Shown: positions 1-64,000 of the stretch, one piece after another
Layout of the letters: every line of letters starts with the position of its first letter
Position numbering within the stretch: the first letter of the stretch is position 1
Source: Halorussus pelagicus
GTDB lineage: Archaea; Halobacteriota; Halobacteria; Halobacteriales; Haladaptataceae
Direction of reading: 5' to 3'
Assembly (NCBI RefSeq): GCF_004087835.1
Contig: NZ_CP035119.1
Coordinates: 2,790,001-2,854,000 of the forward strand
DNA: 64,000 nt
Notes under the pieces: generated by a model
Seen by the model: the letters and a program-made list of their open reading frames with translations, nothing else
Databases searched by the model: none
Told to the model about the DNA's origin: nothing
Translations under genes and position numbers: made by a program

Positions 1-481
1 CCGTCAGCGGGCGCGCGCCGACCTTGACCTTCAGGCAGTCGAAGCCAGCGTTCGCGGCGCGCTCGGCCTCGGCGACCGTCTCCTCGGTGGGCGCGTCGCC
101 GACCGTCGCGTTGACCGGGACGCTCTTAGCAGGGTTCTCCGCGCCAAGATATCGGTAGAGCGGCACGCCCTCGTCCGAGGCGCGCAGGTCCGCGAGCGCG
201 AGGTCGAGCGCGTGGCGCGCGGCCGGAGTCGAGTCGAGGTCCGCGAGCAGGTCGGCGGGGGTCGCTCCGGAGTCTATCGACGCGACGGCATCGGCGAGGA
301 CCGACTCGCACTCGTCGTAGTGTTCGGTCCACCCCGGAAGCGGCGTGGCTTCGCCGACGCCAACCGCGCCGTCGTCGGCTTCCAGTCTGAAGAGCAGTCC
401 GTCCCGGTGTTCGATGGTGCCGCGCGCGGTGTCGAGGGGGTCGGCCAGCGGGAGCGAGAAGGGGCGGACGGCGGCCCTCAT
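1..481 (-). CDS. menC: o-succinylbenzoate synthase, N-terminal part (runs off left edge)
   Basis: This is the N-terminal ~160 residues of an enolase-superfamily protein; the rest lies beyond base 1. MenC dehydrates SHCHC to o-succinylbenzoate in menaquinone synthesis in the cytoplasm. The translation begins MRAAVRPFSLPL and reaches FDCLKVKVG, the conserved strand with the first lysines of the MLE/MenC barrel. The ATG (481-479) overlaps the menA stop as ATGA, so translation is probably coupled to menA. The men context supports MenC over other muconate-lactonizing-like enzymes. The catalytic Lys/Asp/Glu set lies mostly outside the window and cannot be checked. Confidence 0.85.
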   Translation of the reverse strand, partial: MRAAVRPFSLPLADPLDTARGTIEHRDGLLFRLEADDGAVGVGEATPLPGWTEHYDECESVLADAVASIDSGATPADLLADLDSTPAARHALDLALADLRASDEGVPLYRYLGAENPAKSVPVNATVGDAPTEETVAEAERAANAGFDCLKVKVGARPLT

Positions 482-1419
482 ACTATCAGGCCCAGCGCGA
501 ACAGGACCGAGTGGGCGGCCAGCAGTTTCCCGGTCCGCTCCAGCGCGGGGTTAAGCGCCTCACCGGAGCTTTCGGTGAGCATCGTCCGCGCGATGGAGGC
601 GGCGTAGGGAATCGTCGCCAGCGGCAGGACGACTGCCGGAGAGTAGTCTCGCGCGAGCCAGAACCAGACCGGCACGACGTACGAGAGCGCCAGCAGGCCG
701 ACGAACTCGGCCCGACTCGCGGTGTAGCCGATGAGAACCGCGAGGGTCTTCTTGCCAGCCTCGCGGTCGGTTTCGAGGTCACGGACGTTGTTCACGACGA
801 GGATGTTCGTCGAGATGGCCGCGACGGGGAGGCTGGCGACGAACGCCGCGAGCGTGACGGTGCCCTCGGGGATTCCCATGGGAAACGCTCCGGCGAGTTT
901 GCTCGCGGCCTGCACGTAGAAGGTGCCCATCACGGCGACGACGCCGAAGAAGACGAAGACGAACAGGTCGCCGAGACCGTGCGAGCCGAGTGGGTAGGGA
1001 CCCCCGGCGTAGGCGATGCCGGAGACGACGCTGGCGAGACCGATTATGAGGATGGGGAGACCGCCGACGGAGACGAGATAGACCCCGACGAGTATCGCCA
1101 GTCCGAACGTGGCGTACATCGCGCGCTTGACCGACTCCGGGGCGATGAGTCCGGACTGGGTGACGCGGGTGAATCCTTTGCGCTCGTCGGTGTCCACGCC
1201 CTTCACGGCGTCGTAGTAGTCGTTGGCGAAGTTGGTGCCGATCTGGATGAGTGCCGCGCCGACGAACGCCGCCAGCGCCGGGAGCGCGGCGAACTCGCCC
1301 TCGTGGACGGCGAGACCGACGCCCACGATTACTGGGGCCGCGGCCGCCGGGAGCGTGTGAGGCCGGGCGGCCATCAGCCACGCTTCTCGGCGTGAGTGTT
1401 CGGTAGCCATGTCGCTCAT
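478..1419 (-). CDS. menA: 1,4-dihydroxy-2-naphthoate polyprenyltransferase
   Basis: This 313-residue UbiA-family integral membrane prenyltransferase attaches the polyprenyl tail to DHNA to give demethylmenaquinone. Both Asp-rich motifs are visible: NFANDYYDAVKGVDTD near residue 70 and NNVRDLETDREAG near residue 205, with about eight hydrophobic helices between and after them. Length is normal for archaeal MenA. The start at 1419 (MSDMATEH) could instead be the second ATG three codons on. The stop overlaps the menC start by ATGA, making menA-menC one transcription unit. Confidence 0.93.
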   Translation of the reverse strand: MSDMATEHSRREAWLMAARPHTLPAAAAPVIVGVGLAVHEGEFAALPALAAFVGAALIQIGTNFANDYYDAVKGVDTDERKGFTRVTQSGLIAPESVKRAMYATFGLAILVGVYLVSVGGLPILIIGLASVVSGIAYAGGPYPLGSHGLGDLFVFVFFGVVAVMGTFYVQAASKLAGAFPMGIPEGTVTLAAFVASLPVAAISTNILVVNNVRDLETDREAGKKTLAVLIGYTASRAEFVGLLALSYVVPVWFWLARDYSPAVVLPLATIPYAASIARTMLTESSGEALNPALERTGKLLAAHSVLFALGLIV

Positions 1420-1776
1420 TATCGGAAGTTACGGCGAGCGACCAATAGCACCTACGGTTTCGGCAGAGCGGATGCTGTCGAATCGAACCTGCTGGGAGAA
1501 GTCCTCTTCGCTCGTATCTACTCCTTGTCGCCAGAAGCACTTAAAGAAGAATCGAGTCGGTCGGTGGCGCGTCGCCGACTGCGACGGTGCGGTCGCGCAA
1601 GTATAACTGCGGTGCGGTCGGGGTAGCGAGACGACCGTGAGTGACGAGCGAGAGCGCGGCGCGAAGCGCCGCGCAACGCGAGGAGCGAGCGGCTCTTTTT
1701 TGGTCCAGATTTTTTCGAGGAGGGGGAGACCGCAGGGTATGCCCTGCGGTCTCCCGACGACGAAAAAAGGTGGGTC
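1420..1776. other. menB-menA intergenic spacer
   Basis: No convincing gene is present. The spacer contains short GC-rich self-complementary stretches (about 1650-1690) and one perfect hairpin (1724-1755). A run of six A (T on the minus strand) at about 1764-1769 lies just past the menB stop and may terminate menB. Confidence 0.5.
1724..1755. terminator. 14-bp perfect hairpin downstream of menB
   Basis: Arms 1724-1737 and 1742-1755 are exact reverse complements (gggagaccgcaggg / ccctgcggtctccc) around the loop tatg. It lies about 20 bases past the menB stop and just after a minus-strand T tract, so it may end the menB transcript or protect its 3' end. Haloarchaeal termination relies more on T tracts than on hairpins, so the function is inferred. 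Confidence 0.5.
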
Positions 1777-2670
1777 CTAGTAGTGCCAGTCGAACTTGTC
1801 AAACTCGGGGTCTCGGCCCTCGACGAAGGCGTCGCGGCCCTCTTGGGCTTCGTCAGTCATGTACGCCAGTCGCGTGGCCTCGCCCGCGAACACCTGCTGG
1901 CCGACCATCCCGTCGTCGGTCGCGTTGAACGCGTACTTCAACATTCGCATCGCGGTCGGACTCTTCGAGTTCATCTCCTCGGCCCACTCCAAGGCGACTT
2001 CTTCGAGGTCTTCGTGGGGAACGACCTCGTTGACCATGCCCATGTCGGCGGCCTCCTCGGCGTCGTAGTCTTTCCCGAGGAAGAAGACTTCGCGGGCCTT
2101 CTTCTGGCCGACCTGCTTGGCGAGATACGCAGAGCCGAATCCGCCGTCGAACGAGGCGACATCGGGGTCGGTCTGTTTGAAGACGGCGTGGTCCTCGCTG
2201 GCGATGGTCATGTCGCAGACGACGTGGAGGCTGTGGCCGCCGCCGACGGCCCATCCGGGCACGACGCAGAGGACCGGCTTGGGGATGTGGCGAATCAGGC
2301 GTTGGACTTCGAGGATGTGGAGGCGGCCGCCTTCGGCGGCTTGGTCAGTCTCGCCGTCCTCGCCGCGGTATTCGTACCCCTCCTCGCCCCGGACGGTCTG
2401 GTCGCCGCCCGAGCAAAAGGCCCACCCGCCGTCCTTCGGCGACGGGCCGTTGCCCGTGAGCAGGACGCATCCCACGTCGGTCTGGCGCTTGGCGTGGTCC
2501 AGCGCGTCGTAGAGTTCGTCCACCGTCTTGGGCCGGAAGGCGTTCCGGACCTCGGGGCGGTCGAACGCGATTCGCACGGTGCCCGACTCGACCGCGCGGT
2601 GGTAAGTAATGTCGTCGAAGTCGGGTCCCGCTTGCTCCCACGCCTCGGGGTCGAAGATTTCGGATACCAT
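1777..2670 (-). CDS. menB: 1,4-dihydroxy-2-naphthoyl-CoA synthase
   Basis: This 297-residue crotonase-fold enzyme closes the ring of o-succinylbenzoyl-CoA. Crotonase hallmarks are visible: FCSGGDQTVRG and VPGWAVGGGHSLHVVCD, the two oxyanion-hole regions, and the MenB-type segment EEAADMGMVNEVVP. Length agrees with MenB rather than a generic enoyl-CoA hydratase. It is on the same strand as menA but 357 bases upstream, with a hairpin between them, so it probably forms its own transcript. It is divergent from the aminotransferase gene at 2891. No menE (ligase) is seen in the window. Confidence 0.93.
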   Translation of the reverse strand: MVSEIFDPEAWEQAGPDFDDITYHRAVESGTVRIAFDRPEVRNAFRPKTVDELYDALDHAKRQTDVGCVLLTGNGPSPKDGGWAFCSGGDQTVRGEEGYEYRGEDGETDQAAEGGRLHILEVQRLIRHIPKPVLCVVPGWAVGGGHSLHVVCDMTIASEDHAVFKQTDPDVASFDGGFGSAYLAKQVGQKKAREVFFLGKDYDAEEAADMGMVNEVVPHEDLEEVALEWAEEMNSKSPTAMRMLKYAFNATDDGMVGQQVFAGEATRLAYMTDEAQEGRDAFVEGRDPEFDKFDWHY

Positions 2671-2890
2671 GTGTCGGCGTGGGGTCGGTGCGAGGAAAAA
2701 GATTGCTTGTTCGGGGTGTCGATGGGGTAATTTCTCGGTGGTTTTCGAGTCGCTTTACTTCGGGACGATGAGGGCAAACGCCGGAACGACCGAGGCAGTG
2801 ACTTAGAAAGCCCCCGGTCGCTCGCGGTCACTCGCCCGTGACGTTCCGCAGAGGGAACATACTTCACGCGTCGTTCCGTGACCACTTTTC

Positions 2891-4090
2891 ATGACCGACG
2901 CCAGCGAACGGGACCCCGCCGCTCGACTCGCCGACCGGACTCAAAGCCTCGAACGCTCGAAGATTCGGGTAATGTTCGGTCTCGCCGAGGAAGCCCGCCG
3001 CAAGTCCGACCGCGAACTGGTTCGCCTCGAAGTCGGCGAACCCGACTTCGGGACGCCCGACCACGTCATCGACGCCGCGGCAGAGGCCGCCCGCGAGGGC
3101 GCGACCAGTTACACCGAGAACGCGGGCATCCCGCCGCTCCGGGAAGCCATCGCCGAGACGATGGCCCGCGAGAGCGGCGTCGAGTACGAACCCGAGCAGG
3201 TCACGGTGAAGACCGGCGCGATGGAGGCGCTGTCGCTTGCGATGATGGCCCTTGTCGGTCCCGGCGACGAGGTGGTCGTGCCCACGCCCGCGTGGCCGAA
3301 CTACGTAAATCAGGTGCAAATGGCTGGCGGGACTCCGGTGACGGTGCCCCTGTCCGCCGAGTCGGGGTTCGACCTCGAACCCGAGCGCGTGGCGAGCGAG
3401 ATTCGGGACGAGACCGCGGCCGTGATTCTGACCAGTCCCTCGAACCCGACCGGACAGGTCTACGACGAGGACGCGGTGGCCGAAGTGGTGGAGGTTGCGG
3501 CGGCCCACGACGCCTACGTTATCGCCGACGAGGTGTACGGCAGACTGACCTACGACGACGAGTTCCGGGGCGTCGCGTCCTACGTCGATTCACCCGAGAA
3601 CGTCCTGACGGTGGACTCCTGCTCGAAGACCTACGCGATGACTGGGTGGCGCTTGGGGTGGCTCGCAGGTCCCCAGTCGGTCGTGGACGCCGTCACCAGT
3701 ATCGGCGAGAGTACGACCGCCTGCCCGTCGAGCGTGAGCCAGCAGGCCGCCCTCGCCGCGCTGACCGGCCCGCAGGAGCCAGTCGCCGAGATGAAGGCCG
3801 CCTTCGCGGAGCGCCGGGACTTCGTGGTCGAGCGCGTCGCCGAGATGCCGGTCGTCTCCTGCCCGCGGCCCGAGGGGGCGTTCTACGCATTCCTCGACGT
3901 GAGCGACCTGCCGGGCGGGAGCTTCGAAGTCGCCAAGCGACTTCTCTCGGAGCGCGGCGTCGTCACCGCGCCCGGCGACGGGTTCGGCGACGCTGGCGAG
4001 GGGTATCTCCGAATTAGCTTCGCCAACAGTCTGAACCGCATCGAGGAAGGGTTGGACAGAATCGAGCGAATGGTTCGAGACCAGCGCTAG
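2891..4090 (+). CDS. PLP-dependent aminotransferase, class I/II (aspartate aminotransferase-like)
   Basis: This 399-residue fold-type I aminotransferase carries the PLP lysine motif SCSKTYAMTGWRLGW near residue 245, SPSNPTGQVYDED near residue 185 and a C-terminal LRISFANS arginine motif. It transfers amino groups between an amino acid and a 2-oxo acid; the sequence resembles archaeal AspC-like enzymes, but substrate specificity cannot be read from it. It is a single gene on the plus strand inserted among minus-strand men genes. Its end overlaps the convergent gene at 4087 by 4 bases. Confidence 0.88.
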   Translation: MTDASERDPAARLADRTQSLERSKIRVMFGLAEEARRKSDRELVRLEVGEPDFGTPDHVIDAAAEAAREGATSYTENAGIPPLREAIAETMARESGVEYEPEQVTVKTGAMEALSLAMMALVGPGDEVVVPTPAWPNYVNQVQMAGGTPVTVPLSAESGFDLEPERVASEIRDETAAVILTSPSNPTGQVYDEDAVAEVVEVAAAHDAYVIADEVYGRLTYDDEFRGVASYVDSPENVLTVDSCSKTYAMTGWRLGWLAGPQSVVDAVTSIGESTTACPSSVSQQAALAALTGPQEPVAEMKAAFAERRDFVVERVAEMPVVSCPRPEGAFYAFLDVSDLPGGSFEVAKRLLSERGVVTAPGDGFGDAGEGYLRISFANSLNRIEEGLDRIERMVRDQR

Positions 4091-4461
4091 TTGTCTATCG
4101 CGTCCAAAAACTGCCATATGAAGGTGTTGTGGCTGGCGAAGATTTCACGGTCCAGTGCGACTGCGGTGCCGGTCGTCTCGTCGTGCAGGAAGTGCATCTC
4201 CACGGCGTCCTCGAACGACCGGACCGTATAGTTGAGCGGTCCGTGAGAGTAGAGGTCCTCCTGATGTGGTTTTTCGACGGCCTCCAGTCGAACGTCGCGG
4301 ACCACCTCGTCGATGTCGTCGTCGGTGTACTGGTCGGCCACGTCCTCGCGGACGTACAGGATGTCGCCGCCATCGTCGTCGTAGTAGATGACGCTCCGCA
4401 GGTAATCGCCGACTTGCTCCTGCAGGAACTCGGTCAGGGCCTCGGAGGATGCTACTGACAT
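4087..4461 (-). CDS. small haloarchaeal protein, DUF7522-like
   Basis: This 124-residue acidic cytoplasmic protein of unknown function has no signal or membrane segment. It contains DYLRSVIYYDDDGGDILYVRED followed further on by YTVRSFEDAVEMHFL. The same pattern (LYxRDDVA, then YTVRxFxE and FL) occurs in the protein at 58446, so the two are probably paralogues of one haloarchaeal family. It overlaps the aminotransferase stop by 4 bases. The family number is recalled, not searched. Confidence 0.75.
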   Translation of the reverse strand: MSVASSEALTEFLQEQVGDYLRSVIYYDDDGGDILYVREDVADQYTDDDIDEVVRDVRLEAVEKPHQEDLYSHGPLNYTVRSFEDAVEMHFLHDETTGTAVALDREIFASHNTFIWQFLDAIDN

Positions 4462-4552
4462 AAAGATGGCAGGAATTTTCGCGCGCGAAGATATTAATCT
4501 TGTTTCAGAAGGTTATATTAAAAGAGTTCTCGGTGCGGAACCCGCGCAGTTG

Positions 4553-6331
4553 TCAGAACTGGCGGGCGACGCGCTCGGCTAATTCGTCGCGGAACCGGTG
4601 GCTCCGTTCGGCGTCAGTCGTGACCTCGATTATCTGCGTCCCCTCGCTTTCGACCGATTCCCGGAACGCCGACCGGAACGACGAGAGGTCCGCCACGCGC
4701 TCGAAGTCCAGACCGTAGAGGTCACCCGTCGATTCGTAGTCGAGACCGTGGGGCGTCCGGAACTGCTCGGTGAACGGGGGTTCGAACTCCTCGATGGGGA
4801 GCATGTGGAAGATGCCACCGCCGTCGTTGTTTATCTCCACGATGGTCGCGTCCACGCCGCAGCGCGCCACCGCGAGCAGGCCGTTCATGTCGTGGTAGTA
4901 CGCCAAATCGCCCGTGACGACGACGAGTGGGTCGTCGGTCGCGCTCCCCGCGCCGAGTCCCGTGCTAGTGATGCCGTCGATGCCGCTCGCGCCCCGGTTG
5001 CCCAGCACCGTCACGTCGGCCGCTCGCGGTTCCCCGAACCGGTCCAAATCGCGGACCGGCATGCTGTTGGAGACCATCACGGTCGCGGGGTCGGGAACGT
5101 CGGCGGCGACCGCCGAGAGGACGCCGCCCTCGAACAGTCGCTCCTCGCGGGCCGACGCGACCAGTTCCCAGTAGTCGCTCTCGGCGGCGGCGAAGCGGTC
5201 GCGCCACGAGTCGTTTGCGTCGGAGCGAACCTCGTCGGCCAGCGTCCGCGCGAACCGGGTCGCGTCGGCGACCAACAGGTCCGTCGCGGTGAACGTCGCC
5301 TCGCGCCACTCGCCCGCGGGGTCCACGAGGAACTGCCGGGCGTCGCTCTCCTCTAAGTACCGCCGGAGGACCTTCGAGGTCGGCGACGCGCCGAACCGGA
5401 CGACGACCTCCGGGTCGGGCAACGACTCGCCGAGCGCGTCGAGATAGCCGTCGTAACCGCCCAGAATCGGGGTTTCGTCGTCGTGGCCGAACCGGTGTCC
5501 GGAGAGCGGGTCTGCGAGAACCGGGAAGCCGGTAGCTTCCGCGAGGGCCGCCAGCGCCTCGCGCTCGCAACTCTGCGCGTCTGCGGGACCGACGACGAGC
5601 AGGCCCCTGTCGGCGTCTTCGACCGCTTCCCGAACGCGGCGCATCTCCTCGTCGGTCAACTCCGGGCGGCCCTGCGCGGTCCGGACGAAGGGGCGTGCGG
5701 TCCCGTCGCGCTCGGTGCGCCCCTCCGCGCCCAGCGGTTCCTCATCGGCCAGACTCTCCGGCACGTCGCCCGGCACGTCGATTGGTTCGAGGGGCTTGCG
5801 GAACGGGACGTTGAGGTGGACCGGTCCCGACGGCGTCTCAATGGATTCGCCGAGTGCGCGCGCCGCGGTCGTCCGCAGGGAGCGAAGCTTCCGTCCGTCC
5901 GGTTCGGGTTCCGGCAGGTCAGCGTACCACCTGACGGCGTCGCCGTAGAGCTTCTGCTGGTCGATGGTCTGGTTCGCGCCCGAGTCCCGGAGTTCCGGGG
6001 GTCGGTCGGCCGTGAGGACGACCATCGGCACGCGGGCCTGACTGGCCTCGATGACCGCGGGGTGGAAGTTCGCGGCCGCGGTGCCGGAGGTACAGACCAG
6101 CGGCGTCGGCTTGCCGGTGCGCTTGGCTCGACCGAGCGCGAAGAACGCCGCCGAGCGCTCGTCTAAGTGCGAAAAGACCTCGACTTCGGGGTGCCGGGCG
6201 AACGCGACGGTCAGTGGCGTCGAGCGACTGCCGGGCGCGATACAGACCGCATCGACGCCTCCGGCGTGAAGCTCCGAGACGAGCGTTCGCGCCCAGAGCG
6301 TGTTTCGGTTGGGAGCAGGCGAATCACTCAT
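4553..6331 (-). CDS. menD: 2-succinyl-5-enolpyruvyl-6-hydroxy-3-cyclohexene-1-carboxylate synthase
   Basis: This 592-residue thiamine-diphosphate enzyme joins 2-oxoglutarate to isochorismate, the first committed menaquinone step. The N-terminal Pyr domain contains CIAPGSRSTPLTVAF and the catalytic-glutamate region HLDERSAAFFALG. The C-terminal PP domain has the ThDP motif GDLAYYHDMNGLL ... INNDGGGIFHMLP. Length is normal. The start overlaps the end of menF by 8 bases, so menF-menD are co-transcribed and probably translationally coupled. Confidence 0.95.
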   Translation of the reverse strand: MSDSPAPNRNTLWARTLVSELHAGGVDAVCIAPGSRSTPLTVAFARHPEVEVFSHLDERSAAFFALGRAKRTGKPTPLVCTSGTAAANFHPAVIEASQARVPMVVLTADRPPELRDSGANQTIDQQKLYGDAVRWYADLPEPEPDGRKLRSLRTTAARALGESIETPSGPVHLNVPFRKPLEPIDVPGDVPESLADEEPLGAEGRTERDGTARPFVRTAQGRPELTDEEMRRVREAVEDADRGLLVVGPADAQSCEREALAALAEATGFPVLADPLSGHRFGHDDETPILGGYDGYLDALGESLPDPEVVVRFGASPTSKVLRRYLEESDARQFLVDPAGEWREATFTATDLLVADATRFARTLADEVRSDANDSWRDRFAAAESDYWELVASAREERLFEGGVLSAVAADVPDPATVMVSNSMPVRDLDRFGEPRAADVTVLGNRGASGIDGITSTGLGAGSATDDPLVVVTGDLAYYHDMNGLLAVARCGVDATIVEINNDGGGIFHMLPIEEFEPPFTEQFRTPHGLDYESTGDLYGLDFERVADLSSFRSAFRESVESEGTQIIEVTTDAERSHRFRDELAERVARQF

Positions 6332-7682
6332 TTTCCAGTTCGTCCAGAATCGGTCGGTACTTCAACTGAACTTCCTCGTACTCCTCGTCGGGGTCGCTGT
6401 CGGCGATGATGCCGTTTCCGGCGAACAGCGTCGCCGAGGTTCCGCTCGTGACCGCCGAGCGGAGACCGACCGCGAAGGTGCCGTCGCCGTCAGCGTCGAA
6501 CCACCCGACCGGCGAGGCGTACCATCCGCGGTCGAAGCTCTCGGTATCGAGGATGGTCTGGAGGGCTTTCTCCGGCGGGAGACCGCCGACTGCGGGGGTC
6601 GGGTGTAGCGCCTCCACGATGGAGAGGACGTGACCGTCGTCGGTCAGGTCGGCCTCGATGGGGGTCCAGAGGTGCTGGATTGTCGCCAGCTTTCGGACTC
6701 GGCGGTCCGCGACGCGGACCTCGCCCGAGACTGGGCCGAGTTGGTCGCGGATGGTCTCGACGACCAACTCGTGTTCGTGGGCCATTTTCTCGCTCTCCTC
6801 GATGCTGGCTTCGAGTTCGGCGTCCTCCTCGGGGGTGTCGCCCCGGCCGACCGACCCCGCGAGGGCGTCGGTCTCGACGGTTCGCCCGCGGAGCGTGGCG
6901 AGGCGTTCGGGGGTTGCGCCGAAGAAGGCTCCGTGGGGCGTCGGTTCGAAGCAGAATCGGAAACAATCGGGGTACGACTCGCCGAGGCGCGCGAGCGCAT
7001 CGGGAATCGACACCTCGGCGGCCAGTTCGACGGCGAGCGCTTGGGCCAGCACGACCTTCCGGAGGTCGCCCGCCTCGATGCGGGAGACGGCGGCACTGAC
7101 CTGCTCGGCCCACTCCTCGCGGGTCGTGGTCGAAGTCGTCGAGACGACGCCCGGCGGGCCGTAGTTCCGGGTGTCCGCGTCGGTCGCTTTCTCTCGGGAC
7201 TCCGTCAGCGCCTCGCGGACCTCGGCGAGTTCGCGCTCGACGGCCTCCGGGTCGGCGTCGCGCGCCGAGACGGTCAGCCACGTCTCGCCGTTCGCGCGGG
7301 TCAACTGGGTTCGTGGCAGGACGAACTCGCCACCGCCAAACCCCTGCCACGGCGGGGCGGGGTCGTGGTCCGCGTGGAACGCGAACCCGCCGAAGAGTCG
7401 CGGGCGGGCCGCTCGCGGACCGTCGTAGTCGAGTCCGTCGAACAGTTCGTCGGCGGCCTCGCGGACCGTCTCGAACCGGTCGGCACCGTCGGCCGCGACT
7501 CGGGCCGCGGTGCCGCCGCCAGCGAACTCCGGACCGTAGGGACTGGTCCAGTAGATTCGTGGTGCGTCCCGCCCGGCGAGGAAGGGTCGGGGGTCGCAGT
7601 CGGGTAGCTTGCTGGCCCGGCTCACGAGGGCGGAGCCGGTCGGTTCGGCCGACACCTGTCCGTCGCGGGGCGGAGACTCCAT
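6324..7682 (-). CDS. menF: isochorismate synthase
   Basis: This 452-residue chorismate-binding enzyme converts chorismate to isochorismate. Conserved blocks run in order: GATPERLATLRG, EHELVVETIRDQL, LHPTPAVGGLP and DRGWYASPVGWFD, then AGNGIIADSDPDEEY with its metal-binding glutamates. The menD partner supports MenF rather than anthranilate or salicylate synthase. It leads the menFD unit. Upstream is a ~390-base non-coding gap with a 10-bp tandem repeat and a dispersed element. Confidence 0.93.
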   Translation of the reverse strand: MESPPRDGQVSAEPTGSALVSRASKLPDCDPRPFLAGRDAPRIYWTSPYGPEFAGGGTAARVAADGADRFETVREAADELFDGLDYDGPRAARPRLFGGFAFHADHDPAPPWQGFGGGEFVLPRTQLTRANGETWLTVSARDADPEAVERELAEVREALTESREKATDADTRNYGPPGVVSTTSTTTREEWAEQVSAAVSRIEAGDLRKVVLAQALAVELAAEVSIPDALARLGESYPDCFRFCFEPTPHGAFFGATPERLATLRGRTVETDALAGSVGRGDTPEEDAELEASIEESEKMAHEHELVVETIRDQLGPVSGEVRVADRRVRKLATIQHLWTPIEADLTDDGHVLSIVEALHPTPAVGGLPPEKALQTILDTESFDRGWYASPVGWFDADGDGTFAVGLRSAVTSGTSATLFAGNGIIADSDPDEEYEEVQLKYRPILDELENE

Positions 7683-7800
7683 TCAGTCGAACTCAGGATT
7701 GGGGAGCCTTTAGTCTAACTGAATTGCTCGTGACTCGCTTCACGTTGGGGCACGGCAATCGAATCGCGTGGCGCGCCGACTATCTGTAGACTCGGACGCT

Positions 7801-7820
7801 ACTGATACGTACTGATACGT
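7801..7820. repeat. 10-bp tandem direct repeat upstream of menF
   Basis: Actgatacgt occurs twice in a row, immediately before the dispersed GC-rich element and about 120 bases upstream of menF. It could be an operator, a target duplication left by the element, or chance. Confidence 0.6.
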
Positions 7821-7822
7821 TA

Positions 7823-8000
7823 TCTCGGCGCGTGCGGGCGCGGCGCGCAGTCGCGTGCCGCGCCCTTTCGCGCGAGGGATGAGTAGCGCAGGACGGAGCG
7901 AAGCGGAGGACGAGCAACGCAATCGGTTGGGGAGGAGTGAGGTTCGCGGTCGTAGTGCGGCGCTGTGCAGTCGCGTTGCTGTGCCGTGCGGTATGATTGG
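7823..8000 (+). repeat. dispersed non-coding repeat, copy A
   Basis: This GC-rich block shares an ordered series of words with the reverse complement of 23227-23366: tcggcgcgtg, cgcgagggaygag, gagcaacgca, cggttggggagg, gtgagg, gtgccgtgcgg and tgattgg. No open frame is conserved between the copies. A shorter relative lies at 29263-29313. It fills most of the menF-to-8070 gap. It behaves like a MITE-like or haloarchaeal intergenic repeat; I see no transposase. Confidence 0.7.
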
Positions 8001-8069
8001 CTCAAGCCTGACGCTAGCTGACTCGCTCAGTTTGCCACAAAAAGTACCGATTCCCCCGAACTCCACGCT

Positions 8070-8666
8070 CTAACTGTACCGCTCCTCGTTCCACGGGTTC
8101 GCGGTGTTCGAGTACCCACGCTTCTCCCAGTAGCCTCGTTCGGGTTCGGTGAGGAACTCGACGCCGTCCACCCACTTCGCGCCCTTGTAGGCGTACTTGT
8201 GCGGAGTAACGACTCGAAGCGGCCCGCCGTGTTCCGCCGGGAGCGAGTCGCCGTCGAACTCGTAGGTGAACATGACCTCCTCGCGCATGCAGTCTTCGAG
8301 CGGTAAGTTCGTCGTGTAGCCGTCAAGCGCCGAGAACATGACGTGGACCGCGTCGTCCTCGACGCCAGCCATTTCTGCGAGGTCGGGGAACGTGACGCCC
8401 GCGAATTCGCAGTCGAACTTGCTCCACCCCGTCACGCAGTGGAAGTCCTGATTCTGGGTCTCGCTCGGCAGGTCACGAAACTCCTCCCACGAGAAGGACA
8501 GTTCCTCTTCGACCGCGCCCGAGACGGTGAACTCCCACGTCTCGGGGTCCCAGTCGGGCGTGCCGCCCTTCGAGAGGACCGGGAACTTGCTCGTCTCGCG
8601 CTGGCCCGGCGGCAGGCGCTCGCCGTCGAACTCCTCGTGGAGGTCCGTTACGTCGGTGACGCTCAT
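8070..8666 (-). CDS. sulfite oxidase-like molybdopterin-dependent oxidoreductase
   Basis: This 198-residue protein is a single oxidoreductase molybdopterin-binding domain. HCVTGWSKFDCEF carries the cysteine expected to ligate molybdenum; GGPLRVVTPHKYAYKGAKWV is the conserved pocket segment. The C-terminal dimerization domain of true sulfite oxidases is absent, as in YedY-like proteins. I chose the ATG at 8666 (MSVTDVTDLHEEF) because residues upstream of it are not protein-like. There is no Tat signal, so it is probably cytoplasmic. The substrate is unknown. Confidence 0.85.
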   Translation of the reverse strand: MSVTDVTDLHEEFDGERLPPGQRETSKFPVLSKGGTPDWDPETWEFTVSGAVEEELSFSWEEFRDLPSETQNQDFHCVTGWSKFDCEFAGVTFPDLAEMAGVEDDAVHVMFSALDGYTTNLPLEDCMREEVMFTYEFDGDSLPAEHGGPLRVVTPHKYAYKGAKWVDGVEFLTEPERGYWEKRGYSNTANPWNEERYS

Positions 8667-8863
8667 ACACGCCAGTCGGTGGGCGATACAGGTAGATTTA
8701 TCGACTACGCGCGAGGGCGAGACCAATCGCCCGACTGCGAGCGAATGGTTCGTGAATAACGGCCCGTTTCGAGTCCGGTAACTCCGGGCTAACTCGGGTG
8801 TTGGCCAGTCGGTCGGAGTATCGACTCAATAACAAAGGCCACTCTGTACTAAAGTCAGTTCGC

Positions 8864-9151
8864 ATGGCGACACAAGAAAAACGATCGACCGGTCAGGAAC
8901 AGACCGTGCAAGCGGCCGAGGACACCGCGACCGATATCACGGTACTCGCGGCGGCGACATCGGTCGTCCTCGCACTCTACCAGTTTTTCGTGCGAGGCAA
9001 CCGAATGCAGGGTATCTTCATCGGACTGTGGCCGCCGACGATTCTGGCGTTCGCCAGCTACAACAACCAGAAGCGAATCGAGGAGGCGGTCATGTCGCTC
9101 GGCCCAAATCGGATCGTCAACTCCATCGAGAAGGTGCTCAGCAACCGCTGA
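8864..9151 (+). CDS. small membrane protein
   Basis: This 95-residue protein begins MATQEKRSTGQEQ, with a polar N-terminus, two hydrophobic stretches (about residues 25-42 and 47-65) and a basic, amphipathic tail. I know no function. The start at 8864 is the first in-frame ATG that gives a soluble head. A T tract at about 9166-9172 could terminate it. Confidence 0.75.
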   Translation: MATQEKRSTGQEQTVQAAEDTATDITVLAAATSVVLALYQFFVRGNRMQGIFIGLWPPTILAFASYNNQKRIEEAVMSLGPNRIVNSIEKVLSNR

Positions 9152-9347
9152 GTTCCGACTGTTGGTTTTTTGCCACGGACAAGCAGTCGCAGGGCGTCCC
9201 GAAGATAATTAACTTTGATTGGCGAAAACGCAGTATTAGTTTTGATTCTTTAAATTCATCTTCCAAGATATCTGGATTGGTTTGCCGTCGTCGGTATCCC
9301 ACCCCGTCAGACTTATGAACACCCCTCCCGAAGCCACCAATGTTCCA

Positions 9348-9566
9348 ATGCCGAAGGTAGAGATAACTATTCCGGAACATCTCGAAATGCAGATCGCCCA
9401 GATGGTCGAACAGGGGGAGTTCGTGAATAGGGAGGAGGCCATCGAGGATCTGCTCTCGACCGGTATGAAAGCCTACAAAACGAGCGGCCCGATGGACGAC
9501 GACGACCGTGAACCGGGTCTCGAAGACGAAGGAATGATGGGCCACGAGGACGAGTACGTCTTCTAA
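9348..9566 (+). CDS. ribbon-helix-helix (CopG-like) protein
   Basis: This 72-residue protein begins MPKVEITIPEHLEMQIAQMV, the beta strand and helix of a ribbon-helix-helix DNA-binding fold, followed by NREEAIEDLLSTGMKAY, the second helix. The C-terminus is acidic and disordered. Such proteins bind DNA as dimers; the target is unknown. The start at 9348 is chosen because the strand follows it directly. The upstream 9190-9260 stretch is AT-rich and promoter-like. Confidence 0.82.
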   Translation: MPKVEITIPEHLEMQIAQMVEQGEFVNREEAIEDLLSTGMKAYKTSGPMDDDDREPGLEDEGMMGHEDEYVF

Positions 9567-9636
9567 CCCTCTCTTTTCGGAGCAGTGTGAGCCGCTGTCA
9601 GAAACCCTTAAACGGGACACATCCGTACCCACGGGC

Positions 9637-9915
9637 ATGCACAAGGACGAGCTTCTAGAACTCCACGAGGAGATGGTCCTCATTATGGAGTATTTCCAAG
9701 ACCAAGAGCGGGTCACCGACGGTCTCTTCGACCCCTACGAGGAACTCGACGTGGACCCCTCGCACGTCCACAAGTCCAAGAGCGAGCACAAGCACGCGGT
9801 CTTCGTCCTCGGGAACGCGCTGGCCACCGCGATGAGCGACGACGAGTTCAGCGAGGCGGGCCGCATCGGCAAGCGCATGCAGGAACTCGCCGACGACGCG
9901 GAATCCAAAATTTAA
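9637..9915 (+). CDS. UPF0058 family protein
   Basis: This 92-residue all-alpha protein starts MHKDELLELHEEMVLIMEYF, the UPF0058 signature, and contains VHKSKSEHKHAVFVLGNALA, with histidines of the conserved helix. Function is unknown in the family. A second member lies at 14997. It is followed at once by the large inverted-repeat element at 9923. Confidence 0.83.
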   Translation: MHKDELLELHEEMVLIMEYFQDQERVTDGLFDPYEELDVDPSHVHKSKSEHKHAVFVLGNALATAMSDDEFSEAGRIGKRMQELADDAESKI

Positions 9916-9922
9916 AACACGA

Positions 9923-10343
9923 CCTTTTCCAGCGGCCGCGCCCCGAGAGGCGCGGCCTTGCAAAACGTCGATGAAAAACCGTCGTCACCTCCTCCTCGCT
10001 CGGCGGTGCGCTCCGCGCACCGCCTTCGCTCGGTCGAAGGTTCCTCGGTCCGCTCGGTCGCTTCGCTCCCTCACGGTAGCACTGCTGGTACTCCTCGTGG
10101 ACTGTCGAGGACGCGCGGGAACCGATTTTCGGTTGTCGGTAGCTCAGTGGGTCTTTGCCGAAATGGCACCGAAATCCACCGTCGAGCGATAGCGCGGCGC
10201 GATGCGCCGCGCTATCGCTCGCGGACCGAGGAATCCCTCGAAGAAGCGCCGCAGGCGCTTCTGAGGGGGTGACGACGGTTTTCATCAACGTTTTGCCAGG
10301 GAGAGCGCGCCGGAGGCGCGCTCGACCGCAGCAAAAGTTTGGG
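9923..10343. repeat. ~420-bp long imperfect inverted repeat (MITE-like or structured element)
   Basis: Arms of about 130 bases, 9923-10053 and 10221-10343, match as reverse complements with small indels. Shared words include gcaaaacgtYgatgaaaa, ccgtcgtcacc and ttcctcggtccgc. Each arm contains its own hairpins. The centre includes a perfect 17-bp stem (10184-10200 / 10204-10220) with a 3-base loop. The element fills the whole gap between UPF0058 and the next gene and has no convincing ORF. It could be a non-autonomous mobile element or a folded RNA; I see no target duplication. Confidence 0.75.
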
Positions 10344-10381
10344 CCGCAAGATATTTGAGAGGCTTGTGGCCTTCTCGTAAT

Positions 10382-12883
10382 ATGGAAACGCGCACGGTCG
10401 AGCAGGTCAAAACTTGGAAGACTCGTTCCTTCGCGGACGGGTACGCTGGCCTGCGCGAACTCTCGGACGGGGAGTTCTCGGGAGCAGTCAGGGCCGGTGG
10501 CGCGTGGCTGTTCATGCTCAACGGGCGGATAATCGGCGTCTACGAGGGGAGTCTCGACGACTTCGAGGACGCCGATGGCACCGCTTACGCCGCGCCCCAC
10601 CCGTCGCTCCCGCTCCTGTTCAGCATGCAGGAGCGCGGCGGCGAGACCCAAGCAAAGTATTACACGAACGACACGCCGCTCTCGGAGGTCGATTCGACGC
10701 TCACGAGCGGCAAATTCACGGGCTACATCGAACTCAGCGAGAACGTCTTGAGCGGCGACTACTACGTCGCCTACTACGGCGGGCGCTCGATGAGCGTCGC
10801 GTTCGTCGGCGCGAGCGAGCAGATAATCACCGGCGACGACGCCTTCGAGCGCGCCAACGACGAGGTCGGCATCTACGAGGTCACGGATGTGAGCATCGAA
10901 GTCACCGACGTTCCCGAACCCGAAGAACCCGAAGAACCCGAAGAGCGCGAACCCTCGGGCGGGACGGGCGCGGGCAGTGGGGGCGCGAGCAGTGCGGGCG
11001 CAAGCAGTGCGGGCGCAAGCGGGTCCAGTGGGACCGGCGGGGAAAGCAGAACTGGTGGGGAAAGCGGAGCAAGCGGGACCAGCGGGGCGGGCGAGACGAG
11101 AGACACGAGGAGCGCGGACTCGCGCGGCGCGAGCGAGCAAACGGGTAGTGGAAGCGACTTCGGTGCGGGCGCGAGCGAGTCCTCCGAGAGTGCCGGAAAA
11201 CCGCCGAGCGATGCGTCGAGAGAGTCCGACGCCTCGGCCGACGATTCTCCTTCGACAGGCGTCTCTACGGCGCCCTCGACGGACACTCCATCCGCGAGGG
11301 ACACCCAATCGACCGACCCCGCCGAACGCTCGGGACGCGACCGAAGCGGACGGACGGACTCGGCCGGGTCGCCGTCCACCGCGAGCCACGTCGAAGCGTC
11401 GGCACCCGCTTCCGACGCCGACGCTTCGCCGAGCGCCGACGCGGCGGCCGCCGAAGTCGAGACGGCCGGAAGCGAGACCGAACCGAGCGCGGGCGACTCG
11501 CGGGAGACGGAGACGAGTCCGGACGCGAGCGAGCAGGTGGGCGCAGGCACCCGCGCAAAGGAAATCCGCGATTCAACGACCGAGTCGGACGGCGAGACCG
11601 GCGGACAGGAGGAGGGCGGCGCGTTCGCCGACGAGGAGCAGTGGCGCGAGACGACCACGATTCCGTCGCTCGACCCCGACCGGAGCGAGGGTCCCGACGG
11701 AGCGCTCGCGGACGACTCCTCCGAGAGTGCGACCGACGACGGAGACTCGCCGGATTCGACGCCGCGCGCGTCAGCATCGAAACGGTCGCCGAGCGTGTCC
11801 GCGTCGAAAAGTACGCCCAGCGCATCCACGCCGAAGAGCGCACCGGGCGCGTCCGAGAGCGACCCCGCACCGAGTCGGACGACCGAGACCGAGACCGAGA
11901 AAGAGAGCGGGACCGAAACCGCCTCCGGGCGCGCGTCCGGCCGGTCGTCGGGCGAAACCAGCGACGAGGCCAGAGAGAAAATCCAGAAGCTCCGGACACA
12001 GCTCAAACAGCGCAAACAGCAGGTCGAGCAGTTGAAGAGTAGGCTCTCGAACGTCGAGTCCGAGCGCAACGAGTACAAGCGCGAGCGCGACGCGCTCCGC
12101 CAAGAAGTCGAACGCCTCGAAGCCAAACTCGAAAACGCCGGGTCGGCCGCGAGCGCGAGCGATAAGCGCCAACTCGACGCCTCGCAGGCGTTCGACGGGA
12201 CCAACCTCTTCGTGCGCTACGAGTCGAAGGGGAAGGCCACGCTGGACGAGGCCGCCGAGGGGAACGTCGAGGCCGGAGACGTGAACGCGAACCTCCGACT
12301 CGAACACCACACCCAGTTCGAGACCGAGAACGTCGAGGTCGGCGGCGAGGCGTTCGAGTCGTTCCTGACTGACTCCTTCGAGTACCGATTCGTCTCGTGG
12401 ATAATCGAGGAACTGCTCTACGAGATTCGGGACACCGGCCACCGCGGAAGTCTGAAGGACCTCTACGAGTCGATTCCGAAGATAGACCGCGTGGACCTCC
12501 ACGGGTCGGTGAGCGCCGGAAACGGTGACGACACGCGCCAAGAGGCGTTCGACATCATCATGCGCGACCGGATGGGCAACCCGCTGGTCGTCGCGGACCT
12601 CAACGACTCGCGGGACCCAACGACCGGCGAGATGATGGGGTCGCTGGTCGATGCCGCCTCGGACGTCGCGCAGGTCCACGACGAGCTATCGGGTTCGTTC
12701 CAAGTCACCGAGAGCTTCTTCGAACCCGAGGCACTGGAGACGACGGAGTCGGCTACCTCGGGCGGATTTCTCAGCCGGGAAAAGAGAGAGAGCTTCGTGA
12801 AACTCTCCCGAAAGCGGGGATACCACCTCTGTCTCGTGGAATCACGGAGCGGTGGCTTCCACCTGAACGTGCCGGAACTCTAG
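10382..12883 (+). CDS. large low-complexity/coiled-coil protein, DUF7527-like
   Basis: This 833-residue protein has four parts. Residues 1-190 form a folded N-terminal domain (METRTVEQVKTWKTRSF). Residues ~190-530 are disordered and rich in Ser, Ala, Gly, Asp and Glu, including tandem SSAGA-type repeats. Residues ~530-590 are a coiled coil. Residues ~600-833 are a folded C-terminal domain with YESKGKATLDEAAEGN and PLVVADLNDSRDP, reminiscent of nuclease-like folds but without a motif I can assert. There is no signal or membrane segment. The start is the ATG at 10382; the upstream in-frame start would extend it into the repeat element. The function is unknown. Confidence 0.8.
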   Translation: METRTVEQVKTWKTRSFADGYAGLRELSDGEFSGAVRAGGAWLFMLNGRIIGVYEGSLDDFEDADGTAYAAPHPSLPLLFSMQERGGETQAKYYTNDTPLSEVDSTLTSGKFTGYIELSENVLSGDYYVAYYGGRSMSVAFVGASEQIITGDDAFERANDEVGIYEVTDVSIEVTDVPEPEEPEEPEEREPSGGTGAGSGGASSAGASSAGASGSSGTGGESRTGGESGASGTSGAGETRDTRSADSRGASEQTGSGSDFGAGASESSESAGKPPSDASRESDASADDSPSTGVSTAPSTDTPSARDTQSTDPAERSGRDRSGRTDSAGSPSTASHVEASAPASDADASPSADAAAAEVETAGSETEPSAGDSRETETSPDASEQVGAGTRAKEIRDSTTESDGETGGQEEGGAFADEEQWRETTTIPSLDPDRSEGPDGALADDSSESATDDGDSPDSTPRASASKRSPSVSASKSTPSASTPKSAPGASESDPAPSRTTETETEKESGTETASGRASGRSSGETSDEAREKIQKLRTQLKQRKQQVEQLKSRLSNVESERNEYKRERDALRQEVERLEAKLENAGSAASASDKRQLDASQAFDGTNLFVRYESKGKATLDEAAEGNVEAGDVNANLRLEHHTQFETENVEVGGEAFESFLTDSFEYRFVSWIIEELLYEIRDTGHRGSLKDLYESIPKIDRVDLHGSVSAGNGDDTRQEAFDIIMRDRMGNPLVVADLNDSRDPTTGEMMGSLVDAASDVAQVHDELSGSFQVTESFFEPEALETTESATSGGFLSREKRESFVKLSRKRGYHLCLVESRSGGFHLNVPEL

Positions 12884-13185
12884 TTTTCGGCTTCTGCGGT
12901 TTCGCTGATTTTCATCTCGTCCAGTTTGTCCGAGATTTCGTCTATCTTGCCGTCGAGTTCGCCGACGAACTCCTTGGTGCGCTCGGTCGTGATTGCACCC
13001 TGACTCGACGGCTCGATGAGGTTCTCCTCTTCGAGGACACGGAGGGAGTATCGAACTTTGTGGTGGGGGTAGCCCGTCTCGTTCGACATCTTTACGATAC
13101 CGATAGGTTCGCTCTCGATGACCATCTTCAGGACCTGCAGATGGCGCTCCAACATATCGACTTCTTTCTCAAGTCTATCTATCAT
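12880..13185 (-). CDS. winged-helix transcriptional regulator
   Basis: This 101-residue protein has an N-terminal helix, a winged helix-turn-helix (IGIVKMSNETGYPHHKVRYSL, then LEEENLIEPSSQGAI) and a C-terminal amphipathic helix likely used for dimerization. Its stop overlaps the convergent gene's stop by 4 bases. A TATA-like cttttaaaag lies about 30 bases upstream of the ATG (13211-13220), fitting a leaderless transcript. Targets are unknown; purA is the divergent neighbour. Confidence 0.82.
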   Translation of the reverse strand: MIDRLEKEVDMLERHLQVLKMVIESEPIGIVKMSNETGYPHHKVRYSLRVLEEENLIEPSSQGAITTERTKEFVGELDGKIDEISDKLDEMKISETAEAEN

Positions 13186-13210
13186 GGCATGTGTTAACTT
13201 GTCTTAGAGC

Positions 13211-13220
13211 CTTTTAAAAG
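13211..13220 (-). promoter_or_regulatory. TATA-like box of the winged-helix gene
   Basis: Cttttaaaag is centred about 30 bases upstream of the ATG at 13185, the spacing expected when transcription begins at or next to the start codon, as is common in haloarchaea. Confidence 0.55.
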
Positions 13221-13444
13221 TTGCTGTCCGCGCGGACCGTGAGAAGGCTACACTACCGCACTCTAGTGCGAGAGGTTAACAGTTCTAAACTTGGTACGAG
13301 ACGTATAAATTTCTTTCCCTCCGAGTAGTATCCTCGATACTGTGGCTTTTCGCGGAAGTATTCGGAGAAATAGACAGGAATGTGTATAATCCGGCGCGAA
13401 AGACCGTAATCGGTTTACGGAGTGGGAGAGAACCAATCCGCGTA

Positions 13445-14809
13445 ATGACCGTAACCATCGTCGGTTCGCAACTCGGCGACGAGGGGAAAGGCGGCGTCGT
13501 GGACCTCTGGGGCGACGCCGTCGACGTGGTTGCCCGCTATCAGGGCGGGGACAACGCGGGACACACCGTCGTCGAGGATGGCACTGAGTACAAGCTTTCG
13601 CTGGTTCCGAGCGGAGCGGTTCGCGGGAAGGTCGGCATCCTCGGCAACGGGTGCGTCGTCAACCCTGCGACGCTGTTCGAGGAGCTAGACGACCTGCGCG
13701 AGCGCGGTCTCGACCCGGACGTTCGGGTTGCCCGGCGCGCGCACGTCATCTTCCCGTACCACCGCGTGCTTGACGGCATCGAGGAAGATGTCAAAAGCGA
13801 GTCCGACCAAGAGGTCGGCACGACCGGCCGCGGCATCGGTCCGACCTACGAGGACAAGATGGGTCGGCGCGGCATCCGGGTCGCCGACCTACTGGACGCC
13901 GACGGTCTCCGCGAGAAACTGGAGTACGTCGTCCCGCAGAAACAGCGACTCGCCGAGGACGTGTTCGGCGTCGAAACGGGCGAGGAGTTCGACATCGCCA
14001 GCCTCTACGAGGAGTACAAGAGCTACGGCGAGCGACTCGCCGACGAGAACATGCTCGTAGACGCGGGGAACTACCTCGCCGACCGCATCGACGACGGCGA
14101 CGAAGTGATGTTCGAGGGTGCCCAAGGCACCATCATCGACATCGACCACGGAAACTACCCCTACGTCACCTCCTCGAACCCAACGGCTGGCGGGGCCGCG
14201 ACGGGGACCGGCCTGAGTCCGGGCGTCGTCGGCGGTGGGGAAATCGTCGGTATCGTGAAGGCCTATCTCACGCGCGTCGGGAGCGGGCCGCTCCCGACCG
14301 AACTCGGCGGCGTCGTCGGCGACACCCCCGGCTACGACGAGCAGGGCGAGGGCGAAAACGAGGAACTGGCCACCTACATCCGCGAGGAGGGCGGCGAGTA
14401 CGGCACTGTCACGGGTCGCCCGCGCCGGGTCGCTTGGCTCGACGTGCCGATGCTCCGCCACTCCGCGCGCGCCAACGGCTTCACCGGTCTCGCGGTCAAC
14501 CACATCGACGTACTGGCCGGACTGGACGAGGTGAAGGTCGGCCACAGCTACGACCTCGACGGCGAGGAAATCACCACGATTCCGGCGACGACCGAGCGGT
14601 GGGGTCGCTGTGAACCCAACTTCCGGACGTTCGAGGGCTGGGAGGACGCCGACTGGCAGGCGGTCGCCGAGGAGGGGTACGACGCGATTCCGGAGAACGC
14701 GCAGGCGTACCTCGACTACCTCAGCGACGAACTCGACGCCGACATCTACGCGGTGGGCATCGGGCCGGGCCGCGAGGAGACCGTCGTCGTCGAGAATCCG
14801 TTAGAGTAG
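13445..14809 (+). CDS. purA: adenylosuccinate synthetase
   Basis: PurA makes adenylosuccinate from IMP, aspartate and GTP, the first step from IMP to AMP. The 454-residue sequence has the P-loop-like GSQLGDEGKGG at its N-terminus with the catalytic Asp, DNAGHTVV, GRGIGPTYEDK and VTGRPRRVAWLD. It is slightly longer than bacterial PurA, with an acidic insertion near residue 300 (GDTPGYDEQGEGENEEL) typical of haloarchaea. I use the ATG at 13445; an upstream GTG at 13382 adds a non-conserved basic leader. A TATA-like tataaat at about 13304 implies a long 5' leader. Confidence 0.95.
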   Translation: MTVTIVGSQLGDEGKGGVVDLWGDAVDVVARYQGGDNAGHTVVEDGTEYKLSLVPSGAVRGKVGILGNGCVVNPATLFEELDDLRERGLDPDVRVARRAHVIFPYHRVLDGIEEDVKSESDQEVGTTGRGIGPTYEDKMGRRGIRVADLLDADGLREKLEYVVPQKQRLAEDVFGVETGEEFDIASLYEEYKSYGERLADENMLVDAGNYLADRIDDGDEVMFEGAQGTIIDIDHGNYPYVTSSNPTAGGAATGTGLSPGVVGGGEIVGIVKAYLTRVGSGPLPTELGGVVGDTPGYDEQGEGENEELATYIREEGGEYGTVTGRPRRVAWLDVPMLRHSARANGFTGLAVNHIDVLAGLDEVKVGHSYDLDGEEITTIPATTERWGRCEPNFRTFEGWEDADWQAVAEEGYDAIPENAQAYLDYLSDELDADIYAVGIGPGREETVVVENPLE

Positions 14810-14996
14810 CGCCACGAACTGTTCGTTTTCTTTCGCTCGTCTCGCTCGGAACGCGTCGGTGGTCAGGTTTAAGTCCGTGCGAACGTATCCCAAACCGGGG
14901 TAGTTGGGGGTGACGAAGCGTAGCGGAAAGCGACCGCTTAAGCGAGAGTAGAGACCAGCCAGACGCACGACCCACCTGCTACGCCGACCACGCGCC

Positions 14997-15242
14997 ATGC
15001 AGAAAGCCGAACTCGTCTATCTCCACGCGCTGCTCGCAAAGATTCACGAATACCTCGCGGTTCGTCACGACGTGCCGGAGACGTTTGAGCGCTACGAGAC
15101 CGACGACATCGGCCCGTATCAGGTCCAGTTTCAGAAAGACGCACACGAGGCGGCGGTCCGACTGCTCGGCGAATTCCTCGCCGATGAACTGTCCGGCGAC
15201 GACGAGAACGAGTCGCTGGAAGTTGAACTTCGGGAGACCTGA
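14997..15242 (+). CDS. UPF0058 family protein
   Basis: This 81-residue helical protein begins MQKAELVYLHALLAKIHEYL, the same N-terminal helix pattern as the protein at 9637, and ends in an acidic tail. The two are paralogues. No function is established for the family. It is a separate gene 187 bases downstream of purA, converging on the short ORF at 15354. Confidence 0.82.
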   Translation: MQKAELVYLHALLAKIHEYLAVRHDVPETFERYETDDIGPYQVQFQKDAHEAAVRLLGEFLADELSGDDENESLEVELRET

Positions 15243-15353
15243 ACTGCACGAGTCGTGGTAGTCGGTCGTCCCGCCTCGTTGCTAGGGAGTGGACTCCAAT
15301 CGCACGAAATCGGGGGTCCTCCAGAAAAAGGTAGTCGTCGGATGAATCGCTGT

Positions 15354-15404
15354 TCAGCAACCGAGGTAGTCACACCAGATCATCGGAGTGAAGTCAATCA
15401 TCAT
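15354..15404 (-). CDS. 16-residue candidate small protein
   Basis: The minus strand encodes MMIDFTPMIWCDYLGC followed by TGA. A near-perfect Shine-Dalgarno sequence (aggaggtga, 15408-15416) lies six bases before the first ATG, unusual in a genome where many transcripts look leaderless. An AT-rich promoter-like stretch (TATA-like tttaatatt near 15437-15446) precedes it, and a five-T tract (15325-15329) follows. The peptide has Trp, Tyr and two Cys five residues apart. I know no family for it. It could also be a chance ORF or a leader peptide, but no gene follows on that strand. Confidence 0.55.
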   Translation of the reverse strand: MMIDFTPMIWCDYLGC

Positions 15405-15407
15405 TTG

Positions 15408-15416
15408 TCACCTCCT
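15408..15416 (-). promoter_or_regulatory. Shine-Dalgarno site of the 16-residue ORF
   Basis: Aggaggtga on the minus strand matches the anti-Shine-Dalgarno end of archaeal 16S rRNA. The AGGAGG core is six bases from the ATG, which decides the start of the tiny ORF. Confidence 0.65.
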
Positions 15417-15564
15417 ATGTGATAGAGTAACGTTCACAATATTAAAAGTTATCAAATAAGTTTGTATATATTATTACTATACGGGTTGAAACACAATCAG
15501 CGTGTCCTCGGTCGCGTTCGGCGAACCCGTCACGCTTTTGCCCTCCCCACGCACAGACAGTATC

Positions 15565-15759
15565 ATGAAGCAGTCGCTGATGGACATCATCTGTTGTCCG
15601 CTAGACAAGCAGGAACTCGAACTCGACGCTACCGACACCGACGACGACGAGGAAGTCATCTCGGGCACGCTGACCTGCACCGAGTGCGGCGAGACCTACC
15701 CCGTCGAGGACGGCATCCCGAACCTCTTGCCGCCGGACATGCGCGACATCGAGGCGTAG
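15565..15759 (+). CDS. Trm112-like methyltransferase activator
   Basis: This 64-residue protein carries two zinc-type Cys pairs: ICCPLDKQ near the N-terminus and CTECGETYPVEDGIPNLLP near the end. This is the Trm112 domain, which activates several RNA- and protein-modifying methyltransferases in archaea. The ATG at 15565 is used because the upstream extension is not conserved-looking. An AT-rich tatatatt lies about 90 bases upstream. Confidence 0.85.
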   Translation: MKQSLMDIICCPLDKQELELDATDTDDDEEVISGTLTCTECGETYPVEDGIPNLLPPDMRDIEA

Positions 15760-15792
15760 TTTTTTCTACCCTGCGTTTGAGGTGACGATAGC

Positions 15793-16410
15793 GTGTCCGA
15801 GAGTCTCCCCGTCCGTCTGAACCGCGACCGACTGCACGACATCCAGACGCGGGCGTCGTTCGAGGCGACCGGTTCGTTCCCGGTTTTGCTCCACAACGGC
15901 GACGCCCCGGTCCACGTCCACCTGCATCTGGACGACGCCCTCTCGGCAGTCGCATCTATCCCCGCGAACAACCACTTCGTCGATGCCGACTCGACCCGGC
16001 AGGTCAGCGTCGAGGTCGAAGAGGGCGGCCCGCGCCCGGTCGAGGGCCAACTCAAAATCGTCACGGGCCACGGCGCGGAGACCGATTACGTCTCCGTGAC
16101 CGTCGCCGAACCTGTGCCCGAGGAAGCGGTCACGGTAGACGAGACGCTCATGGAGCGCGCCGATAGCGACGCCGAAGACGACAACGACAACGAGAAGGAC
16201 AAGGACGGGGGCGACCGAGACGACGACGCATCGAACTTCGAGTTCCCGGACCTCTCCGTGCGACGGAACGCCCCCGTCGCGGTCCTCGGTATTCTCGCGC
16301 TGGCCGTCGCCGCCGGGTCGGCCTCGCTCTCGAACAGTCCGGCCGTATCGGCGGGCGCGCTGGCCGTCCTCGGGAGCGTCGTCGCCGCGGCCTATCTTCT
16401 CATGCGTTAG
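15793..16410 (+). CDS. membrane protein with two C-terminal helices, DUF7524-like
   Basis: This 205-residue protein starts with GTG (SESLPVRLNRDRLHD). Residues 1-120 form a beta-rich soluble domain, residues 120-150 an acidic linker (EDDNDNEKDKDGGDRDD), and residues 158-204 two membrane helices ending LLMR. The soluble domain could face outside as in other haloarchaeal anchored proteins; there is no N-terminal signal. It follows the Trm112 gene by 33 bases and may share its transcript. The function is unknown. Confidence 0.75.
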   Translation: MSESLPVRLNRDRLHDIQTRASFEATGSFPVLLHNGDAPVHVHLHLDDALSAVASIPANNHFVDADSTRQVSVEVEEGGPRPVEGQLKIVTGHGAETDYVSVTVAEPVPEEAVTVDETLMERADSDAEDDNDNEKDKDGGDRDDDASNFEFPDLSVRRNAPVAVLGILALAVAAGSASLSNSPAVSAGALAVLGSVVAAAYLLMR

Positions 16411-16527
16411 CGTTCTCTCTTTCACTATCGTCTTTGATTAGATGGGGTTATATCAGACCGCGAAGTTTGGACCCATGCTTCAGTAGTAGCCACGAGAATG
16501 AATAAGACATTAATTAGAAGACTGTAT

Positions 16528-16806
16528 TTAAATACCTAATTTAATCATAATATAGGAGGATGCCAATGGTATAATTCCTACAAATAGAATTGTTAATAAC
16601 ACAGTAATGAATTCGGGCGCTTTGATTACAGAGTTTAAAAGCGTAATTATCCCCCAAACTCCAGTACCGACCAACAATACGACAATCGGATACCCAATTA
16701 TCGGACGACGAAACCCTTTGTCAAGTTCGCTCCGAACATCGGAAAGTGCGTCACGCATGTATGGTTTATCGTATATCCAGTCTATGTGAATTTCGATTTT
16801 ATTCAC
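16528..16806 (-). CDS. two-helix membrane protein (possible immunity partner)
   Basis: This 92-residue protein has a charged N-terminus (MNKIEIHIDWIYDKPYM) and two hydrophobic helices (about residues 38-60 and 67-90). Codons are much more AT-rich than neighbours. It lies 32 bases downstream of the Tat-exported protein gene on the same strand, so the two probably form one transcript. I recognise no family. A small membrane protein after an exported protein with a membrane-active-looking segment is a layout seen for immunity proteins, but that is inference. Confidence 0.7.
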   Translation of the reverse strand: MNKIEIHIDWIYDKPYMRDALSDVRSELDKGFRRPIIGYPIVVLLVGTGVWGIITLLNSVIKAPEFITVLLTILFVGIIPLASSYIMIKLGI

Positions 16807-16838
16807 TTTTCAAAATTACAAAATTAAGGCGAGTGGAT

Positions 16839-17822
16839 TTACGACGAGACTCTCACGGTCTCGCGGTAACCGTCATTCACTTGGACCCCGTTTTCAAGAT
16901 GGACTGCAGGTACATCAGGCGTGCCGTTGATAGTGAGTAGGTCGGTATCCTCATCCATCCAAACTCCACTGACGAGGAGCCTTGTACTCGGTGCACATTC
17001 CTCGAAGGCACACTTGTCAATATCACGAATTACCTGAGTGATGTTCGTCGTGTCTTTGAGGTATTTGATAGCGAATCCGACAATCGCTCCGGCAATTGTA
17101 CCAATAGCCCCTCCATAGGGACCACCGATTAGTAGACCCAGCGCGGCCCCAAGGACCGTAGTGAGCACCGTTTCGGTGAAGTCTCCCAGCACTTTCTCGT
17201 ACTCAACCGAGAAACCGAGCTGGTGGTGTGGTTGGCTGTTTACTGCAGCATCACAGTCTGTCCCTTTCGGACTTTCGATATAATACGCCCCTATCCTGTC
17301 GATCGAATCCTTGGTACCTGCAGAGATTTCCTCTAGAACATCTTCAAGGATGCTCTTAGCCTGAATTGTCACTCCGTCTGACTGGTTGCTTTTTGAGCTA
17401 GCAGCGTTTCGCAGCGGACCCCAAACAGGACTCTGTTCGGCAGTCGAAGAATCGGAGTTCACTGCCGTGCTGGAACTATTCACCTCTGCACTAAAGACTG
17501 ATTCACGGATGTCAGCAAGGACGTCTTCAGATATCTCGTGTACGTCAAGATCGTTGGCATCTAACTGTGCGATTTCGTTTGTCGACCCATCACTGGTCGG
17601 TACAGGAATGACTGCACCATCGATTTCACCGGTCTTCAAGTTCTGGGCAATGCAAGCAGAGTATTTTATTCCGCTTTCAACAACGGTGTCCACTTTCACG
17701 TCTAAGTTGCTCGCTTTCGTAGTTTTCTTGGCGGATGTCAGCCCGGAGAGTCCAGTTAGTCCCACAGTGGTACCACTCGCACGCATAAACTTCCTCCGGC
17801 TTATTTTACTCAACATGCACAT
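16839..17822 (-). CDS. Tat-exported protein with glycine-rich hydrophobic segment
   Basis: This 327-residue protein has a twin-arginine signal (SRRKFMRASGTTVGL, residues 8-22) and would be exported folded. After a mature N-terminal region and a Ser/Asn-rich linker (~112-150) comes a Gly/Ala-rich hydrophobic stretch at residues ~219-255 with repeated GxxxG-like spacing (LGAALGLLIGG, AIGTIAGAIVG). Cysteines are at 57, 190, 271 and 276. Codon use is AT-rich, suggesting transfer. Halocin precursors are Tat-exported and release a hydrophobic C-terminal peptide; the resemblance is architectural only. It could instead be an ordinary surface protein. The second ATG (residue 3) is an alternative start. 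Confidence 0.75.
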   Translation of the reverse strand: MCMLSKISRRKFMRASGTTVGLTGLSGLTSAKKTTKASNLDVKVDTVVESGIKYSACIAQNLKTGEIDGAVIPVPTSDGSTNEIAQLDANDLDVHEISEDVLADIRESVFSAEVNSSSTAVNSDSSTAEQSPVWGPLRNAASSKSNQSDGVTIQAKSILEDVLEEISAGTKDSIDRIGAYYIESPKGTDCDAAVNSQPHHQLGFSVEYEKVLGDFTETVLTTVLGAALGLLIGGPYGGAIGTIAGAIVGFAIKYLKDTTNITQVIRDIDKCAFEECAPSTRLLVSGVWMDEDTDLLTINGTPDVPAVHLENGVQVNDGYRETVRVSS

Positions 17823-18429
17823 GATTCAAAGTACTGTTGGTACAAAAAAGTTATTTAGAAAACATTAGCATAGAACAACGTCCAAATAATGCAGCATTAT
17901 TTAATATAGAAGAAAATAGATAGGTCTATTATAGCTCGCTAGATAGTCGACCTCTTCTCACGATGTCGATAGCTGCGAATACGAACCACCTATCGACGCT
18001 GGTGAGCGAATAACTATTCGACTAACTGAGAACAGAAGCCTGTCCAATTCAGTCGGGACTACCCTGAGGAACTTATTTTCCGGAGTTACTCGTGTGAGAT
18101 GATAATTAAAGAGTGCGCAAACGCCTATTTCTCTAAGTCTTTGCGGCAATCTCAGGGCACAGACTAACACGATGTGGCGACCCTCGTCACACGCTTTCGA
18201 CAGCGCATATCTCGGACCCGCTGGCTGCGGCAGTTGCCGAAACAGTTTGCTGTTGTAAGCCAAGTCGCAATCCCATTAGGAAATTTTTATAAAACACGTA
18301 ATTGTGTTTAATCATAATTATATTTAATGGATATGGGTGAGGATTTGAAAAGACAACATCTCGAGTTAGACCCTGCGTTCTGCCGCGGCCACCGCATCGC
18401 TTTTCGTCGTCGCCACCCTCGCCCCGAAC
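17823..18429. other. AT-rich intergenic region with an unrecognised degraded ORF
   Basis: This 600-base gap is far richer in AT than its surroundings. A 101-codon minus-strand frame at 17958-18263 (beginning MAYNSKLFRQLPQ) has mixed codon bias and no match I recognise; it could be a decayed gene, possibly a mobile-element remnant. A TATA-like taaataac at 17850-17860 on the minus strand probably drives the Tat gene. I see no terminal repeats. Confidence 0.4.
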
Positions 18430-18987
18430 ATGTCACTTGCCGAGGAGACCCGCGCGGCGGTCCGGCGTCGTCCCTTCCTGCTCGCGGCGCTCCGGGCGGG
18501 CGTCGTCAACTACACCGCAGCGGCCCGCTCGCTGGCCGCGGACATCGACGGGGACGCCGATACCGACTCGATAGCCACCGCACTCCGTCGGTTCGCAGAG
18601 TCGTTGCCCGACCGCGAGACCGACTCCCGACGCGTGCGCGTCTCGATGCGGAGCGGATTGGGCGAAGTCCCCCCGAAGTCCCCGCGTGAAATCGACTCGG
18701 AGTCCGCGGGCGAGGCGGCATCCGCAGACGCGGACGCCGACGCCCTGCTCGCAGTCGGTGGAACCCACCTCGCGCCCGGCGAGGGGTCTCTCACGGCTGT
18801 TCTCGCGGAGGGCGAGGTTGACGCGACAGCGCTGGCACACGTCCTCGGGCGCTTGGACGCGGCCGACATTCCGGTCCGGGCGACGGGCGTCGCGGGCGAG
18901 ACCCTGCTCGTCGCCGTCGAGCGCCGCGACGGTCCGGACGCGCTCCGAATCGCGGAGGACGCCCTCGATACGGTTCCGAGTCGATGA
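18430..18987 (+). CDS. haloarchaeal protein, DUF7523-like
   Basis: This 185-residue protein begins MSLAEETRAAVRRRPFLLAALRAGVVNYTAAARSL, a helical N-terminus like a small HTH. A variable linker follows, then a C-terminal alpha/beta domain (AEGEVDATALAHVLGRLD ... TLLVAVERRDGPDAL) that resembles an ACT-like fold. The function is unknown. GC-rich codons return here after the AT-rich island, marking its right border. It is 117 bases upstream of cysS. Confidence 0.75.
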   Translation: MSLAEETRAAVRRRPFLLAALRAGVVNYTAAARSLAADIDGDADTDSIATALRRFAESLPDRETDSRRVRVSMRSGLGEVPPKSPREIDSESAGEAASADADADALLAVGGTHLAPGEGSLTAVLAEGEVDATALAHVLGRLDAADIPVRATGVAGETLLVAVERRDGPDALRIAEDALDTVPSR

Positions 18988-19104
18988 GGTGCGACTGCGA
19001 GTCGCTGAGTCGCAGTGTCGAGTCCGCGAACCATCGCCCCGCGTAATCGGCGCGTAGTGCGCCTATCGACGCTTTAAAACGGTCGCTCTGGCTACTAGTC
19101 GGCA

Positions 19105-20553
19105 ATGACGCTCCATCTGACGAACACCCTCTCCGGTGAGCGGGAACCGTTCGAACCGCAGGACCCCGAGTCGGTGCTGCTCTACTACTGCGGGCTGACG
19201 GTCTCCGATTTTGCCCACCTCGGGCACGCCCGGTCGTGGGTCCACGTTGACGTGATGCATCGCTGGCTCGAACAGCTCGGCTACGACGTGCGACACGTCG
19301 AGAACTTCACGGACGTGAACGAGAAAATCGTCGCGCGCGTCGGCGAGGACGACCTCGGCGAGAGCGAAGACGAGGTCGCTCGACACTTCATCTCGGAGGT
19401 GCTGACCGACATGCGCTCGCTCAACCTCCTGCGCGCGGAGGTCTACCCCCGAGTGAGCGAACACGTCCCCGAAATCATCGACCTCGTGGAGACCCTGATA
19501 GAGCGGGGCTACGCCTACGAGTCGAACGGGTCGGTCTACTTCGACGTGACCGAGTTCGAAGAGTACGGCAAACTGTCGAACCAGAACGTCGAGGAGATGG
19601 AGGCGCAAGGCGAGGACGACGAACTCGAAGAGAAGCGCCATCCCGCGGACTTCGCGCTCTGGAAGGCAGGGGAGTCCCATCCCGACGATGCCGACCCCGG
19701 CGGCCAGACGTGGGACTCGCCGTGGGGCGAGGGCCGACCAGGCTGGCACATCGAATGCTCGGCGATGAGCATGACCCACCTCGACGACACCATCGACGTT
19801 CACGTCGGCGGGCAGGACCTCGTCTTCCCGCACCACGAGAACGAAATCGCCCAGAGCGAGGCCGCAACCGGCCAGCAGTTCGCCAACTACTGGATGCACG
19901 TCCGCCTGCTGGAGACCGGCGGCGAGAAGATGTCTTCGAGCCTCCAGAACTACTTCACGGTCCGGAATGCCGTCTCGGAGTTCGGCGGCGACGCCGTCCG
20001 GATGTTCCTGCTCTCGACGGCGTACAACAACCGCCAGACCTACAGCGAGGAGACGCTGAACGAGGCCGTCGAGCGCTGGGAGCGACTGGAACGGGGATAC
20101 GACCGCGCCGTGACGGCCGTCGATAGCTCCGACGCCCGGACGAAGGTCGAAGACGACGCGCTCCGCGAGGCGGTGGCCCAGACCCGCGAGGAGTTCGCGG
20201 CCGCGATGAACGACGACTTCAACACCCGCGAGGCAATCACGGCTCTGCTGGAACTGGTCAGTGCGGTCAACAAGCACGTCGATTCGCGCGCGGAGTACGA
20301 CTACCGGGCGCTCTGCGACGCCGTCGAGACCTTCGAGGAACTGGGCGAGGGCGTCTTCGGGTTCGCCTTGGCGGGCGACGGCGAGGGGAACGTCGAACTG
20401 CTGGACGAACTGGTCGAACTCGTCCTCGACGTGCGCGAACAGGAGCGCGAGGCGGGCAACTACGAGCGCGCCGACGACCTGCGCGACGACCTTGAAGCCC
20501 TCGGCGTCGAAGTCCAGGACACCGACTCGGGCGCGGAGTTCCGACTGGAGTAG
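19105..20553 (+). CDS. cysS: cysteinyl-tRNA synthetase
   Basis: This 482-residue class I synthetase charges tRNA-Cys. The zinc/HIGH region reads YYCGLTVSDFAHLGHARSW and the KMSKS loop appears as EKMSSSLQNY. IECSAMSMTHL and the later HHENE motif provide zinc ligands. The C-terminal anticodon-binding helices end near residue 480, a normal length. A TATA-like ctttaaaac (about 19073) lies about 30 bases before the ATG, consistent with a leaderless transcript. Confidence 0.96.
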   Translation: MTLHLTNTLSGEREPFEPQDPESVLLYYCGLTVSDFAHLGHARSWVHVDVMHRWLEQLGYDVRHVENFTDVNEKIVARVGEDDLGESEDEVARHFISEVLTDMRSLNLLRAEVYPRVSEHVPEIIDLVETLIERGYAYESNGSVYFDVTEFEEYGKLSNQNVEEMEAQGEDDELEEKRHPADFALWKAGESHPDDADPGGQTWDSPWGEGRPGWHIECSAMSMTHLDDTIDVHVGGQDLVFPHHENEIAQSEAATGQQFANYWMHVRLLETGGEKMSSSLQNYFTVRNAVSEFGGDAVRMFLLSTAYNNRQTYSEETLNEAVERWERLERGYDRAVTAVDSSDARTKVEDDALREAVAQTREEFAAAMNDDFNTREAITALLELVSAVNKHVDSRAEYDYRALCDAVETFEELGEGVFGFALAGDGEGNVELLDELVELVLDVREQEREAGNYERADDLRDDLEALGVEVQDTDSGAEFRLE

Positions 20554-20595
20554 AAGCGTCCACAGTTTTCGCCGACGTAATCGTATTAACCGGAC

Positions 20596-21063
20596 TTACA
20601 CAGATAGAAATCGCTTGATGCGATTAATCAGCGAGTCCCGTTCTTCTTCGGGTTCATCGGATAGATTGCAGTCATGGTCACAGTCTGGACAAGTTGATTG
20701 TCCGCAGGAATCACAGGTTTGTACTGTGGCCGTATTTGAACCACACGTCGGGCATGAAAGCGCTTTCAATTCCGCTTTATCCTCTTGGTGATTGTTCTTG
20801 GTGTTCGGAGTGGTATCCGGAACCCGACGGTCCATTGTTGTCGTTTCTTTCTCCCGAACTCGCTCAACCCGAGTGCGATGTGTGCTTCGTCTATCTGAAG
20901 TATCAGGTCCATTTCCGCTAAGACTACTTCCACTACTAGTACGGTGAAACCGAGTACAATCATGATTCTCCGGTAGACGGTGGTCTCCGCAGAAGGAACT
21001 CTCACAATAGTTGCAGGGAAACGCGTGTTCTGTAACTGTACCACAGTAGTCACACTCGGCCAT
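20596..21063 (-). CDS. AN1-type zinc finger protein
   Basis: This 155-residue protein has an N-terminal AN1 zinc finger (CDYCGTVTEHAFPCNYCESSFC, with the His pair in HRLPENHDC) and a second C-terminal Cys cluster (CPTCGSN ... CDSCGQSTCPDCDHDC). Between them is a polar disordered linker. Archaeal AN1 proteins are small putative protein- or nucleic-acid-binding factors of unknown role. Codons are more AT-rich than those of cysS. It converges on cysS. Confidence 0.85.
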   Translation of the reverse strand: MAECDYCGTVTEHAFPCNYCESSFCGDHRLPENHDCTRFHRTSSGSSLSGNGPDTSDRRSTHRTRVERVREKETTTMDRRVPDTTPNTKNNHQEDKAELKALSCPTCGSNTATVQTCDSCGQSTCPDCDHDCNLSDEPEEERDSLINRIKRFLSV

Positions 21064-21177
21064 TATTAGGCTGTATTAATATTTGAGTTATTTAACGTTA
21101 TCTTCCCGGTGCTATTGGCATTCCAGTCATCAAAGCCACGAGGTTCATAACCCCCGACTGTCTACCCCGCGAGTAGC

Positions 21178-21816
21178 ATGACACGACGCGCAGTTGCCAG
21201 CGTCTCGCTCGCGGTCCTCCTCGTCCTCGGCGGATGCACCGGGTTCCTCTCGGGACCGGTGTCGTTCGCCGCCTCGCAGGCGACGGTGAGCGACGACGCC
21301 CTCGAAGAGACGGGGTATCAGCACAACAGCACGAAAGCGATGAACGTCTCGCGGACGTTCGAGGGCGCCGGACAGAGCAAGGAGGTCAAAGTGACCAACT
21401 GGATTTCCGAGTACCACCAGCGAGTCGGCCTGCCGGGCGTCGGCGACCAGAAAGTCGCCGTCTTTGCCACGTTCGCCAGCCCGAAAGTCGAGATTCTCGG
21501 CAAGTCGTTCAACCCTCTGGAGAAGTACGACGACCGCCAACTCGCCCAGCAGTTCACCTCGCAACTCGACAGCGTGCGCGGTATCGAGCAGGTCGATAGC
21601 CAGAACCGCACGATGCTCGGGAAGACGACGCGCGTCTCGAAGTTCAAGGGCAGCGTCACCACGGCGATGGGCATCGAGTTCGACGCCTACCTCCACGTCA
21701 CCAAGGTCGAACACGAGGGCGACTTCGTGGTCGCAATCGGCGTCTACCCCCAGAAGCTCCCCGGACAGGACCAGAAGGTGTACCGACTGATTCGCGGCGT
21801 CCAGCACGGCGAGTAG
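21178..21816 (+). CDS. lipoprotein, DUF6517-like
   Basis: This 212-residue protein has a signal peptide with lipobox VLLVLGGCTG, so the cysteine at about residue 20 is probably lipid-anchored and the protein sits outside the membrane. The mature part is a single alpha/beta domain (ESKVEILGKSF-like strands through FDAYLHVTKVEHEGDFVV). The family is haloarchaeal with no known function. The gene stands alone, convergent with nothing. Confidence 0.8.
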   Translation: MTRRAVASVSLAVLLVLGGCTGFLSGPVSFAASQATVSDDALEETGYQHNSTKAMNVSRTFEGAGQSKEVKVTNWISEYHQRVGLPGVGDQKVAVFATFASPKVEILGKSFNPLEKYDDRQLAQQFTSQLDSVRGIEQVDSQNRTMLGKTTRVSKFKGSVTTAMGIEFDAYLHVTKVEHEGDFVVAIGVYPQKLPGQDQKVYRLIRGVQHGE

Positions 21817-21875
21817 CGGACACGTCACCGACTCGTCCGACAACGCTTTTTTCGGTTGCGTGTGTCACGGACGGT

Positions 21876-22040
21876 ATGAATACCGCGCTGGCCGCCGGTC
21901 TCGCGCTCACGGTCGCCGGACTCGGCGGCTATCTGGTCGGGATTGCCGCGCCGTACCCCGGACGCGCGTTCTCCGTGACGGGCGTGATGGTCGGCGTCAC
22001 ACTGCTGGCTATCGGTTGGGGCGGAGGCGATTCGGCGTGA
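21876..22040 (+). CDS. 54-residue two-helix membrane protein
   Basis: ATG at 21876 opens a 54-codon frame (MNTALAAGLALTVAGLGGY ... IGWGGGDSA) with two hydrophobic stretches joined by a short loop (APYPGRAF). GC-rich third positions support coding. It precedes corA on the same strand. The function is unknown; its tail lies in a tandem repeat that may have eroded or extended its C-terminus. Confidence 0.65.
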   Translation: MNTALAAGLALTVAGLGGYLVGIAAPYPGRAFSVTGVMVGVTLLAIGWGGGDSA

Positions 22041-22098
22041 GAGGCCTTGACGGAGGCGATTCGGCGTGATGGACACCCGTGGCGGTGATGCGGCGTGA
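22022..22098 (+). repeat. tandem 29-bp-period repeat before corA
   Basis: A 19-base word, cggaggcgattcggcgtga, occurs exactly at 22022-22040 and 22051-22069. A weaker third copy (ggcggtgatgcggcgtga) is at 22081-22098. Each copy ends in TGA or GTGA; the first provides the stop of the 54-residue gene and the last overlaps the GTG start of corA. Confidence 0.8.
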
Positions 22099-23075
22099 CA
22101 GTCAAAGCGGTCGTCTACACGCCCGACGGAACGACGACCTACGACGACCTGCAGACCGCCCGCGAAGCGACCGGAACGACGTGGGTCCGGGCGTCGGACG
22201 CCTCGGCCGCGGAGATGGAGCGCGTCGCCGAGACGTTCGGCGTCCACTCGCTCGCCGTCGAGGACGTTCGCAACGGCGTCCGACCGAAGACCGAGGAGTT
22301 CGACGACCACGCGTTCGTCCTGCTGAAGACCGCGATTCTGCGCCGGGGCGAGACGACTTTCCGCGAGGAAATCGCCCTGCGGTCGGTCGGCTTTTTCGTC
22401 GGCGACGACTGGGTGGTCACCATGTCGCCGGAACCGGTCGGCGCGGTCGAGCGCGTCTGGGAACTGGTCGTCCGCGAGGAGGGTCGCATCCTCCGCAACG
22501 GCCCGGACTTCGCCACCTACCGGGTCGCCGACGCCATCGTGGACGGTTACTTCGACGTGCTGGACGAAATCGAAGACCAGATAGAGCAGGTCGAAGACGA
22601 CGTGATGACCGCGACGGACATCGAGACGCTCGAAACTATCAACAACGTCCGCCGGGAACTGCTCTCGTTCCGGAAACTGCTGTGGCCCTCGCGGGAGGCG
22701 ATGGGCGTCCTCGCGCGCGGCGACCCCGATCAGATTCGGGAGGAGACCGAGAAGTATTATCGGGACGTGTACGACCACCTCGTCCAACTCGTGGACCTGA
22801 CCGAGACCTACCGGGACTTGGCCAGCGGCGCGCGCGACATCTACCTTAACTCGCTGTCGCTCTCGACCAACGAGGTGATGAAGACTCTGACCGTCGTCGC
22901 TACCATCGTCCTCCCGCTGACGTTCGTCGTCGGCGTCTACGGGATGAACTTCTCGGGCGGGCCGTTCAACATGCCAGAACTCGGCTGGACGTACGGCTAT
23001 CCCGCCGTAATGGTCGGGATGCTCGCGGTGACGGTGATTCTGGTCGCGTACTTCCGGAAGTCGGGATACATGTAA
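22095..23075 (+). CDS. corA: CorA-type divalent cation transporter
   Basis: This 326-residue protein has a large acidic cytoplasmic N-terminal domain with long helices and two C-terminal membrane helices. The GMN selectivity motif is present as YGMNFSGGPFNMPEL near residue 285. It would carry Mg2+ (or Co2+/Ni2+) inward as a pentamer. It starts with GTG at 22095, inside the third unit of the tandem repeat. Probably co-transcribed with the 54-residue membrane protein. Confidence 0.93.
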   Translation: MTVKAVVYTPDGTTTYDDLQTAREATGTTWVRASDASAAEMERVAETFGVHSLAVEDVRNGVRPKTEEFDDHAFVLLKTAILRRGETTFREEIALRSVGFFVGDDWVVTMSPEPVGAVERVWELVVREEGRILRNGPDFATYRVADAIVDGYFDVLDEIEDQIEQVEDDVMTATDIETLETINNVRRELLSFRKLLWPSREAMGVLARGDPDQIREETEKYYRDVYDHLVQLVDLTETYRDLASGARDIYLNSLSLSTNEVMKTLTVVATIVLPLTFVVGVYGMNFSGGPFNMPELGWTYGYPAVMVGMLAVTVILVAYFRKSGYM

Positions 23076-23545
23076 CGATGGATTCGTGAGGAGAGTTGTC
23101 GAAAGCTCGGGGAGTCGGTGGCTGTCGAAATTCGTGGACTCGGTGACTGTTGGGGTCGGCGATTGGGTGGGTGTCGCCGCGTCGGCGATTCGGTGACTGT
23201 TGAGTCAGAGCTAGCTACTGCCGACGCCAATCAGGGCCGCACGGCACCGCGACTGCGGGCCTCACGCCTCCCCAACCGCCTGCGCTACTCGGCCTTCGGC
23301 CTGCGTTGCTCGTCCCTCGCGCGGTTGGCGCGTCGCCAACGGCGACGCGCCAGCACGCGCCGAAATAGAAACTCCACCTGCACGAGACACGTCTCAAAAG
23401 TCCGGAAATCCGCCGTCACGAATGTTTAAGTCCGAAGATGGGACCAACTCGGCCCGGACGTATCGTGCGGTCGCCCGGCAGTCGAGGACCGGGGACCGCC
23501 AGTCCGACTACCCCGAGAGGGCTGAGCCAGTGGCACCGAGAGCGT
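23076..23545. other. corA - EamA intergenic region
   Basis: No gene is supported. The first ~140 bases contain short repeats of cggtgactgt and ggcgattcggt type words. The middle (23227-23366) is the second copy of the dispersed repeat found upstream of menF. The rest is plain GC-rich sequence up to the minus-strand EamA stop. Confidence 0.55.
23227..23366 (-). repeat. dispersed non-coding repeat, copy B
   Basis: Read on the minus strand, this block follows the same word order as 7823-8000 (tcggcgcgtg, cgcgagggacgag, cggttggggagg, gtgccgtgcgg, tgattgg) with different internal lengths. Internal self-complementary stretches (for example ggcgcgtcgcc / ggcgacgcgcc) suggest hairpins. Confidence 0.7.
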
Positions 23546-24406
23546 TCAGTCCGTGCCGGTCTGGACGAGCAGGACGCCCCCGAGGACGAGCGCACCGCCG
23601 ACGACCGTCGCGGGCGTAATCGGCTCTCCCAACACCGCCGCGCCGAGCAACAGCGTTATCACCGGCTCCGCGGTGCTGACGATGCTGGCGTTGCTCGCGC
23701 CGATGCGCCGCAGACCCGCGAAGAACGTGAAGATGGGGAGCGCCGTGGCGACGACGGCGATGGCCGCGACCAGCGCCCACTCGTAGTCGGTCGCCGGAGT
23801 CGCGAGTCTCCCGGTGGCGGTTCCGACGACGAGGTAGGACGCCGCGGCCCCCGGCAGGACGTGCGCCGTCAGGACCTGCGGGTCCACCGTCGCCAGCGCC
23901 GACCGACTCGCGGTGATGTAGCCCGCGTACACCACCGCGGCCGCGAGGACGACGGCGATTCCTCGCGGGTCCGCCCCGGCCGGGTCCGCGCCGGTCACGA
24001 GCGCGACGCCCGCGAGCGCGGTCCCGAGCGAGGCGACCGTCCGGCGCGTCACCGGTTCGTCGAGTCTCACCGCCGCCGCGCCGACGACGAAGACCGGGTA
24101 GGTGTAGAGAACGATGCCGACCAGTCCGGCGGTCATGAACTCCAAGCCCCAGAAGAACAGGCCGCTCATGGCCGCGTAGCCGACCGCGCCGAGCGCGACG
24201 CCCACCGCCAGCGCCCGACCTTCGAGCAGGTGCAGTCGGCCGCGAGCGCCCAGCACGAGCCACACGACCAGTGTGGCGAGCAGGAACCGAAACGCCAGCA
24301 CCGTGGGAATCGACAGCCCCGCGTCCGCCGCCAGTTCGCCGAGGACGCCCAGCGTTCCGAACCCGGCGGCCGATACCAACACCAGCGCGGTTCCCGCTCG
24401 GTCCAT
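23546..24406 (-). CDS. EamA-family (DMT) transporter
   Basis: This 286-residue membrane protein contains ten hydrophobic helices arranged as two EamA repeats, the usual drug/metabolite transporter length. The ATG at 24406 (MDRAGTALVLVSAAGFG) is chosen because helix 1 follows directly; a longer reading runs into the divergent promoter. It is divergent from another EamA gene 67 bases away, so the two share a short promoter region. The substrate is unknown. Confidence 0.88.
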   Translation of the reverse strand: MDRAGTALVLVSAAGFGTLGVLGELAADAGLSIPTVLAFRFLLATLVVWLVLGARGRLHLLEGRALAVGVALGAVGYAAMSGLFFWGLEFMTAGLVGIVLYTYPVFVVGAAAVRLDEPVTRRTVASLGTALAGVALVTGADPAGADPRGIAVVLAAAVVYAGYITASRSALATVDPQVLTAHVLPGAAASYLVVGTATGRLATPATDYEWALVAAIAVVATALPIFTFFAGLRRIGASNASIVSTAEPVITLLLGAAVLGEPITPATVVGGALVLGGVLLVQTGTD

Positions 24407-24473
24407 GCCCGGCGTTGGGAGAGACCTTACAAAATCGGTTCGATTAAACGACCGCCGTTCGACTTCGGGGACG

Positions 24474-25409
24474 ATGACGGGACTGGCGTCGCTCGAAGAA
24501 CGAACCCCGCCGATGGCCGCTCTCGCGGTCTCCGTCGTGGCGGTCAGCACCAGCGCCATTCTCGTTCGGTTCAGCGACGCCCCGAGCATTGTCAAGGCGC
24601 TCTACCGAGTGGTGTTCACCACGTTCCTGCTCGCACCGTTCGCCGTGACGCACTACCGCGAGGACCTCCGGGCGCTGTCCGGTCGGGACGCGCTCGTTGC
24701 CGTCGTCACGGGCGTCGCGCTCGCGGCCCACTTCGCAACGTGGTTCGAGAGTCTGGAGTGGACCACGGTCGCCGCCAGCGTCACGCTCGTCCAGTCCCAA
24801 CCGCTGTTCGTCGCCGTCGGTGCGGCGGTCCTGCTTGATGAGGCGCTCAACCGCCGGATGGTCGGCGGCATCCTCCTCGCAGTCGCGGGCGTCGCGTTCA
24901 TGTCGCTGGGCGGCCTGCTTTCGGGGGCCGCGCTCGCCGGGGCGCGCCCGCTCTACGGCGACGGTCTCGCGCTCGTCGGCGCGGTCATGGCCGCGGGCTA
25001 CGTGCTGGCCGGGCGCTCGCTCCGCCAACGCGTCGCGCTCGTGCCCTACGTCACGGTCGTCTACTCGGTCTGCGCGGTCGTCCTGCTTGCCGTCGCGGTG
25101 GTCGAGGTAGACGCCGGAGGCGCGGCCGCGACTGCGGCGGCGCTGACCGACTATCCGCCCGAGGAGTGGCTTCTTTTCGTCGGCATGGCCGTCGGGCCGG
25201 GAATCTTCGGCCACACGGTTATCAACTGGGCGCTGAAGTACGTCGAGTCGAGCGTCGTCAGCGTCACGCTGTTGGGCGAACCGGTCGGATCGACGCTCCT
25301 CGCGCTCGCGCTACTCGGCGAGGTCCCGGATGCCTTCACCGTGGCGGGCGGTGCGGTCGTCCTCGCGGGCATCTACGTCACCGCGACCGGGCGACCGAGC
25401 GGCGCGTAG
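24474..25409 (+). CDS. EamA-family (DMT) transporter
   Basis: This 311-residue protein has ten predicted helices in two EamA halves (SAILVRFSDAPSIVKALYR near the N-terminus; the second half begins about residue 160). It belongs to the drug/metabolite transporter superfamily and probably exports small organic molecules; the substrate is unknown. It is divergent from the EamA gene at 23546; sequence differences are large, so it is not a recent duplicate. Confidence 0.88.
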   Translation: MTGLASLEERTPPMAALAVSVVAVSTSAILVRFSDAPSIVKALYRVVFTTFLLAPFAVTHYREDLRALSGRDALVAVVTGVALAAHFATWFESLEWTTVAASVTLVQSQPLFVAVGAAVLLDEALNRRMVGGILLAVAGVAFMSLGGLLSGAALAGARPLYGDGLALVGAVMAAGYVLAGRSLRQRVALVPYVTVVYSVCAVVLLAVAVVEVDAGGAAATAAALTDYPPEEWLLFVGMAVGPGIFGHTVINWALKYVESSVVSVTLLGEPVGSTLLALALLGEVPDAFTVAGGAVVLAGIYVTATGRPSGA

Positions 25410-25793
25410 ACGGCGCACACCAAGAGCGCCGCCGTCGGGCGCTGTGCGTAGGAATTTAACCGCTCCCAACCGAGTGTTTGAGCCGAGTAGACGCCGCTTT
25501 CTCGATTTTCAGGCGCTCTCTATAGCCCCTACAGCCGAACGATAACAAAGGGCCACCGTGGCGGAAGCTTCGGGGTAACGATGCGCTGACGAACGGACTC
25601 CCGGTTACGATGGTCAGAACGCACGGAAAACCCGAATTAACTCCCGAAAACCAAAACGAATGTTCGACTCGAACCCCCGCCACGAACACCACGGAAAACC
25701 GCCGACGCGGCGGTATTGCCGCACTAGCACCGACAGGCCAACCGAAGCACCGCGGAGCGCAGACCGCGGGACGCCGAACGGCGGTGACTCGCT
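25410..25793. other. intergenic region before the PKD surface protein gene
   Basis: About 380 bases without a gene I can support. It holds a possible minus-10-like/TATA region (ctctatagcc, about 25516) and Asn/Thr-poor GC-rich sequence. One open frame from 25610 runs into the next gene in the wrong frame and lacks protein-like composition. It may be a long 5' leader. Confidence 0.4.
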
Positions 25794-28700
25794 GTGACCG
25801 AACGCGCACGGAGCGTCCTGCTGGCGCTCCTGATAGTCGCCTCATCGCTCTCGATGGGCGTCGGAACGGTCGCCTCGACGCCGACGGGCAACGAGACGAC
25901 GTTCCACGTCACGCAGGGCGGCCAGTGCTACGAGATATCGACGGTGACTTCCGACGAGGACACGGTCGAAGAGTTCTACGACTACCGGGCCGGTGCCGGA
26001 ACGAAGTACGGTTCGTACGGCGAAGGAGCGCAAGCCATTCAGGACAATCAGGTCAGCCACCTCTTCGTCTACGAGGGCGCGGAGGGGCTGAGCCTCGTGA
26101 TGCTACACGACGACCTCAACGAGTCGGACGGCGGCGCGATTTCGTTCGACCTCTCGGGCCTGCCCGAGAGCCGCGAGTGGGTCGTCGAGGACGACAGTTA
26201 CGAGAACCCGGACGACAACTTCGACCACGGCGCGACGAGTTCGTCCATCGACTGGATGTGGGCCTCAAACCGGACCGACGGTGCCGCGGTCCGCGGACTC
26301 GGCGATAGCTTCGACGCCATCACCGTCGAGTCGGCCTTCGGCGAGAACTCGTGGGCGTATCAGGACCGCGACCCGCAGTGGCCGTACGCCGAAAACGAGA
26401 CCGACTGGAAGCTCCGGTCGGGCGACGGAACCGAGTACGACCTCACCAAGGGCCAGCAACTGACCATCGAGAAAGGCAGTTGCGACGACGACTCGGGACC
26501 GAGCGCCGCGCTCTCGGCGTCGCCCCAGACTGCACAGATCGGCGAATCAGTCTCGTTCGACGCCAGCGAATCGACCAAAGGCGGAAGCGCCATCGCGGAG
26601 TACCGCTGGGACTTCGACGGTGACGGCGAGGCAGAGACGAACACCTCGTCCCCGGAGACGAACCACACGTACGACGCCGCCGACAGCTACGACGCCTCGG
26701 TGACGGTCGTCAACGAGGCGGGCAACGCCGACAGCGCGACGGCGACGGTAACCGTCGAAAAAGCCGGTTCCACCCCCGGCGGTAACGTCACCTACCTCAA
26801 CGCGACCGCGGTGGAAGTCGAGGGCACCTACCGCGCGGTGGACCTCACGCTCGGCTACTACACCGAGAGCGGATACGGCCAGTCGCGGTACGTCGAGGAG
26901 AACGTCTCCGGAACGACCGTCGTCCACATTGAGGAAGACTACGGCATCAACGGGACGGTTATCAACCTCGTGGGACTTCACGAAGACGAGTTCCCCGGCG
27001 AGGCCGACTCCCAGAAGGAGAATCCGCGACTCGACTACTACGCCGAAACCATCAAGCCTCATCCGGTGACCGTCGTCGTCGATAGCGTCACGGAGGTCGA
27101 GAACGGCACCTACGAGGTGACGTTCGTCGCGGACAACCCCAACGAGGAGACGCTGAGCCTGTCGAACAGCACCTTCTCCGGGAACGTCTCGGGCGAGGCT
27201 CCCGAGGAGTTCCCGTCCGGTGAGCAGTCCGTCACCGTGACGTGGACGCCTGACAGCGACGACGAGCGCGCGGTGTGGACGCTCAACCGGAGCAAATTCG
27301 GCCAGAGCGACGCGACCGCCCGGACCGCGACCGCGGGCGAACTGAGCGGGAGCGACGACTCGCCGCCGACCGCGCGGCTCTCGGCACCCGAGACGGGAAC
27401 GATGAGCCAGTTGTTCTACCCGCTCGACGCCTCGGGGTCGTCCGACGACGACGAAATCGTAACCTACCGCTGGGACGTGGACGGCGACGGCGAAGTCGAG
27501 TGGAGTGACGACGAGATAACGTCGTTCAAACCGTACAACCACTCCATGGACCCCGGCACGCACCAGTCTACGGTCACCGTCGTGGACTCGGCCGGGCAGA
27601 CCGACTCCGAGACAGTGAGCTACACCATCGAGAAAGTCACGCCCAACGCGACCGTCGAGGCCTCCAACGAGACGGTCGCGGTCGGCGAGAACGTGACGTT
27701 CACCGCGAGCAAGCCCACGCAGGCGTTCGAGGACTTGGACCACTTCGGCTGGACGGTCGGCGAGACTGACGGTCCCGACCGGACCACCGAGTGGACCACC
27801 GCCTTCGAGGAGGAGGGCGAACAGACGGTCTCGCTGGTCATGCGCACCCGCGTTGGCGTGGAGAACGTCGTGAACGAGACCATCACGGTCAAAGCCGACG
27901 ATGGCGGCGACGGTGGTGACGACGGCGACGATTCGAAGGAAGGCGGTTTCGACGACTCACCGAACCGAGGTAACACCGGCGGCGGTCTCCCACCGGCGAG
28001 TCCCGACGGGAACGACGACGAACACGACGACTCGAAGGCCATCGCGCCGCTGAACGACGGCGACGGCAAAGTCGGGTCGATTGCGGTCCGCGCGGCCAGT
28101 GCGAGCGCGAACCCCGAAATCAACGTGACCGACACCGCGCCCGAGAACGTCACCGCTCCGAGCGCCGATGCTGATGGCTTCGCGGCGCTCTCGTATCTGA
28201 ACGTCAGCGGCGGCGAGCGAGTGCTGTTCAACGTCTCGACGGACCGACTCGGCGAAGCGAGCGCGTCGGCGGACGCGGTCGGTCTCTTCCGCCACGACGA
28301 CGGCGAGTGGAGCGCCGTCGAGACGGCCCACGTCGAGAAGACCAACGATTCCCACCGGTTCCGCGCGAACGTCTCGGAGGGGACCTTCGCGGTCGGTATC
28401 GGGAAGGCAGTCACGAGCGTTACTGACCTCTCGGTGGGGAGCGAATCGGTCAAGTCCGGTGAGTCCGTCGAAGTGACAGCGACGGTCGAGAACACCGGTC
28501 ACGCCGACGCCACGCGGAAGGTCGAACTCACCGTCGGCGGCGAAGCCGTCACCGCCGAGACGGTCTCCGTCGCGGCGGACGAGACGGCCGAAGTAACTTT
28601 CACGCACGCGCTCGCACGAAGCGGCGTCACCGAACTCGGCGTCGGCGACGCGAGCGCCGAAGTCATGGTGGAGCAGGCAACCACCGACGAGTCGAACGGT

Positions 28701-28808
28701 GTCGAGACGACCACGCCCGGCAACTCCTCGGGCGTCCCCGGATTCGGTATCGGCGTCGCGCTGGTCGCGCTAGTGGCCGCCGCGCTGGTGGCCCTCCGGC
28801 GACAGTAA
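25794..28808 (+). CDS. PKD-domain surface glycoprotein with PGF-CTERM anchor
   Basis: This 1004-residue exported protein starts at GTG and has a signal peptide (LLALLIVASSLSMGVGTVAS). It has an N-terminal domain to ~230 and three PKD-type beta domains (~236-325, ~523-612, ~616-700), two of them with YRWDFDGDGE and YRWDVDGDGE. An acidic Gly/Asp linker, a PGF-pre-PGF-like domain (~760-865), a CARDB-like domain (~870-960) and a C-terminal PGFGIGVALVALVAAALVALRR tail follow. The PGF-CTERM tail is expected to be processed by archaeosortase and lipid-linked, placing the protein on the S-layer side. Many NxS/T sites suggest glycosylation. Ligand unknown. Confidence 0.88.
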   Translation: MTERARSVLLALLIVASSLSMGVGTVASTPTGNETTFHVTQGGQCYEISTVTSDEDTVEEFYDYRAGAGTKYGSYGEGAQAIQDNQVSHLFVYEGAEGLSLVMLHDDLNESDGGAISFDLSGLPESREWVVEDDSYENPDDNFDHGATSSSIDWMWASNRTDGAAVRGLGDSFDAITVESAFGENSWAYQDRDPQWPYAENETDWKLRSGDGTEYDLTKGQQLTIEKGSCDDDSGPSAALSASPQTAQIGESVSFDASESTKGGSAIAEYRWDFDGDGEAETNTSSPETNHTYDAADSYDASVTVVNEAGNADSATATVTVEKAGSTPGGNVTYLNATAVEVEGTYRAVDLTLGYYTESGYGQSRYVEENVSGTTVVHIEEDYGINGTVINLVGLHEDEFPGEADSQKENPRLDYYAETIKPHPVTVVVDSVTEVENGTYEVTFVADNPNEETLSLSNSTFSGNVSGEAPEEFPSGEQSVTVTWTPDSDDERAVWTLNRSKFGQSDATARTATAGELSGSDDSPPTARLSAPETGTMSQLFYPLDASGSSDDDEIVTYRWDVDGDGEVEWSDDEITSFKPYNHSMDPGTHQSTVTVVDSAGQTDSETVSYTIEKVTPNATVEASNETVAVGENVTFTASKPTQAFEDLDHFGWTVGETDGPDRTTEWTTAFEEEGEQTVSLVMRTRVGVENVVNETITVKADDGGDGGDDGDDSKEGGFDDSPNRGNTGGGLPPASPDGNDDEHDDSKAIAPLNDGDGKVGSIAVRAASASANPEINVTDTAPENVTAPSADADGFAALSYLNVSGGERVLFNVSTDRLGEASASADAVGLFRHDDGEWSAVETAHVEKTNDSHRFRANVSEGTFAVGIGKAVTSVTDLSVGSESVKSGESVEVTATVENTGHADATRKVELTVGGEAVTAETVSVAADETAEVTFTHALARSGVTELGVGDASAEVMVEQATTDESNGVETTTPGNSSGVPGFGIGVALVALVAAALVALRRQ

Positions 28809-28855
28809 CCGCGACGCTTTCGCGCGATTTCCGCTCTTTTAGCGTATATTTACGG

Positions 28856-29159
28856 TCAGTCATCGTGCTCGTCGTCGCCGGGCGGACGACGCACTGCCTG
28901 TCCGGGGTCCGCGAACGGGTCGTAGGTGATGTCTTCGGCCGTGCCGAGATACGTTGCCCCGTCGCTGTCGGTCATCCGCCGCCAGAGACCGACCGCCGTC
29001 GCGGTCACGATGACCGCGAACAGGCCCGCTAACGCGACGCTGGCGAATCCGTCGAGGGGGGAGCGCAACGACGAACAGGACTCCTAGACCCCCGCAAAAC
29101 TGGCAGGCGTAGAGGAAGAGACTGAGCCAGTCGCCCGAGAGGTCGATGGTTCGCGCCAT
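28856..29159 (-). pseudogene. frameshifted small membrane protein gene
   Basis: From ATG 29159 one frame reads MARTIDLSGDWLSLFLYACQ and a membrane-like stretch up to ~29065. There the good coding signal moves to another frame that continues as SPLDGFASVALAGLFAVIVT with a second helix and an acidic end (RPPGDDEHDD) stopping at 28856. The switch falls at a run of six G (about 29055-29060). Either the gene carries an indel or the assembly has a homopolymer error. An in-frame TTG at 29068 could alternatively start a separate 70-residue protein. Confidence 0.6.
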
Positions 29160-29262
29160 TCGTCCTCCGGATACTCGGACCACGGACGAATAGTTTTCCC
29201 AAATTGCAAGTGAGAACTCAGCAGGTGAATACGGTCGAACGGACGTACTCGCGCGCTCGGCG

Positions 29263-29313
29263 AATCTTCTGCCCGGCGCGCGACTGCGCGCCGCGCCGTT
29301 CCGCGCGAGGTCT
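29263..29313 (+). repeat. truncated copy of the dispersed repeat
   Basis: About 50 bases (cggcgcgcgactgcgcgcc, then cgcgccgttccgcgcgagg) match the left part of copy A near 7835-7878. The remainder of the element is absent. It lies in the short gap before queC. Confidence 0.5.
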
Positions 29314-29337
29314 ACACAAACCTAGTTCACTCGCACC

Positions 29338-30039
29338 CTATTCAGCGTACTCCGGCCGCTCTTCGTACTCGATGGGGTCCCGAGCGCCGATGTTCTGGAA
29401 CGCCTGCAACCGGAACGCGCAGGCGTCGCAGGTTCCGCAGGCCGGGACCTCCGCGCGGTAGCAACTCCAGGTGTGTTCGTAGGGAACGCCCAGCTCCGCG
29501 CCGCGCTCGGCGATGTCGGTCTTGCTCCACTCGACGAACGGCGCACGGAGTTCGATGTCGGTCTCGTCTTTCGTGCCGGTGTCGATGACCTGCTGGAAGG
29601 CGTCGAAGAACGCCGGGCGGCAGTCCGGATAGCCCGAGAAGTCCTCGCTATGTGCCCCGATGAAGATGGCCTCGCAGTCGTTTGCCTCGGCGTAGGAGGT
29701 GGCCATCGCCAGCAGGTTGGCGTTCCGGAACGGGACGTAGGAGGTCGGGACCTCCTCGGAGTCGAGGTCCGCGTCCTCGACGGCCATCTCGTCGTCGGTC
29801 AGACTGGAGTCGCCGATTGCCGCGAGGTGGCCGGTCTCGACCCGGAGGAAGTCCGCGGCGTCGATTTCGTCGGCGAGTTGCCGGGCGCACTCGTACTCCT
29901 TGTCCTCGGTCTCCTGCCCGTAGGAGGTGTGGAGCAGGTAGCAGTCGTACCCCTCGTCGGCGGCGAGGTAGGCCGCGGTGGCGCTGTCCATCCCGCCGGA
30001 GGCGAGGACGACCGCGCGTTTCGATGTGCTCTCGGTCAT
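29338..30039 (-). CDS. queC: 7-cyano-7-deazaguanine synthase
   Basis: This 233-residue enzyme makes preQ0 from 7-carboxy-7-deazaguanine, ammonia and ATP, a precursor of archaeosine in tRNA. The PP-loop is VVLASGGMDSATAAYL near residue 10. The C-terminal zinc site reads CYRAEVPACGTCDAC, with four cysteines. Length is normal. It is separated from queE/queD by a membrane-protein gene on the other strand. Confidence 0.95.
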   Translation of the reverse strand: MTESTSKRAVVLASGGMDSATAAYLAADEGYDCYLLHTSYGQETEDKEYECARQLADEIDAADFLRVETGHLAAIGDSSLTDDEMAVEDADLDSEEVPTSYVPFRNANLLAMATSYAEANDCEAIFIGAHSEDFSGYPDCRPAFFDAFQQVIDTGTKDETDIELRAPFVEWSKTDIAERGAELGVPYEHTWSCYRAEVPACGTCDACAFRLQAFQNIGARDPIEYEERPEYAE

Positions 30040-30130
30040 ACTCGACTACTCGCCTGCGAATACTAAGAGCGGTGCGGTTTCGGACCGCGATATCGACAGT
30101 AATAAAACACGTAGATTTGATGGGTGTTTT

Positions 30131-30961
30131 ATGGGTGCAATCTCTGCCCTCTCGACTACCGGTCGAACGCTCAAGCGAAACGGCGTGTTGTTCGCCGCGG
30201 CGTTCGTCATCATGCTCGTCAGCCTGATACCCTCCGGAATCAGCGCGGTCCTCCCGCCAGCGGCGGCGGCGCTGGCCTCGATGGTGGGGTCGGGACTGTC
30301 GCTGTTGCTCACACCGTTCTTCACGGGCGGAATCCTGTCGATGGCGTACGAAGGTCTCGACGGAACGACCGGATTCGACACGTTCGTCAGCGGCGGGAAA
30401 GACAACTACGTCCGACTGCTCGGGTCGATGCTGTTGTTCTCGGTCCTCATCAGCATCATCGGCTTCACCGTTCTCGTCGTCGGCGCGGTAATCGCCATCT
30501 TCGTCGTCGGGACGGGGGTCAGCGGTGCAGAGCAGGCGCTCACCGTTTCAGGCGGTAACTTCGCCATTCTCGTCGTAGTCGGACTGCTCGGCGCGCTCGC
30601 GTTCCTCCTCCCGGTGTTGTTCTTCCAGTTTTACGCCCCCGCAATCGTCGTCTCGGACCTCGATATCGGGGCGGCGTTCAAGCGGAGCGCGCTCCTCGTC
30701 CGCCGGAACTTCGTCTCGACGCTCGGCTATCTCGTCGTCGCGGTGCTAGTCGGTCTCGTCAGCGGTATCAGTGGTATCGGCGTCTCGGTCGTCGCCGGTG
30801 GCGGGTTTGCCGAGACGACCAACGCGGCCGGGCCCGAGTTGAGTCTCGGTCTCCTCGCAATCGTCGCCGTGCTCGTGGCCGTCGTCTCGACGGTCGTCTC
30901 GGCGTTCGGGTCGGTGTATCAAGTCGCGTTCTACGATGACTGTCTCGACTCGGTCGCCTGA
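30131..30961 (+). CDS. multi-pass membrane protein, DUF7847-like
   Basis: This 276-residue protein has about six hydrophobic helices (for example FAAAFVIMLVSLIP, LLLFSVLISIIGFTVLVVG and LSLGLLAIVAVLVAV). The haloarchaeal family has no known role. The ATG at 30131 follows an AT-rich stretch (aataaaacacgtag). It lies between queC and queE on the opposite strand, so it is not part of their operon. Confidence 0.8.
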   Translation: MGAISALSTTGRTLKRNGVLFAAAFVIMLVSLIPSGISAVLPPAAAALASMVGSGLSLLLTPFFTGGILSMAYEGLDGTTGFDTFVSGGKDNYVRLLGSMLLFSVLISIIGFTVLVVGAVIAIFVVGTGVSGAEQALTVSGGNFAILVVVGLLGALAFLLPVLFFQFYAPAIVVSDLDIGAAFKRSALLVRRNFVSTLGYLVVAVLVGLVSGISGIGVSVVAGGGFAETTNAAGPELSLGLLAIVAVLVAVVSTVVSAFGSVYQVAFYDDCLDSVA

Positions 30962-31058
30962 AACCTCGCGCTACTTCTTTTCCCGGCGTTTTCCCCGCGT
31001 TTCCCCCCGTTTTTCGCCCTACCGGTCCGCCGCTCGGTTCTCCGGCGCGTCGTTGAAA

Positions 31059-31868
31059 TTATGTTTCGGGCGCGTCGTTCCAGAGGGTGACGTGCAGGCG
31101 CGGCGTGTACCGAAAGCCGTACTCTTGGGAGAGTTCGGCGGCGACGGGCCGGGTCTCGGCGATGCGCTCTCTGGTCGCACCCTCGGGCATCAGCAGTACG
31201 TCGGTGTCCCGAATCTCGACCGCGGCGGCGTCCCGAATCCGGCCGAGCAGGTCGGTTATCTCGGTGACATCCTCGCGCTCGCTCACGACGAACTTGAGTT
31301 GGAAGTCGTATCGCTCCACGAGCGTAGCAAGCGCGTCGAGGTCGATGCGGCGCTCCTCGTGGCGCTCGGCCCACTCGCCCGCGTTCCCGTCCGGGGTCGG
31401 GTCCTTCTCGGGCGTCGGCGTGCTGGAGGCCAACTTGGGACTGACGCTGGCGAGGTCGATGGGCGCGTCGCGGGCGACAGTGCCGTTGGTCTCGACCGTG
31501 GTGTGGTAGCCCCGCGCGTCAAGTTCCTCCAAGAGCGTGACCGCGGCGTCGTGCATCAGGGGTTCCCCGCCCGTGAGGACGACGTGGTCGGCGTCGTAGG
31601 ACTCGACTTCGGCGACGATCTCCGCGACGCTCATCGTTGCGTGGGTCGGTTCCCACGAGGTGTGATAGGAGTCACAGAACCAACACCGGAGGTTACACCC
31701 CGAGGTGCGGACGAAAACACTTGGCACGCCCGCGAGTCGGCCCTCGCCCTGTAGAGACTCGAAGAGTTCGTTGATGGGAAGTTCGTCGCCGGTTTCCGAC
31801 GCGGACTCCGAAGAGTCGGCGTCTGCGTCCGCCTTTGGGTTCACATCTACGTCGCTGGTGACGGGCAT
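31059..31868 (-). CDS. queE: 7-carboxy-7-deazaguanine synthase
   Basis: This 269-residue radical SAM enzyme rearranges 6-carboxytetrahydropterin to 7-carboxy-7-deazaguanine. The iron-sulfur motif CNLRCWFC (CX3CX2C) is near residue 60, followed by VVLTGGEPLMH, the SAM-binding GGE motif. The N-terminus has an acidic extension, and the start at 31868 lies 2 bases after the queD stop. QueD-QueE are one unit. Confidence 0.95.
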   Translation of the reverse strand: MPVTSDVDVNPKADADADSSESASETGDELPINELFESLQGEGRLAGVPSVFVRTSGCNLRCWFCDSYHTSWEPTHATMSVAEIVAEVESYDADHVVLTGGEPLMHDAAVTLLEELDARGYHTTVETNGTVARDAPIDLASVSPKLASSTPTPEKDPTPDGNAGEWAERHEERRIDLDALATLVERYDFQLKFVVSEREDVTEITDLLGRIRDAAAVEIRDTDVLLMPEGATRERIAETRPVAAELSQEYGFRYTPRLHVTLWNDAPET

Positions 31869-31870
31869 CG

Positions 31871-32323
31871 CTAAAACGTCGCCCCGCCGCAGAGTTCGGC
31901 CGTCTCGCTCACCTGCACGGCGACCTCCGAGACGTTATCGGGCAACTCCTCGGCGAGGCGGCGCTCCAGCACCGAACTCATGACCTCGGCGGTCGGCGGC
32001 GCGTCTAACACGACCAGCGCGTCGCCGTCGCCCGACTCCTCGAAGGCCTCCACGAGGGGGTCGTCGTCTTCGAGCAGGAAGCGATGGTCCCACTCGGAGA
32101 TTACCGAGGTAATATCTCCCTTGTCCGCGACCCACCCTTCATCGCGCAACTCGCCGACGACTTTCACCGTAATCTCGTAGTTGTGGCCGTGGGGCCGACT
32201 GCACTTGCCGTCGTGGTGTTGAATGCGGTGGCCGCTGGAGATGCGGATGGGACGGTCGCGCCCGACGTAGAGGGTGCGCTCGCCCGACTCCGAGAGGTCG
32301 GATTCGAGTGCTCGCTGAGACAT
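31871..32323 (-). CDS. queD: 6-carboxytetrahydropterin synthase
   Basis: This 150-residue PTPS-family enzyme converts dihydroneopterin triphosphate to 6-carboxytetrahydropterin. Zinc-ligand histidines are visible in SSGHRIQHHDGKCSRPHGHNYE, with the catalytic cysteine in the same loop. The downstream catalytic Asp/His region WDHRFLLEDDDP is present. It leads the queD-queE transcript. Together with queC the three make preQ0 for archaeosine. Confidence 0.95.
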   Translation of the reverse strand: MSQRALESDLSESGERTLYVGRDRPIRISSGHRIQHHDGKCSRPHGHNYEITVKVVGELRDEGWVADKGDITSVISEWDHRFLLEDDDPLVEAFEESGDGDALVVLDAPPTAEVMSSVLERRLAEELPDNVSEVAVQVSETAELCGGATF

Positions 32324-32475
32324 ATCCGAATATTATCTGGCGCGCACTTAAGTTCACGCAAACGGCGGGCGTGTGGGTCAGGCTGGCAACGCTCCGGCGC
32401 GCCGCTTGCGGGCGATTTCGGGTCCAGGAAATACGTCCGCTTACTCGTCGTCGGAATCCCCGGTGGGGCGCTCGG

Positions 32476-33246
32476 TCAACCTGTCGAACCGGGCTTGGGC
32501 CGCCGACCGGTGCTGGAGTTCGACCCGTGGTGGCCCGCCGCGAGCAGGGTCGCGTTCAGCGACCCACGGTAAGTCTCGGTCAGGTATCGCTCGGCCGCCG
32601 CCGCGGCGTCGCCCGGCAGAAGGACGCTCGCGTTTCCGTACTCCGCCCGGAGGACGAGACTGTTCTCGTTACGCTCGCGGTCGGCGAGCGAGTCCTCGGG
32701 TGGTACGAGGACGCGCACCGACGCGCCCGCCATCGGAATCCTGTCGCCCGCCTGCGTCCGATAGAGCGCCACGTCGTGTTCCTCGATTGCATCGAGGTAG
32801 TCCTCGTAGGTCCGGGTCGCCGCCGCGATGCCGGGGTCGTAGACTGCGCCGACGCCCTCCGCTTCGGTCTCGAAGTGCTCGATGACCTCGGCGTGGCCGC
32901 CGATGTGGTCGGCGTCGGCGTGAGAGGTCACGAGGGAGTCGATTCTGGTGATGTTCCGACTCCGGAGGTAGTCGAGGACGTGTTCGCCGTCGTCGTTCCA
33001 GTTGCCGGTGTCGTAGAGCAGAGTCTCGCCCTCGGGACCGACGACGAGGACGCTGGTTCCCTGTCCGACGTGAATGAAGTGGACCGAGAGGGTCCCGTTT
33101 CGAGACGAGTCCAGCGGCGCGCTCTCGGAGTTGGCGTCGGGTGGCGCACCGCCGACACATCCCGCGAGCGAACCGAAGACGACGACAGCGACCAGTGCGA
33201 CTCGGTACCGCCGACTGCTCCTGTCGCTACGACTCCGTCGCACCAT
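32476..33246 (-). CDS. ComEC-like metallo-beta-lactamase lipoprotein, C-terminally truncated
   Basis: This 256-residue protein has a lipobox (VVVFGSLAGCVGG) and a metallo-beta-lactamase domain of the ComEC C-terminal type: HFIHVGQGTSVLVV, then SHADADHIGGH (the metal HxHxDH equivalent) and AGHHGSNSS. Such proteins are extracellular hydrolases, probably acting on nucleic acids. After GHHGSNSSTG the frame ends within a few residues, while relatives continue ~80 or more residues. A second frame continues with good coding bias to a stop at 32441. So the 3' part has probably lost an internal segment out of frame, and the product may be inactive. Confidence 0.75.
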   Translation of the reverse strand: MVRRSRSDRSSRRYRVALVAVVVFGSLAGCVGGAPPDANSESAPLDSSRNGTLSVHFIHVGQGTSVLVVGPEGETLLYDTGNWNDDGEHVLDYLRSRNITRIDSLVTSHADADHIGGHAEVIEHFETEAEGVGAVYDPGIAAATRTYEDYLDAIEEHDVALYRTQAGDRIPMAGASVRVLVPPEDSLADRERNENSLVLRAEYGNASVLLPGDAAAAAERYLTETYRGSLNATLLAAGHHGSNSSTGRRPKPGSTG

Positions 33247-33453
33247 CTCGTCGTCCTACGGCGTCGGGTGCCAACACTCCATCCCATCTAACCGGCGTGC
33301 AGGCGGGTGGAAGAATCGCACGGGAACTTTCACGCCCGGACACTGACGCGTTTCGCCCAGGAAAAATGTTCTCAGACGCTCTGCTCACGACTAGAAGGGA
33401 AGATACAATAGGGATTCTAATAAATTTATTCACATTATAGATTTAAATCAAAA

Positions 33454-33463
33454 TATTTAATAA
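33454..33463 (+). promoter_or_regulatory. TATA-like box of the Tat-exported gene at 33488
   Basis: Tatttaataa lies about 30 bases upstream of the ATG at 33488 in a strongly AT-rich stretch (33410-33480), consistent with a leaderless haloarchaeal promoter. Confidence 0.55.
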
Positions 33464-33487
33464 CTATCTCTACCGTGAAATTAATGC

Positions 33488-34231
33488 ATGCCTGAAAATG
33501 ACAGTAATCAAGACATGCAGCGTCGTAACGTAATCAAATCGCTCGGTGTGGCCGGTGGTGCACTCGCTGGCGGTGCCGGTACCGCGCTCAGCGTTCCCGG
33601 AATCGCCTCCGCACAGGAGAAGGAGCTAGACCCCAGCGACTGGATCGTCAACATCGATGTCGAGAGCCAGAGTGAGCCTGACATCAGCACATCGACGCGA
33701 CCCCGCGCGACCGAAATCTACGTCGGTCCGAACAAAACCGCGGACGCGAACCAGTCCGCCATCCACAGTCGCTCGGTCGGCGGCGGCGACGTGAGCACCC
33801 AGAACCTCAGCGTCAGCGCGTCGGCGACCCTCTTCACATGGACCATTCCGGACTCCGTTCCGCACATCGGCGGCGAAGACGTTACCATCGAGGTCTCGGC
33901 CAGTGTCGGTCTCAGCGGCGTCTCCGCCAGCTTCGACATCTGCGTCGGCGGCTCCTGCGTCAGCATCGCTGGCGTCGATGTCGGCTTCGGTGGGAAGACC
34001 ATCGACGTTAGTACCAAGGGTACGTTCTACGGTGTCCCGTTCGAGGTGACGGTGTCGGTCACGCTCAACGCCAGCATCGGCAACCCGCTCAACCCCGACC
34101 CGTCGCTCGAACTCGGCGGCAATGGAGAGGTCTGTCTCGGGCGTGAGTTCTGTGACGAGGACGACGGTGGGTGGGAACGCGTCGGCTGCTCGCTCTGTCG
34201 GTCCGCGGGCACGTCGGTCGTCCTCATTTAA
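33488..34231 (+). CDS. Tat-exported protein of unknown function
   Basis: This 247-residue protein has a Tat signal (QRRNVIKSLGVAGG, cleavage likely after residues ~40). The mature part is beta-rich with repeated short hydrophobic strands (LSVSASATLFTW, VTIEVSASVGLSGVSA) and a C-terminal Cys-rich end (CVGGSC, CLGREFC, CSLC). The six cysteines probably form disulfides outside the cell. No family is recognised. It stands alone, with an AT-rich promoter before and a terminator-like hairpin after. Confidence 0.75.
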   Translation: MPENDSNQDMQRRNVIKSLGVAGGALAGGAGTALSVPGIASAQEKELDPSDWIVNIDVESQSEPDISTSTRPRATEIYVGPNKTADANQSAIHSRSVGGGDVSTQNLSVSASATLFTWTIPDSVPHIGGEDVTIEVSASVGLSGVSASFDICVGGSCVSIAGVDVGFGGKTIDVSTKGTFYGVPFEVTVSVTLNASIGNPLNPDPSLELGGNGEVCLGREFCDEDDGGWERVGCSLCRSAGTSVVLI

Positions 34232-34271
34232 CGAGGACAGTCGCAGCGCACCACACCAACAACAGGGAGCA

Positions 34272-34293
34272 GGCTGAACGTTTCGGTTCAGCC
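34272..34293 (+). terminator. hairpin after the Tat-exported gene
   Basis: Arms ggctgaac (34272-34279) and gttcagcc (34286-34293) enclose a 6-base loop. A T-rich aactttttatcgg follows about 45 bases on. It lies ~40 bases past the stop and may end the transcript. Confidence 0.5.
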
Positions 34294-34483
34294 ACGCCGT
34301 ACTCCCTCTTCGGCGGAGTTGTTTTCGCCGGAGAACTTTTTATCGGCCCTACTCGTCCAGAACACGTCCACTGCCGTCGCCCGACCTCGATACGGGTCCC
34401 GTGTCGAGTCGTGCAAATCCGGGACGCTCAGCGACTCGTCGCTGACGACCGAGTAGTAGCTTGAAGAAAGTCGAAGTCTCGGG

Positions 34484-34942
34484 TCAGGCTTGGACGACGG
34501 TCGTCCCACCGAGTCGGTCACCGAGCCGCTGGTCTCGGCTCGAAAAGATCATGAAGACGATGCCGATCACGTAGAGCAGCGGCAGAAAATCGATCAGTCG
34601 CAGAACGTTCCGGGTCAACGACGACCCCAACGTCAACGACGAGCCGTCGTCTTTCACGGCCCGAATGTTCACGAGACCCTTCCCGATGGTCTTTCCGTAT
34701 CGCCACTCCAGAATCGTGTGGTACCCTATCGAGAGTCCGAGCCAGAGGATGAGCGCCACCAGCGCCGGTGTTCCCGTCAGGTCCGCGTCCGCGCCCGTGC
34801 TACTGGTTACTATGTCTCCCGAAACCGAGGCAATCAGGAACGTGGCGACGAAAAACAGCGCGAACCAAATGACGGTGTCAATCGCCATCGCTACGCCCCG
34901 GATACCGATTCCACAGGACTGTACGTTATCTTCTTTCTCCAT
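34484..34942 (-). CDS. RDD-family membrane protein
   Basis: This 152-residue protein has three helices of the RDD family: RGVAMAIDTVIWFALFF (with the Arg and Asp of the name), a middle helix followed by GKTIGKGLVNIRAV, and a last helix before FSSRDQRLGDRLGGT. The role is unknown, but some RDD proteins are cation/proton exchangers. A shared AT-rich promoter (aatttatac) and gaggag Shine-Dalgarno-like site precede the ATG. It borders the CRISPR array but is unrelated to it. Confidence 0.85.
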   Translation of the reverse strand: MEKEDNVQSCGIGIRGVAMAIDTVIWFALFFVATFLIASVSGDIVTSSTGADADLTGTPALVALILWLGLSIGYHTILEWRYGKTIGKGLVNIRAVKDDGSSLTLGSSLTRNVLRLIDFLPLLYVIGIVFMIFSSRDQRLGDRLGGTTVVQA

Positions 34943-35026
34943 AAAGAGAAAATAAGCTCCTCTGTGTATAAATTATGTTGTTTAGAAAGGGTGTCCGTCG
35001 AACAGCGTCACCTCGTAGACCACGTC

Positions 35027-35056
35027 GTCTGAAACTCACGAGAGTGCTGCTGAAAC
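35027..35056 (-). repeat. degenerate CRISPR repeat at the distal end of array 1
   Basis: Twenty-two of 30 positions match the array-1 repeat, including the end ctgaaac, and 35 bases separate it from the first counted repeat. This spacing equals a normal spacer, so it is an old, decayed repeat. Decay at this end supports the leader being at the other end. Confidence 0.6.
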
Positions 35057-35091
35057 AAGGCGGGTTCAACCGCGTGGTTCTGCTCATTCAG

Positions 35092-36452
35092 GCTTCAAAC
35101 CCACGAGGGTTCGGCTGAAACTCACGAAATTGTCTATCTGAGACCACAGCTCGCTCGGCTTCAAACCCACAAGGGTTCGGCTGAAACACGCGACCGGCGT
35201 CATGGAGACCGACAATTATCCGCTTCAAACCCACAAGGGTTCGGCTGAAACCGTCTCACCCCATACGTACGGCTTCTGCTGGCTGTTGCTTCAAACCCAC
35301 AAGGGTTCGGCTGAAACCGTTGTCGGCGAACTCTCGGGAGGGACTGACGTTTGGCTTCAAACCCACAAGGGTTCGGCTGAAACCGGGCAGTTCGAGAGTG
35401 AGGGTTCGACAGTAATGATGCTTCAAACCCACAAGGGTTCGGCTGAAACACCCCACTGTCGTGACTCGGAGAGGTCTGTCTGCGTGCTTCAAACCCACAA
35501 GGGTTCGGCTGAAACCCTCCAGTCCGCCTTCAAGCGCGTCGCTTCCGGGCTTCAAACCCACAAGGGTTCGGCTGAAACCTTCGAAGCCACTCGCCACCGC
35601 GTCGCCGGGCTGCTTCAAACCCACAAGGGTTCGGCTGAAACACGATGGAGGCATATCGGTAGACTTCGACAGTGACCCGCTTCAAACCCACAAGGGTTCG
35701 GCTGAAACCAGACCACGCTACCAAGCTTCGACATCAGCAAATTGAGCGCTTCAAACCCACAAGGGTTCGGCTGAAACTGCCGAGTCGGAGCTTCTCCTTG
35801 TGGAAACTGAGGGCTTCAAACCCACAAGGGTTCGGCTGAAACCCGGAAGACGCCGCGCTCGCCGTCGTCGGCCACGCTTCAAACCCACAAGGGTTCGGCT
35901 GAAACGAGAACGAGTCGGATTGGTTCGGCAAGACAGTCTGTGCTTCAAACCCACAAGGGTTCGGCTGAAACCGCTTGATGCCTTTCTCTCTGAGGAGTTG
36001 GACGACGCTTCAAACCCACAAGGGTTCGGCTGAAACAACCAAACCGACCGCGAGCACCGACACGAACCACGCGCTTCAAACCCACAAGGGTTCGGCTGAA
36101 ACCGGACATCACCGAGCGCACCCATCCCGACTGGCAACAGCTTCAAACCCACAAGGGTTCGGCTGAAACCTTGGGTGCAGGACCAACGCGACGCACCCGA
36201 TTCCGACGCTTCAAACCCACAAGGGTTCGGCTGAAACAACTGCTAACGATTCTGACCGTGTTCGCCGTCGTGGCGCTTCAAACCCACAAGGGTTCGGCTG
36301 AAACTCGACCTCGGTCCGAACGTCCTTCTCGCCATGAGTCTGACGAACATCGTTGGCTTCAAACCCACAAGGGTTCGGCTGAAACTTTCCTGTTAGCCAC
36401 CTATTACGGTGAAGGGTTCGGTGCTTCAAACCCACAAGGGTTCGGCTGAAAC
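35092..36452 (-). CRISPR. CRISPR array 1 (21 repeats, 20 spacers)
   Basis: Thirty-base repeats begin at 35092, 35158, 35222 and then about every 66 bases to 36423. On the minus strand each starts GTTTCAGCC and ends GGGTTTGAAGC. The first (35092) has one substitution; the rest are identical. Spacers are 33-39 bases except one of 51 (36305-36355). The decayed end is on the left and the leader on the right, next to cas6, so transcription runs leftward. The repeat is of the haloarchaeal type I-B class and differs at only position 9 from array 2. Confidence 0.97.
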
Positions 36453-36545
36453 CATGCCGGATTTCCCGGCCACACGCCCACTCGCGGCCGAACCCACATC
36501 AACATTTCCGTCGACCCTCGATACCCTCTGTACCCCCGGCGGTCG
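36453..36545 (-). promoter_or_regulatory. leader of CRISPR array 1
   Basis: On the minus strand this stretch contains ggggtacagagggtatcgag, then aaatgttgatgtg, ending in ggcatg before the first repeat. The same series occurs before array 2 (46013-46095). It is the probable site of spacer insertion and, further upstream, the array promoter. Confidence 0.85.
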
Positions 36546-36613
36546 ACGACGAAACGGCGCTCTCGACGGCCGGACGCCCGCCCCAAAACCCCTAAAATTC
36601 CAATACCCAAACC

Positions 36614-36619
36614 ATTAAT
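36614..36619 (+). promoter_or_regulatory. possible TATA-like element of the cas operon
   Basis: Ttaata in ccattaataacatg is the most AT-rich promoter-like stretch on the plus strand before cas6, about 70 bases upstream. A ctaaaatt at about 36592 is an alternative. The position allows a short 5' leader carrying the Shine-Dalgarno hairpin. Confidence 0.35.
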
Positions 36620-36662
36620 AACATGCGTTCGATTCGTTCGGACATGCGACACAATACGTGGA

Positions 36663-36680
36663 GCGGTCGGAGGTGACCGC
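36663..36680 (+). promoter_or_regulatory. hairpin presenting the cas6 Shine-Dalgarno site
   Basis: Gcggtc (36663-36668) and gaccgc (36675-36680) form a perfect 6-bp stem; the 6-base loop is ggaggt (36669-36674), the Shine-Dalgarno core, 12 bases before the cas6 ATG. Loop presentation or stem sequestration could modulate translation of the first cas gene. Confidence 0.55.
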
Positions 36681-36686
36681 TTCGGG

Positions 36687-37460
36687 ATGCGGCTCTTAGT
36701 TCGACTGTCGGCACGCGCCGACACCGTGTACGACGACGCGTATCACCACAAGCTTCGCGGGCGGCTCTGGAAGGCCCTCGAAGGGACTGAGTTCGAGGAC
36801 CGCCACGACGCTAACGTCCCCTCGGAGTTCTGTTACTCGAACCCGTTTCCACCGAGAGATATGGCGGAAGGCGACCAGCGAACGCTGCTCGTCGCGTCCC
36901 CCAACGAGGAACTACTCAGCCACGTCGCCCGCGATCTCCAGACGAAGCGCGAGCTAAACGTCGGCGAGATGCCGTTCTACGTTGACGGACTGAGCCAGCT
37001 TTCTCCCGACGTTGGTGAACCGGGGACCACGGGCGTTATCGAGAGCGGAACCGGCGTCGTCGTTCGTATCCCGCCACGTCGCTTCGAGGAGTACGGAATC
37101 GACCGCGACGGCGACACCGCCGCGTTCTGGCGGCCCAAGTACACGACCGAACCCTTCCGGGTCCAAATCACGAACAACCTCGACCGGAAGCACGGCCGGT
37201 TCTATCCCGAGCGTCCCGGCCCGAGCGACCGCGACGGACCGCTATTCGACACGCACGAACTCATCAAGACGTTCGCCCTGCCGGTCACGGTGACGACGGG
37301 CGAGCAAATGACCTACGTCCTCAGCAAGTGGCGCTTCGAGTATACGGTCCGAGACGACCACCACCGACGACACCTGAATCTCGCGCTCGACTGCGGTCTC
37401 GGCGAGCGCAACGCGCTGGGTTTCGGCTTCGTGAATATCGTGGAGGACGACGATGGTTGA
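36687..37460 (+). CDS. cas6: CRISPR endoribonuclease Cas6
   Basis: This 257-residue RAMP protein cuts pre-crRNA inside the repeats. It begins MRLLVRLSARADTVYDDAYHHKL with the usual N-terminal strand and a likely catalytic His near residue 20-21. It ends with the glycine-rich loop GLGERNALGFGFV. It is first in the operon, next to the leader of array 1. The stop overlaps the cas8b start by 8 bases, so translation is coupled. The ATG at 36687 fits the upstream Shine-Dalgarno site. Confidence 0.95.
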   Translation: MRLLVRLSARADTVYDDAYHHKLRGRLWKALEGTEFEDRHDANVPSEFCYSNPFPPRDMAEGDQRTLLVASPNEELLSHVARDLQTKRELNVGEMPFYVDGLSQLSPDVGEPGTTGVIESGTGVVVRIPPRRFEEYGIDRDGDTAAFWRPKYTTEPFRVQITNNLDRKHGRFYPERPGPSDRDGPLFDTHELIKTFALPVTVTTGEQMTYVLSKWRFEYTVRDDHHRRHLNLALDCGLGERNALGFGFVNIVEDDDG

Positions 37461-39546
37461 GACCGACGCACTCAGCGAGGTGGACCCCGAGCGAATCGAG
37501 GCGGCCTTGCCGGACCGTCCGGTCACGTCGCTCCGGGATATCGAAGCGCTATACGGCGAACTCTACGCGCTCGCGGAGTTGGGAAGCGACGAGTACGCCA
37601 AGTACCGCACGCCCGACGCAGCGGCTACTCTCCTCGGGATGGACCAGTCGGTTCTCGTCGTTCGGTTGGACCTCCGGGGCGAAACACCCGCATTCGACGA
37701 GGAAGACTCAGTCGAGGTCCAGATGTACCGCGACGACCTCGTCCCGATGCTCGCTCACTCGAAGTACGCCTCGGCCCGCGGCGTGGACCACAGTCTCACG
37801 CACCAGTCCGGCCGAGACAACAGCGCCGAGAAGTTGGCGGTCCACGCGACCGACCGATTCACGCGCTGGCCGACCGAGGACGCAGTTCGGGAGACCGCCG
37901 AGCGCCACGAGGACGGCTGGCTCCTCGACGTGCTGGCCGACCTCGGCGAGGACGACGAGATGATGGACACGCTTGAAGCCACTGCAGAGAGCGAGGTCCC
38001 GCCCGAAGCGACGATGTTGGTCACGGTCCGTGTCGCGCTCGACGCCGACGACGAAGCGAGCGTCGCCAAGACGGAGACCTACGATTCCGCCGCCGAGTAC
38101 CATTATCCCGGCGAGTTCGAGGTCTTTCAGGAGGCGATGGCCGCCCGGAAGACCCGGAAGTTCAAGGCCAAAAACGAGGCGAAAGACGCGGTCGGCGATG
38201 GCGTCTGCTTCGTCAGCGACACCGAAGAGTCGGTCTACGGCGTTGTTGACGACCCGATGAAGTCGTACCTCTCGAAGCAGGCCGAGAAGTTCCCTCGGTT
38301 CGATTCGGACGAGTCGTGGCGTACCCAACCCCTGAGCAGGGACGCCGCAATCGCGGCCCAGAACGCCGAGACGTTTCTCGACGCCTGCCAGTATTCGGGT
38401 TCAAGGGGCGTGTCGGTGTACTACCTGCCGTATCTTCGGAAGACTCCAAACGCCGAGACGGCACAGCGTCTGTTCGAACTCCTCGCCGCCCTCGACGGGT
38501 CCGACGGCGACGAAACTCGCACGCCAATCGAGCGGGCCTACGAGGACTATCCCGCGAGTCGAGACGCGCTCCGGTACTTCGTCCTCGTCGTCCACAAGTA
38601 CCAGAAAGACAGGTGGCGACTCGTCGCTGGGTCGGGCGACGTGTCGGCAGCCGAAACTTCGAAGCTCGGTGAGGCCCATCGAAATGTTCTGAATGGACCG
38701 ACGTTCGGCCCGGAGCGAGCATTCCCGACCGTGGAGTCGTGGGGCCTCCTCGATGCTTCACGAACTGGACCGCAGTACACTGGGCTGGTATCGGAGCCGA
38801 GCTACTTCTTCCGGACCTGCGCCGAGACCGACGAGGACGACCCGAGCGCCGACGACCTACGCTTCCGGGCGACCGTCGCCGCGATTTCCGGCGAGTCGAT
38901 ACGGGTCGAGTCTCTCCTCGAATCCTACGTCGAGCGAATCGGCGACGAGTTCGACGCCAGCGATGGACTTCGAGGCTACCCGGACCGATTGGTCGCTTCC
39001 CAGTACGCACAGCTCGCCGCGCTCGCAGACCGAGGCGTCCTCGACGCGAGCCGCGAAACCACCGAACCCTTGGAAAATTTCTTACAGATGACCGACGAAC
39101 CGGACGCGGACGAACAGTCTCGAATCGAAGCGTTAGACGACTTTATCGACCGACATCCCGCTATCGAGCGCAAAGAAGACGACAAAGCCGACAACCACGA
39201 ACGTCGCGGTGTCTTCCTCCTCGGCGCGCTCGTCGGTCGCCTCACGCAACATCAGCGGTACAAGGGCAAGAGCATGACCGCGGTGAAACGTCACCCGGTA
39301 GACGGACTGACGAAACACAACGTCGTCCGCACTGCGACTGAGGTCGTAGACCTGAACCACACATACTGGAGCGAAGGTGACAGGAGTCGTATCCGCAACG
39401 AACTGGCGGACCGCCTCTCTGACGACTTACAGTACGAGATGGCTGGCGATTGGACCCTCACGACCGAGGACCTGCGCTTCCACTACGCGATGGGTATCGC
39501 CTACGGACTGAACGACACTTCCAACGAGGACTACAACGATGACTGA
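37453..39546 (+). CDS. cas8b: type I-B Cascade large subunit Cas8b (Csh1-type)
   Basis: This 697-residue acidic protein occupies the large-subunit place between cas6 and cas7. Sequence is weakly conserved overall; the order of genes and length identify it as the haloarchaeal Csh1/Cas8b form. Family-typical stretches include the N-terminal LRDIEALYGELYALAELG and the C-terminal helical FLLGALVGRLTQHQRYKG. It would recognise the PAM and open the target duplex within Cascade. Ends overlap neighbours by 8 bases on both sides. Confidence 0.9.
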   Translation: MVETDALSEVDPERIEAALPDRPVTSLRDIEALYGELYALAELGSDEYAKYRTPDAAATLLGMDQSVLVVRLDLRGETPAFDEEDSVEVQMYRDDLVPMLAHSKYASARGVDHSLTHQSGRDNSAEKLAVHATDRFTRWPTEDAVRETAERHEDGWLLDVLADLGEDDEMMDTLEATAESEVPPEATMLVTVRVALDADDEASVAKTETYDSAAEYHYPGEFEVFQEAMAARKTRKFKAKNEAKDAVGDGVCFVSDTEESVYGVVDDPMKSYLSKQAEKFPRFDSDESWRTQPLSRDAAIAAQNAETFLDACQYSGSRGVSVYYLPYLRKTPNAETAQRLFELLAALDGSDGDETRTPIERAYEDYPASRDALRYFVLVVHKYQKDRWRLVAGSGDVSAAETSKLGEAHRNVLNGPTFGPERAFPTVESWGLLDASRTGPQYTGLVSEPSYFFRTCAETDEDDPSADDLRFRATVAAISGESIRVESLLESYVERIGDEFDASDGLRGYPDRLVASQYAQLAALADRGVLDASRETTEPLENFLQMTDEPDADEQSRIEALDDFIDRHPAIERKEDDKADNHERRGVFLLGALVGRLTQHQRYKGKSMTAVKRHPVDGLTKHNVVRTATEVVDLNHTYWSEGDRSRIRNELADRLSDDLQYEMAGDWTLTTEDLRFHYAMGIAYGLNDTSNEDYNDD

Positions 39547-40576
39547 TTACGCACCCGTCGAGAACCGCTCCGAAATCGTCTACCTGTACGACGCCGTGGA
39601 CGCCAACCCCAACGGCAACCCCCTGAGCGGGTCGAACCGACCGCGAATCGATCCCCACACCAAGCAAGCCGTCGTGACCGACGTACGTCTCAAGCGCTAT
39701 CTCCGCGACCAGTTGGAGGCTGACGGTCACGGTGTCTACATCACGAGTTCGCGCGAGCGCGACGAGAACGCCAAACAGCGCGAGCAGATGATAAAGGACG
39801 CCCTCGGCGTCACCGACTCCGAGGACATCCCCGACGACCCCTACGGCGAGTTCCTCGCCAACGCGGCCGACGTGCGCCTGTTCGGCGCAACGATGAGCAT
39901 CGACACGAGCGACGACGACATCATCGGGAAAATCGAGGAGGACTTACCGGACAACTTCACCGGCCCGGTCCAGTTCTCGCCCGGCAAGACGCTCCACGCG
40001 GTCGAAATCAACGAGGAGTACAACAGTCTCACGAGCGTCATCGCCACGGGCGACGACAAAGAGCAGGGCGGGTTCGACTTGGACGACCACCGTATCAAGT
40101 ATGGACTCGTCGGTTTCCACGGTCTCGTGGACGAACACGCCGCCGAGAACACGAACCTCGCCGAGAAGGACGTGCGCCGTCTCGACACTTTGCTCTGGCG
40201 CGCCATCAAGAACCAGACCATCACGCGAAGCAAAGTCGGTCAAGAGCCGCGCCTCTACCTCCGCGTCGAGTACGCCGAGGAGAGCTTCCACCTCGGCGGC
40301 CTGACGCATCTCCTTGACGTAGCGGGCCGCGACGGACAGGACGAAAGCGAGTTCCGGACGATTCACGATGTGACTCTCGATGCGACCGACCTCGTGGCGC
40401 GCCTCAACAACCACGCCGACAAAATCGAGGCTGTCCACGTCGTCGAGAGCGACGTGCTGGACGTTTCGACCGAGGCGGACCACGACTCCGTGACCGGCGC
40501 GCTCGAAGCCGAACTCGGCGAGGACGCGGTTCGCTCGGTCGATGTCTACGACGAGTACGAGGCGACGCGCCCGTAA
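39539..40576 (+). CDS. cas7: Cascade backbone protein Cas7 (Csh2)
   Basis: This 345-residue RAMP protein forms the multi-copy backbone on crRNA. The N-terminal NRSEIVYLYDAVDANPNGNP and PRIDPHTKQAVVTDVRLKRYLRDQL are hallmarks of the Csh2/DevR family, as is the later FSPGKTLHAVEINEEY. Length is normal. It overlaps cas8b by 8 bases and is 3 bases from cas5. Confidence 0.96.
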   Translation: MTDYAPVENRSEIVYLYDAVDANPNGNPLSGSNRPRIDPHTKQAVVTDVRLKRYLRDQLEADGHGVYITSSRERDENAKQREQMIKDALGVTDSEDIPDDPYGEFLANAADVRLFGATMSIDTSDDDIIGKIEEDLPDNFTGPVQFSPGKTLHAVEINEEYNSLTSVIATGDDKEQGGFDLDDHRIKYGLVGFHGLVDEHAAENTNLAEKDVRRLDTLLWRAIKNQTITRSKVGQEPRLYLRVEYAEESFHLGGLTHLLDVAGRDGQDESEFRTIHDVTLDATDLVARLNNHADKIEAVHVVESDVLDVSTEADHDSVTGALEAELGEDAVRSVDVYDEYEATRP

Positions 40577-40579
40577 CCC

Positions 40580-41401
40580 ATGTCTCAGACCGAACTCGGC
40601 ACGTACGACGCTGACGAAGGCGATTCCGACAGCCACGGGGAGACACGCCGATGTCTCTCACTGACCGTCTCGGGACCGTGGGGCCACTTCCGCCATGTCG
40701 ATGGTAACACCATCAAGCGGACCTACCGAATTATGCCCCGGACGACCGTCGCGGGACTGCTCGCCGCAATCGCGGGCTACGACCGCGATAGCTACTACGA
40801 CCTGTTCGCTCGCGGTGAGTCCGGCATCGCCATCGAGCCGACCAGCGAGATTCGAACGATGAACCTGCCCGAAAACAGCCTGACGACCTCCGGCGAAGGG
40901 TTGAAGACGGTCAACAGTCGCGGGAAGGTCTCCATTACCTACCCGGACCCGAGTGCCGACCGACAGCGCGTCAACTACGAGGTGCTAGTAGACCCCGAGT
41001 ACCGAATCGACGTGTGGCTAGCCGACGGCGAGGCCTACGACCACCTCAAGTCGGTTCTCGACGCCGGAAAATCGTACTACACGCCCTCGCTCGGCCTTTC
41101 GGAGCATCTGGCCGAAATTGAGTATCACGGCGAGAAGAGCGCAGAGCCGGTGGCGGTGGATGGAACCGCGAGAGTCGATTCCGCGATTCCGGACGCCGAT
41201 GGCGTCGTTCCCGACGCGGGCGTGACCTACGGCACCGAGCGCTCGCCGGGATACATGACTCGGACCTCCGGAGAAGGCGAGTTCACCGGTCGGAAGACCA
41301 CCGGGTTTCTGACCTACACCTACAGTCCCGAGTGCGACGCGCTCGAAGTACGGGGCGTTGACCCCGCGAAGGTCGGCGACCGAACGGTGGTCTTCGTGTG
41401 A
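40580..41401 (+). CDS. cas5: Cascade subunit Cas5
   Basis: This 273-residue RAMP protein caps the 5' handle of crRNA. After a short acidic leader it has LSLTVSGPWGHFRHVDGNTIKRTYRIMPRTT, the Cas5 N-terminal strand and loop. C-terminal TTGFLTYTYSPECDAL is consistent with the type I-B form. The ATG at 40580 gives an acidic N-terminal extension; a later start is possible. Its TGA overlaps the cas3 GTG start. Confidence 0.95.
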   Translation: MSQTELGTYDADEGDSDSHGETRRCLSLTVSGPWGHFRHVDGNTIKRTYRIMPRTTVAGLLAAIAGYDRDSYYDLFARGESGIAIEPTSEIRTMNLPENSLTTSGEGLKTVNSRGKVSITYPDPSADRQRVNYEVLVDPEYRIDVWLADGEAYDHLKSVLDAGKSYYTPSLGLSEHLAEIEYHGEKSAEPVAVDGTARVDSAIPDADGVVPDAGVTYGTERSPGYMTRTSGEGEFTGRKTTGFLTYTYSPECDALEVRGVDPAKVGDRTVVFV

Positions 41402-44115
41402 GCGACGGCTACGACGCGGTCCTCTCTCACACCTCGGACGTAGAGGACGACCCCGAAGGTCTCGGGTCGGTCTGGCTCGAAACCCACCTCTGTGAGGTCG
41501 GCGAGCGCGCCCGGAAACTCGTTCTCGACGGGGCGACGACCAGCGAAGGCGACGACCTCGGAGAACTCGCAGAGCTGTTGGGTCGGCTTCACGACATCGG
41601 GAAACTCACGACGTTCTTTCAGGAACACGTCCGCGGCGGGTCTCCCGAGGAAGCGACTCACCACGCCCGACTCGGCGCGTTCGTGGCCTACTACGCGCTC
41701 GACGAGTGTGGTTACAGCCAGCAGACGCGCATCGCGGGCACGGTTGCGGTCTGGAAACACCACGGGGCGCTTCCGGACGTGGAGACCGGCCTCAAAGACG
41801 AACTCAGTGACGACACCGAGACCGGGCCGTACGGCGAGGTATGTAAGCAAGCCGGGAACATACAGCGACACCGACCCGACCTCGCCGACCGTCTCTTGGC
41901 CGACGCAATCGGAGACGGCGCGACCGACGACGCGCCCTCGTGGTCGGAGTTCCTCAGGAGCGTCCCCGACGTGCGAAAAGCTATCCGAGACGCACCGACA
42001 CTGTCGAACTCGTGGGGCGCGCCCTCTGACGTGATAACCGAGGACACCTACACCGATACGGTCCAACTGTCGAGCGCGCTCGTCCTCGCCGACAAGTCGT
42101 GTGCTGGCAAGATAACGGATGAGCGATTGAAACCCGAGACGGCCGAACTGAACGACCTCAAGTCACATCTTGACGACCTCGGTGGCGACCCGAAAAACGA
42201 CGAGGAGGAAACGCTCAACCGACTCCGAGACGCCGCCCAAGACGAGGTCGCCGAGAACGTCCAGCGTTTCCTCGACGGCGAGGAGTCGGTTGCCACCGTC
42301 ACACTCCCGACAGGATACGGCAAGACGCTGGTCGGCCTGCGGGCGGCGCTCGAAATGCAGGCCGAGCGCGATACCGACGGGCGAGTCGTCTACGCGCTCC
42401 CGTTCACCTCCATCATCGACCAGACCGCCGAGACGCTTTGGGAGGTGTTCGACGCCGACCCGACCGGCCGAGGGCTGACGATACACCATCACCTCGCGGA
42501 GACCGTCACGGTCGGCGACGAGTCCGAAGAAGACGACAGTGAGACGGCGCGCGACGCCGACGACCCGACCGACGAGTACGCGCGTGACGAGTATCTGGTC
42601 GGCGAGAGCTGGCGCTCAGGGACGACACTGACGACGTTCGTCCAGTTGTTCGAGAGTCTGGCGGGACCGGGAAACGCCCAGAGCATGAAGCTCCCCGCAC
42701 TCTACGGGAGCGTGGTCGTCGTGGACGAGCCGCAAGCCCTACCGCTTCGCTGGTGGCCGCTGGTCGAACGCCTCGTCGAGGTGCTGACCGAGGTGTACGA
42801 CGCCCGCGTCGTCCTGATGACGGCGACCCAGCCCGAAATCGTGGACTCGAACGAGCGATTCGACCTGATTCGGGAGAAAGACCGGTACTTCGACGGGCCG
42901 GGTCCTGACCGCGTGCGCTACGAGTTCGACTCGACCGCCACGGCCGACGACGAGGCGGCGGTTCTCGGCTACGACGAGGCCGCGAGCCGACTCGTCGCCG
43001 CGGCAAGCGAGGACGCCGACTCGGCGCTCGCGGTGTGTAACACTATCGATAGCGCTCAAGACCTCTCGAAAGCGGTCGCAGAGCGAGTCGATGCGGAATC
43101 GCTGACAGACGTGAACGACTGCTACGCCAACGCGCTCGGCGACTCGTTCGCGGGACCCGAATCGACGGGCGAGTTGGTCGCGCGAATCGACCGCGAGACG
43201 GGAACCGAGTCCTCTGACCTCGCGCTCCTCCACCTCTCGACTCGCCTCCGGCCCTGTGACCGCCGGGCGCTGTTGCAAATCGCGGAGGAGTTGACGGCGC
43301 TCGACGTGCCGCTGGTCGTCGTCTCCACGCAGCTCATCGAGGCGGGCGTGGACATCAGCTTCGACCGCGTGTACCGCGACTTCGCTCCCTTGGACAGCAT
43401 CGTGCAGGCGGCGGGCCGGTGCAACCGGTCGTTCGAGCGCGAGGAAGGTCTCGGGAACGTATCCGTCTGGCAACTCGATGCGCCCGACGACTGTGAGATG
43501 CTTCCCTCGAAGGCGGTCTACGCGCGCCCGCAAAAACCCGGCGAGAAGAACCTTCTTGCGCCGACTCGGGACGCGCTCGATGAGACGGTCGAAGATTTCG
43601 CTGACGAGGTGACGGCTTCCGAAGCGACAGTTGCCGACGAGGCGGTCGAGACGTATCACTGTCTCGTCGGCCACGACGTGACGCCCGACGGAATCGACAT
43701 GGTGGACGACTTCGAGAACGCTCAGGCGAAGTCGCTCCGGCAGAAATCGCTCATCGACCAACACCTCGCGTTCGAAGTCTACGTCTGCCGGACCGAAACT
43801 GAGAGCGAGCGCGTCGAGGAGTTGCGAGACGCCCGCGAGGAGCGGGCGTTCGAGAGGGTGAAGCGACTCCGGAAAGACCTCGCCGAGTTGCGGGTCTCGG
43901 TACCGGTCTATCGTCCGGATTCGGAGGCCGCACGGAAGTTGAAGAACGCCGAACCGCTGTTCGACTACAGCGAGGGGTCTGACCGGACCGGCTGGGACCA
44001 CGACACCGAGCGCGTCCTCGACCCCGAGCGAGATGTCGGGCGCTTCGAGCAATACTTCGACGTTCGGGAGGGCGTTCATCTTCCCGAGAGCGGCGTGGAG
44101 GCGCGATTTTTCTGA
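41398..44115 (+). CDS. cas3: Cas3 nuclease-helicase (HD plus superfamily 2 helicase)
   Basis: This 905-residue protein unwinds and cuts target DNA recruited by Cascade. The N-terminal HD nuclease has GRLHDIGKLTTFF and THHARLG. The helicase has Walker A TLPTGYGKT (~residue 305), Walker B VVVDEPQAL (DEAD-like DEPQ) and motif VI QAAGRCNRS near residue 680. HD and helicase are fused in one chain, as in haloarchaeal type I-B. It starts with GTG at 41398, overlapping cas5 as GTGA. Confidence 0.96.
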   Translation: MSDGYDAVLSHTSDVEDDPEGLGSVWLETHLCEVGERARKLVLDGATTSEGDDLGELAELLGRLHDIGKLTTFFQEHVRGGSPEEATHHARLGAFVAYYALDECGYSQQTRIAGTVAVWKHHGALPDVETGLKDELSDDTETGPYGEVCKQAGNIQRHRPDLADRLLADAIGDGATDDAPSWSEFLRSVPDVRKAIRDAPTLSNSWGAPSDVITEDTYTDTVQLSSALVLADKSCAGKITDERLKPETAELNDLKSHLDDLGGDPKNDEEETLNRLRDAAQDEVAENVQRFLDGEESVATVTLPTGYGKTLVGLRAALEMQAERDTDGRVVYALPFTSIIDQTAETLWEVFDADPTGRGLTIHHHLAETVTVGDESEEDDSETARDADDPTDEYARDEYLVGESWRSGTTLTTFVQLFESLAGPGNAQSMKLPALYGSVVVVDEPQALPLRWWPLVERLVEVLTEVYDARVVLMTATQPEIVDSNERFDLIREKDRYFDGPGPDRVRYEFDSTATADDEAAVLGYDEAASRLVAAASEDADSALAVCNTIDSAQDLSKAVAERVDAESLTDVNDCYANALGDSFAGPESTGELVARIDRETGTESSDLALLHLSTRLRPCDRRALLQIAEELTALDVPLVVVSTQLIEAGVDISFDRVYRDFAPLDSIVQAAGRCNRSFEREEGLGNVSVWQLDAPDDCEMLPSKAVYARPQKPGEKNLLAPTRDALDETVEDFADEVTASEATVADEAVETYHCLVGHDVTPDGIDMVDDFENAQAKSLRQKSLIDQHLAFEVYVCRTETESERVEELRDAREERAFERVKRLRKDLAELRVSVPVYRPDSEAARKLKNAEPLFDYSEGSDRTGWDHDTERVLDPERDVGRFEQYFDVREGVHLPESGVEARFF

Positions 44116-44696
44116 CCGACGACGAACGCGCTGGCGGCGGTTCGACTCCCGAGGACCCGGTCGAACTCCTCCTGCGGTCGGCGCGCGACGAAGCGGTCCA
44201 CGACGAGTTTCGTGTCACTGGCGTGATGATGCAATACTACGAGGTGTGTGAGCGCGAACTCTGGTTTCTGAGCCGAAATATCGAAATCGACCGCGAAAAC
44301 CCGGCTGTCGTCCGAGGAACGCACGTAGACGACGAGACCTACGAGGAGAAACGCCGGAACTTCAGCATCGACGGGACGATTTCGCTCGACGTGCTGGACG
44401 ACGGGCAGGTGTTGGAGGTCAAACCCTCGTCATCGTTGGTCGAACCGGCGAAGCTCCAACTGCTGTACTACCTGTGGTATCTCGACCGCGTGGTCGGCGT
44501 CGAGAAATCGGGCGTCCTCGCCCACCCGACCGAGCGCAAGCGGGAATCGGTCGAGTTGACCGACGAAAACGCGGCGCGAGTCGAAGACGCCATCCGCGGA
44601 GTTCACGAGATTGTGACTCGGGAATCGCCGCCGCCTGCCGAGGAAAAACCGTTCTGCGAATCGTGTGCGTACTACGACTTCTGCTGGAGTTGTTAA
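44112..44696 (+). CDS. cas4: Cas4 exonuclease, apparent CTG start
   Basis: Cas4 trims and selects prespacers with Cas1-Cas2. The full reading frame from 44112 gives 194 residues. Conserved parts are TGVMMQYYEVCERELWF (first cysteine), the RecB-like VLEVKPSSSL, QLLYYLWYLD and a C-terminal CESCAYYDFCWSC, four cysteines for a 4Fe-4S cluster. The frame between 44112 and 44223 is protein-like (PVELLLRSARDEAVHDEFRV) but has no ATG, GTG or TTG. The only coupled start is CTG, overlapping the cas3 TGA. If translation instead begins at GTG 44223, the N-terminal helix is lost. Confidence 0.85.
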   Translation: MTDDERAGGGSTPEDPVELLLRSARDEAVHDEFRVTGVMMQYYEVCERELWFLSRNIEIDRENPAVVRGTHVDDETYEEKRRNFSIDGTISLDVLDDGQVLEVKPSSSLVEPAKLQLLYYLWYLDRVVGVEKSGVLAHPTERKRESVELTDENAARVEDAIRGVHEIVTRESPPPAEEKPFCESCAYYDFCWSC

Positions 44697-44697
44697 C

Positions 44698-45690
44698 ATG
44701 GATAGGAACTACCACGTCTTTTCGGATGGTCGCCTCGAGCGCAACAACGACACGGTCCGACTCGTGACCGAGGACGGCGAGAAGAAGTATCTCCCCGTCG
44801 AGAACGCCGAAGCACTGTTCGTCCACGGGCAGGTCGATTACAACACGCGCTTGATGTCGTTTTTGGACGACCACGGCGTCGCCATGCACGTATTTGGGTG
44901 GGGTGACTACTACTCGGGGTCGATAATGCCCAAGCGGGGCCAGACCTCCGGGCAGACGCTGGTCGAGCAGGTCCGTGCCTACGACGACCCCGAACGGCGA
45001 CTCGGTCTCGCTCGGAAGTTCGTTGCGGGAAGTATCCACAACATGCGGACCAACGTCAAATACTACGACAACCGCGGCCACGATTTCGCCAGCATAGTCG
45101 AGACGCTGGAGGACTGCCGTGGGAATCTGGACGAGGCCGACGACGTAGACGAGGCGATGGGAGTCGAAGCGACCGCTCGGCGGGCGTACTACTCGATCTT
45201 CGACGCGATTCTGCCCGAGGGGTTCGTCTTCGGGGGACGACAGTACAATCCGCCGAACAACGAGGTCAACAGTCTCATTTCGTTCGGGAACTCGCTGGTG
45301 TACGCCAACGTCGTATCGGCGATTCGGGCGACGGCGCTCGACCCCGCGGTGAGCTACCTCCACGAACCGGGCGAGCGGCGCTACTCGCTGGCACTGGACA
45401 TCGCAGAGCTGTTCAAACCACTCCTTACCGACCGCCTCATCTTCCGACTGGTGAACCGCGGACAACTCAGTACCGACGAGTTCGAGACGGAACTCAACTC
45501 TTGTCTGCTCACCGAGAGCGGTCGGAAAACGTTCTCGAAAGCCTTCGAGGAGACGCTGGAGGAGACCGTCGAGCATCCGAACCTCAAGCGAAAGGTCAGC
45601 TATCAGTACCTCCTGCGACTGGAAGCGTACAAGCTCAAAAAGCACCTGCTGACCGGTGAGAACTACGAACCCTTCGAGCGGTGGTGGTAG
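44698..45690 (+). CDS. cas1: CRISPR integrase Cas1
   Basis: This 330-residue metal-dependent integrase inserts spacers at the leader end. The N-terminal beta domain starts MDRNYHVFSDGRLERNNDTV. The catalytic C-terminal domain has EATARRAYYSIF (Glu), YLHEPGERRYSLALDIAELFKP (His and Asp), matching the Cas1 active site. Length is normal for type I-B. Two bases separate it from the cas4 stop, and cas2 begins 2 bases after its stop. Confidence 0.97.
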   Translation: MDRNYHVFSDGRLERNNDTVRLVTEDGEKKYLPVENAEALFVHGQVDYNTRLMSFLDDHGVAMHVFGWGDYYSGSIMPKRGQTSGQTLVEQVRAYDDPERRLGLARKFVAGSIHNMRTNVKYYDNRGHDFASIVETLEDCRGNLDEADDVDEAMGVEATARRAYYSIFDAILPEGFVFGGRQYNPPNNEVNSLISFGNSLVYANVVSAIRATALDPAVSYLHEPGERRYSLALDIAELFKPLLTDRLIFRLVNRGQLSTDEFETELNSCLLTESGRKTFSKAFEETLEETVEHPNLKRKVSYQYLLRLEAYKLKKHLLTGENYEPFERWW

Positions 45691-45691
45691 C

Positions 45692-45955
45692 GTGGTGTAC
45701 GTAGTCGTCGTCTACGACGTGCAGGCCGACCGCACCCACCTCCTGCTCAACTTCCTCCGCCAGTACCTGACTCACGTACAGAACTCGGTCTTCGAGGGCG
45801 ACGTGACCGAAGGCGACCTCGAAACCATCGAGAACCGGCTCGACTCGCTTCTCGAACCCGACGAATCGACCATCATCTACGAAGTCTCCTCGGAGAAACT
45901 ACTCGACCGGTCGGTGTTCGGCGAGGACCCTACCGAAGACCGGCGCTTTCTGTAA
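45692..45955 (+). CDS. cas2: Cas2
   Basis: This 87-residue ferredoxin-like protein bridges Cas1 dimers in the adaptation complex. It begins VVYVVVVYDVQADRTHLLLNF, with the Cas2 first strand and Asp, and has the typical FLRQYLTHVQNSVFEGD segment. Two adjacent GTG codons (45692 and 45695) could start it; both give the same fold. It ends the cas operon 140 bases before array 2. Confidence 0.94.
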   Translation: MVYVVVVYDVQADRTHLLLNFLRQYLTHVQNSVFEGDVTEGDLETIENRLDSLLEPDESTIIYEVSSEKLLDRSVFGEDPTEDRRFL

Positions 45956-46007
45956 CTCTTCGTTAGGGGTTCGCTTCCGGAGTGTTCCGTGAACGCGTCA
46001 TCGACCT

Positions 46008-46095
46008 CGGGGGGTACAGCGGGTATCGAGGGTTGACGAAAATGTTGATGTGTCGTCGGTGAGTAGACCGGGGTGAGGCCCGCGAATCGGGCATG
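46008..46095 (+). promoter_or_regulatory. leader of CRISPR array 2
   Basis: Ggggggtacagcgggtatcg, gacgaaaatgttgatgtg and gggcatg appear in the same order as in the leader of array 1 read on its own strand. The divergence between them is a few substitutions plus small indels. It lies between cas2 and the first repeat. Confidence 0.85.
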
Positions 46096-47972
46096 GTTTC
46101 AGCAGAACCCTTGTGGGTTTGAAGCCCGTGAGCGACGCCATCCTGTACGCGGCCGCCGCGGTGTTTCAGCAGAACCCTTGTGGGTTTGAAGCGCCTTAGC
46201 CCGACCGAGCGACCACGTGGACCCGAGTTTCAGCAGAACCCTTGTGGGTTTGAAGCTGGCTCGCACCCTCCGGGATTCGGAGCGTTTTGCCGTTTCAGCA
46301 GAACCCTTGTGGGTTTGAAGCCTACGAAGACACCCCCATTGACGACCCCCGGCCCCGTTTCAGCAGAACCCTTGTGGGTTTGAAGCCAGCGCGAGCAGGC
46401 CCGCGAGAAGCTTCGCCAGCAGGGTTTCAGCAGAACCCTTGTGGGTTTGAAGCTCGGTCTCGAAATCCATCGAAGAAGACGACACGTGTTTCAGCAGAAC
46501 CCTTGTGGGTTTGAAGCATTGAGCTACCGGCCCTAGTATAGAACGCATGGGACTGTTTCAGCAGAACCCTTGTGGGTTTGAAGCCGCGGCGACCGCGGAA
46601 CTATCGAATTGGAGCCTCGTTTCAGCAGAACCCTTGTGGGTTTGAAGCATGTGGTTCGAAAAGCGAAGCGCAAGAAAAGGTCGGGTTTCAGCAGAACCCT
46701 TGTGGGTTTGAAGCCCGGAGCGGGGGGCGGAGGCGGCGGAGGCGGCGGCTCCGGCGGTTTCAGCAGAACCCTTGTGGGTTTGAAGCCTGTTGCTCGCCGT
46801 CGGCGGTCTCGACGGTGGTTGTTTCAGCAGAACCCTTGTGGGTTTGAAGCCAGGTGACGACCTACGCCGGGGGCGACCGCTACGTGTTTCAGCAGAACCC
46901 TTGTGGGTTTGAAGCCAGGTGACGACCTACGCCGGGGGCGACCGCTACGTGTTTCAGCAGAACCCTTGTGGGTTTGAAGCGCTCCAGAGGAGTTTTCGAG
47001 GGTTGGGAAGCTTCCAGGTTTCAGCAGAACCCTTGTGGGTTTGAAGCCGCCGCAACCACTTCAGCAACGCTCCCGCCGTCTGCCGGTTTCAGCAGAACCC
47101 TTGTGGGTTTGAAGCCCTACCTCCCGACCCGAACCTTTAACTCCCCACATTGTGAGTTTCAGCAGAACCCTTGTGGGTTTGAAGCAAGTGGTGGTCCGCG
47201 TGGTCTCGCGGGTCGCACGCCGTTTCAGCAGAACCCTTGTGGGTTTGAAGCCCGTTCGTCTCTAACGTCCAATCGAGAGTTATCCGGTTTCAGCAGAACC
47301 CTTGTGGGTTTGAAGCTCGCGGCCGACGCGATTCACCTCGGATGGAGTCACCGGTTTCAGCAGAACCCTTGTGGGTTTGAAGCCCGATGGTCCCGGCGAT
47401 GAAGACGAGACCTCGCTGGTTTCAGCAGAACCCTTGTGGGTTTGAAGCTAAGTAACTCAGAGTGTCACTTAACCCCGAGTTGAGTTTCAGCAGAACCCTT
47501 GTGGGTTTGAAGCGACCTCTCGGACAGCAAGGCCCGCACCGCTCGGAAGCTGTTTCAGCAGAACCCTTGTGGGTTTGAAGCAGGTACACGGCGTGTTGGC
47601 TTCGCTTACCTGCCATGGTTTCAGCAGAACCCTTGTGGGTTTGAAGCTTCATCGGGTCGGTGCCGCGCGTTCGGACCGAGCGGTTTCAGCAGAACCCTTG
47701 TGGGTTTGAAGCATCGGGCAACCGTTCGACCAACTCGACTCAGCGAGTTTCAGCAGAACCCTTGTGGGTTTGAAGCATCCAATCGCTGAATACGCGAATT
47801 GTCGGCGGTTTGTTTCAGCAGAACCCTTGTGGGTTTGAAGCGTTGAGTCCGACCCCGCGGCGGTCATCTCGACGACGTTTCAGCAGAACCCTTGTGGGTT
47901 TGAAGCTGCTTGTGGTACCGCTTCGCGCCGAGGGGCGCGTCGGTTTCAGCAGAACCGTTGCGCGTTTAAACC
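46096..47972 (+). CRISPR. CRISPR array 2 (29 repeats, 28 spacers)
   Basis: Thirty-base repeats begin at 46096 and recur about every 66 bases to 47943. Each starts GTTTCAGCA and ends GGGTTTGAAGC; position 9 is A where array 1 has C. The final repeat (47943-47972) is degenerate (ending ttgcgcgtttaaacc), marking the distal end. Spacers are 34-42 bases. Spacers 46851-46885 and 46916-46950 are identical. Transcription runs rightward from the leader beside cas2. Confidence 0.97.
46851..46950 (+). repeat. duplicated spacer in array 2
   Basis: The 35-base spacer between repeats 12 and 13 is repeated exactly between repeats 13 and 14 (46851-46885 and 46916-46950). It could come from repeat-mediated recombination in the array, from double acquisition, or from an assembly error in repetitive sequence. 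Confidence 0.9.
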
Positions 47973-48030
47973 AGCCTATAACCTTGGGAAACGCGAAACG
48001 AAATCGACGGCATCAGACCTTGGCAGGTCG

Positions 48031-49236
48031 TCAGCCGAGTTCCGAGACCGGTGGGTTGGCAGTGTCGAGGTGCCGGAGCGTCCGGCGGGTTCCGTTTCCT
48101 CGACGCTCCAGCGAAATCGATGAGACGCCCAGAGCGCTTCCGAGCAGTCCGGACCGGTCCGTCGCGTCCGTGACCTGTCCGCGTTCGACGCGCCACTGCG
48201 GTTCGTCCAGCAGACAGTCGTAACAGACGACGACACCCTCGTACACTCGGTACTCCAAGTGCCCCCACCGGAGGTCTTTCTCCACGAGCGTGTGTGCGAC
48301 TGTTACTATCACAACTACGCTCGCACCGACGACTGCCCACATCGTCCCGGCAACGACGAACCCGAGGAAGGCGGTGACGCCCGCCGCGGCGAAGCGCCGG
48401 GGGTTCAACATTCCGAGGAGTCCATCGACGACCGCGCTGAGCCACACCGCGCGGCGATTCGTGTGAAATACGTCCGTCGGGTCTCTGTCGGGGACGATGA
48501 CCAGTTGCCACTCATCGTCGTCTTCGAAGTCGGCTTCGCTCGGGTCGAGCGGGTCGAACCGTTCGCGCTGTCCGACCACGCTGTACACGTCGAACCCGAC
48601 GCGAGCGAGGTAGACGAGCGCGAAGACGACTCCTGTGCTTTCGGTCGGTGATGGACCGAGCGCAACGCCCCAGACGACGATTACCGCGAGCAAAACGACT
48701 CCGAGGATTGATCGCGGGGTGAGGATTGACTGTGGGACGAGTTCGTGGTAGTCGCGCGAGCGGACGTGATCTGCGAGTGTCGTCCCCTCGCGGGCGAGTG
48801 TCGTCGCGCCCGCGACGAGTAGACTCTCGACGAACACGCCGCTCCCGGCGGTTGCGAGCCAGAGTCCAGCACCGCTGAAGAGCGAGAGACCAAGAATTGC
48901 TCGTCCGAGGTCGAACACGCGAGGAAACGACCGCGGGTAGGTCGGCGGTAGTGTCTCGTGGAGTTGGACCCCGCCACGCTTCTCTCGGAGCGAGCGAAAC
49001 GGTGAGCGCCATCCCCACCGCGAGTCGGCGGCCGCCCAATTCTCCGCAGCGCCACGCTGGCCCGCAAACGTCGCCTCCAGCGTTCGCCGGAGCGCTTCGG
49101 CGGTAATCTCGACCCAGTAGACGATCAGGAGGTGTGCGAGACCCCAATCGAACAGAGCGATTCCGACGAGCGGGAGGGCGTTGGCCACGGCTACGCCAGC
49201 CAAGGTGCGCCGCCACAGCTGTCGGCTGTTCGTCAT
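48031..49236 (-). CDS. membrane protein, DUF6498-like
   Basis: This 401-residue protein has several hydrophobic helices: LAGVAVANALPLVGIALFDWGLAH near the N-terminus, ILGVVLLAVIVVWGVALG near the middle and ALVYLARVGFDVYSV after it. The conserved-looking C-terminal half has WGHLEYRVYEGVVVCYDCL. The role is unknown in the family. It converges on CRISPR array 2, with its stop 58 bases past the degenerate repeat, and is probably not part of the CRISPR system. Confidence 0.78.
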   Translation of the reverse strand: MTNSRQLWRRTLAGVAVANALPLVGIALFDWGLAHLLIVYWVEITAEALRRTLEATFAGQRGAAENWAAADSRWGWRSPFRSLREKRGGVQLHETLPPTYPRSFPRVFDLGRAILGLSLFSGAGLWLATAGSGVFVESLLVAGATTLAREGTTLADHVRSRDYHELVPQSILTPRSILGVVLLAVIVVWGVALGPSPTESTGVVFALVYLARVGFDVYSVVGQRERFDPLDPSEADFEDDDEWQLVIVPDRDPTDVFHTNRRAVWLSAVVDGLLGMLNPRRFAAAGVTAFLGFVVAGTMWAVVGASVVVIVTVAHTLVEKDLRWGHLEYRVYEGVVVCYDCLLDEPQWRVERGQVTDATDRSGLLGSALGVSSISLERRGNGTRRTLRHLDTANPPVSELG

Positions 49237-49472
49237 TGTGTGGTGAAACTTTCCAGTGGTCGGTTAATCCTCTTACGGAGTCTGGAACGGGCCGTCGAGT
49301 AGATTGACCTGCCGGACAGATGTTTTGTCGTTCGGAAGCGACAACGTAGAAACAAATACGGGACCTCACGATAAGTGCAATGCAACGAGCGTCAGCGGTA
49401 CACACGCTATCCGTAGCAAGGTCTCTCCCTCGATTGCCACCGCTCAAAACCGAAGGACAGCGAAAGGAAGAA

Positions 49473-49547
49473 TGCTCCGTCAGGGATTCGAACCCTGGTC
49501 CTTGCCGTGAGAGGGCAAGATGATTGGCCGGACTACACCAACGGAGC
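49473..49547 (-). tRNA. tRNA-Glu (anticodon CUC)
   Basis: The minus strand folds as a cloverleaf: acceptor gctccgt/acggagc, D arm from gtgtagtccggcc, anticodon stem ttgcc/ggcaa with loop ctCTCac, and T arm caggg ttcgaat ccctg. The discriminator is A and CCA is not encoded. No intron is present. A TATA-like ttaaaca lies about 30 bases upstream (about 49577-49583), and a T-rich ttcctttc follows. Confidence 0.95.
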
Positions 49548-49825
49548 GTGCCTGCACTCTTTCGTAGTGGCACGGAATGTTTAACAGTTGCGTTTCAACG
49601 CCGCCGTGTTCCGCTCCCCCATATTAGCGAGCTATTGTATCTCTCCCAACCATTGTGGGTGCCGCTGCGCGACTCGTCTCTCAGGTCTTGTCCGCATGGC
49701 TAGCGAATCCTCACACAGGATACGTACACCGACCGAGAACGGTCCACACAGGCGAAATCGGTGCTTTCCGGTCGTCGTTTTCCGAACAGTCTCGACAACC
49801 AGTCAGAATGAACGGACGTGAACGA

Positions 49826-51145
49826 TTACTCGCCTTCGAGCGGCGACCCCGCGGCGTCGGGTTCGTGGCCTTCGAGACTGATGATGTTCTCGCGGCCGAC
49901 GCGAAGTTTGCTGATGTCGCCCTCTTCTTCCATCTCCGAGAGGAGCATGCTGACTTTCGACTTCGACCAGCCGGTCTCTTCGACGATGTTGACCTGCTTC
50001 ATCCGGCCGCCGTTCTCGTCCAAGAGTTTCTTGACGCGGGCCTCGTCGGTGAGCAGTTCCTCGTCGCTGACCGACGGCTCCGAGGTGGTGGTCCCGCCGT
50101 TGCCTGCCGCGGTCGTTCCGCTGCCACCGTCGCCGCCGTTGGAGGTGTCGCTACTCCCGGAGAACGAGTCGAAGTCGCCCTGCCGATAGGCGAACGCGGC
50201 CGCGAGACCGAGCAGGACGACGACGGCACCGATAAACAGCATCAGAAGCGACCAGCCGTCTTCGCCAGACGGCGATTGTCCGGCCGGGTTCGTCGTGACG
50301 GTCGAGACGTTACCGCCATCCGCGGTCGTCTCCTCCGTCGCCGTGGTCGTGGTCGCTAGCGGTTCGAACTTGATGCGCGGGCGCTGGTCAACGAAATCGC
50401 GTTCTCCCTGCCACGTCACCGACTCGCTGCTGGCCAGCGAGTCTTCGGTCGGAATCGCGGACTCGCGGGGTTCGACCGACTCGAACTTCAGGCCGGACCC
50501 GGCGTGGACGACCAGCGACTGATTGGGACCGATGTAGAGACCGCCGACGAACACGTCGCCGATGACGGTCATCTCCTCGTCACCGCGGGCGAAACTGGTC
50601 CAGTGGAACGACATCTTGACGACGCCCCGGTTGTCGTTCACGATGCCGCCGATTTCGGCCCGCTTGCCGAACTTCTCGGCCTTCATCGAACGTTCGGTGA
50701 CGTTCTGGCCTTCGCTGGCCAACTGGCGGGCCTGTTGCTTGAAGTTGGTGTAGAGTTGCGTCGAGTTGTTGTTGAACTCCTCGGCGAACTGCTCGAACTG
50801 CTGGCGCTCGGTCTCGTTGTTCAGCGTGCGCTGGTAGGTGAACGTCCACTCTGCGGTCCCGTTCTCGTGGACCGTGATGTGAAACTCGACGCTGTCGAAG
50901 TTATTGGCGACGCCGAGCGTCCGCGGGGCGGCAGTGACTGTCGTCGGGAACTCGGCGAGCGTCGCCCCGGACGTGTCGAGAGTCTTCGGTGTCGGAGCCG
51001 TTCGCGGAATCTCGTCGCGCGTCTCCGTGGGGGACATCGTCGAGGGACCCGTCGCGTCGTGCGCAGGGACACCCAAAACCGGCGCTACGGGGACCGTCCC
51101 AACGAATAACACGACTACGAGGCTGACAGCCAGCAGCCGTCTCAT
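49826..51145 (-). CDS. membrane-anchored winged-helix protein
   Basis: This 439-residue protein has a signal peptide (LLAVSLVVVLFVGTVPVAP) and an external domain to ~residue 270 with many NxS/T sites. A single helix follows (~297-322, SLLMLFIGAVVVLLGLAAAF), then a Gly/Ser linker and a cytoplasmic winged helix at ~375-425 (VKKLLDENGGRMKQVNIVEETGWSKSKVSMLL-type). The layout suggests that an outside signal controls DNA binding inside. A Thr-rich stretch lies next to the membrane. Target genes are unknown; the related haloarchaeal family has similar architecture. Confidence 0.8.
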   Translation of the reverse strand: MRRLLAVSLVVVLFVGTVPVAPVLGVPAHDATGPSTMSPTETRDEIPRTAPTPKTLDTSGATLAEFPTTVTAAPRTLGVANNFDSVEFHITVHENGTAEWTFTYQRTLNNETERQQFEQFAEEFNNNSTQLYTNFKQQARQLASEGQNVTERSMKAEKFGKRAEIGGIVNDNRGVVKMSFHWTSFARGDEEMTVIGDVFVGGLYIGPNQSLVVHAGSGLKFESVEPRESAIPTEDSLASSESVTWQGERDFVDQRPRIKFEPLATTTTATEETTADGGNVSTVTTNPAGQSPSGEDGWSLLMLFIGAVVVLLGLAAAFAYRQGDFDSFSGSSDTSNGGDGGSGTTAAGNGGTTTSEPSVSDEELLTDEARVKKLLDENGGRMKQVNIVEETGWSKSKVSMLLSEMEEEGDISKLRVGRENIISLEGHEPDAAGSPLEGE

Positions 51146-51196
51146 GTACCTTAATTCTCCATTGCCCGCTATAAAAGACCTTTTGACGTAGGCCTG

Positions 51197-52351
51197 TCAC
51201 CGAACTGTGGTTCCACGACACACGACGCGCGTTGGCGATTGCCACGCTGTCACGTTGGTCAGTGGACTCTCATCCAGCACCACGAGGTCGGCGCGAGCGC
51301 CCTCAGTGACCGTGCCTACGTCGTCAAGCCCGAGCAGGTCTGCGGCGTTGACTGTCGCGGCCTCCAGCGCCTGTCGCTCCGAGAGACCGTGTTCGACCAT
51401 CAACTCTAACTCCTCGGCGGCGTCCGCGAGGTGGTTGAACGGCGTTCCGGCGTCGGTCCCCATCGCAATCGGCACCCCGGCGTCGAGCGCGTACTCGAAG
51501 GCGTCGTCCCACGACTCCTTGGCCTCCTCGGCCTTCTCGACGGCGAACTCCGGAATCCCCGCCTCAGTCCCGGTCTCGACGATGCCGTAGAGCGCCTTCC
51601 CGGTTGGCACCCAGTAGGTGCCTCGGTCGGCCATCAGTTCGGCCGCCTCGCGGTCCATGAAAGTCCCGTGTTCGATGCTCGAAATCCCGGCCCGAGTCGC
51701 GTTCTTGATGCCCGCGGTCCCGTGAGCGTGGGCCGCGGTCGGCACCCGCTTGGCTCCGGCGGTCTCCGCGACGGTTTCGAGTTCCGCCTCGTCGAGTTCC
51801 GGCGCGCCCGTCAGCGCGCCCTCGGTGAGAACCCCGCCGGTCGCCATGCACTTCACCACGTCCGCGCCGCGCTTGAGTTGCTCGCGGACCGCCTTCTTGA
51901 CTTCGGGCACGCCGTCGGCCTCGCGGCCGAACCAATGGCCGTGCCCGCCGGTCATCACGATGTTCTCGCCGCACGCGAGGACGCGCGGTCCCTCGACGAC
52001 GCCCGCCTCTACGGCATCTCGGGCGTCGAGCGCGAGCGACCCCGGCGCGCCGAGGTCCCGGACGGTCGTCACACCCGCATCAAGCGCGTCCCGGAGGTTG
52101 GCCGTCGCTCGGTAGGCGAGTGTCGATTCGCTGTCGCCGTCGATTTCGCCGGGGTCGGCCCGCCCGTCCATCATCAGGTGGACGTGCGCGTCGATGAGTC
52201 CGGGCGCGACGAACTGGCCCGTCGCGTCAATTTCCTTGTCGGGGTCGGCTGGTACGTCGCCGACCGTCACGATTCGTCCGTCTTCGACCGCCACGTCGGC
52301 CTCTCTGGTCCCGTCGGCGTCCACGACGGTTCCGCCTCGAACTACGAGCAT
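51197..52351 (-). CDS. amidohydrolase-family metal-dependent hydrolase
   Basis: This 384-residue TIM-barrel enzyme begins MLVVRGGTVVDADGTREADV and has FVAPGLIDAHVHLMM (metal HxH), RVPTAAHAHGTAGI (metal His), SIEHGTFMD, and late GTDAGTPFNHL with the catalytic Asp. It resembles imidazolonepropionase- or prolidase-like amidohydrolases; the substrate cannot be read. I chose the ATG at 52351 because the strand VVRGGT follows it directly. Confidence 0.87.
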   Translation of the reverse strand: MLVVRGGTVVDADGTREADVAVEDGRIVTVGDVPADPDKEIDATGQFVAPGLIDAHVHLMMDGRADPGEIDGDSESTLAYRATANLRDALDAGVTTVRDLGAPGSLALDARDAVEAGVVEGPRVLACGENIVMTGGHGHWFGREADGVPEVKKAVREQLKRGADVVKCMATGGVLTEGALTGAPELDEAELETVAETAGAKRVPTAAHAHGTAGIKNATRAGISSIEHGTFMDREAAELMADRGTYWVPTGKALYGIVETGTEAGIPEFAVEKAEEAKESWDDAFEYALDAGVPIAMGTDAGTPFNHLADAAEELELMVEHGLSERQALEAATVNAADLLGLDDVGTVTEGARADLVVLDESPLTNVTAWQSPTRVVCRGTTVR

Positions 52352-52388
52352 ATTCCCGTGTTTGCACGCACCATGGTAAAGTGAGGGG

Positions 52389-52517
52389 TTGCGGAACCGC
52401 TGTTCGGAGGGCGTCAACGTACTGAAAGAGGTAGCGGAGACGATAGAGCGCGAGTGGGACACCGAGCCGTTCGTCGTCTCTCTCATCTACTGGCGCGACA
52501 AGTTCAGTGGAGTCTGA
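52389..52517 (+). pseudogene. short open frame, possible remnant of a gene
   Basis: From a TTG at 52389 the frame gives 42 residues (ending VSLIYWRDKFSGV) with mostly G/C third positions, in the gap between two minus-strand genes. There is no clear start signal. It may be the tail of a lost gene or a small protein; the sequence reads protein-like but I do not recognise it. Confidence 0.3.
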
Positions 52518-52518
52518 C

Positions 52519-53265
52519 TCACAGCGAGACGAACTCGCTTCCCGCCAGCGATTGGGGCACCGTGAGACGATAGACCGTGGTCGCGCCCGATGGCGTGGTG
52601 AGTTTCAGTCGGACCTCGCTCCCGCCCCGGAGCGGTTCGGAGTACGGCGGCGTGACCGCGTCGCGGGTCTCCGCCTCGACGAGACCGGCGTTGACGTGTA
52701 TCTTGATTCGCTGGCCTTGTCCCGAGAGCGTGGTGTGGTCGTTGTCGTCGAGCGCGTAGGTGTTGAACACCTGATGGGGAGCGGTCTGGTCGTCGTCGGA
52801 ATCGCCGTCATCGGGTTCCAAACCGAACGTTCCAGGGTTCCCCTTATCCAGAACGCCCGGCGCGTAATCGGCGGACTCCCCGTGGACGAGCGTGGTCGCG
52901 GTCCGCGGACCGACCCACGAGAGCGTCGCCTGCGAGAGGTTCACCGTGCCCGACCCCGGCGACAACTTCACCGTCAACTCCACGGTATCGACGCTCTCGT
53001 TGGGCATGATGTCCGTCGTCGATTTCGGCTCGGAGTTGTACTCCTCGTCGGTGACGTGCCCGTACGCGCTGACGACCATGAGGCGGTTCGAGACCCGGTC
53101 GGTTGAGTCACGACTCGTCTGTTCGGCTCTGTCGGCCAACGCTCCCGAAGTGTTCAGGAGTACGCCCGCGGCTATCGCCGCCACTAACACCATTGCGATA
53201 AAGACGATGAGTGTCCCGATACCGACCTGCCCACGTTCGCGCGTGGTCCACGTTTCTAAATCCAT
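52519..53265 (-). CDS. archaellin (archaeal flagellin)
   Basis: This 248-residue protein has the type III signal [19 protein letters not shown], where ArlK/PibD-like peptidase would cut after the Gly and leave the hydrophobic helix ([16 protein letters not shown]) as filament core. The rest is an acidic outer domain ([23 protein letters not shown]). It is a single archaellin gene here; the rest of the archaellum operon is not in the window. It could also be an archaellin-like pilin, but the long GxxVGIGTL core favours archaellin. Confidence 0.85.
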
Positions 53266-53413
53266 TTTTCCTCCGACAGACTCTGCTCGGGGAGAACTCG
53301 TCCTCCAACAAAGTTAAAAATTGATATAAATAATATCGGTGAAGAAATAGGTGATATAAATTCGATAGTCGAACAACATGGAGTATGTCGAGAAAGCGGC
53401 TGAAATACGGCGA

Positions 53414-54418
53414 CTAGTCGTCGGCGGGTCCCGCAGAGCCGGACCACGCGCTCTCTTCGCCGTCGGCGTTTGAGCTGTCGTCGCGCCCAATCGAACGCTG
53501 GGCCGAGACCACCAACTCGCGGACGGCGTGGCGGTTCAGCACCGCGAACCCGGCGAAGATGGCGGCGAACCCGACGAGCGTCGAGGGACCGACCAACTCG
53601 CCCAGTAGCGCCCAACTCGCCAGCGTCGCCACGACGGGTTCGAGGTAGCCCACGAGGTTGAGTTGGGTCGGTCCCACCTCGTCCAGCAGGTAGAAGTAAA
53701 CCATGTAGGCCACGACCCCCGAGAGGAGCGTCAGGTAGGCGAACGACGCCAGCGCGGTCGGCGTCGGCCGAATTGCGCCGAGCGACTCGCCGCGGGCCGC
53801 GCCGATAACGAACAGCAGACTGGAACCGCTGAGCATCGCCCACCCCTCCAGCGTCGCTATCGGCAGGTCGGTCCGGAGCGGTCGGGTCAGGACTCCGCCG
53901 AGCGCGAAGCACGCGATGCCGACCACGACGAGACCGACGCCGACGACGCTCGCTGAGAGTGCGCTCGCGGGGTTCAGGCCCGCGACGATTGCCACGCCCG
54001 TGATACCGAGCGCGAAGCCGACGCCCTTCAGGACGGTCAGTCGCTCGTCAAGCAGGACCGCCGCGAATCCGGCGGTCAGGACCGGCGAGAGGCTGACGAC
54101 GACCGACGCGACCGCGCCGGAGACGCGCATCTCGCCCAGATAGAGCAGGCCGTGGTAGCCCGCGATGACGAACGCACCGACGACGGCGACCGCGAGATAC
54201 TCCTCGCGGTCGCGGGGCCGCCAGCGGTCGGTCGCCACGACGGCGTAGCCCAGAATGACTACGCCCGCGACCGCGTAGCGGAGTCCGGCGAACGTCAGCG
54301 GCGGGAAGTAATGCAGCCCGATTTCGATGGCGACGAACGAACCGCCCCAGAACGTAGCGAGTAGTACGAACAATACGGCAGAGAGTGGAATTTTACTTCC
54401 AACCTTCTCCGAAATCAT
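53414..54418 (-). CDS. EamA-family (DMT) transporter
   Basis: This 334-residue protein has ten helices in two EamA halves, starting LSAVLFVLLATFWGGSFVAI and ending in a 35-residue acidic tail (DDSSNADGEESAW). It is a likely exporter of small organic compounds. It lies next to a divergent Lrp-type regulator gene, a common arrangement for regulator and target, but this is inference. It is the third EamA gene in the window. Confidence 0.87.
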   Translation of the reverse strand: MISEKVGSKIPLSAVLFVLLATFWGGSFVAIEIGLHYFPPLTFAGLRYAVAGVVILGYAVVATDRWRPRDREEYLAVAVVGAFVIAGYHGLLYLGEMRVSGAVASVVVSLSPVLTAGFAAVLLDERLTVLKGVGFALGITGVAIVAGLNPASALSASVVGVGLVVVGIACFALGGVLTRPLRTDLPIATLEGWAMLSGSSLLFVIGAARGESLGAIRPTPTALASFAYLTLLSGVVAYMVYFYLLDEVGPTQLNLVGYLEPVVATLASWALLGELVGPSTLVGFAAIFAGFAVLNRHAVRELVVSAQRSIGRDDSSNADGEESAWSGSAGPADD

Positions 54419-54645
54419 GATTCTGTTTCAATCGTCGTGGCTACTCGTCCTTAAACGCTTCTACAACAGAGCCAGTCGTAGTTGAACTGGAGACGAATAT
54501 AGGACTAAAGACGGTTATTTTAGCCAACATCTATCGCAAATACTGACTCTTCTCGGTTCGACCTGACTCGGACGGTCGGCGTCGCCTATTCTCGCCACAC
54601 CGACAGACCCGAGGTTAAGTAGTCGGGGCCGCAACGTGGAGGAAA

Positions 54646-55131
54646 ATGGACGAGCGCGACGTGACCATCCTGAAGGCCATCGCCGACCTCGGAACCGGCA
54701 GTCCCGAGAAACTGAGCGAGGAGACCGACATCCCGGTCTCGACCATCCACTACCGACTGAACAACCTGCGCGAGGAGGGCGTCATCGAGAACGACCTCTA
54801 CGACATCGACCTCGAAGCGGCGGGTCTCGGCGTCACCGTCGTCGTGGAGGTGCTGGCCGACTACAGCGACTCCTACGAGGAGTTCGGCGAGGAACTGCTT
54901 GCTGTCGAGGGCGTCACGCAGGCGTACTTCGCCATGGGCGAAACCGACTTCATCCTCGTCGCGCGCCTCCCCGACAGCGACGCGGTCGAACGCCTCATCA
55001 GCGAGTTCGAGAGCATCGACGGCGTCGAGCGCACCAACTCGACGTTCGTCATCTCCTCGTTACGGGATACTGATAATCCACTGGAGAGTTACAGTTTAGA
55101 AACGTTGGTCGAAGAACTGGCCGACGAGTAG
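54646..55131 (+). CDS. Lrp/AsnC-family transcriptional regulator
   Basis: This 161-residue regulator has an N-terminal winged HTH (ERDVTILKAIADLGTGSPEKLSEE-type; SVSTIHYRLNNLREEGVIEN region) and a C-terminal AsnC ligand-binding domain (VVVEVLADYSDSYEEFGEE ... YFAMGETDFILVARL). It would bind an amino acid and regulate nearby genes, possibly the divergent EamA transporter 227 bases upstream. A ggagg sequence just before the ATG is a likely ribosome-binding site. Confidence 0.9.
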   Translation: MDERDVTILKAIADLGTGSPEKLSEETDIPVSTIHYRLNNLREEGVIENDLYDIDLEAAGLGVTVVVEVLADYSDSYEEFGEELLAVEGVTQAYFAMGETDFILVARLPDSDAVERLISEFESIDGVERTNSTFVISSLRDTDNPLESYSLETLVEELADE

Positions 55132-55163
55132 CGGAGCGACCAGACCAGCACCGCGACGAGAAG

Positions 55164-55907
55164 TTAGGGCGCGAGTCGATTCTTTCGGTTCTTCATGTTC
55201 TCTTCGTAGTACTCGAAGGTAATGGGACACCACTCCTTCGCCAAGTCGAGGATTTCCTCCGTCATCTCCCTAATTTCCCACTGGGCGTCGGCCGCCGCGC
55301 GCATATCGGCGACGTGCATGAGCATCCGGGCGTTCATCGACAGCACCATGTTGACCTCGGTTCCGATGGGCAGGACGAACCGGGCGTCCTCCGGTGGCAT
55401 CCCGAGGTCGAGCAGCTCTTGATAATCCTCGACCGACCGCTTGACGGACTCCCGGAAAATCTCCTCTCGCTTCTCGACGGTTTCGTCGTCCACCGCGCCG
55501 CCCTTCTGGTTCCGACCGACCCAATCGGGGTCGTTGGCGGACGGCGGCGTGACAACCATCTCGCCCTCGGCGACGTTCTCGGGGTCCACGTCGTCGAACG
55601 AGACGTAGCGCATGCTCCGTACGTCGAACGAGACGTGCCGGTGGCGCGTGATTTGAGCCATGCAGGACCGGCTGATGCCCTTCACCGCGAACGTCGCCTG
55701 CGGGTGTTCGAAGGGACCGAAGTGCCCCTGCTTCAGAAGATGTCCGATAAGCGTCTCCTTCTTCTCCTCGATGGTCTCGCCCTCAATCGTCGTCATGATT
55801 TCCTTGAACGACTTGTCACCGGCGAACTCCTCCATGTAATCGTTGCGCGCCGCGGTACAAATCGTCTCTTCCGGGTCCTCAGTGGCTTTCAGCAGTTTGA
55901 CTTCCAT
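55164..55907 (-). CDS. thyX: flavin-dependent thymidylate synthase
   Basis: This 247-residue enzyme makes dTMP from dUMP with FAD and a folate methyl donor. The ThyX signature RHRHVSFDVRSMRY is near residue 92 and LPIGTEVNMVLSMNARMLMH follows, both typical of the family. I use the ATG at 55907 (MEVKLLKATEDP); an upstream reading overlaps the divergent hydrolase gene and is not protein-like. Confidence 0.95.
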   Translation of the reverse strand: MEVKLLKATEDPEETICTAARNDYMEEFAGDKSFKEIMTTIEGETIEEKKETLIGHLLKQGHFGPFEHPQATFAVKGISRSCMAQITRHRHVSFDVRSMRYVSFDDVDPENVAEGEMVVTPPSANDPDWVGRNQKGGAVDDETVEKREEIFRESVKRSVEDYQELLDLGMPPEDARFVLPIGTEVNMVLSMNARMLMHVADMRAAADAQWEIREMTEEILDLAKEWCPITFEYYEENMKNRKNRLAP

Positions 55908-56046
55908 AGTAGGCTCTCGGTTATCGGAATATCCCACAGAGCCACCTTCGGTGTTTCGCCTTTTTTGTTTCCCGCTTTCGTCGGAGGCAATTTCCGATTC
56001 AACTGACAGCGACACCCACAAACCCCTCCCGCTACTACCACGACGC

Positions 56047-56625
56047 ATGATTACGAACCTCGCGCGCGGCGTGCAGGCGTTCACGAGCAACGCCTTTCTC
56101 GTGGAGGGCGACCGGACCGTGCTGGTCGATACCGGGGCGAACTTCGACGCCGTCGAGCGAGTCCGCGACCGGGGCGCGGACCTCGACGCGGTCGTTCTCA
56201 CGCACACCCACCACGACCACATCGGAAACCTCGACGCCGTCACGGAGGCGTTCGGCGTCGAGACGTGGGGCTTCGACACCGACCACCCCGCCGTCGAGAA
56301 CGCCATCGCGGACGAGGAGACGGTGCGACTCGGCGACCACGCCTACACGGCACTCCACACGCCGGGCCACAAGAACGACCACCTCTGCTTCCACACGTCG
56401 GCCGCGAGCGTCCTGTTTGCGGGCGACTTGATCTTCCAGAACGGAAGCTTCGGCCGGACCGACCTCGAAGAGGGCGACCGGGACCGACTCGTCGAGAGCA
56501 TCGACCGAGTGCGCGAGCGCACGGACGAGACGCTCTCGGAGATGTACGTCGGCCACGGGCCGAGCGTCACCACCGACCCGTATCACGACGTGGAACTGGC
56601 CGCTCGCGCGGCCCGGATGGGGTGA
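56047..56625 (+). CDS. metallo-beta-lactamase-fold hydrolase
   Basis: This 192-residue protein has the metal motif HTHHDHIGN (HxHxDH) near residue 57, then TPGHKNDHLC and AGDLIFQN with the bridging Asp, and YVGHGPSV with the last His. It resembles the glyoxalase II-like hydrolase family but lacks that protein's C-terminal helical domain. The substrate is unknown. The ATG at 56047 follows the divergent thyX by 139 bases. Confidence 0.88.
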   Translation: MITNLARGVQAFTSNAFLVEGDRTVLVDTGANFDAVERVRDRGADLDAVVLTHTHHDHIGNLDAVTEAFGVETWGFDTDHPAVENAIADEETVRLGDHAYTALHTPGHKNDHLCFHTSAASVLFAGDLIFQNGSFGRTDLEEGDRDRLVESIDRVRERTDETLSEMYVGHGPSVTTDPYHDVELAARAARMG

Positions 56626-56685
56626 GTTTCGGCGAACGGCGACCCGTCGGCCAGATTTATTTTCTGTCGGTTCGTGTTTCGCGCC

Positions 56686-57180
56686 GTGACCGAGCAAACG
56701 CGACTGACCGCGGCGGAGACGGTCCATGAACAACGTTCGTGGCTGTTCACGGTCCGAGACCGTCACGGCGAACTGGACGAAGTGATTCTGGTGCCCTGCG
56801 AAGACGGCAAAGACAGGAACGATGACGCAAGCGACGCGAGCGCCGACTCCGGGGTCGAGGCGTGGGTCAACCGCTGTACCCACGAGGCCCAGCGACTCGA
56901 CCGCGGATTCGGCGCGGCGATGCGCAACGGGCAGGTCGTCTGCCCGAAGCACGGGTCGCTGTTCGATGCCTGCTCGGGCGACTGCGACAACGGGGACGCC
57001 GCGGGCACGACGCTCGTCTCGGTCGCAGTCGCGGTCGAAGACGGCGGGGTTTACCTGACCGACGACGGCTACGAGTTCGTCCACGAGGGAAGCCTCGAAG
57101 ACGGAGCGAAAGAAGGGAGCGACGACGCGGAGGACGACGGCGACGACGCGCCGAGTTCGACCTCCCACATCGGTTTCTGA
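56686..57180 (+). CDS. Rieske [2Fe-2S] protein
   Basis: This 164-residue protein has a Rieske motif CTHEAQRLDRGFGA ... CPKHGSLF (CxH and CxxH), binding a 2Fe-2S cluster. It is a soluble ferredoxin-like Rieske protein without a membrane helix, with acidic N- and C-terminal tails. I prefer GTG 56686 (VTEQTRLTA) over GTG 56674; both give the same domain. It converges on the next gene with no gap. An electron partner is not identified. Confidence 0.87.
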   Translation: MTEQTRLTAAETVHEQRSWLFTVRDRHGELDEVILVPCEDGKDRNDDASDASADSGVEAWVNRCTHEAQRLDRGFGAAMRNGQVVCPKHGSLFDACSGDCDNGDAAGTTLVSVAVAVEDGGVYLTDDGYEFVHEGSLEDGAKEGSDDAEDDGDDAPSSTSHIGF

Positions 57181-58011
57181 CTACGCCTCGGTGACCGCCA
57201 GCAGTTCGCCGAACGCGTCGGCGTAGGCGCGCGCGACGGCGGCGGGGTCCCGTCGGTCCTCGCTGGGGAGCGCCGGGAGGCGTGCGGTCGCCTTGGGGTC
57301 CGCGAGGTCTGTCACGTCGTCGGTGTGAACCTCCAGTCGGCCTTCGCGGGCGCTCCCGCCCGCCACCTCGCAGGCCTTCAGGAAGCGCTCGCCGTCGTAG
57401 GCCCGCATGCGGCCGGGTTCGACCACGGCTACCGCGTCGAACGAGAGGCCCCGAATCGGGAGCGCAACGTCGCCGTACGACTCCACGACTGCGGTCCCGC
57501 CGGTCTCGCGCTGGAGTTCGCGGACGCGCTCGGCGAACCCCTCGAACATCGGCAGGTGGAGCTGTCGGGTGATTTCGTCCAGTTGGGCGACCGATTCGAC
57601 GGCGGGCGCGTCGGCCAACGGGAGAGCTTTGCGGGCGGACTCGGGCACGTCGGCGCGGGCGTTCACGACGAACGACTCGCCGACGCGGTCCAGCACGAAC
57701 TGTCGGCGGGCCTGCCCGACGAGTCCGGTGTCGGGACCGGGCGAGGGCCGCCAGAGTCGATGGACCGCGTTCAGGTCTTCGGGATCGAAATCGGCGTCAC
57801 AGGCGGTCGAACTCGCGTCGGCGAGTCGCTTGGCGTCCTTCCCGTAGAGTCGGCCCTCGGAGACGGCGTGCCGGTAGTCGTCGTGGTCGAACCAGTAGTC
57901 GTTGCCCGCGCGGGGCTTGAACCCGACCGCGCCGAGTCGGGAGAGCAGGCCAGTCGTAAACGTCGTCTTTCCGGCGTCAACGCGCTCGCCGCCAGCGACG
58001 AGTATCCTCAT
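57181..58011 (-). CDS. P-loop ATPase, dethiobiotin-synthetase-like
   Basis: This 276-residue protein starts MRILVAGGERVDAGKTTFTTGL, a P-loop with the Lys/Thr core, and continues as an alpha/beta sheet with GFKPRAGNDYWFDHDD. It resembles archaeal P-loop NTPases related to BioD/CobQ rather than true BioD. The role is unknown. The ATG (58011) overlaps the stop of the next gene upstream on its strand by ATGA, so the two are coupled. Confidence 0.78.
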   Translation of the reverse strand: MRILVAGGERVDAGKTTFTTGLLSRLGAVGFKPRAGNDYWFDHDDYRHAVSEGRLYGKDAKRLADASSTACDADFDPEDLNAVHRLWRPSPGPDTGLVGQARRQFVLDRVGESFVVNARADVPESARKALPLADAPAVESVAQLDEITRQLHLPMFEGFAERVRELQRETGGTAVVESYGDVALPIRGLSFDAVAVVEPGRMRAYDGERFLKACEVAGGSAREGRLEVHTDDVTDLADPKATARLPALPSEDRRDPAAVARAYADAFGELLAVTEA

Positions 58012-58283
58012 CGGTCGTCGGACTTCAGGCCGTAGTAGCCCGGTTCGTCGTCGTCCTCGGGTTCGGCGATGACAAGGTCGTCGGCGTTGTTCATCACCCA
58101 CGGGATGGCCCAGTCGAGCAGGATGTCCTCGGTCTCGGCGTCGATTTCCGCGTCGGGTTCGAGACCCTGCAGGAGGCGCGCGATTTCATAGACGGTGTAC
58201 ATCTGGTCGGCGTCGAGCAGTTCCTCGGCAGTGTAGAAGTCACAGGGGTGGAGCTGTTCGAACTCCGACTTCGGTCGTGGCAT
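58008..58283 (-). CDS. small haloarchaeal protein, DUF5827-like
   Basis: This 91-residue acidic protein begins MPRPKSEFEQLHPCDFYTAEELLDADQMYTVYEIA, a helical domain, and has an acidic tail (PEDDDEPGYYGLKSDDR). It is coupled by ATGA to the P-loop ATPase gene downstream. No function is known for the family, but conserved coupling would suggest a shared job. Confidence 0.78.
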   Translation of the reverse strand: MPRPKSEFEQLHPCDFYTAEELLDADQMYTVYEIARLLQGLEPDAEIDAETEDILLDWAIPWVMNNADDLVIAEPEDDDEPGYYGLKSDDR

Positions 58284-58445
58284 GGCCGAGCGTACGACCG
58301 AGCGCGGGGTAAATGGTTCGTCTCGGCGTCGGGGCGGATTCCGGGGTCGGCGATTCCGAGGTCGGCGATTCCGGGGTTGGTCCAGTTTCCGGAGAGCCGA
58401 ATGGGACCTAATTTTTATACACGAGGGCGACCCAGATTGAGTGAA

Positions 58446-58877
58446 ATGGGAGACGAGAACGCAGAACGCCGACCGGAAGCCAAGCGCGCGCTCGTCGAAG
58501 CGTTCTCGACGTTCGAGAACGACGCTCTTCGGGACGTGTGGCTGTTCGACCAGCGCAACCACGAACGACTCTACCTGCGCGACGACGTGGCCGAAAAAAT
58601 CGCGGACCTCGACGTGCCGCGATTCTTGGACAACGAGCGCTACGGCTACATCACCCGAGACATCTACCGAGACCTCTACTACGCCGACTACGCCTACACC
58701 GTCCGTGGGTTCGGCGAGTTCGAGCAGTTCCGGACGTTCCTGACCGGTGACGACCGGAAAATCGGCGCGTTCGCCAGTTTCGACCGGCGACAGGGCGGCT
58801 ACGACTTCGGGGCACTCGACGACGACATCGACGACGTGGTCGCCGCGTATCCACTCGACGCCTTCGTGCCGGAGTGA
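58446..58877 (+). CDS. small haloarchaeal protein, DUF7522-like
   Basis: This 143-residue protein has DVWLFDQRNHERLYLRDDVA and YTVRGFGEFEQFRTFL, the same ordered motifs as the protein at 4087, then FDRRQGGYDFGALDDD. It has an N-terminal helix and no signal. The function is unknown. The ATG at 58446 follows a divergent AT-rich region. It lies four bases from the stop of the truncated pstS fragment. Confidence 0.75.
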   Translation: MGDENAERRPEAKRALVEAFSTFENDALRDVWLFDQRNHERLYLRDDVAEKIADLDVPRFLDNERYGYITRDIYRDLYYADYAYTVRGFGEFEQFRTFLTGDDRKIGAFASFDRRQGGYDFGALDDDIDDVVAAYPLDAFVPE

Positions 58878-58881
58878 CCGC

Positions 58882-59220
58882 TTAGTTCTCGGGGTCGGGG
58901 AGGTTATCCAACTGTGCTTCCCGACGCTCGTTGGTGTCGATGTCGTAGTTGCTCGGACCCCAATACTCCTCGTCGCTGGCGGGCGGATTCGACGACCAGA
59001 CCGACCCCGCGGTACTCGTAATCGGGTAGACCGTCGAAGAGCCGCCAGCCCGTAGTTTCTTCGGCGATTGACTTCCCTGCTCGGACCCCGAGTTCGAGTC
59101 GTCGGTTCCACTCTCGTTCGTTCCCGAGCCACCCGTGCCGCCGATACAGCCCGCGAGTGCCAGCGTTCCCAATGCCCCTGCCGCGGTCAAAAACGTGGGA
59201 CGAGTCGGTTCGTCCGTCAT
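58882..59220 (-). pseudogene. pstS: truncated phosphate-binding protein PstS, N-terminal fragment
   Basis: The 112-residue frame has a lipobox (TLALAGCIGG) and GGSSTVYPITSTAGSVWSSN, the conserved N-terminal start of haloarchaeal PstS phosphate-binding proteins. It stops about 35 residues later, whereas PstS usually has about 330 residues. No PstCAB genes are nearby. It is a remnant left by deletion or recombination and is unlikely to bind phosphate. The second ATG of the frame (59220) fits the signal peptide best. Confidence 0.8.
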
Positions 59221-59460
59221 CGACTGAGAGAAGCCCAAGCTATCGGATAAACCTACTAAAAAATATATACCTCTCCCTATCTATATATTGATGTAAATTG
59301 AGGGCTTTTCACAATAGAACTGAACCGTTTGCTGGCTATTGGCATATGTAGCTGTCGAGCGGTAGCGCTGTCACTCGGGAAAACTGCGAGCGAGCGCGCC
59401 GCTAATCGGACGAAGCGACCGAAAGAAAACGCGTAGGTCGGGAAAACGAGCGGTTCGGAG

Positions 59461-60072
59461 TTACTCGTGGTTGCCGACGGTCTTCTCGTACTGCTCGGCG
59501 ACGTGGTCCCAATCGACAACCTCGAAGAAGTTGCTCACGAAGTCGCCGCGGTCCGGACCGTAGTCGTAGTAGTACGAGTGCTCCCACACGTCGAGGGCGA
59601 GGATGGGGTGTGCGCCCCAGAGTGCGCCCTGATCGTGCTTGTCAACGGCGACGTTACGGAGCTGTTTGGCGACCGGGTCGTAGACCAGCAGCGCCCAGCC
59701 ACCCGCGGCGCTCGCGGCGGCCTCGAACTCGCCCTTCCAGCCCTCGTAAGAGCCGAAGTCGGTCTCGATGCGGTCGAGCAGGTCGCCCTCGGGTTCGCCG
59801 CCGCCGTTCGGGTCCATGTTGTCCCAGAACAGCGTGTGCAGGTAGTGACCCGAGCCGTTGTGGGTCACGTCGCCGAGCGCGCCCGCACTGCCGCCGAAGT
59901 CCCCGCTCTCGCGGTTCTCGGCCAGCGTCTCCTCGGCGCTTTCGAGCCCGTTTACGTAGCCCTGATGGTGGGTGTCGTGATGCCAGGTGAGCACCTGTTC
60001 GCTGATGTGTGGTTCGAGTGCGTCGTAGTCGTACGGAAGCGGTGGTAGTTCGGGGTTTGATTGCTCGGACAT
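59461..60072 (-). CDS. sod: Fe/Mn superoxide dismutase
   Basis: This 203-residue enzyme converts superoxide to peroxide and oxygen. Metal ligands are visible: His in LTWHHDTHHQGYVNG, His in SGHYLHTLFWDN, and Asp/His in LALDVWEHSYYYDYG. Manganese is usual in haloarchaea. It lies next to a second, related SOD gene on the same strand, separated by 187 bases. Confidence 0.95.
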   Translation of the reverse strand: MSEQSNPELPPLPYDYDALEPHISEQVLTWHHDTHHQGYVNGLESAEETLAENRESGDFGGSAGALGDVTHNGSGHYLHTLFWDNMDPNGGGEPEGDLLDRIETDFGSYEGWKGEFEAAASAAGGWALLVYDPVAKQLRNVAVDKHDQGALWGAHPILALDVWEHSYYYDYGPDRGDFVSNFFEVVDWDHVAEQYEKTVGNHE

Positions 60073-60259
60073 AATTGAACCTCTATTCTATATAACTCCC
60101 TTCTTACTCTTAAGCTTTGAGAAGTCGATTGGTAACATGCCTCCATATTTGCCCTAATCAGACTTCTCAGTCACTCTCGACACCGTTTCGCTCCCTCGCG
60201 GTGAAATCGATTACAGTAAATAAAATTATATACCTTGCTCACTCTCGGTTCGACCGAGT

Positions 60260-60892
60260 TCAGTGCGACTCGGTGTGGGTCGGAATCGCGTCGGCCTGTC
60301 GCGCCTGCTGGTAGCGCGCTTCCACGTCGTCCCAGTTCACCACGTCCCAGAAGTTGTTCACGTACTCCCCGCGATTGTTCTCGTACTGGAGGTAGTAGGC
60401 GTGTTCCCACACGTCACAAACGAGCAGCGGCGTCGCGCCCTGCGGATGCTGGTTCTGATGGTTCTCTGCGGCGGCGACCATCGGTTTGTCGGCGACGTGG
60501 TCGTAGACCAACATTCCCCACCCGGAGCCTTCGACGCCCTTCGCGGCTTCCGAGAAGTCCTGCTTGAACCCCTCGTACCCGCCGAAGTGGTCGTCGAGAG
60601 CGTCGGCCAGCTCGCCGCCGGGTTCGCCGCCGCCGTCCGGGTGCATGTTCTGCCAGAAGACGGTGTGGTTGACGTGGCCCGAGAGATTGAACGCGAGGCT
60701 CCGCTTGACTGAGCGCACGTCGCCGAAGTCGCCGCTCCCGCGCATCTCCTCCAACTTGTCGAGGGCGGCGTTCGCGCCGTCAACGTAGCCCTGATGGTGC
60801 TTGTCGTGGTGCAGTTCCATGATGCGCTGGTCGATGACCGGTTCGAGTGCGTCGTAGTCGTACGGCAGGTCCGGTAGTTCGTACGTAGCCAT
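60260..60892 (-). CDS. sod: Fe/Mn superoxide dismutase, second copy
   Basis: This 210-residue enzyme has the same ligand pattern: ELHHDKHHQGYVDG, LSGHVNHTVFWQNM and LVCDVWEHAYYLQYE. It is clearly homologous to the gene at 59461, with an N-terminal LPDLPYDYDALEPVIDQ. The ATG at 60892 matches the other copy's start. The two copies may differ in expression or metal use. Confidence 0.95.
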   Translation of the reverse strand: MATYELPDLPYDYDALEPVIDQRIMELHHDKHHQGYVDGANAALDKLEEMRGSGDFGDVRSVKRSLAFNLSGHVNHTVFWQNMHPDGGGEPGGELADALDDHFGGYEGFKQDFSEAAKGVEGSGWGMLVYDHVADKPMVAAAENHQNQHPQGATPLLVCDVWEHAYYLQYENNRGEYVNNFWDVVNWDDVEARYQQARQADAIPTHTESH

Positions 60893-61106
60893 TGGTCTCT
60901 CCCCCATACACCGGGCAACGGCCACGCTGTTAAGTGTTAAGCCAGTAGTCGAACGTCCGATATGCGGGGACGCGGACGTGGGCGGGAACGTGTGGAGGCA
61001 GGCAGGGGCACCGAACTCCCGCGAGCGGACGGAGACTTCTGGTCGCTCGGCGACGACTACTTCCAAATGCCTAACAGTTAATGCAAATCCCGGAAAACGA
61101 ACAGTC

Positions 61107-61337
61107 ATGGGACGAACCTTCCCCGACGGGCGCGAGGCTGCGCCCGCGGTCGTGGCCGCGCTCGTGGTCGGTCTCCTCGGTCTCGCGTTCGCGTCGGTCT
61201 GGTTCGAGCCAATCTGGCGCTGGGGCGAGTCCGTCTTAGGGGCCGTGATGGCCGTGCTAGTCGTTCTCCTCTTGCTCAAGGTCGCGGTCGTCTTCGCTTC
61301 CATCGGCCTTCGAGTGGTCCTGTCGCTGGCGGAGTAG
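61107..61337 (+). CDS. small two-helix membrane protein
   Basis: This 76-residue protein starts MGRTFPDGREAAPAVVAAL and has two hydrophobic stretches (residues 12-32 and 42-66). The function is unknown. The ATG at 61107 follows an unremarkable GC-rich leader region. Confidence 0.7.
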   Translation: MGRTFPDGREAAPAVVAALVVGLLGLAFASVWFEPIWRWGESVLGAVMAVLVVLLLLKVAVVFASIGLRVVLSLAE

Positions 61338-61455
61338 GGGGGAGCGCGGCCGGTCGCTCGTCGCCCACCGCTCGCCGTCGAGACGCTCGTCCGGAATCGC
61401 GGTCAACTCCGCCGCCGCCACAATCGGTTTTGACGTAGAACGCGACGGTTCGTTC

Positions 61456-61938
61456 GTGACGCTCGAAGGCTCCGAGGCACCCGGATTCAGCCTCCAAAGC
61501 ACGTCCGGCGGCGAGGTATCGCTCGAAGAGACGCTCGAAACTGGGCCGACTATCGTCCTCGTCAACCGCGGCCACTGGTGTAGTTTCTGCGCCGAGCAGT
61601 TGGCGACGTTCAGCAGGGTGTACGAGGACCTCCACTTCAACGAGGGCGTGGACGTACTCCCGGTCGTAACGAGTCCGGCCCCGAAACTAGTCGAGATGCG
61701 CGACCGCTTCGACTACGACTTCCAACTGCTCGCGGACCCCGACGGCGAGGTTTCCGAGCAGTACAGCGGCACCGAGGAGACGAGTCACGGCGTGACCGGC
61801 ATCGCGGGCACCTACGTCGTGGACACCGACGGCGTCGTCCGGTACGAACAGGTCGCCGATGATTTGACCGACCGCACCTACGGCAACTGGGTCCGGTACT
61901 TCATCCGTAACGACTTCGAGGACCCCTTCGGCGAGTAG
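61456..61938 (+). CDS. peroxiredoxin-like thiol-dependent redox protein
   Basis: This 160-residue thioredoxin-fold protein starts at GTG 61456 (TLEGSEAPGFSLQS). It has the redox CxxC in NRGHWCSFCAEQLATF, typical of AhpC/TSA-like redoxins, and then GTYVVDTDGVVRY. Two cysteines in a CxxC suggest an electron donor or peroxide reduction, but the peroxidatic position cannot be confirmed. It is 17 codons short of classical two-Cys peroxiredoxins. It converges on the photolyase gene. Confidence 0.85.
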   Translation: MTLEGSEAPGFSLQSTSGGEVSLEETLETGPTIVLVNRGHWCSFCAEQLATFSRVYEDLHFNEGVDVLPVVTSPAPKLVEMRDRFDYDFQLLADPDGEVSEQYSGTEETSHGVTGIAGTYVVDTDGVVRYEQVADDLTDRTYGNWVRYFIRNDFEDPFGE

Positions 61939-61973
61939 CGCACGACTCTCTTTTCAGGGACCGACGACCCGCC

Positions 61974-63449
61974 TCAATCGTCGCCCCGCGCTCGCTCGAA
62001 CATCGCAATCGCCGCTTCGCGGCGCTCGCCGTGGTCCACGATTGGCGCGGGATACTCCGGCGCGACGCGCTCGCGCTCGGCGTCGCTCAGTTCGTGCCAG
62101 CCGTGAATCTCGTCGGCGGAGGCGTCGGCTAACTCCGGGACGTACTCCTTGATGAACTCGGCGTCCGGGTCGTAGCGTTCGCCCTGCGTCATGGGGTTGA
62201 AGATGCGGAAGTACGGTTGGGCGTCGGTGCCCGTCGAGGCGGCCCACTGCCACCCGCCGGTGTCGTTTCCGGTGTCGTGGTCGGCCAGCTTCTCGCGGAA
62301 CCAGTCGTAGCCCTCCCGCCAGTCCAACAGGAGGTCCTTCGTGAGGAACGAGGCGACGACCATCCGGAGGCGGTTGTGCATGTAGGCCTCCTCGCGGAGT
62401 TGGCGCATCGCGGCGTCCACGACGGGGTAGCCGGTCCGGCCCTCCTTCCACGCTCGCAGGGCCTCGTCGTCCTCGCGCCACTCGATGTCGTTGTCGTAGG
62501 ACTTGTAGTTGCGAGTCACCACGTCGGGGCGCGCCGAGAGGACGTGCGCGTAGAACTCTCGCCACGCGAGTTGACTCCGGAACTCCTTGACTGACGCCGC
62601 TTCACTCCCCTCCTCGTCGGGGTCGCCGTCGGCGCGGGCCATCGCGTCTTCGGTCGCCTGCCAGACCTCCCGAATCCCGATGGTGCCCCACTTGAGATGC
62701 GGCGAGAGCCGCGAGGTCCCACCTCTCGCAGGGTAGTCGCGGTCCTCGGCGTACCGGAAGATGGCGTCCTCGCAGAAGGCGTCCAGTCGCTCGCGCGCGG
62801 CGTCGGTTCCGGCCGGGGGAACGTCGGCCTCGGGGTCCACGAACCCGAGGTCCGAGAGCGTCGGGAGCGCCGCGTCGCCGGGCAGGTCGGCGTCCGAAAT
62901 CCGCTCGGCGTCGGCTATCGCTCCCGCCTCGGGCGCGTCGTAGGGCGCGTCCTTCTCGCGGTCGTGCCACTTCTTCCCGAAGTAGGTGAACACCGAGTAG
63001 TGGTCGCCCGCGTTCGTCCGAATCGAACCGGGTTCGTGGTGGAGTTGGTCGTGGTAGGCCGCCCGCGAGACTCCGGCGTCGTCGAGCGCGAGGCGGACCT
63101 CGCTGTCGCGTTCGCGCGCCAGTCCGGAGTAGTCGCGGTTCCAGTACACCGCCTCGGCATCGTAGGCCGCGGCGATTCGGGGCAGTTCCTCGCGGGGGTC
63201 GCCGCGGACGACAAGCAGGTCGCCCCCGAGGTCGCGGTACTCCGCGCGGAGCGAGTCCAGCGCGTCGAGCATGAAGGCGACTCGGGGCGGCGACGCGTGG
63301 GCCAGAATCTCCGGGTCGAAGATGAAGACCGGCAGGACTGTGCCGTCGGCCGCCGACGCGTCGGCGGCCGACTCCTCGCCGGTCGCGGCCTCGGCGAGCG
63401 CGCGGTTGTCGGCGACGCGGAGGTCCCGGCGGTGCCAGTGGACGTTCAT
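61974..63449 (-). CDS. phr: deoxyribodipyrimidine photolyase
   Basis: This 491-residue class I photolyase repairs UV pyrimidine dimers with light. The N-terminal alpha/beta domain begins MNVHWHRRDLRVADNRALA. FAD-domain motifs are GYPVVDAAMRQL, MHNRLRMVVASFLTKDLLLDWREG and DTGGWQWAASTGTDAQPYFR, with the tryptophan relay residues expected. Length matches CPD photolyases. The ATG at 63449 removes a ten-residue basic leader in the longer reading. Confidence 0.95.
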   Translation of the reverse strand: MNVHWHRRDLRVADNRALAEAATGEESAADASAADGTVLPVFIFDPEILAHASPPRVAFMLDALDSLRAEYRDLGGDLLVVRGDPREELPRIAAAYDAEAVYWNRDYSGLARERDSEVRLALDDAGVSRAAYHDQLHHEPGSIRTNAGDHYSVFTYFGKKWHDREKDAPYDAPEAGAIADAERISDADLPGDAALPTLSDLGFVDPEADVPPAGTDAARERLDAFCEDAIFRYAEDRDYPARGGTSRLSPHLKWGTIGIREVWQATEDAMARADGDPDEEGSEAASVKEFRSQLAWREFYAHVLSARPDVVTRNYKSYDNDIEWREDDEALRAWKEGRTGYPVVDAAMRQLREEAYMHNRLRMVVASFLTKDLLLDWREGYDWFREKLADHDTGNDTGGWQWAASTGTDAQPYFRIFNPMTQGERYDPDAEFIKEYVPELADASADEIHGWHELSDAERERVAPEYPAPIVDHGERREAAIAMFERARGDD

Positions 63450-63570
63450 GCAAGAAACTGAGGACTGCGTGACCGTCAAACGACGGGGTTCGAGCGAGAG
63501 TAGTGGGCGTCACCCCTGTTTGACCAACACGTCTTCGCCCACTCCTGTGACCGAACCTCGCCGCGAGCAA

Positions 63571-64000
63571 TCACGACCGCAACCGCGTCAGCACCACCGA
63601 CGCCGCGATTCCGGCCGCGAACGCCAGACCGACGTTCGTCACCACGCCCAGCACTCCGACGCCCGCGGTCAGGCCGAGCGAGTCGGTGTCGAGACTCGCC
63701 TTCCCCAACTCGACGGCGACCAGCGCGAGGACGACTCCGAGCGCGGCCATCGGGAACGCCGCGACCAACTCGGCCGCGCCGAGCGCCGCGACGGCGTAGA
63801 GGACGCCCAGAATCAGGTTCGCGCCCGCGGTCCGCGCGCCGAAGGCGTGCTTTCCGGCGACCCCGCCGCTCCCGTGGCACATCGGAAGCGCGCCGAGCGG
63901 AACCGCCAGCAGATTCATCGCGCCCATGCTCGTCGCCAGTTCGTCGGGCGACACCGCGGCGTCGTACAGGTCGTCCAGCAGAAGCGAGGTCGCCACGGCG
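63571..64000 (-). CDS. putative sulfate/molybdate transporter, C-terminal part (runs off right edge)
   Basis: The visible 143 codons give the C-terminal part of a multi-pass transporter: MNLLAVPLGALPMCHGSGGVAGKHAFGARTAGA and several hydrophobic helices ending VVLTRLRS. The frame stays open to base 64000, so the N-terminus is missing. The motif with Gly-rich HGSGGVAG-type loop is typical of the archaeal/bacterial sulfate/molybdate transporter family. Substrate specificity is not established. Confidence 0.75.
   Translation of the reverse strand, partial: AVATSLLLDDLYDAAVSPDELATSMGAMNLLAVPLGALPMCHGSGGVAGKHAFGARTAGANLILGVLYAVAALGAAELVAAFPMAALGVVLALVAVELGKASLDTDSLGLTAGVGVLGVVTNVGLAFAAGIAASVVLTRLRS

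Follow-up and report, generated by a model that had tools for sequence, protein, structure and literature searches.

The question raised by this locus is whether two adjacent AT-rich genes of Halorussus pelagicus encode, as an earlier note proposed, a Tat-exported halocin and the membrane protein that protects its producer. The window, that is, the whole stretch of DNA analyzed, is 64,000 nucleotides long. Both open reading frames (ORFs) were found where the earlier note had placed them, on the minus strand at 16839-17822 and 16528-16806; the nested and antisense ORFs of the region were regarded as mechanical. The two genes and the segment carrying them are as follows.

16839 to 17822, minus strand: candidate toxin with a Tat-type signal, 327 aa (ORF; homologues 37 to 52% identical over their full length).
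16528 to 16758, minus strand: candidate immunity protein, 76 aa, with an N-terminal helix and two membrane helices (AF2 model; homologues).
16411 to 18372, no strand: inserted AT-rich segment of ~1.96 kb, consisting of the pair alone and a leader of about 550 bp (absent from 17 congeners).

The true start of the exported protein is probably the second methionine, at ATG 17816. The small gene can alternatively be annotated from GTG 16806, giving 92 aa, and alignment with relatives places its start at an internal ATG at 16758, which suggests a protein of 76 aa. The small gene does lie downstream of the Tat gene, as had been claimed, but the distance between them would be 80 nt with the start favored by the homologues rather than 32 bases.

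The pair is a recent AT-rich insertion. The G+C content is 0.504 for the exported-protein gene and 0.376 for the small gene, compared to 0.633 for the window, and in seven other loci measured the pair had a G+C content of 0.42 to 0.50 compared to 0.53 to 0.66 for the flanks. When the region was searched at the DNA level within the genus, 17 out of 17 congeners had both flanks. In the five congeners for which the flank spacing was computed, it was 22 (congener G013), 82, 183, 246, and 340 bp, compared to about 1,960 bp here, and among 99 relatives the exported protein was detected at E 0.001 in the window's genome only. Because the flanks are present in every congener searched, the measured gaps are short, and the protein is absent from the relatives, the transferred look of these genes is best explained by recent insertion. 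No tRNA gene was found at the insertion site. A 12-bp AT-rich direct repeat, TTTAATCATAAT, is present at 16540-16551 and 18307-18318, near both ends of the insertion; it was considered as an insertion trace and set aside as probably due to chance, since it is AT-rich and one copy lies within the small gene.

Further analysis of the exported protein distinguished four parts.

17715 to 17822, minus strand: Tat-type signal peptide region with SRRKF, residues about 1-36 (sequence; TIGR01409 below its cut-off; RR in most relatives).
17181 to 17372, minus strand: conserved pre-zipper domain, residues 151-214, with C190, H199, and G203 (alignments A1 and A5).
17058 to 17180, minus strand: hydrophobic segment rich in glycine at residues about 215-255, a candidate for membrane insertion (Gly-zipper match; hydropathy in relatives).
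16842 to 17057, minus strand: C-terminal region, residues 256-327, with LKDT..T..RDID..SG.WMDED (alignments A1 and A5).

The N terminus, MCMLSKISRRKFMRASGTTVGLTGLSGLTSA, has the Tat-type signal that the earlier note described, with the SRRKF motif; the RR is conserved across most relatives in the profile A5 alignment, and both signal models scored under their cut-offs (14.7 bits against 16.7 for TIGR01409 and 8.3 bits against 22.7 for PF10518). The glycine-rich stretch, previously put at about residues 219-255, was recovered at about 214-255. Residues 214-254 matched the Pfam model Gly-zipper_YMGG (PF13441) at E 2.8e-5 with 24.2 bits, under the gathering cut-off of 28.9. This similarity is confined to the hydrophobic stretch, which is kept in most relatives. 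No curated Pfam or NCBIfam family reached its cut-off with the exported protein, and the sole solved-structure match was SlyB at E 0.04. For the pair, the PADLOC profiles gave nothing beyond a weak LeoB match (E 0.007) and the PHROGs profiles gave weak matches only. Thus, a known structural or enzymatic family, which the earlier note had named as evidence against its own reading, did not emerge at cut-off. The structure predicted for the exported protein from a four-sequence alignment had a mean pLDDT of 36 and was unusable, so the hairpin considered below is only guessed from hydropathy and from helices predicted with low confidence.

The same arrangement recurs across many haloarchaea, with fast-changing sequences. 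Searches of plasmids by tblastn found homologues on Haloferax alexandrinus pBNX82-3 (51%) and DL31 phalar01 (41%), as well as one on Halorubrum lacusprofundi pR1SE2 that is interrupted by an ISH3-type transposase gene. This pR1SE2 locus (L010:6004-7964) holds a truncated toxin relative, and no small gene is annotated next to it. Genomes searched with the protein and profile A1 contributed further homologues, in Halorubrum lipolyticum, Halorubrum sp. Atlit-26R, and Halobiforma haloterrestris, together with divergent members of the family. The 13-member profile A5 reached 42 of 391 genomes of the class, part of them through the signal peptide alone, and homology is less secure for its weakest recruits (E 1e-7 to 1e-11), which match mainly around the hydrophobic stretch. 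Shared across A5 are a Tat signal, the motif C...H...G, the hydrophobic stretch rich in glycine, and the motif T..xD.D ... SG. No relatives of the pair were found among viral contigs and phage records at the sensitivity used. A mobile, AT-rich, two-gene unit with a hydrophobic toxin-like segment could also be an intracellular toxin-antitoxin system for plasmid maintenance, in which a membrane-depolarizing toxin is countered by a membrane antitoxin. However, such a toxin would not need the RR Tat signal that most relatives keep, and at roughly 290 residues the mature protein would be large for the role, which makes this explanation very improbable.

The small protein had been described as a two-helix membrane protein, and the AF2 model of its 92-aa form (mean pLDDT, 68) agrees, with helices at residues 15-32, 35-61, and 65-90; the last two are long and make a plain helical hairpin, a generic fold, behind the N-terminal helix. 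Small proteins from the neighborhood of the window's subfamily share homology, with G38, Y85, K89, and G91 invariant in nine sequences, but their identity to the window's protein is only 14 to 37%. More distant pairs have small proteins with two to four helices that look unrelated in sequence, and within a set of seven pairs the small proteins are 11 to 59% identical. This variation bears on the idea that the exported protein is secreted for a purpose other than antagonism, with a ligand or enzyme function, and that the small gene encodes its dedicated membrane receptor or assembly factor. Although C190, H199, G203, and the acidic C-terminal motif could belong to a functional site, partners of that kind would not be expected to vary so far, and nothing but the glycine-zipper similarity links the protein to a family or a solved structure. 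We give this idea very little credence.

A toxin whose producer depends on an immunity protein is the reading that we prefer, and an intact gene for the exported protein is seldom found without a small membrane-protein gene. For the pairing count, loci were picked by homology to the exported protein alone, giving 26 distinct intact loci. A same-strand ORF for a small membrane protein (68 to 150 aa) lies directly downstream in 24 of them (the window, L008, L009, L023, L024, L015, L025, L080, L052, L034, L036, L037, L038, L040, L093, L095, L096, L098, L099, L101, L103, L104, L108, and L109), a count that includes L036 and L099, where one helix only exceeds the hydropathy threshold, L038, which has no recognizable Tat start, and L015, which has no standard start codon ahead of the Tat motif. 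Of the other two loci, L031 has a two-helix ORF that is convergent and 222 nt away, and L092 has no small membrane-protein gene. Many species carrying the Tat protein without the small gene would have spoken against the earlier note's pair; the loci instead show near-obligate linkage, the adjacent immunity-type gene being kept with its partner. Controls gave the same picture. The requirement was an ORF of 60 to 160 aa, with at least two predicted helices, no more than 150 nt away. In the window and eight loci, such an ORF accompanied 6 of 6 members of the family, compared to 0 of 144 for the other ORFs that are 200 aa or longer (Fisher p 7e-11), and in a second control it was 0 of 9 for ORFs from 8 distinct loci that match via the Tat signal only. 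A separate observation concerns L106:1489-2289, a Tat protein with a cysteine-rich hydrophobic C terminus that was likewise matched via its signal only. It is followed after 76 nt by a 70-aa two-helix ORF, and halocin models gave no match; we take this layout to resemble that of halocin C8.

Small genes that stand without an intact partner bear on what the pair does. First, relatives of the small protein are carried by the plasmids of Halobacterium GN101 and GSL-19 (L012:5998-6228 and L011:6001-6225, respectively). On the GN101 megaplasmid, profile A1 found no relative of the exported protein, and on the GSL-19 plasmid it matched a signal-peptide fragment only. Halobacterium GN101 is a producer of microhalocin R1. 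Second, a third copy of this orphan relative was found in genome G087. Third, in Halorubrum tebenquichense the small gene is intact and the adjoining exported-protein gene is degraded. Finally, in L054 (reverse complement, 1913-2473) a toxin relative with a frameshift precedes two small membrane genes that differ from each other (73 and 84 aa) and may form an immunity array. The orphans and the intact gene beside a degraded partner fit immunity better than a two-part machine. They therefore weigh against a module that serves mobile elements at the cell surface or in entry exclusion, in which a Tat-exported envelope protein, anchored by its glycine-rich segment, and its small partner would keep out incoming plasmids or viruses, or alter the envelope, and would kill no other cells. 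Carriage on plasmids and transfer would suit such a module, and a two-part complex would likewise give tight gene pairing. On the other hand, no viral contig or phage carrier was found at the sensitivity used, and PADLOC offered only its weak LeoB match. Taken together, we judge an entry-exclusion function to be unlikely.

For the immunity reading, the way in which the two proteins change was also analyzed. Across eight pairs, exported-protein identity correlates with small-protein identity (Mantel rho 0.64, p 0.0003), which is weak evidence for interaction because linked genes share ancestry and correlated divergence is expected; when the hydrophobic segment alone was set against the small protein for all pairs, the correlation was not significant (rho 0.24, p 0.10). 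When DL31 was compared with Halorubrum Atlit-26R, residues 215-255 had a dN of 0.27 and a dS of 0.29 (dN/dS about 0.9), compared to 0.05/0.32 and 0.04/0.29 for the conserved flanks of the segment (dN/dS 0.13 to 0.17). The C-terminal tail had a dN of 0.43 and a dS of 0.36, and the small protein had a dN of 0.25 and a dS of 0.51, so that it and the segment change at about the same pace. Amino acid change was greater in the segment than in the flanks in all three comparisons within the DL31/Halorubrum clade (Fisher p 2.4e-5 or less). Between the window and Haloferax, the segment was no faster than the flanks (p 0.57). A fast segment would fit a specificity-determining part, for the DL31/Halorubrum clade only, and relaxed constraint on a membrane helix, which would equally raise the dN/dS of the segment, fits as well.

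Considering the pairing, the orphans, the plasmids, and the change in the segment, the cassette probably encodes a halocin-like protein bacteriocin and its own immunity protein, with killing and protection as the predicted activities. The 327-aa protein, judging from its signal, would be exported folded via the Tat pathway. Once outside, its glycine-rich segment, likely as a helical hairpin, would enter a related haloarchaeon's membrane and depolarize or permeabilize it. In the producer, the two-helix membrane protein would bind or block the inserted segment, resulting in self-protection. Proteolytic activation akin to that of halocin H4 may also be involved. More tentatively, and with somewhat less than even confidence, the pair may belong to a large, polymorphic superfamily of haloarchaeal bacteriocins, Tat-exported toxins that put a glycine-rich hairpin into target membranes, each with its own two- to four-helix immunity protein that recognizes the hairpin; orphan immunity genes would spread by plasmid as a defense. 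If these readings are true, a widespread and variable pair would make archaeal antagonism genetically tractable, help to predict from genome sequence who kills whom, and make the specificity of archaeal toxin and immunity directly testable with two small genes. The archaeal toxin and halocin survey of Makarova et al. (2019, mBio) may already list relatives of the pair as candidates.

To our knowledge, a gene has been assigned to few halocins, and C8 is the one whose immunity has been studied. Halocin H4 (HFX_5264, Haloferax mediterranei) has about 359 aa, a Tat signal, and a hydrophobic stretch in its center, and it and the window's protein are both haloarchaeal exported-type proteins of similar size. 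Cleavage of H4 by the halolysin HlyR4 is reported to yield an active C-terminal antimicrobial fragment (PMC12893001). Alignment of the exported protein with an approximate H4 sequence gave an hhalign probability of 0.1, a lead rather than a test, and the same approximate query had no match in the plasmids or the Haloferacaceae genomes. H4 is not known to have a dedicated immunity gene. The precursor of halocin C8 is Tat-exported. It is similar to the present case in that a haloarchaeal precursor has antimicrobial and immunity functions linked, but in C8 (HalC8/HalI) a single gene encodes both the halocin and the immunity protein (PMC3831642), whereas here a separate immunity candidate gene is present in 24 of 26 loci. 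No halocin model appeared among the NCBIfam and Pfam matches, which bears on C8 only as far as these libraries include a C8 model. HmHapP (HFX_0892) is also described as a haloarchaeal secreted antimicrobial precursor, with a protease-dependent, N-terminal active fragment and no immunity partner known from that description (PMC12893001). Two bacterial systems are similar in architecture. EsxX/ExiCD of Staphylococcus combines a glycine-zipper toxin with membrane immunity and has orphan immunity genes in nonproducers (PMC12744356), and CdzC/CdzD-CdzI of Caulobacter combines a glycine-zipper toxin with a membrane immunity protein (PMC5380434). Like the pair, they have a glycine-zipper segment and polytopic membrane immunity; they differ in using type VII or type I secretion, compared to the predicted Tat-type export of the haloarchaeal pair. 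Of the earlier proposal, the toxin-immunity reading is well supported as a prediction, and membership of a named halocin family is not supported: the pair is best described as one that would work like a halocin and its immunity protein, rather than as a member of the H4 or C8 family.
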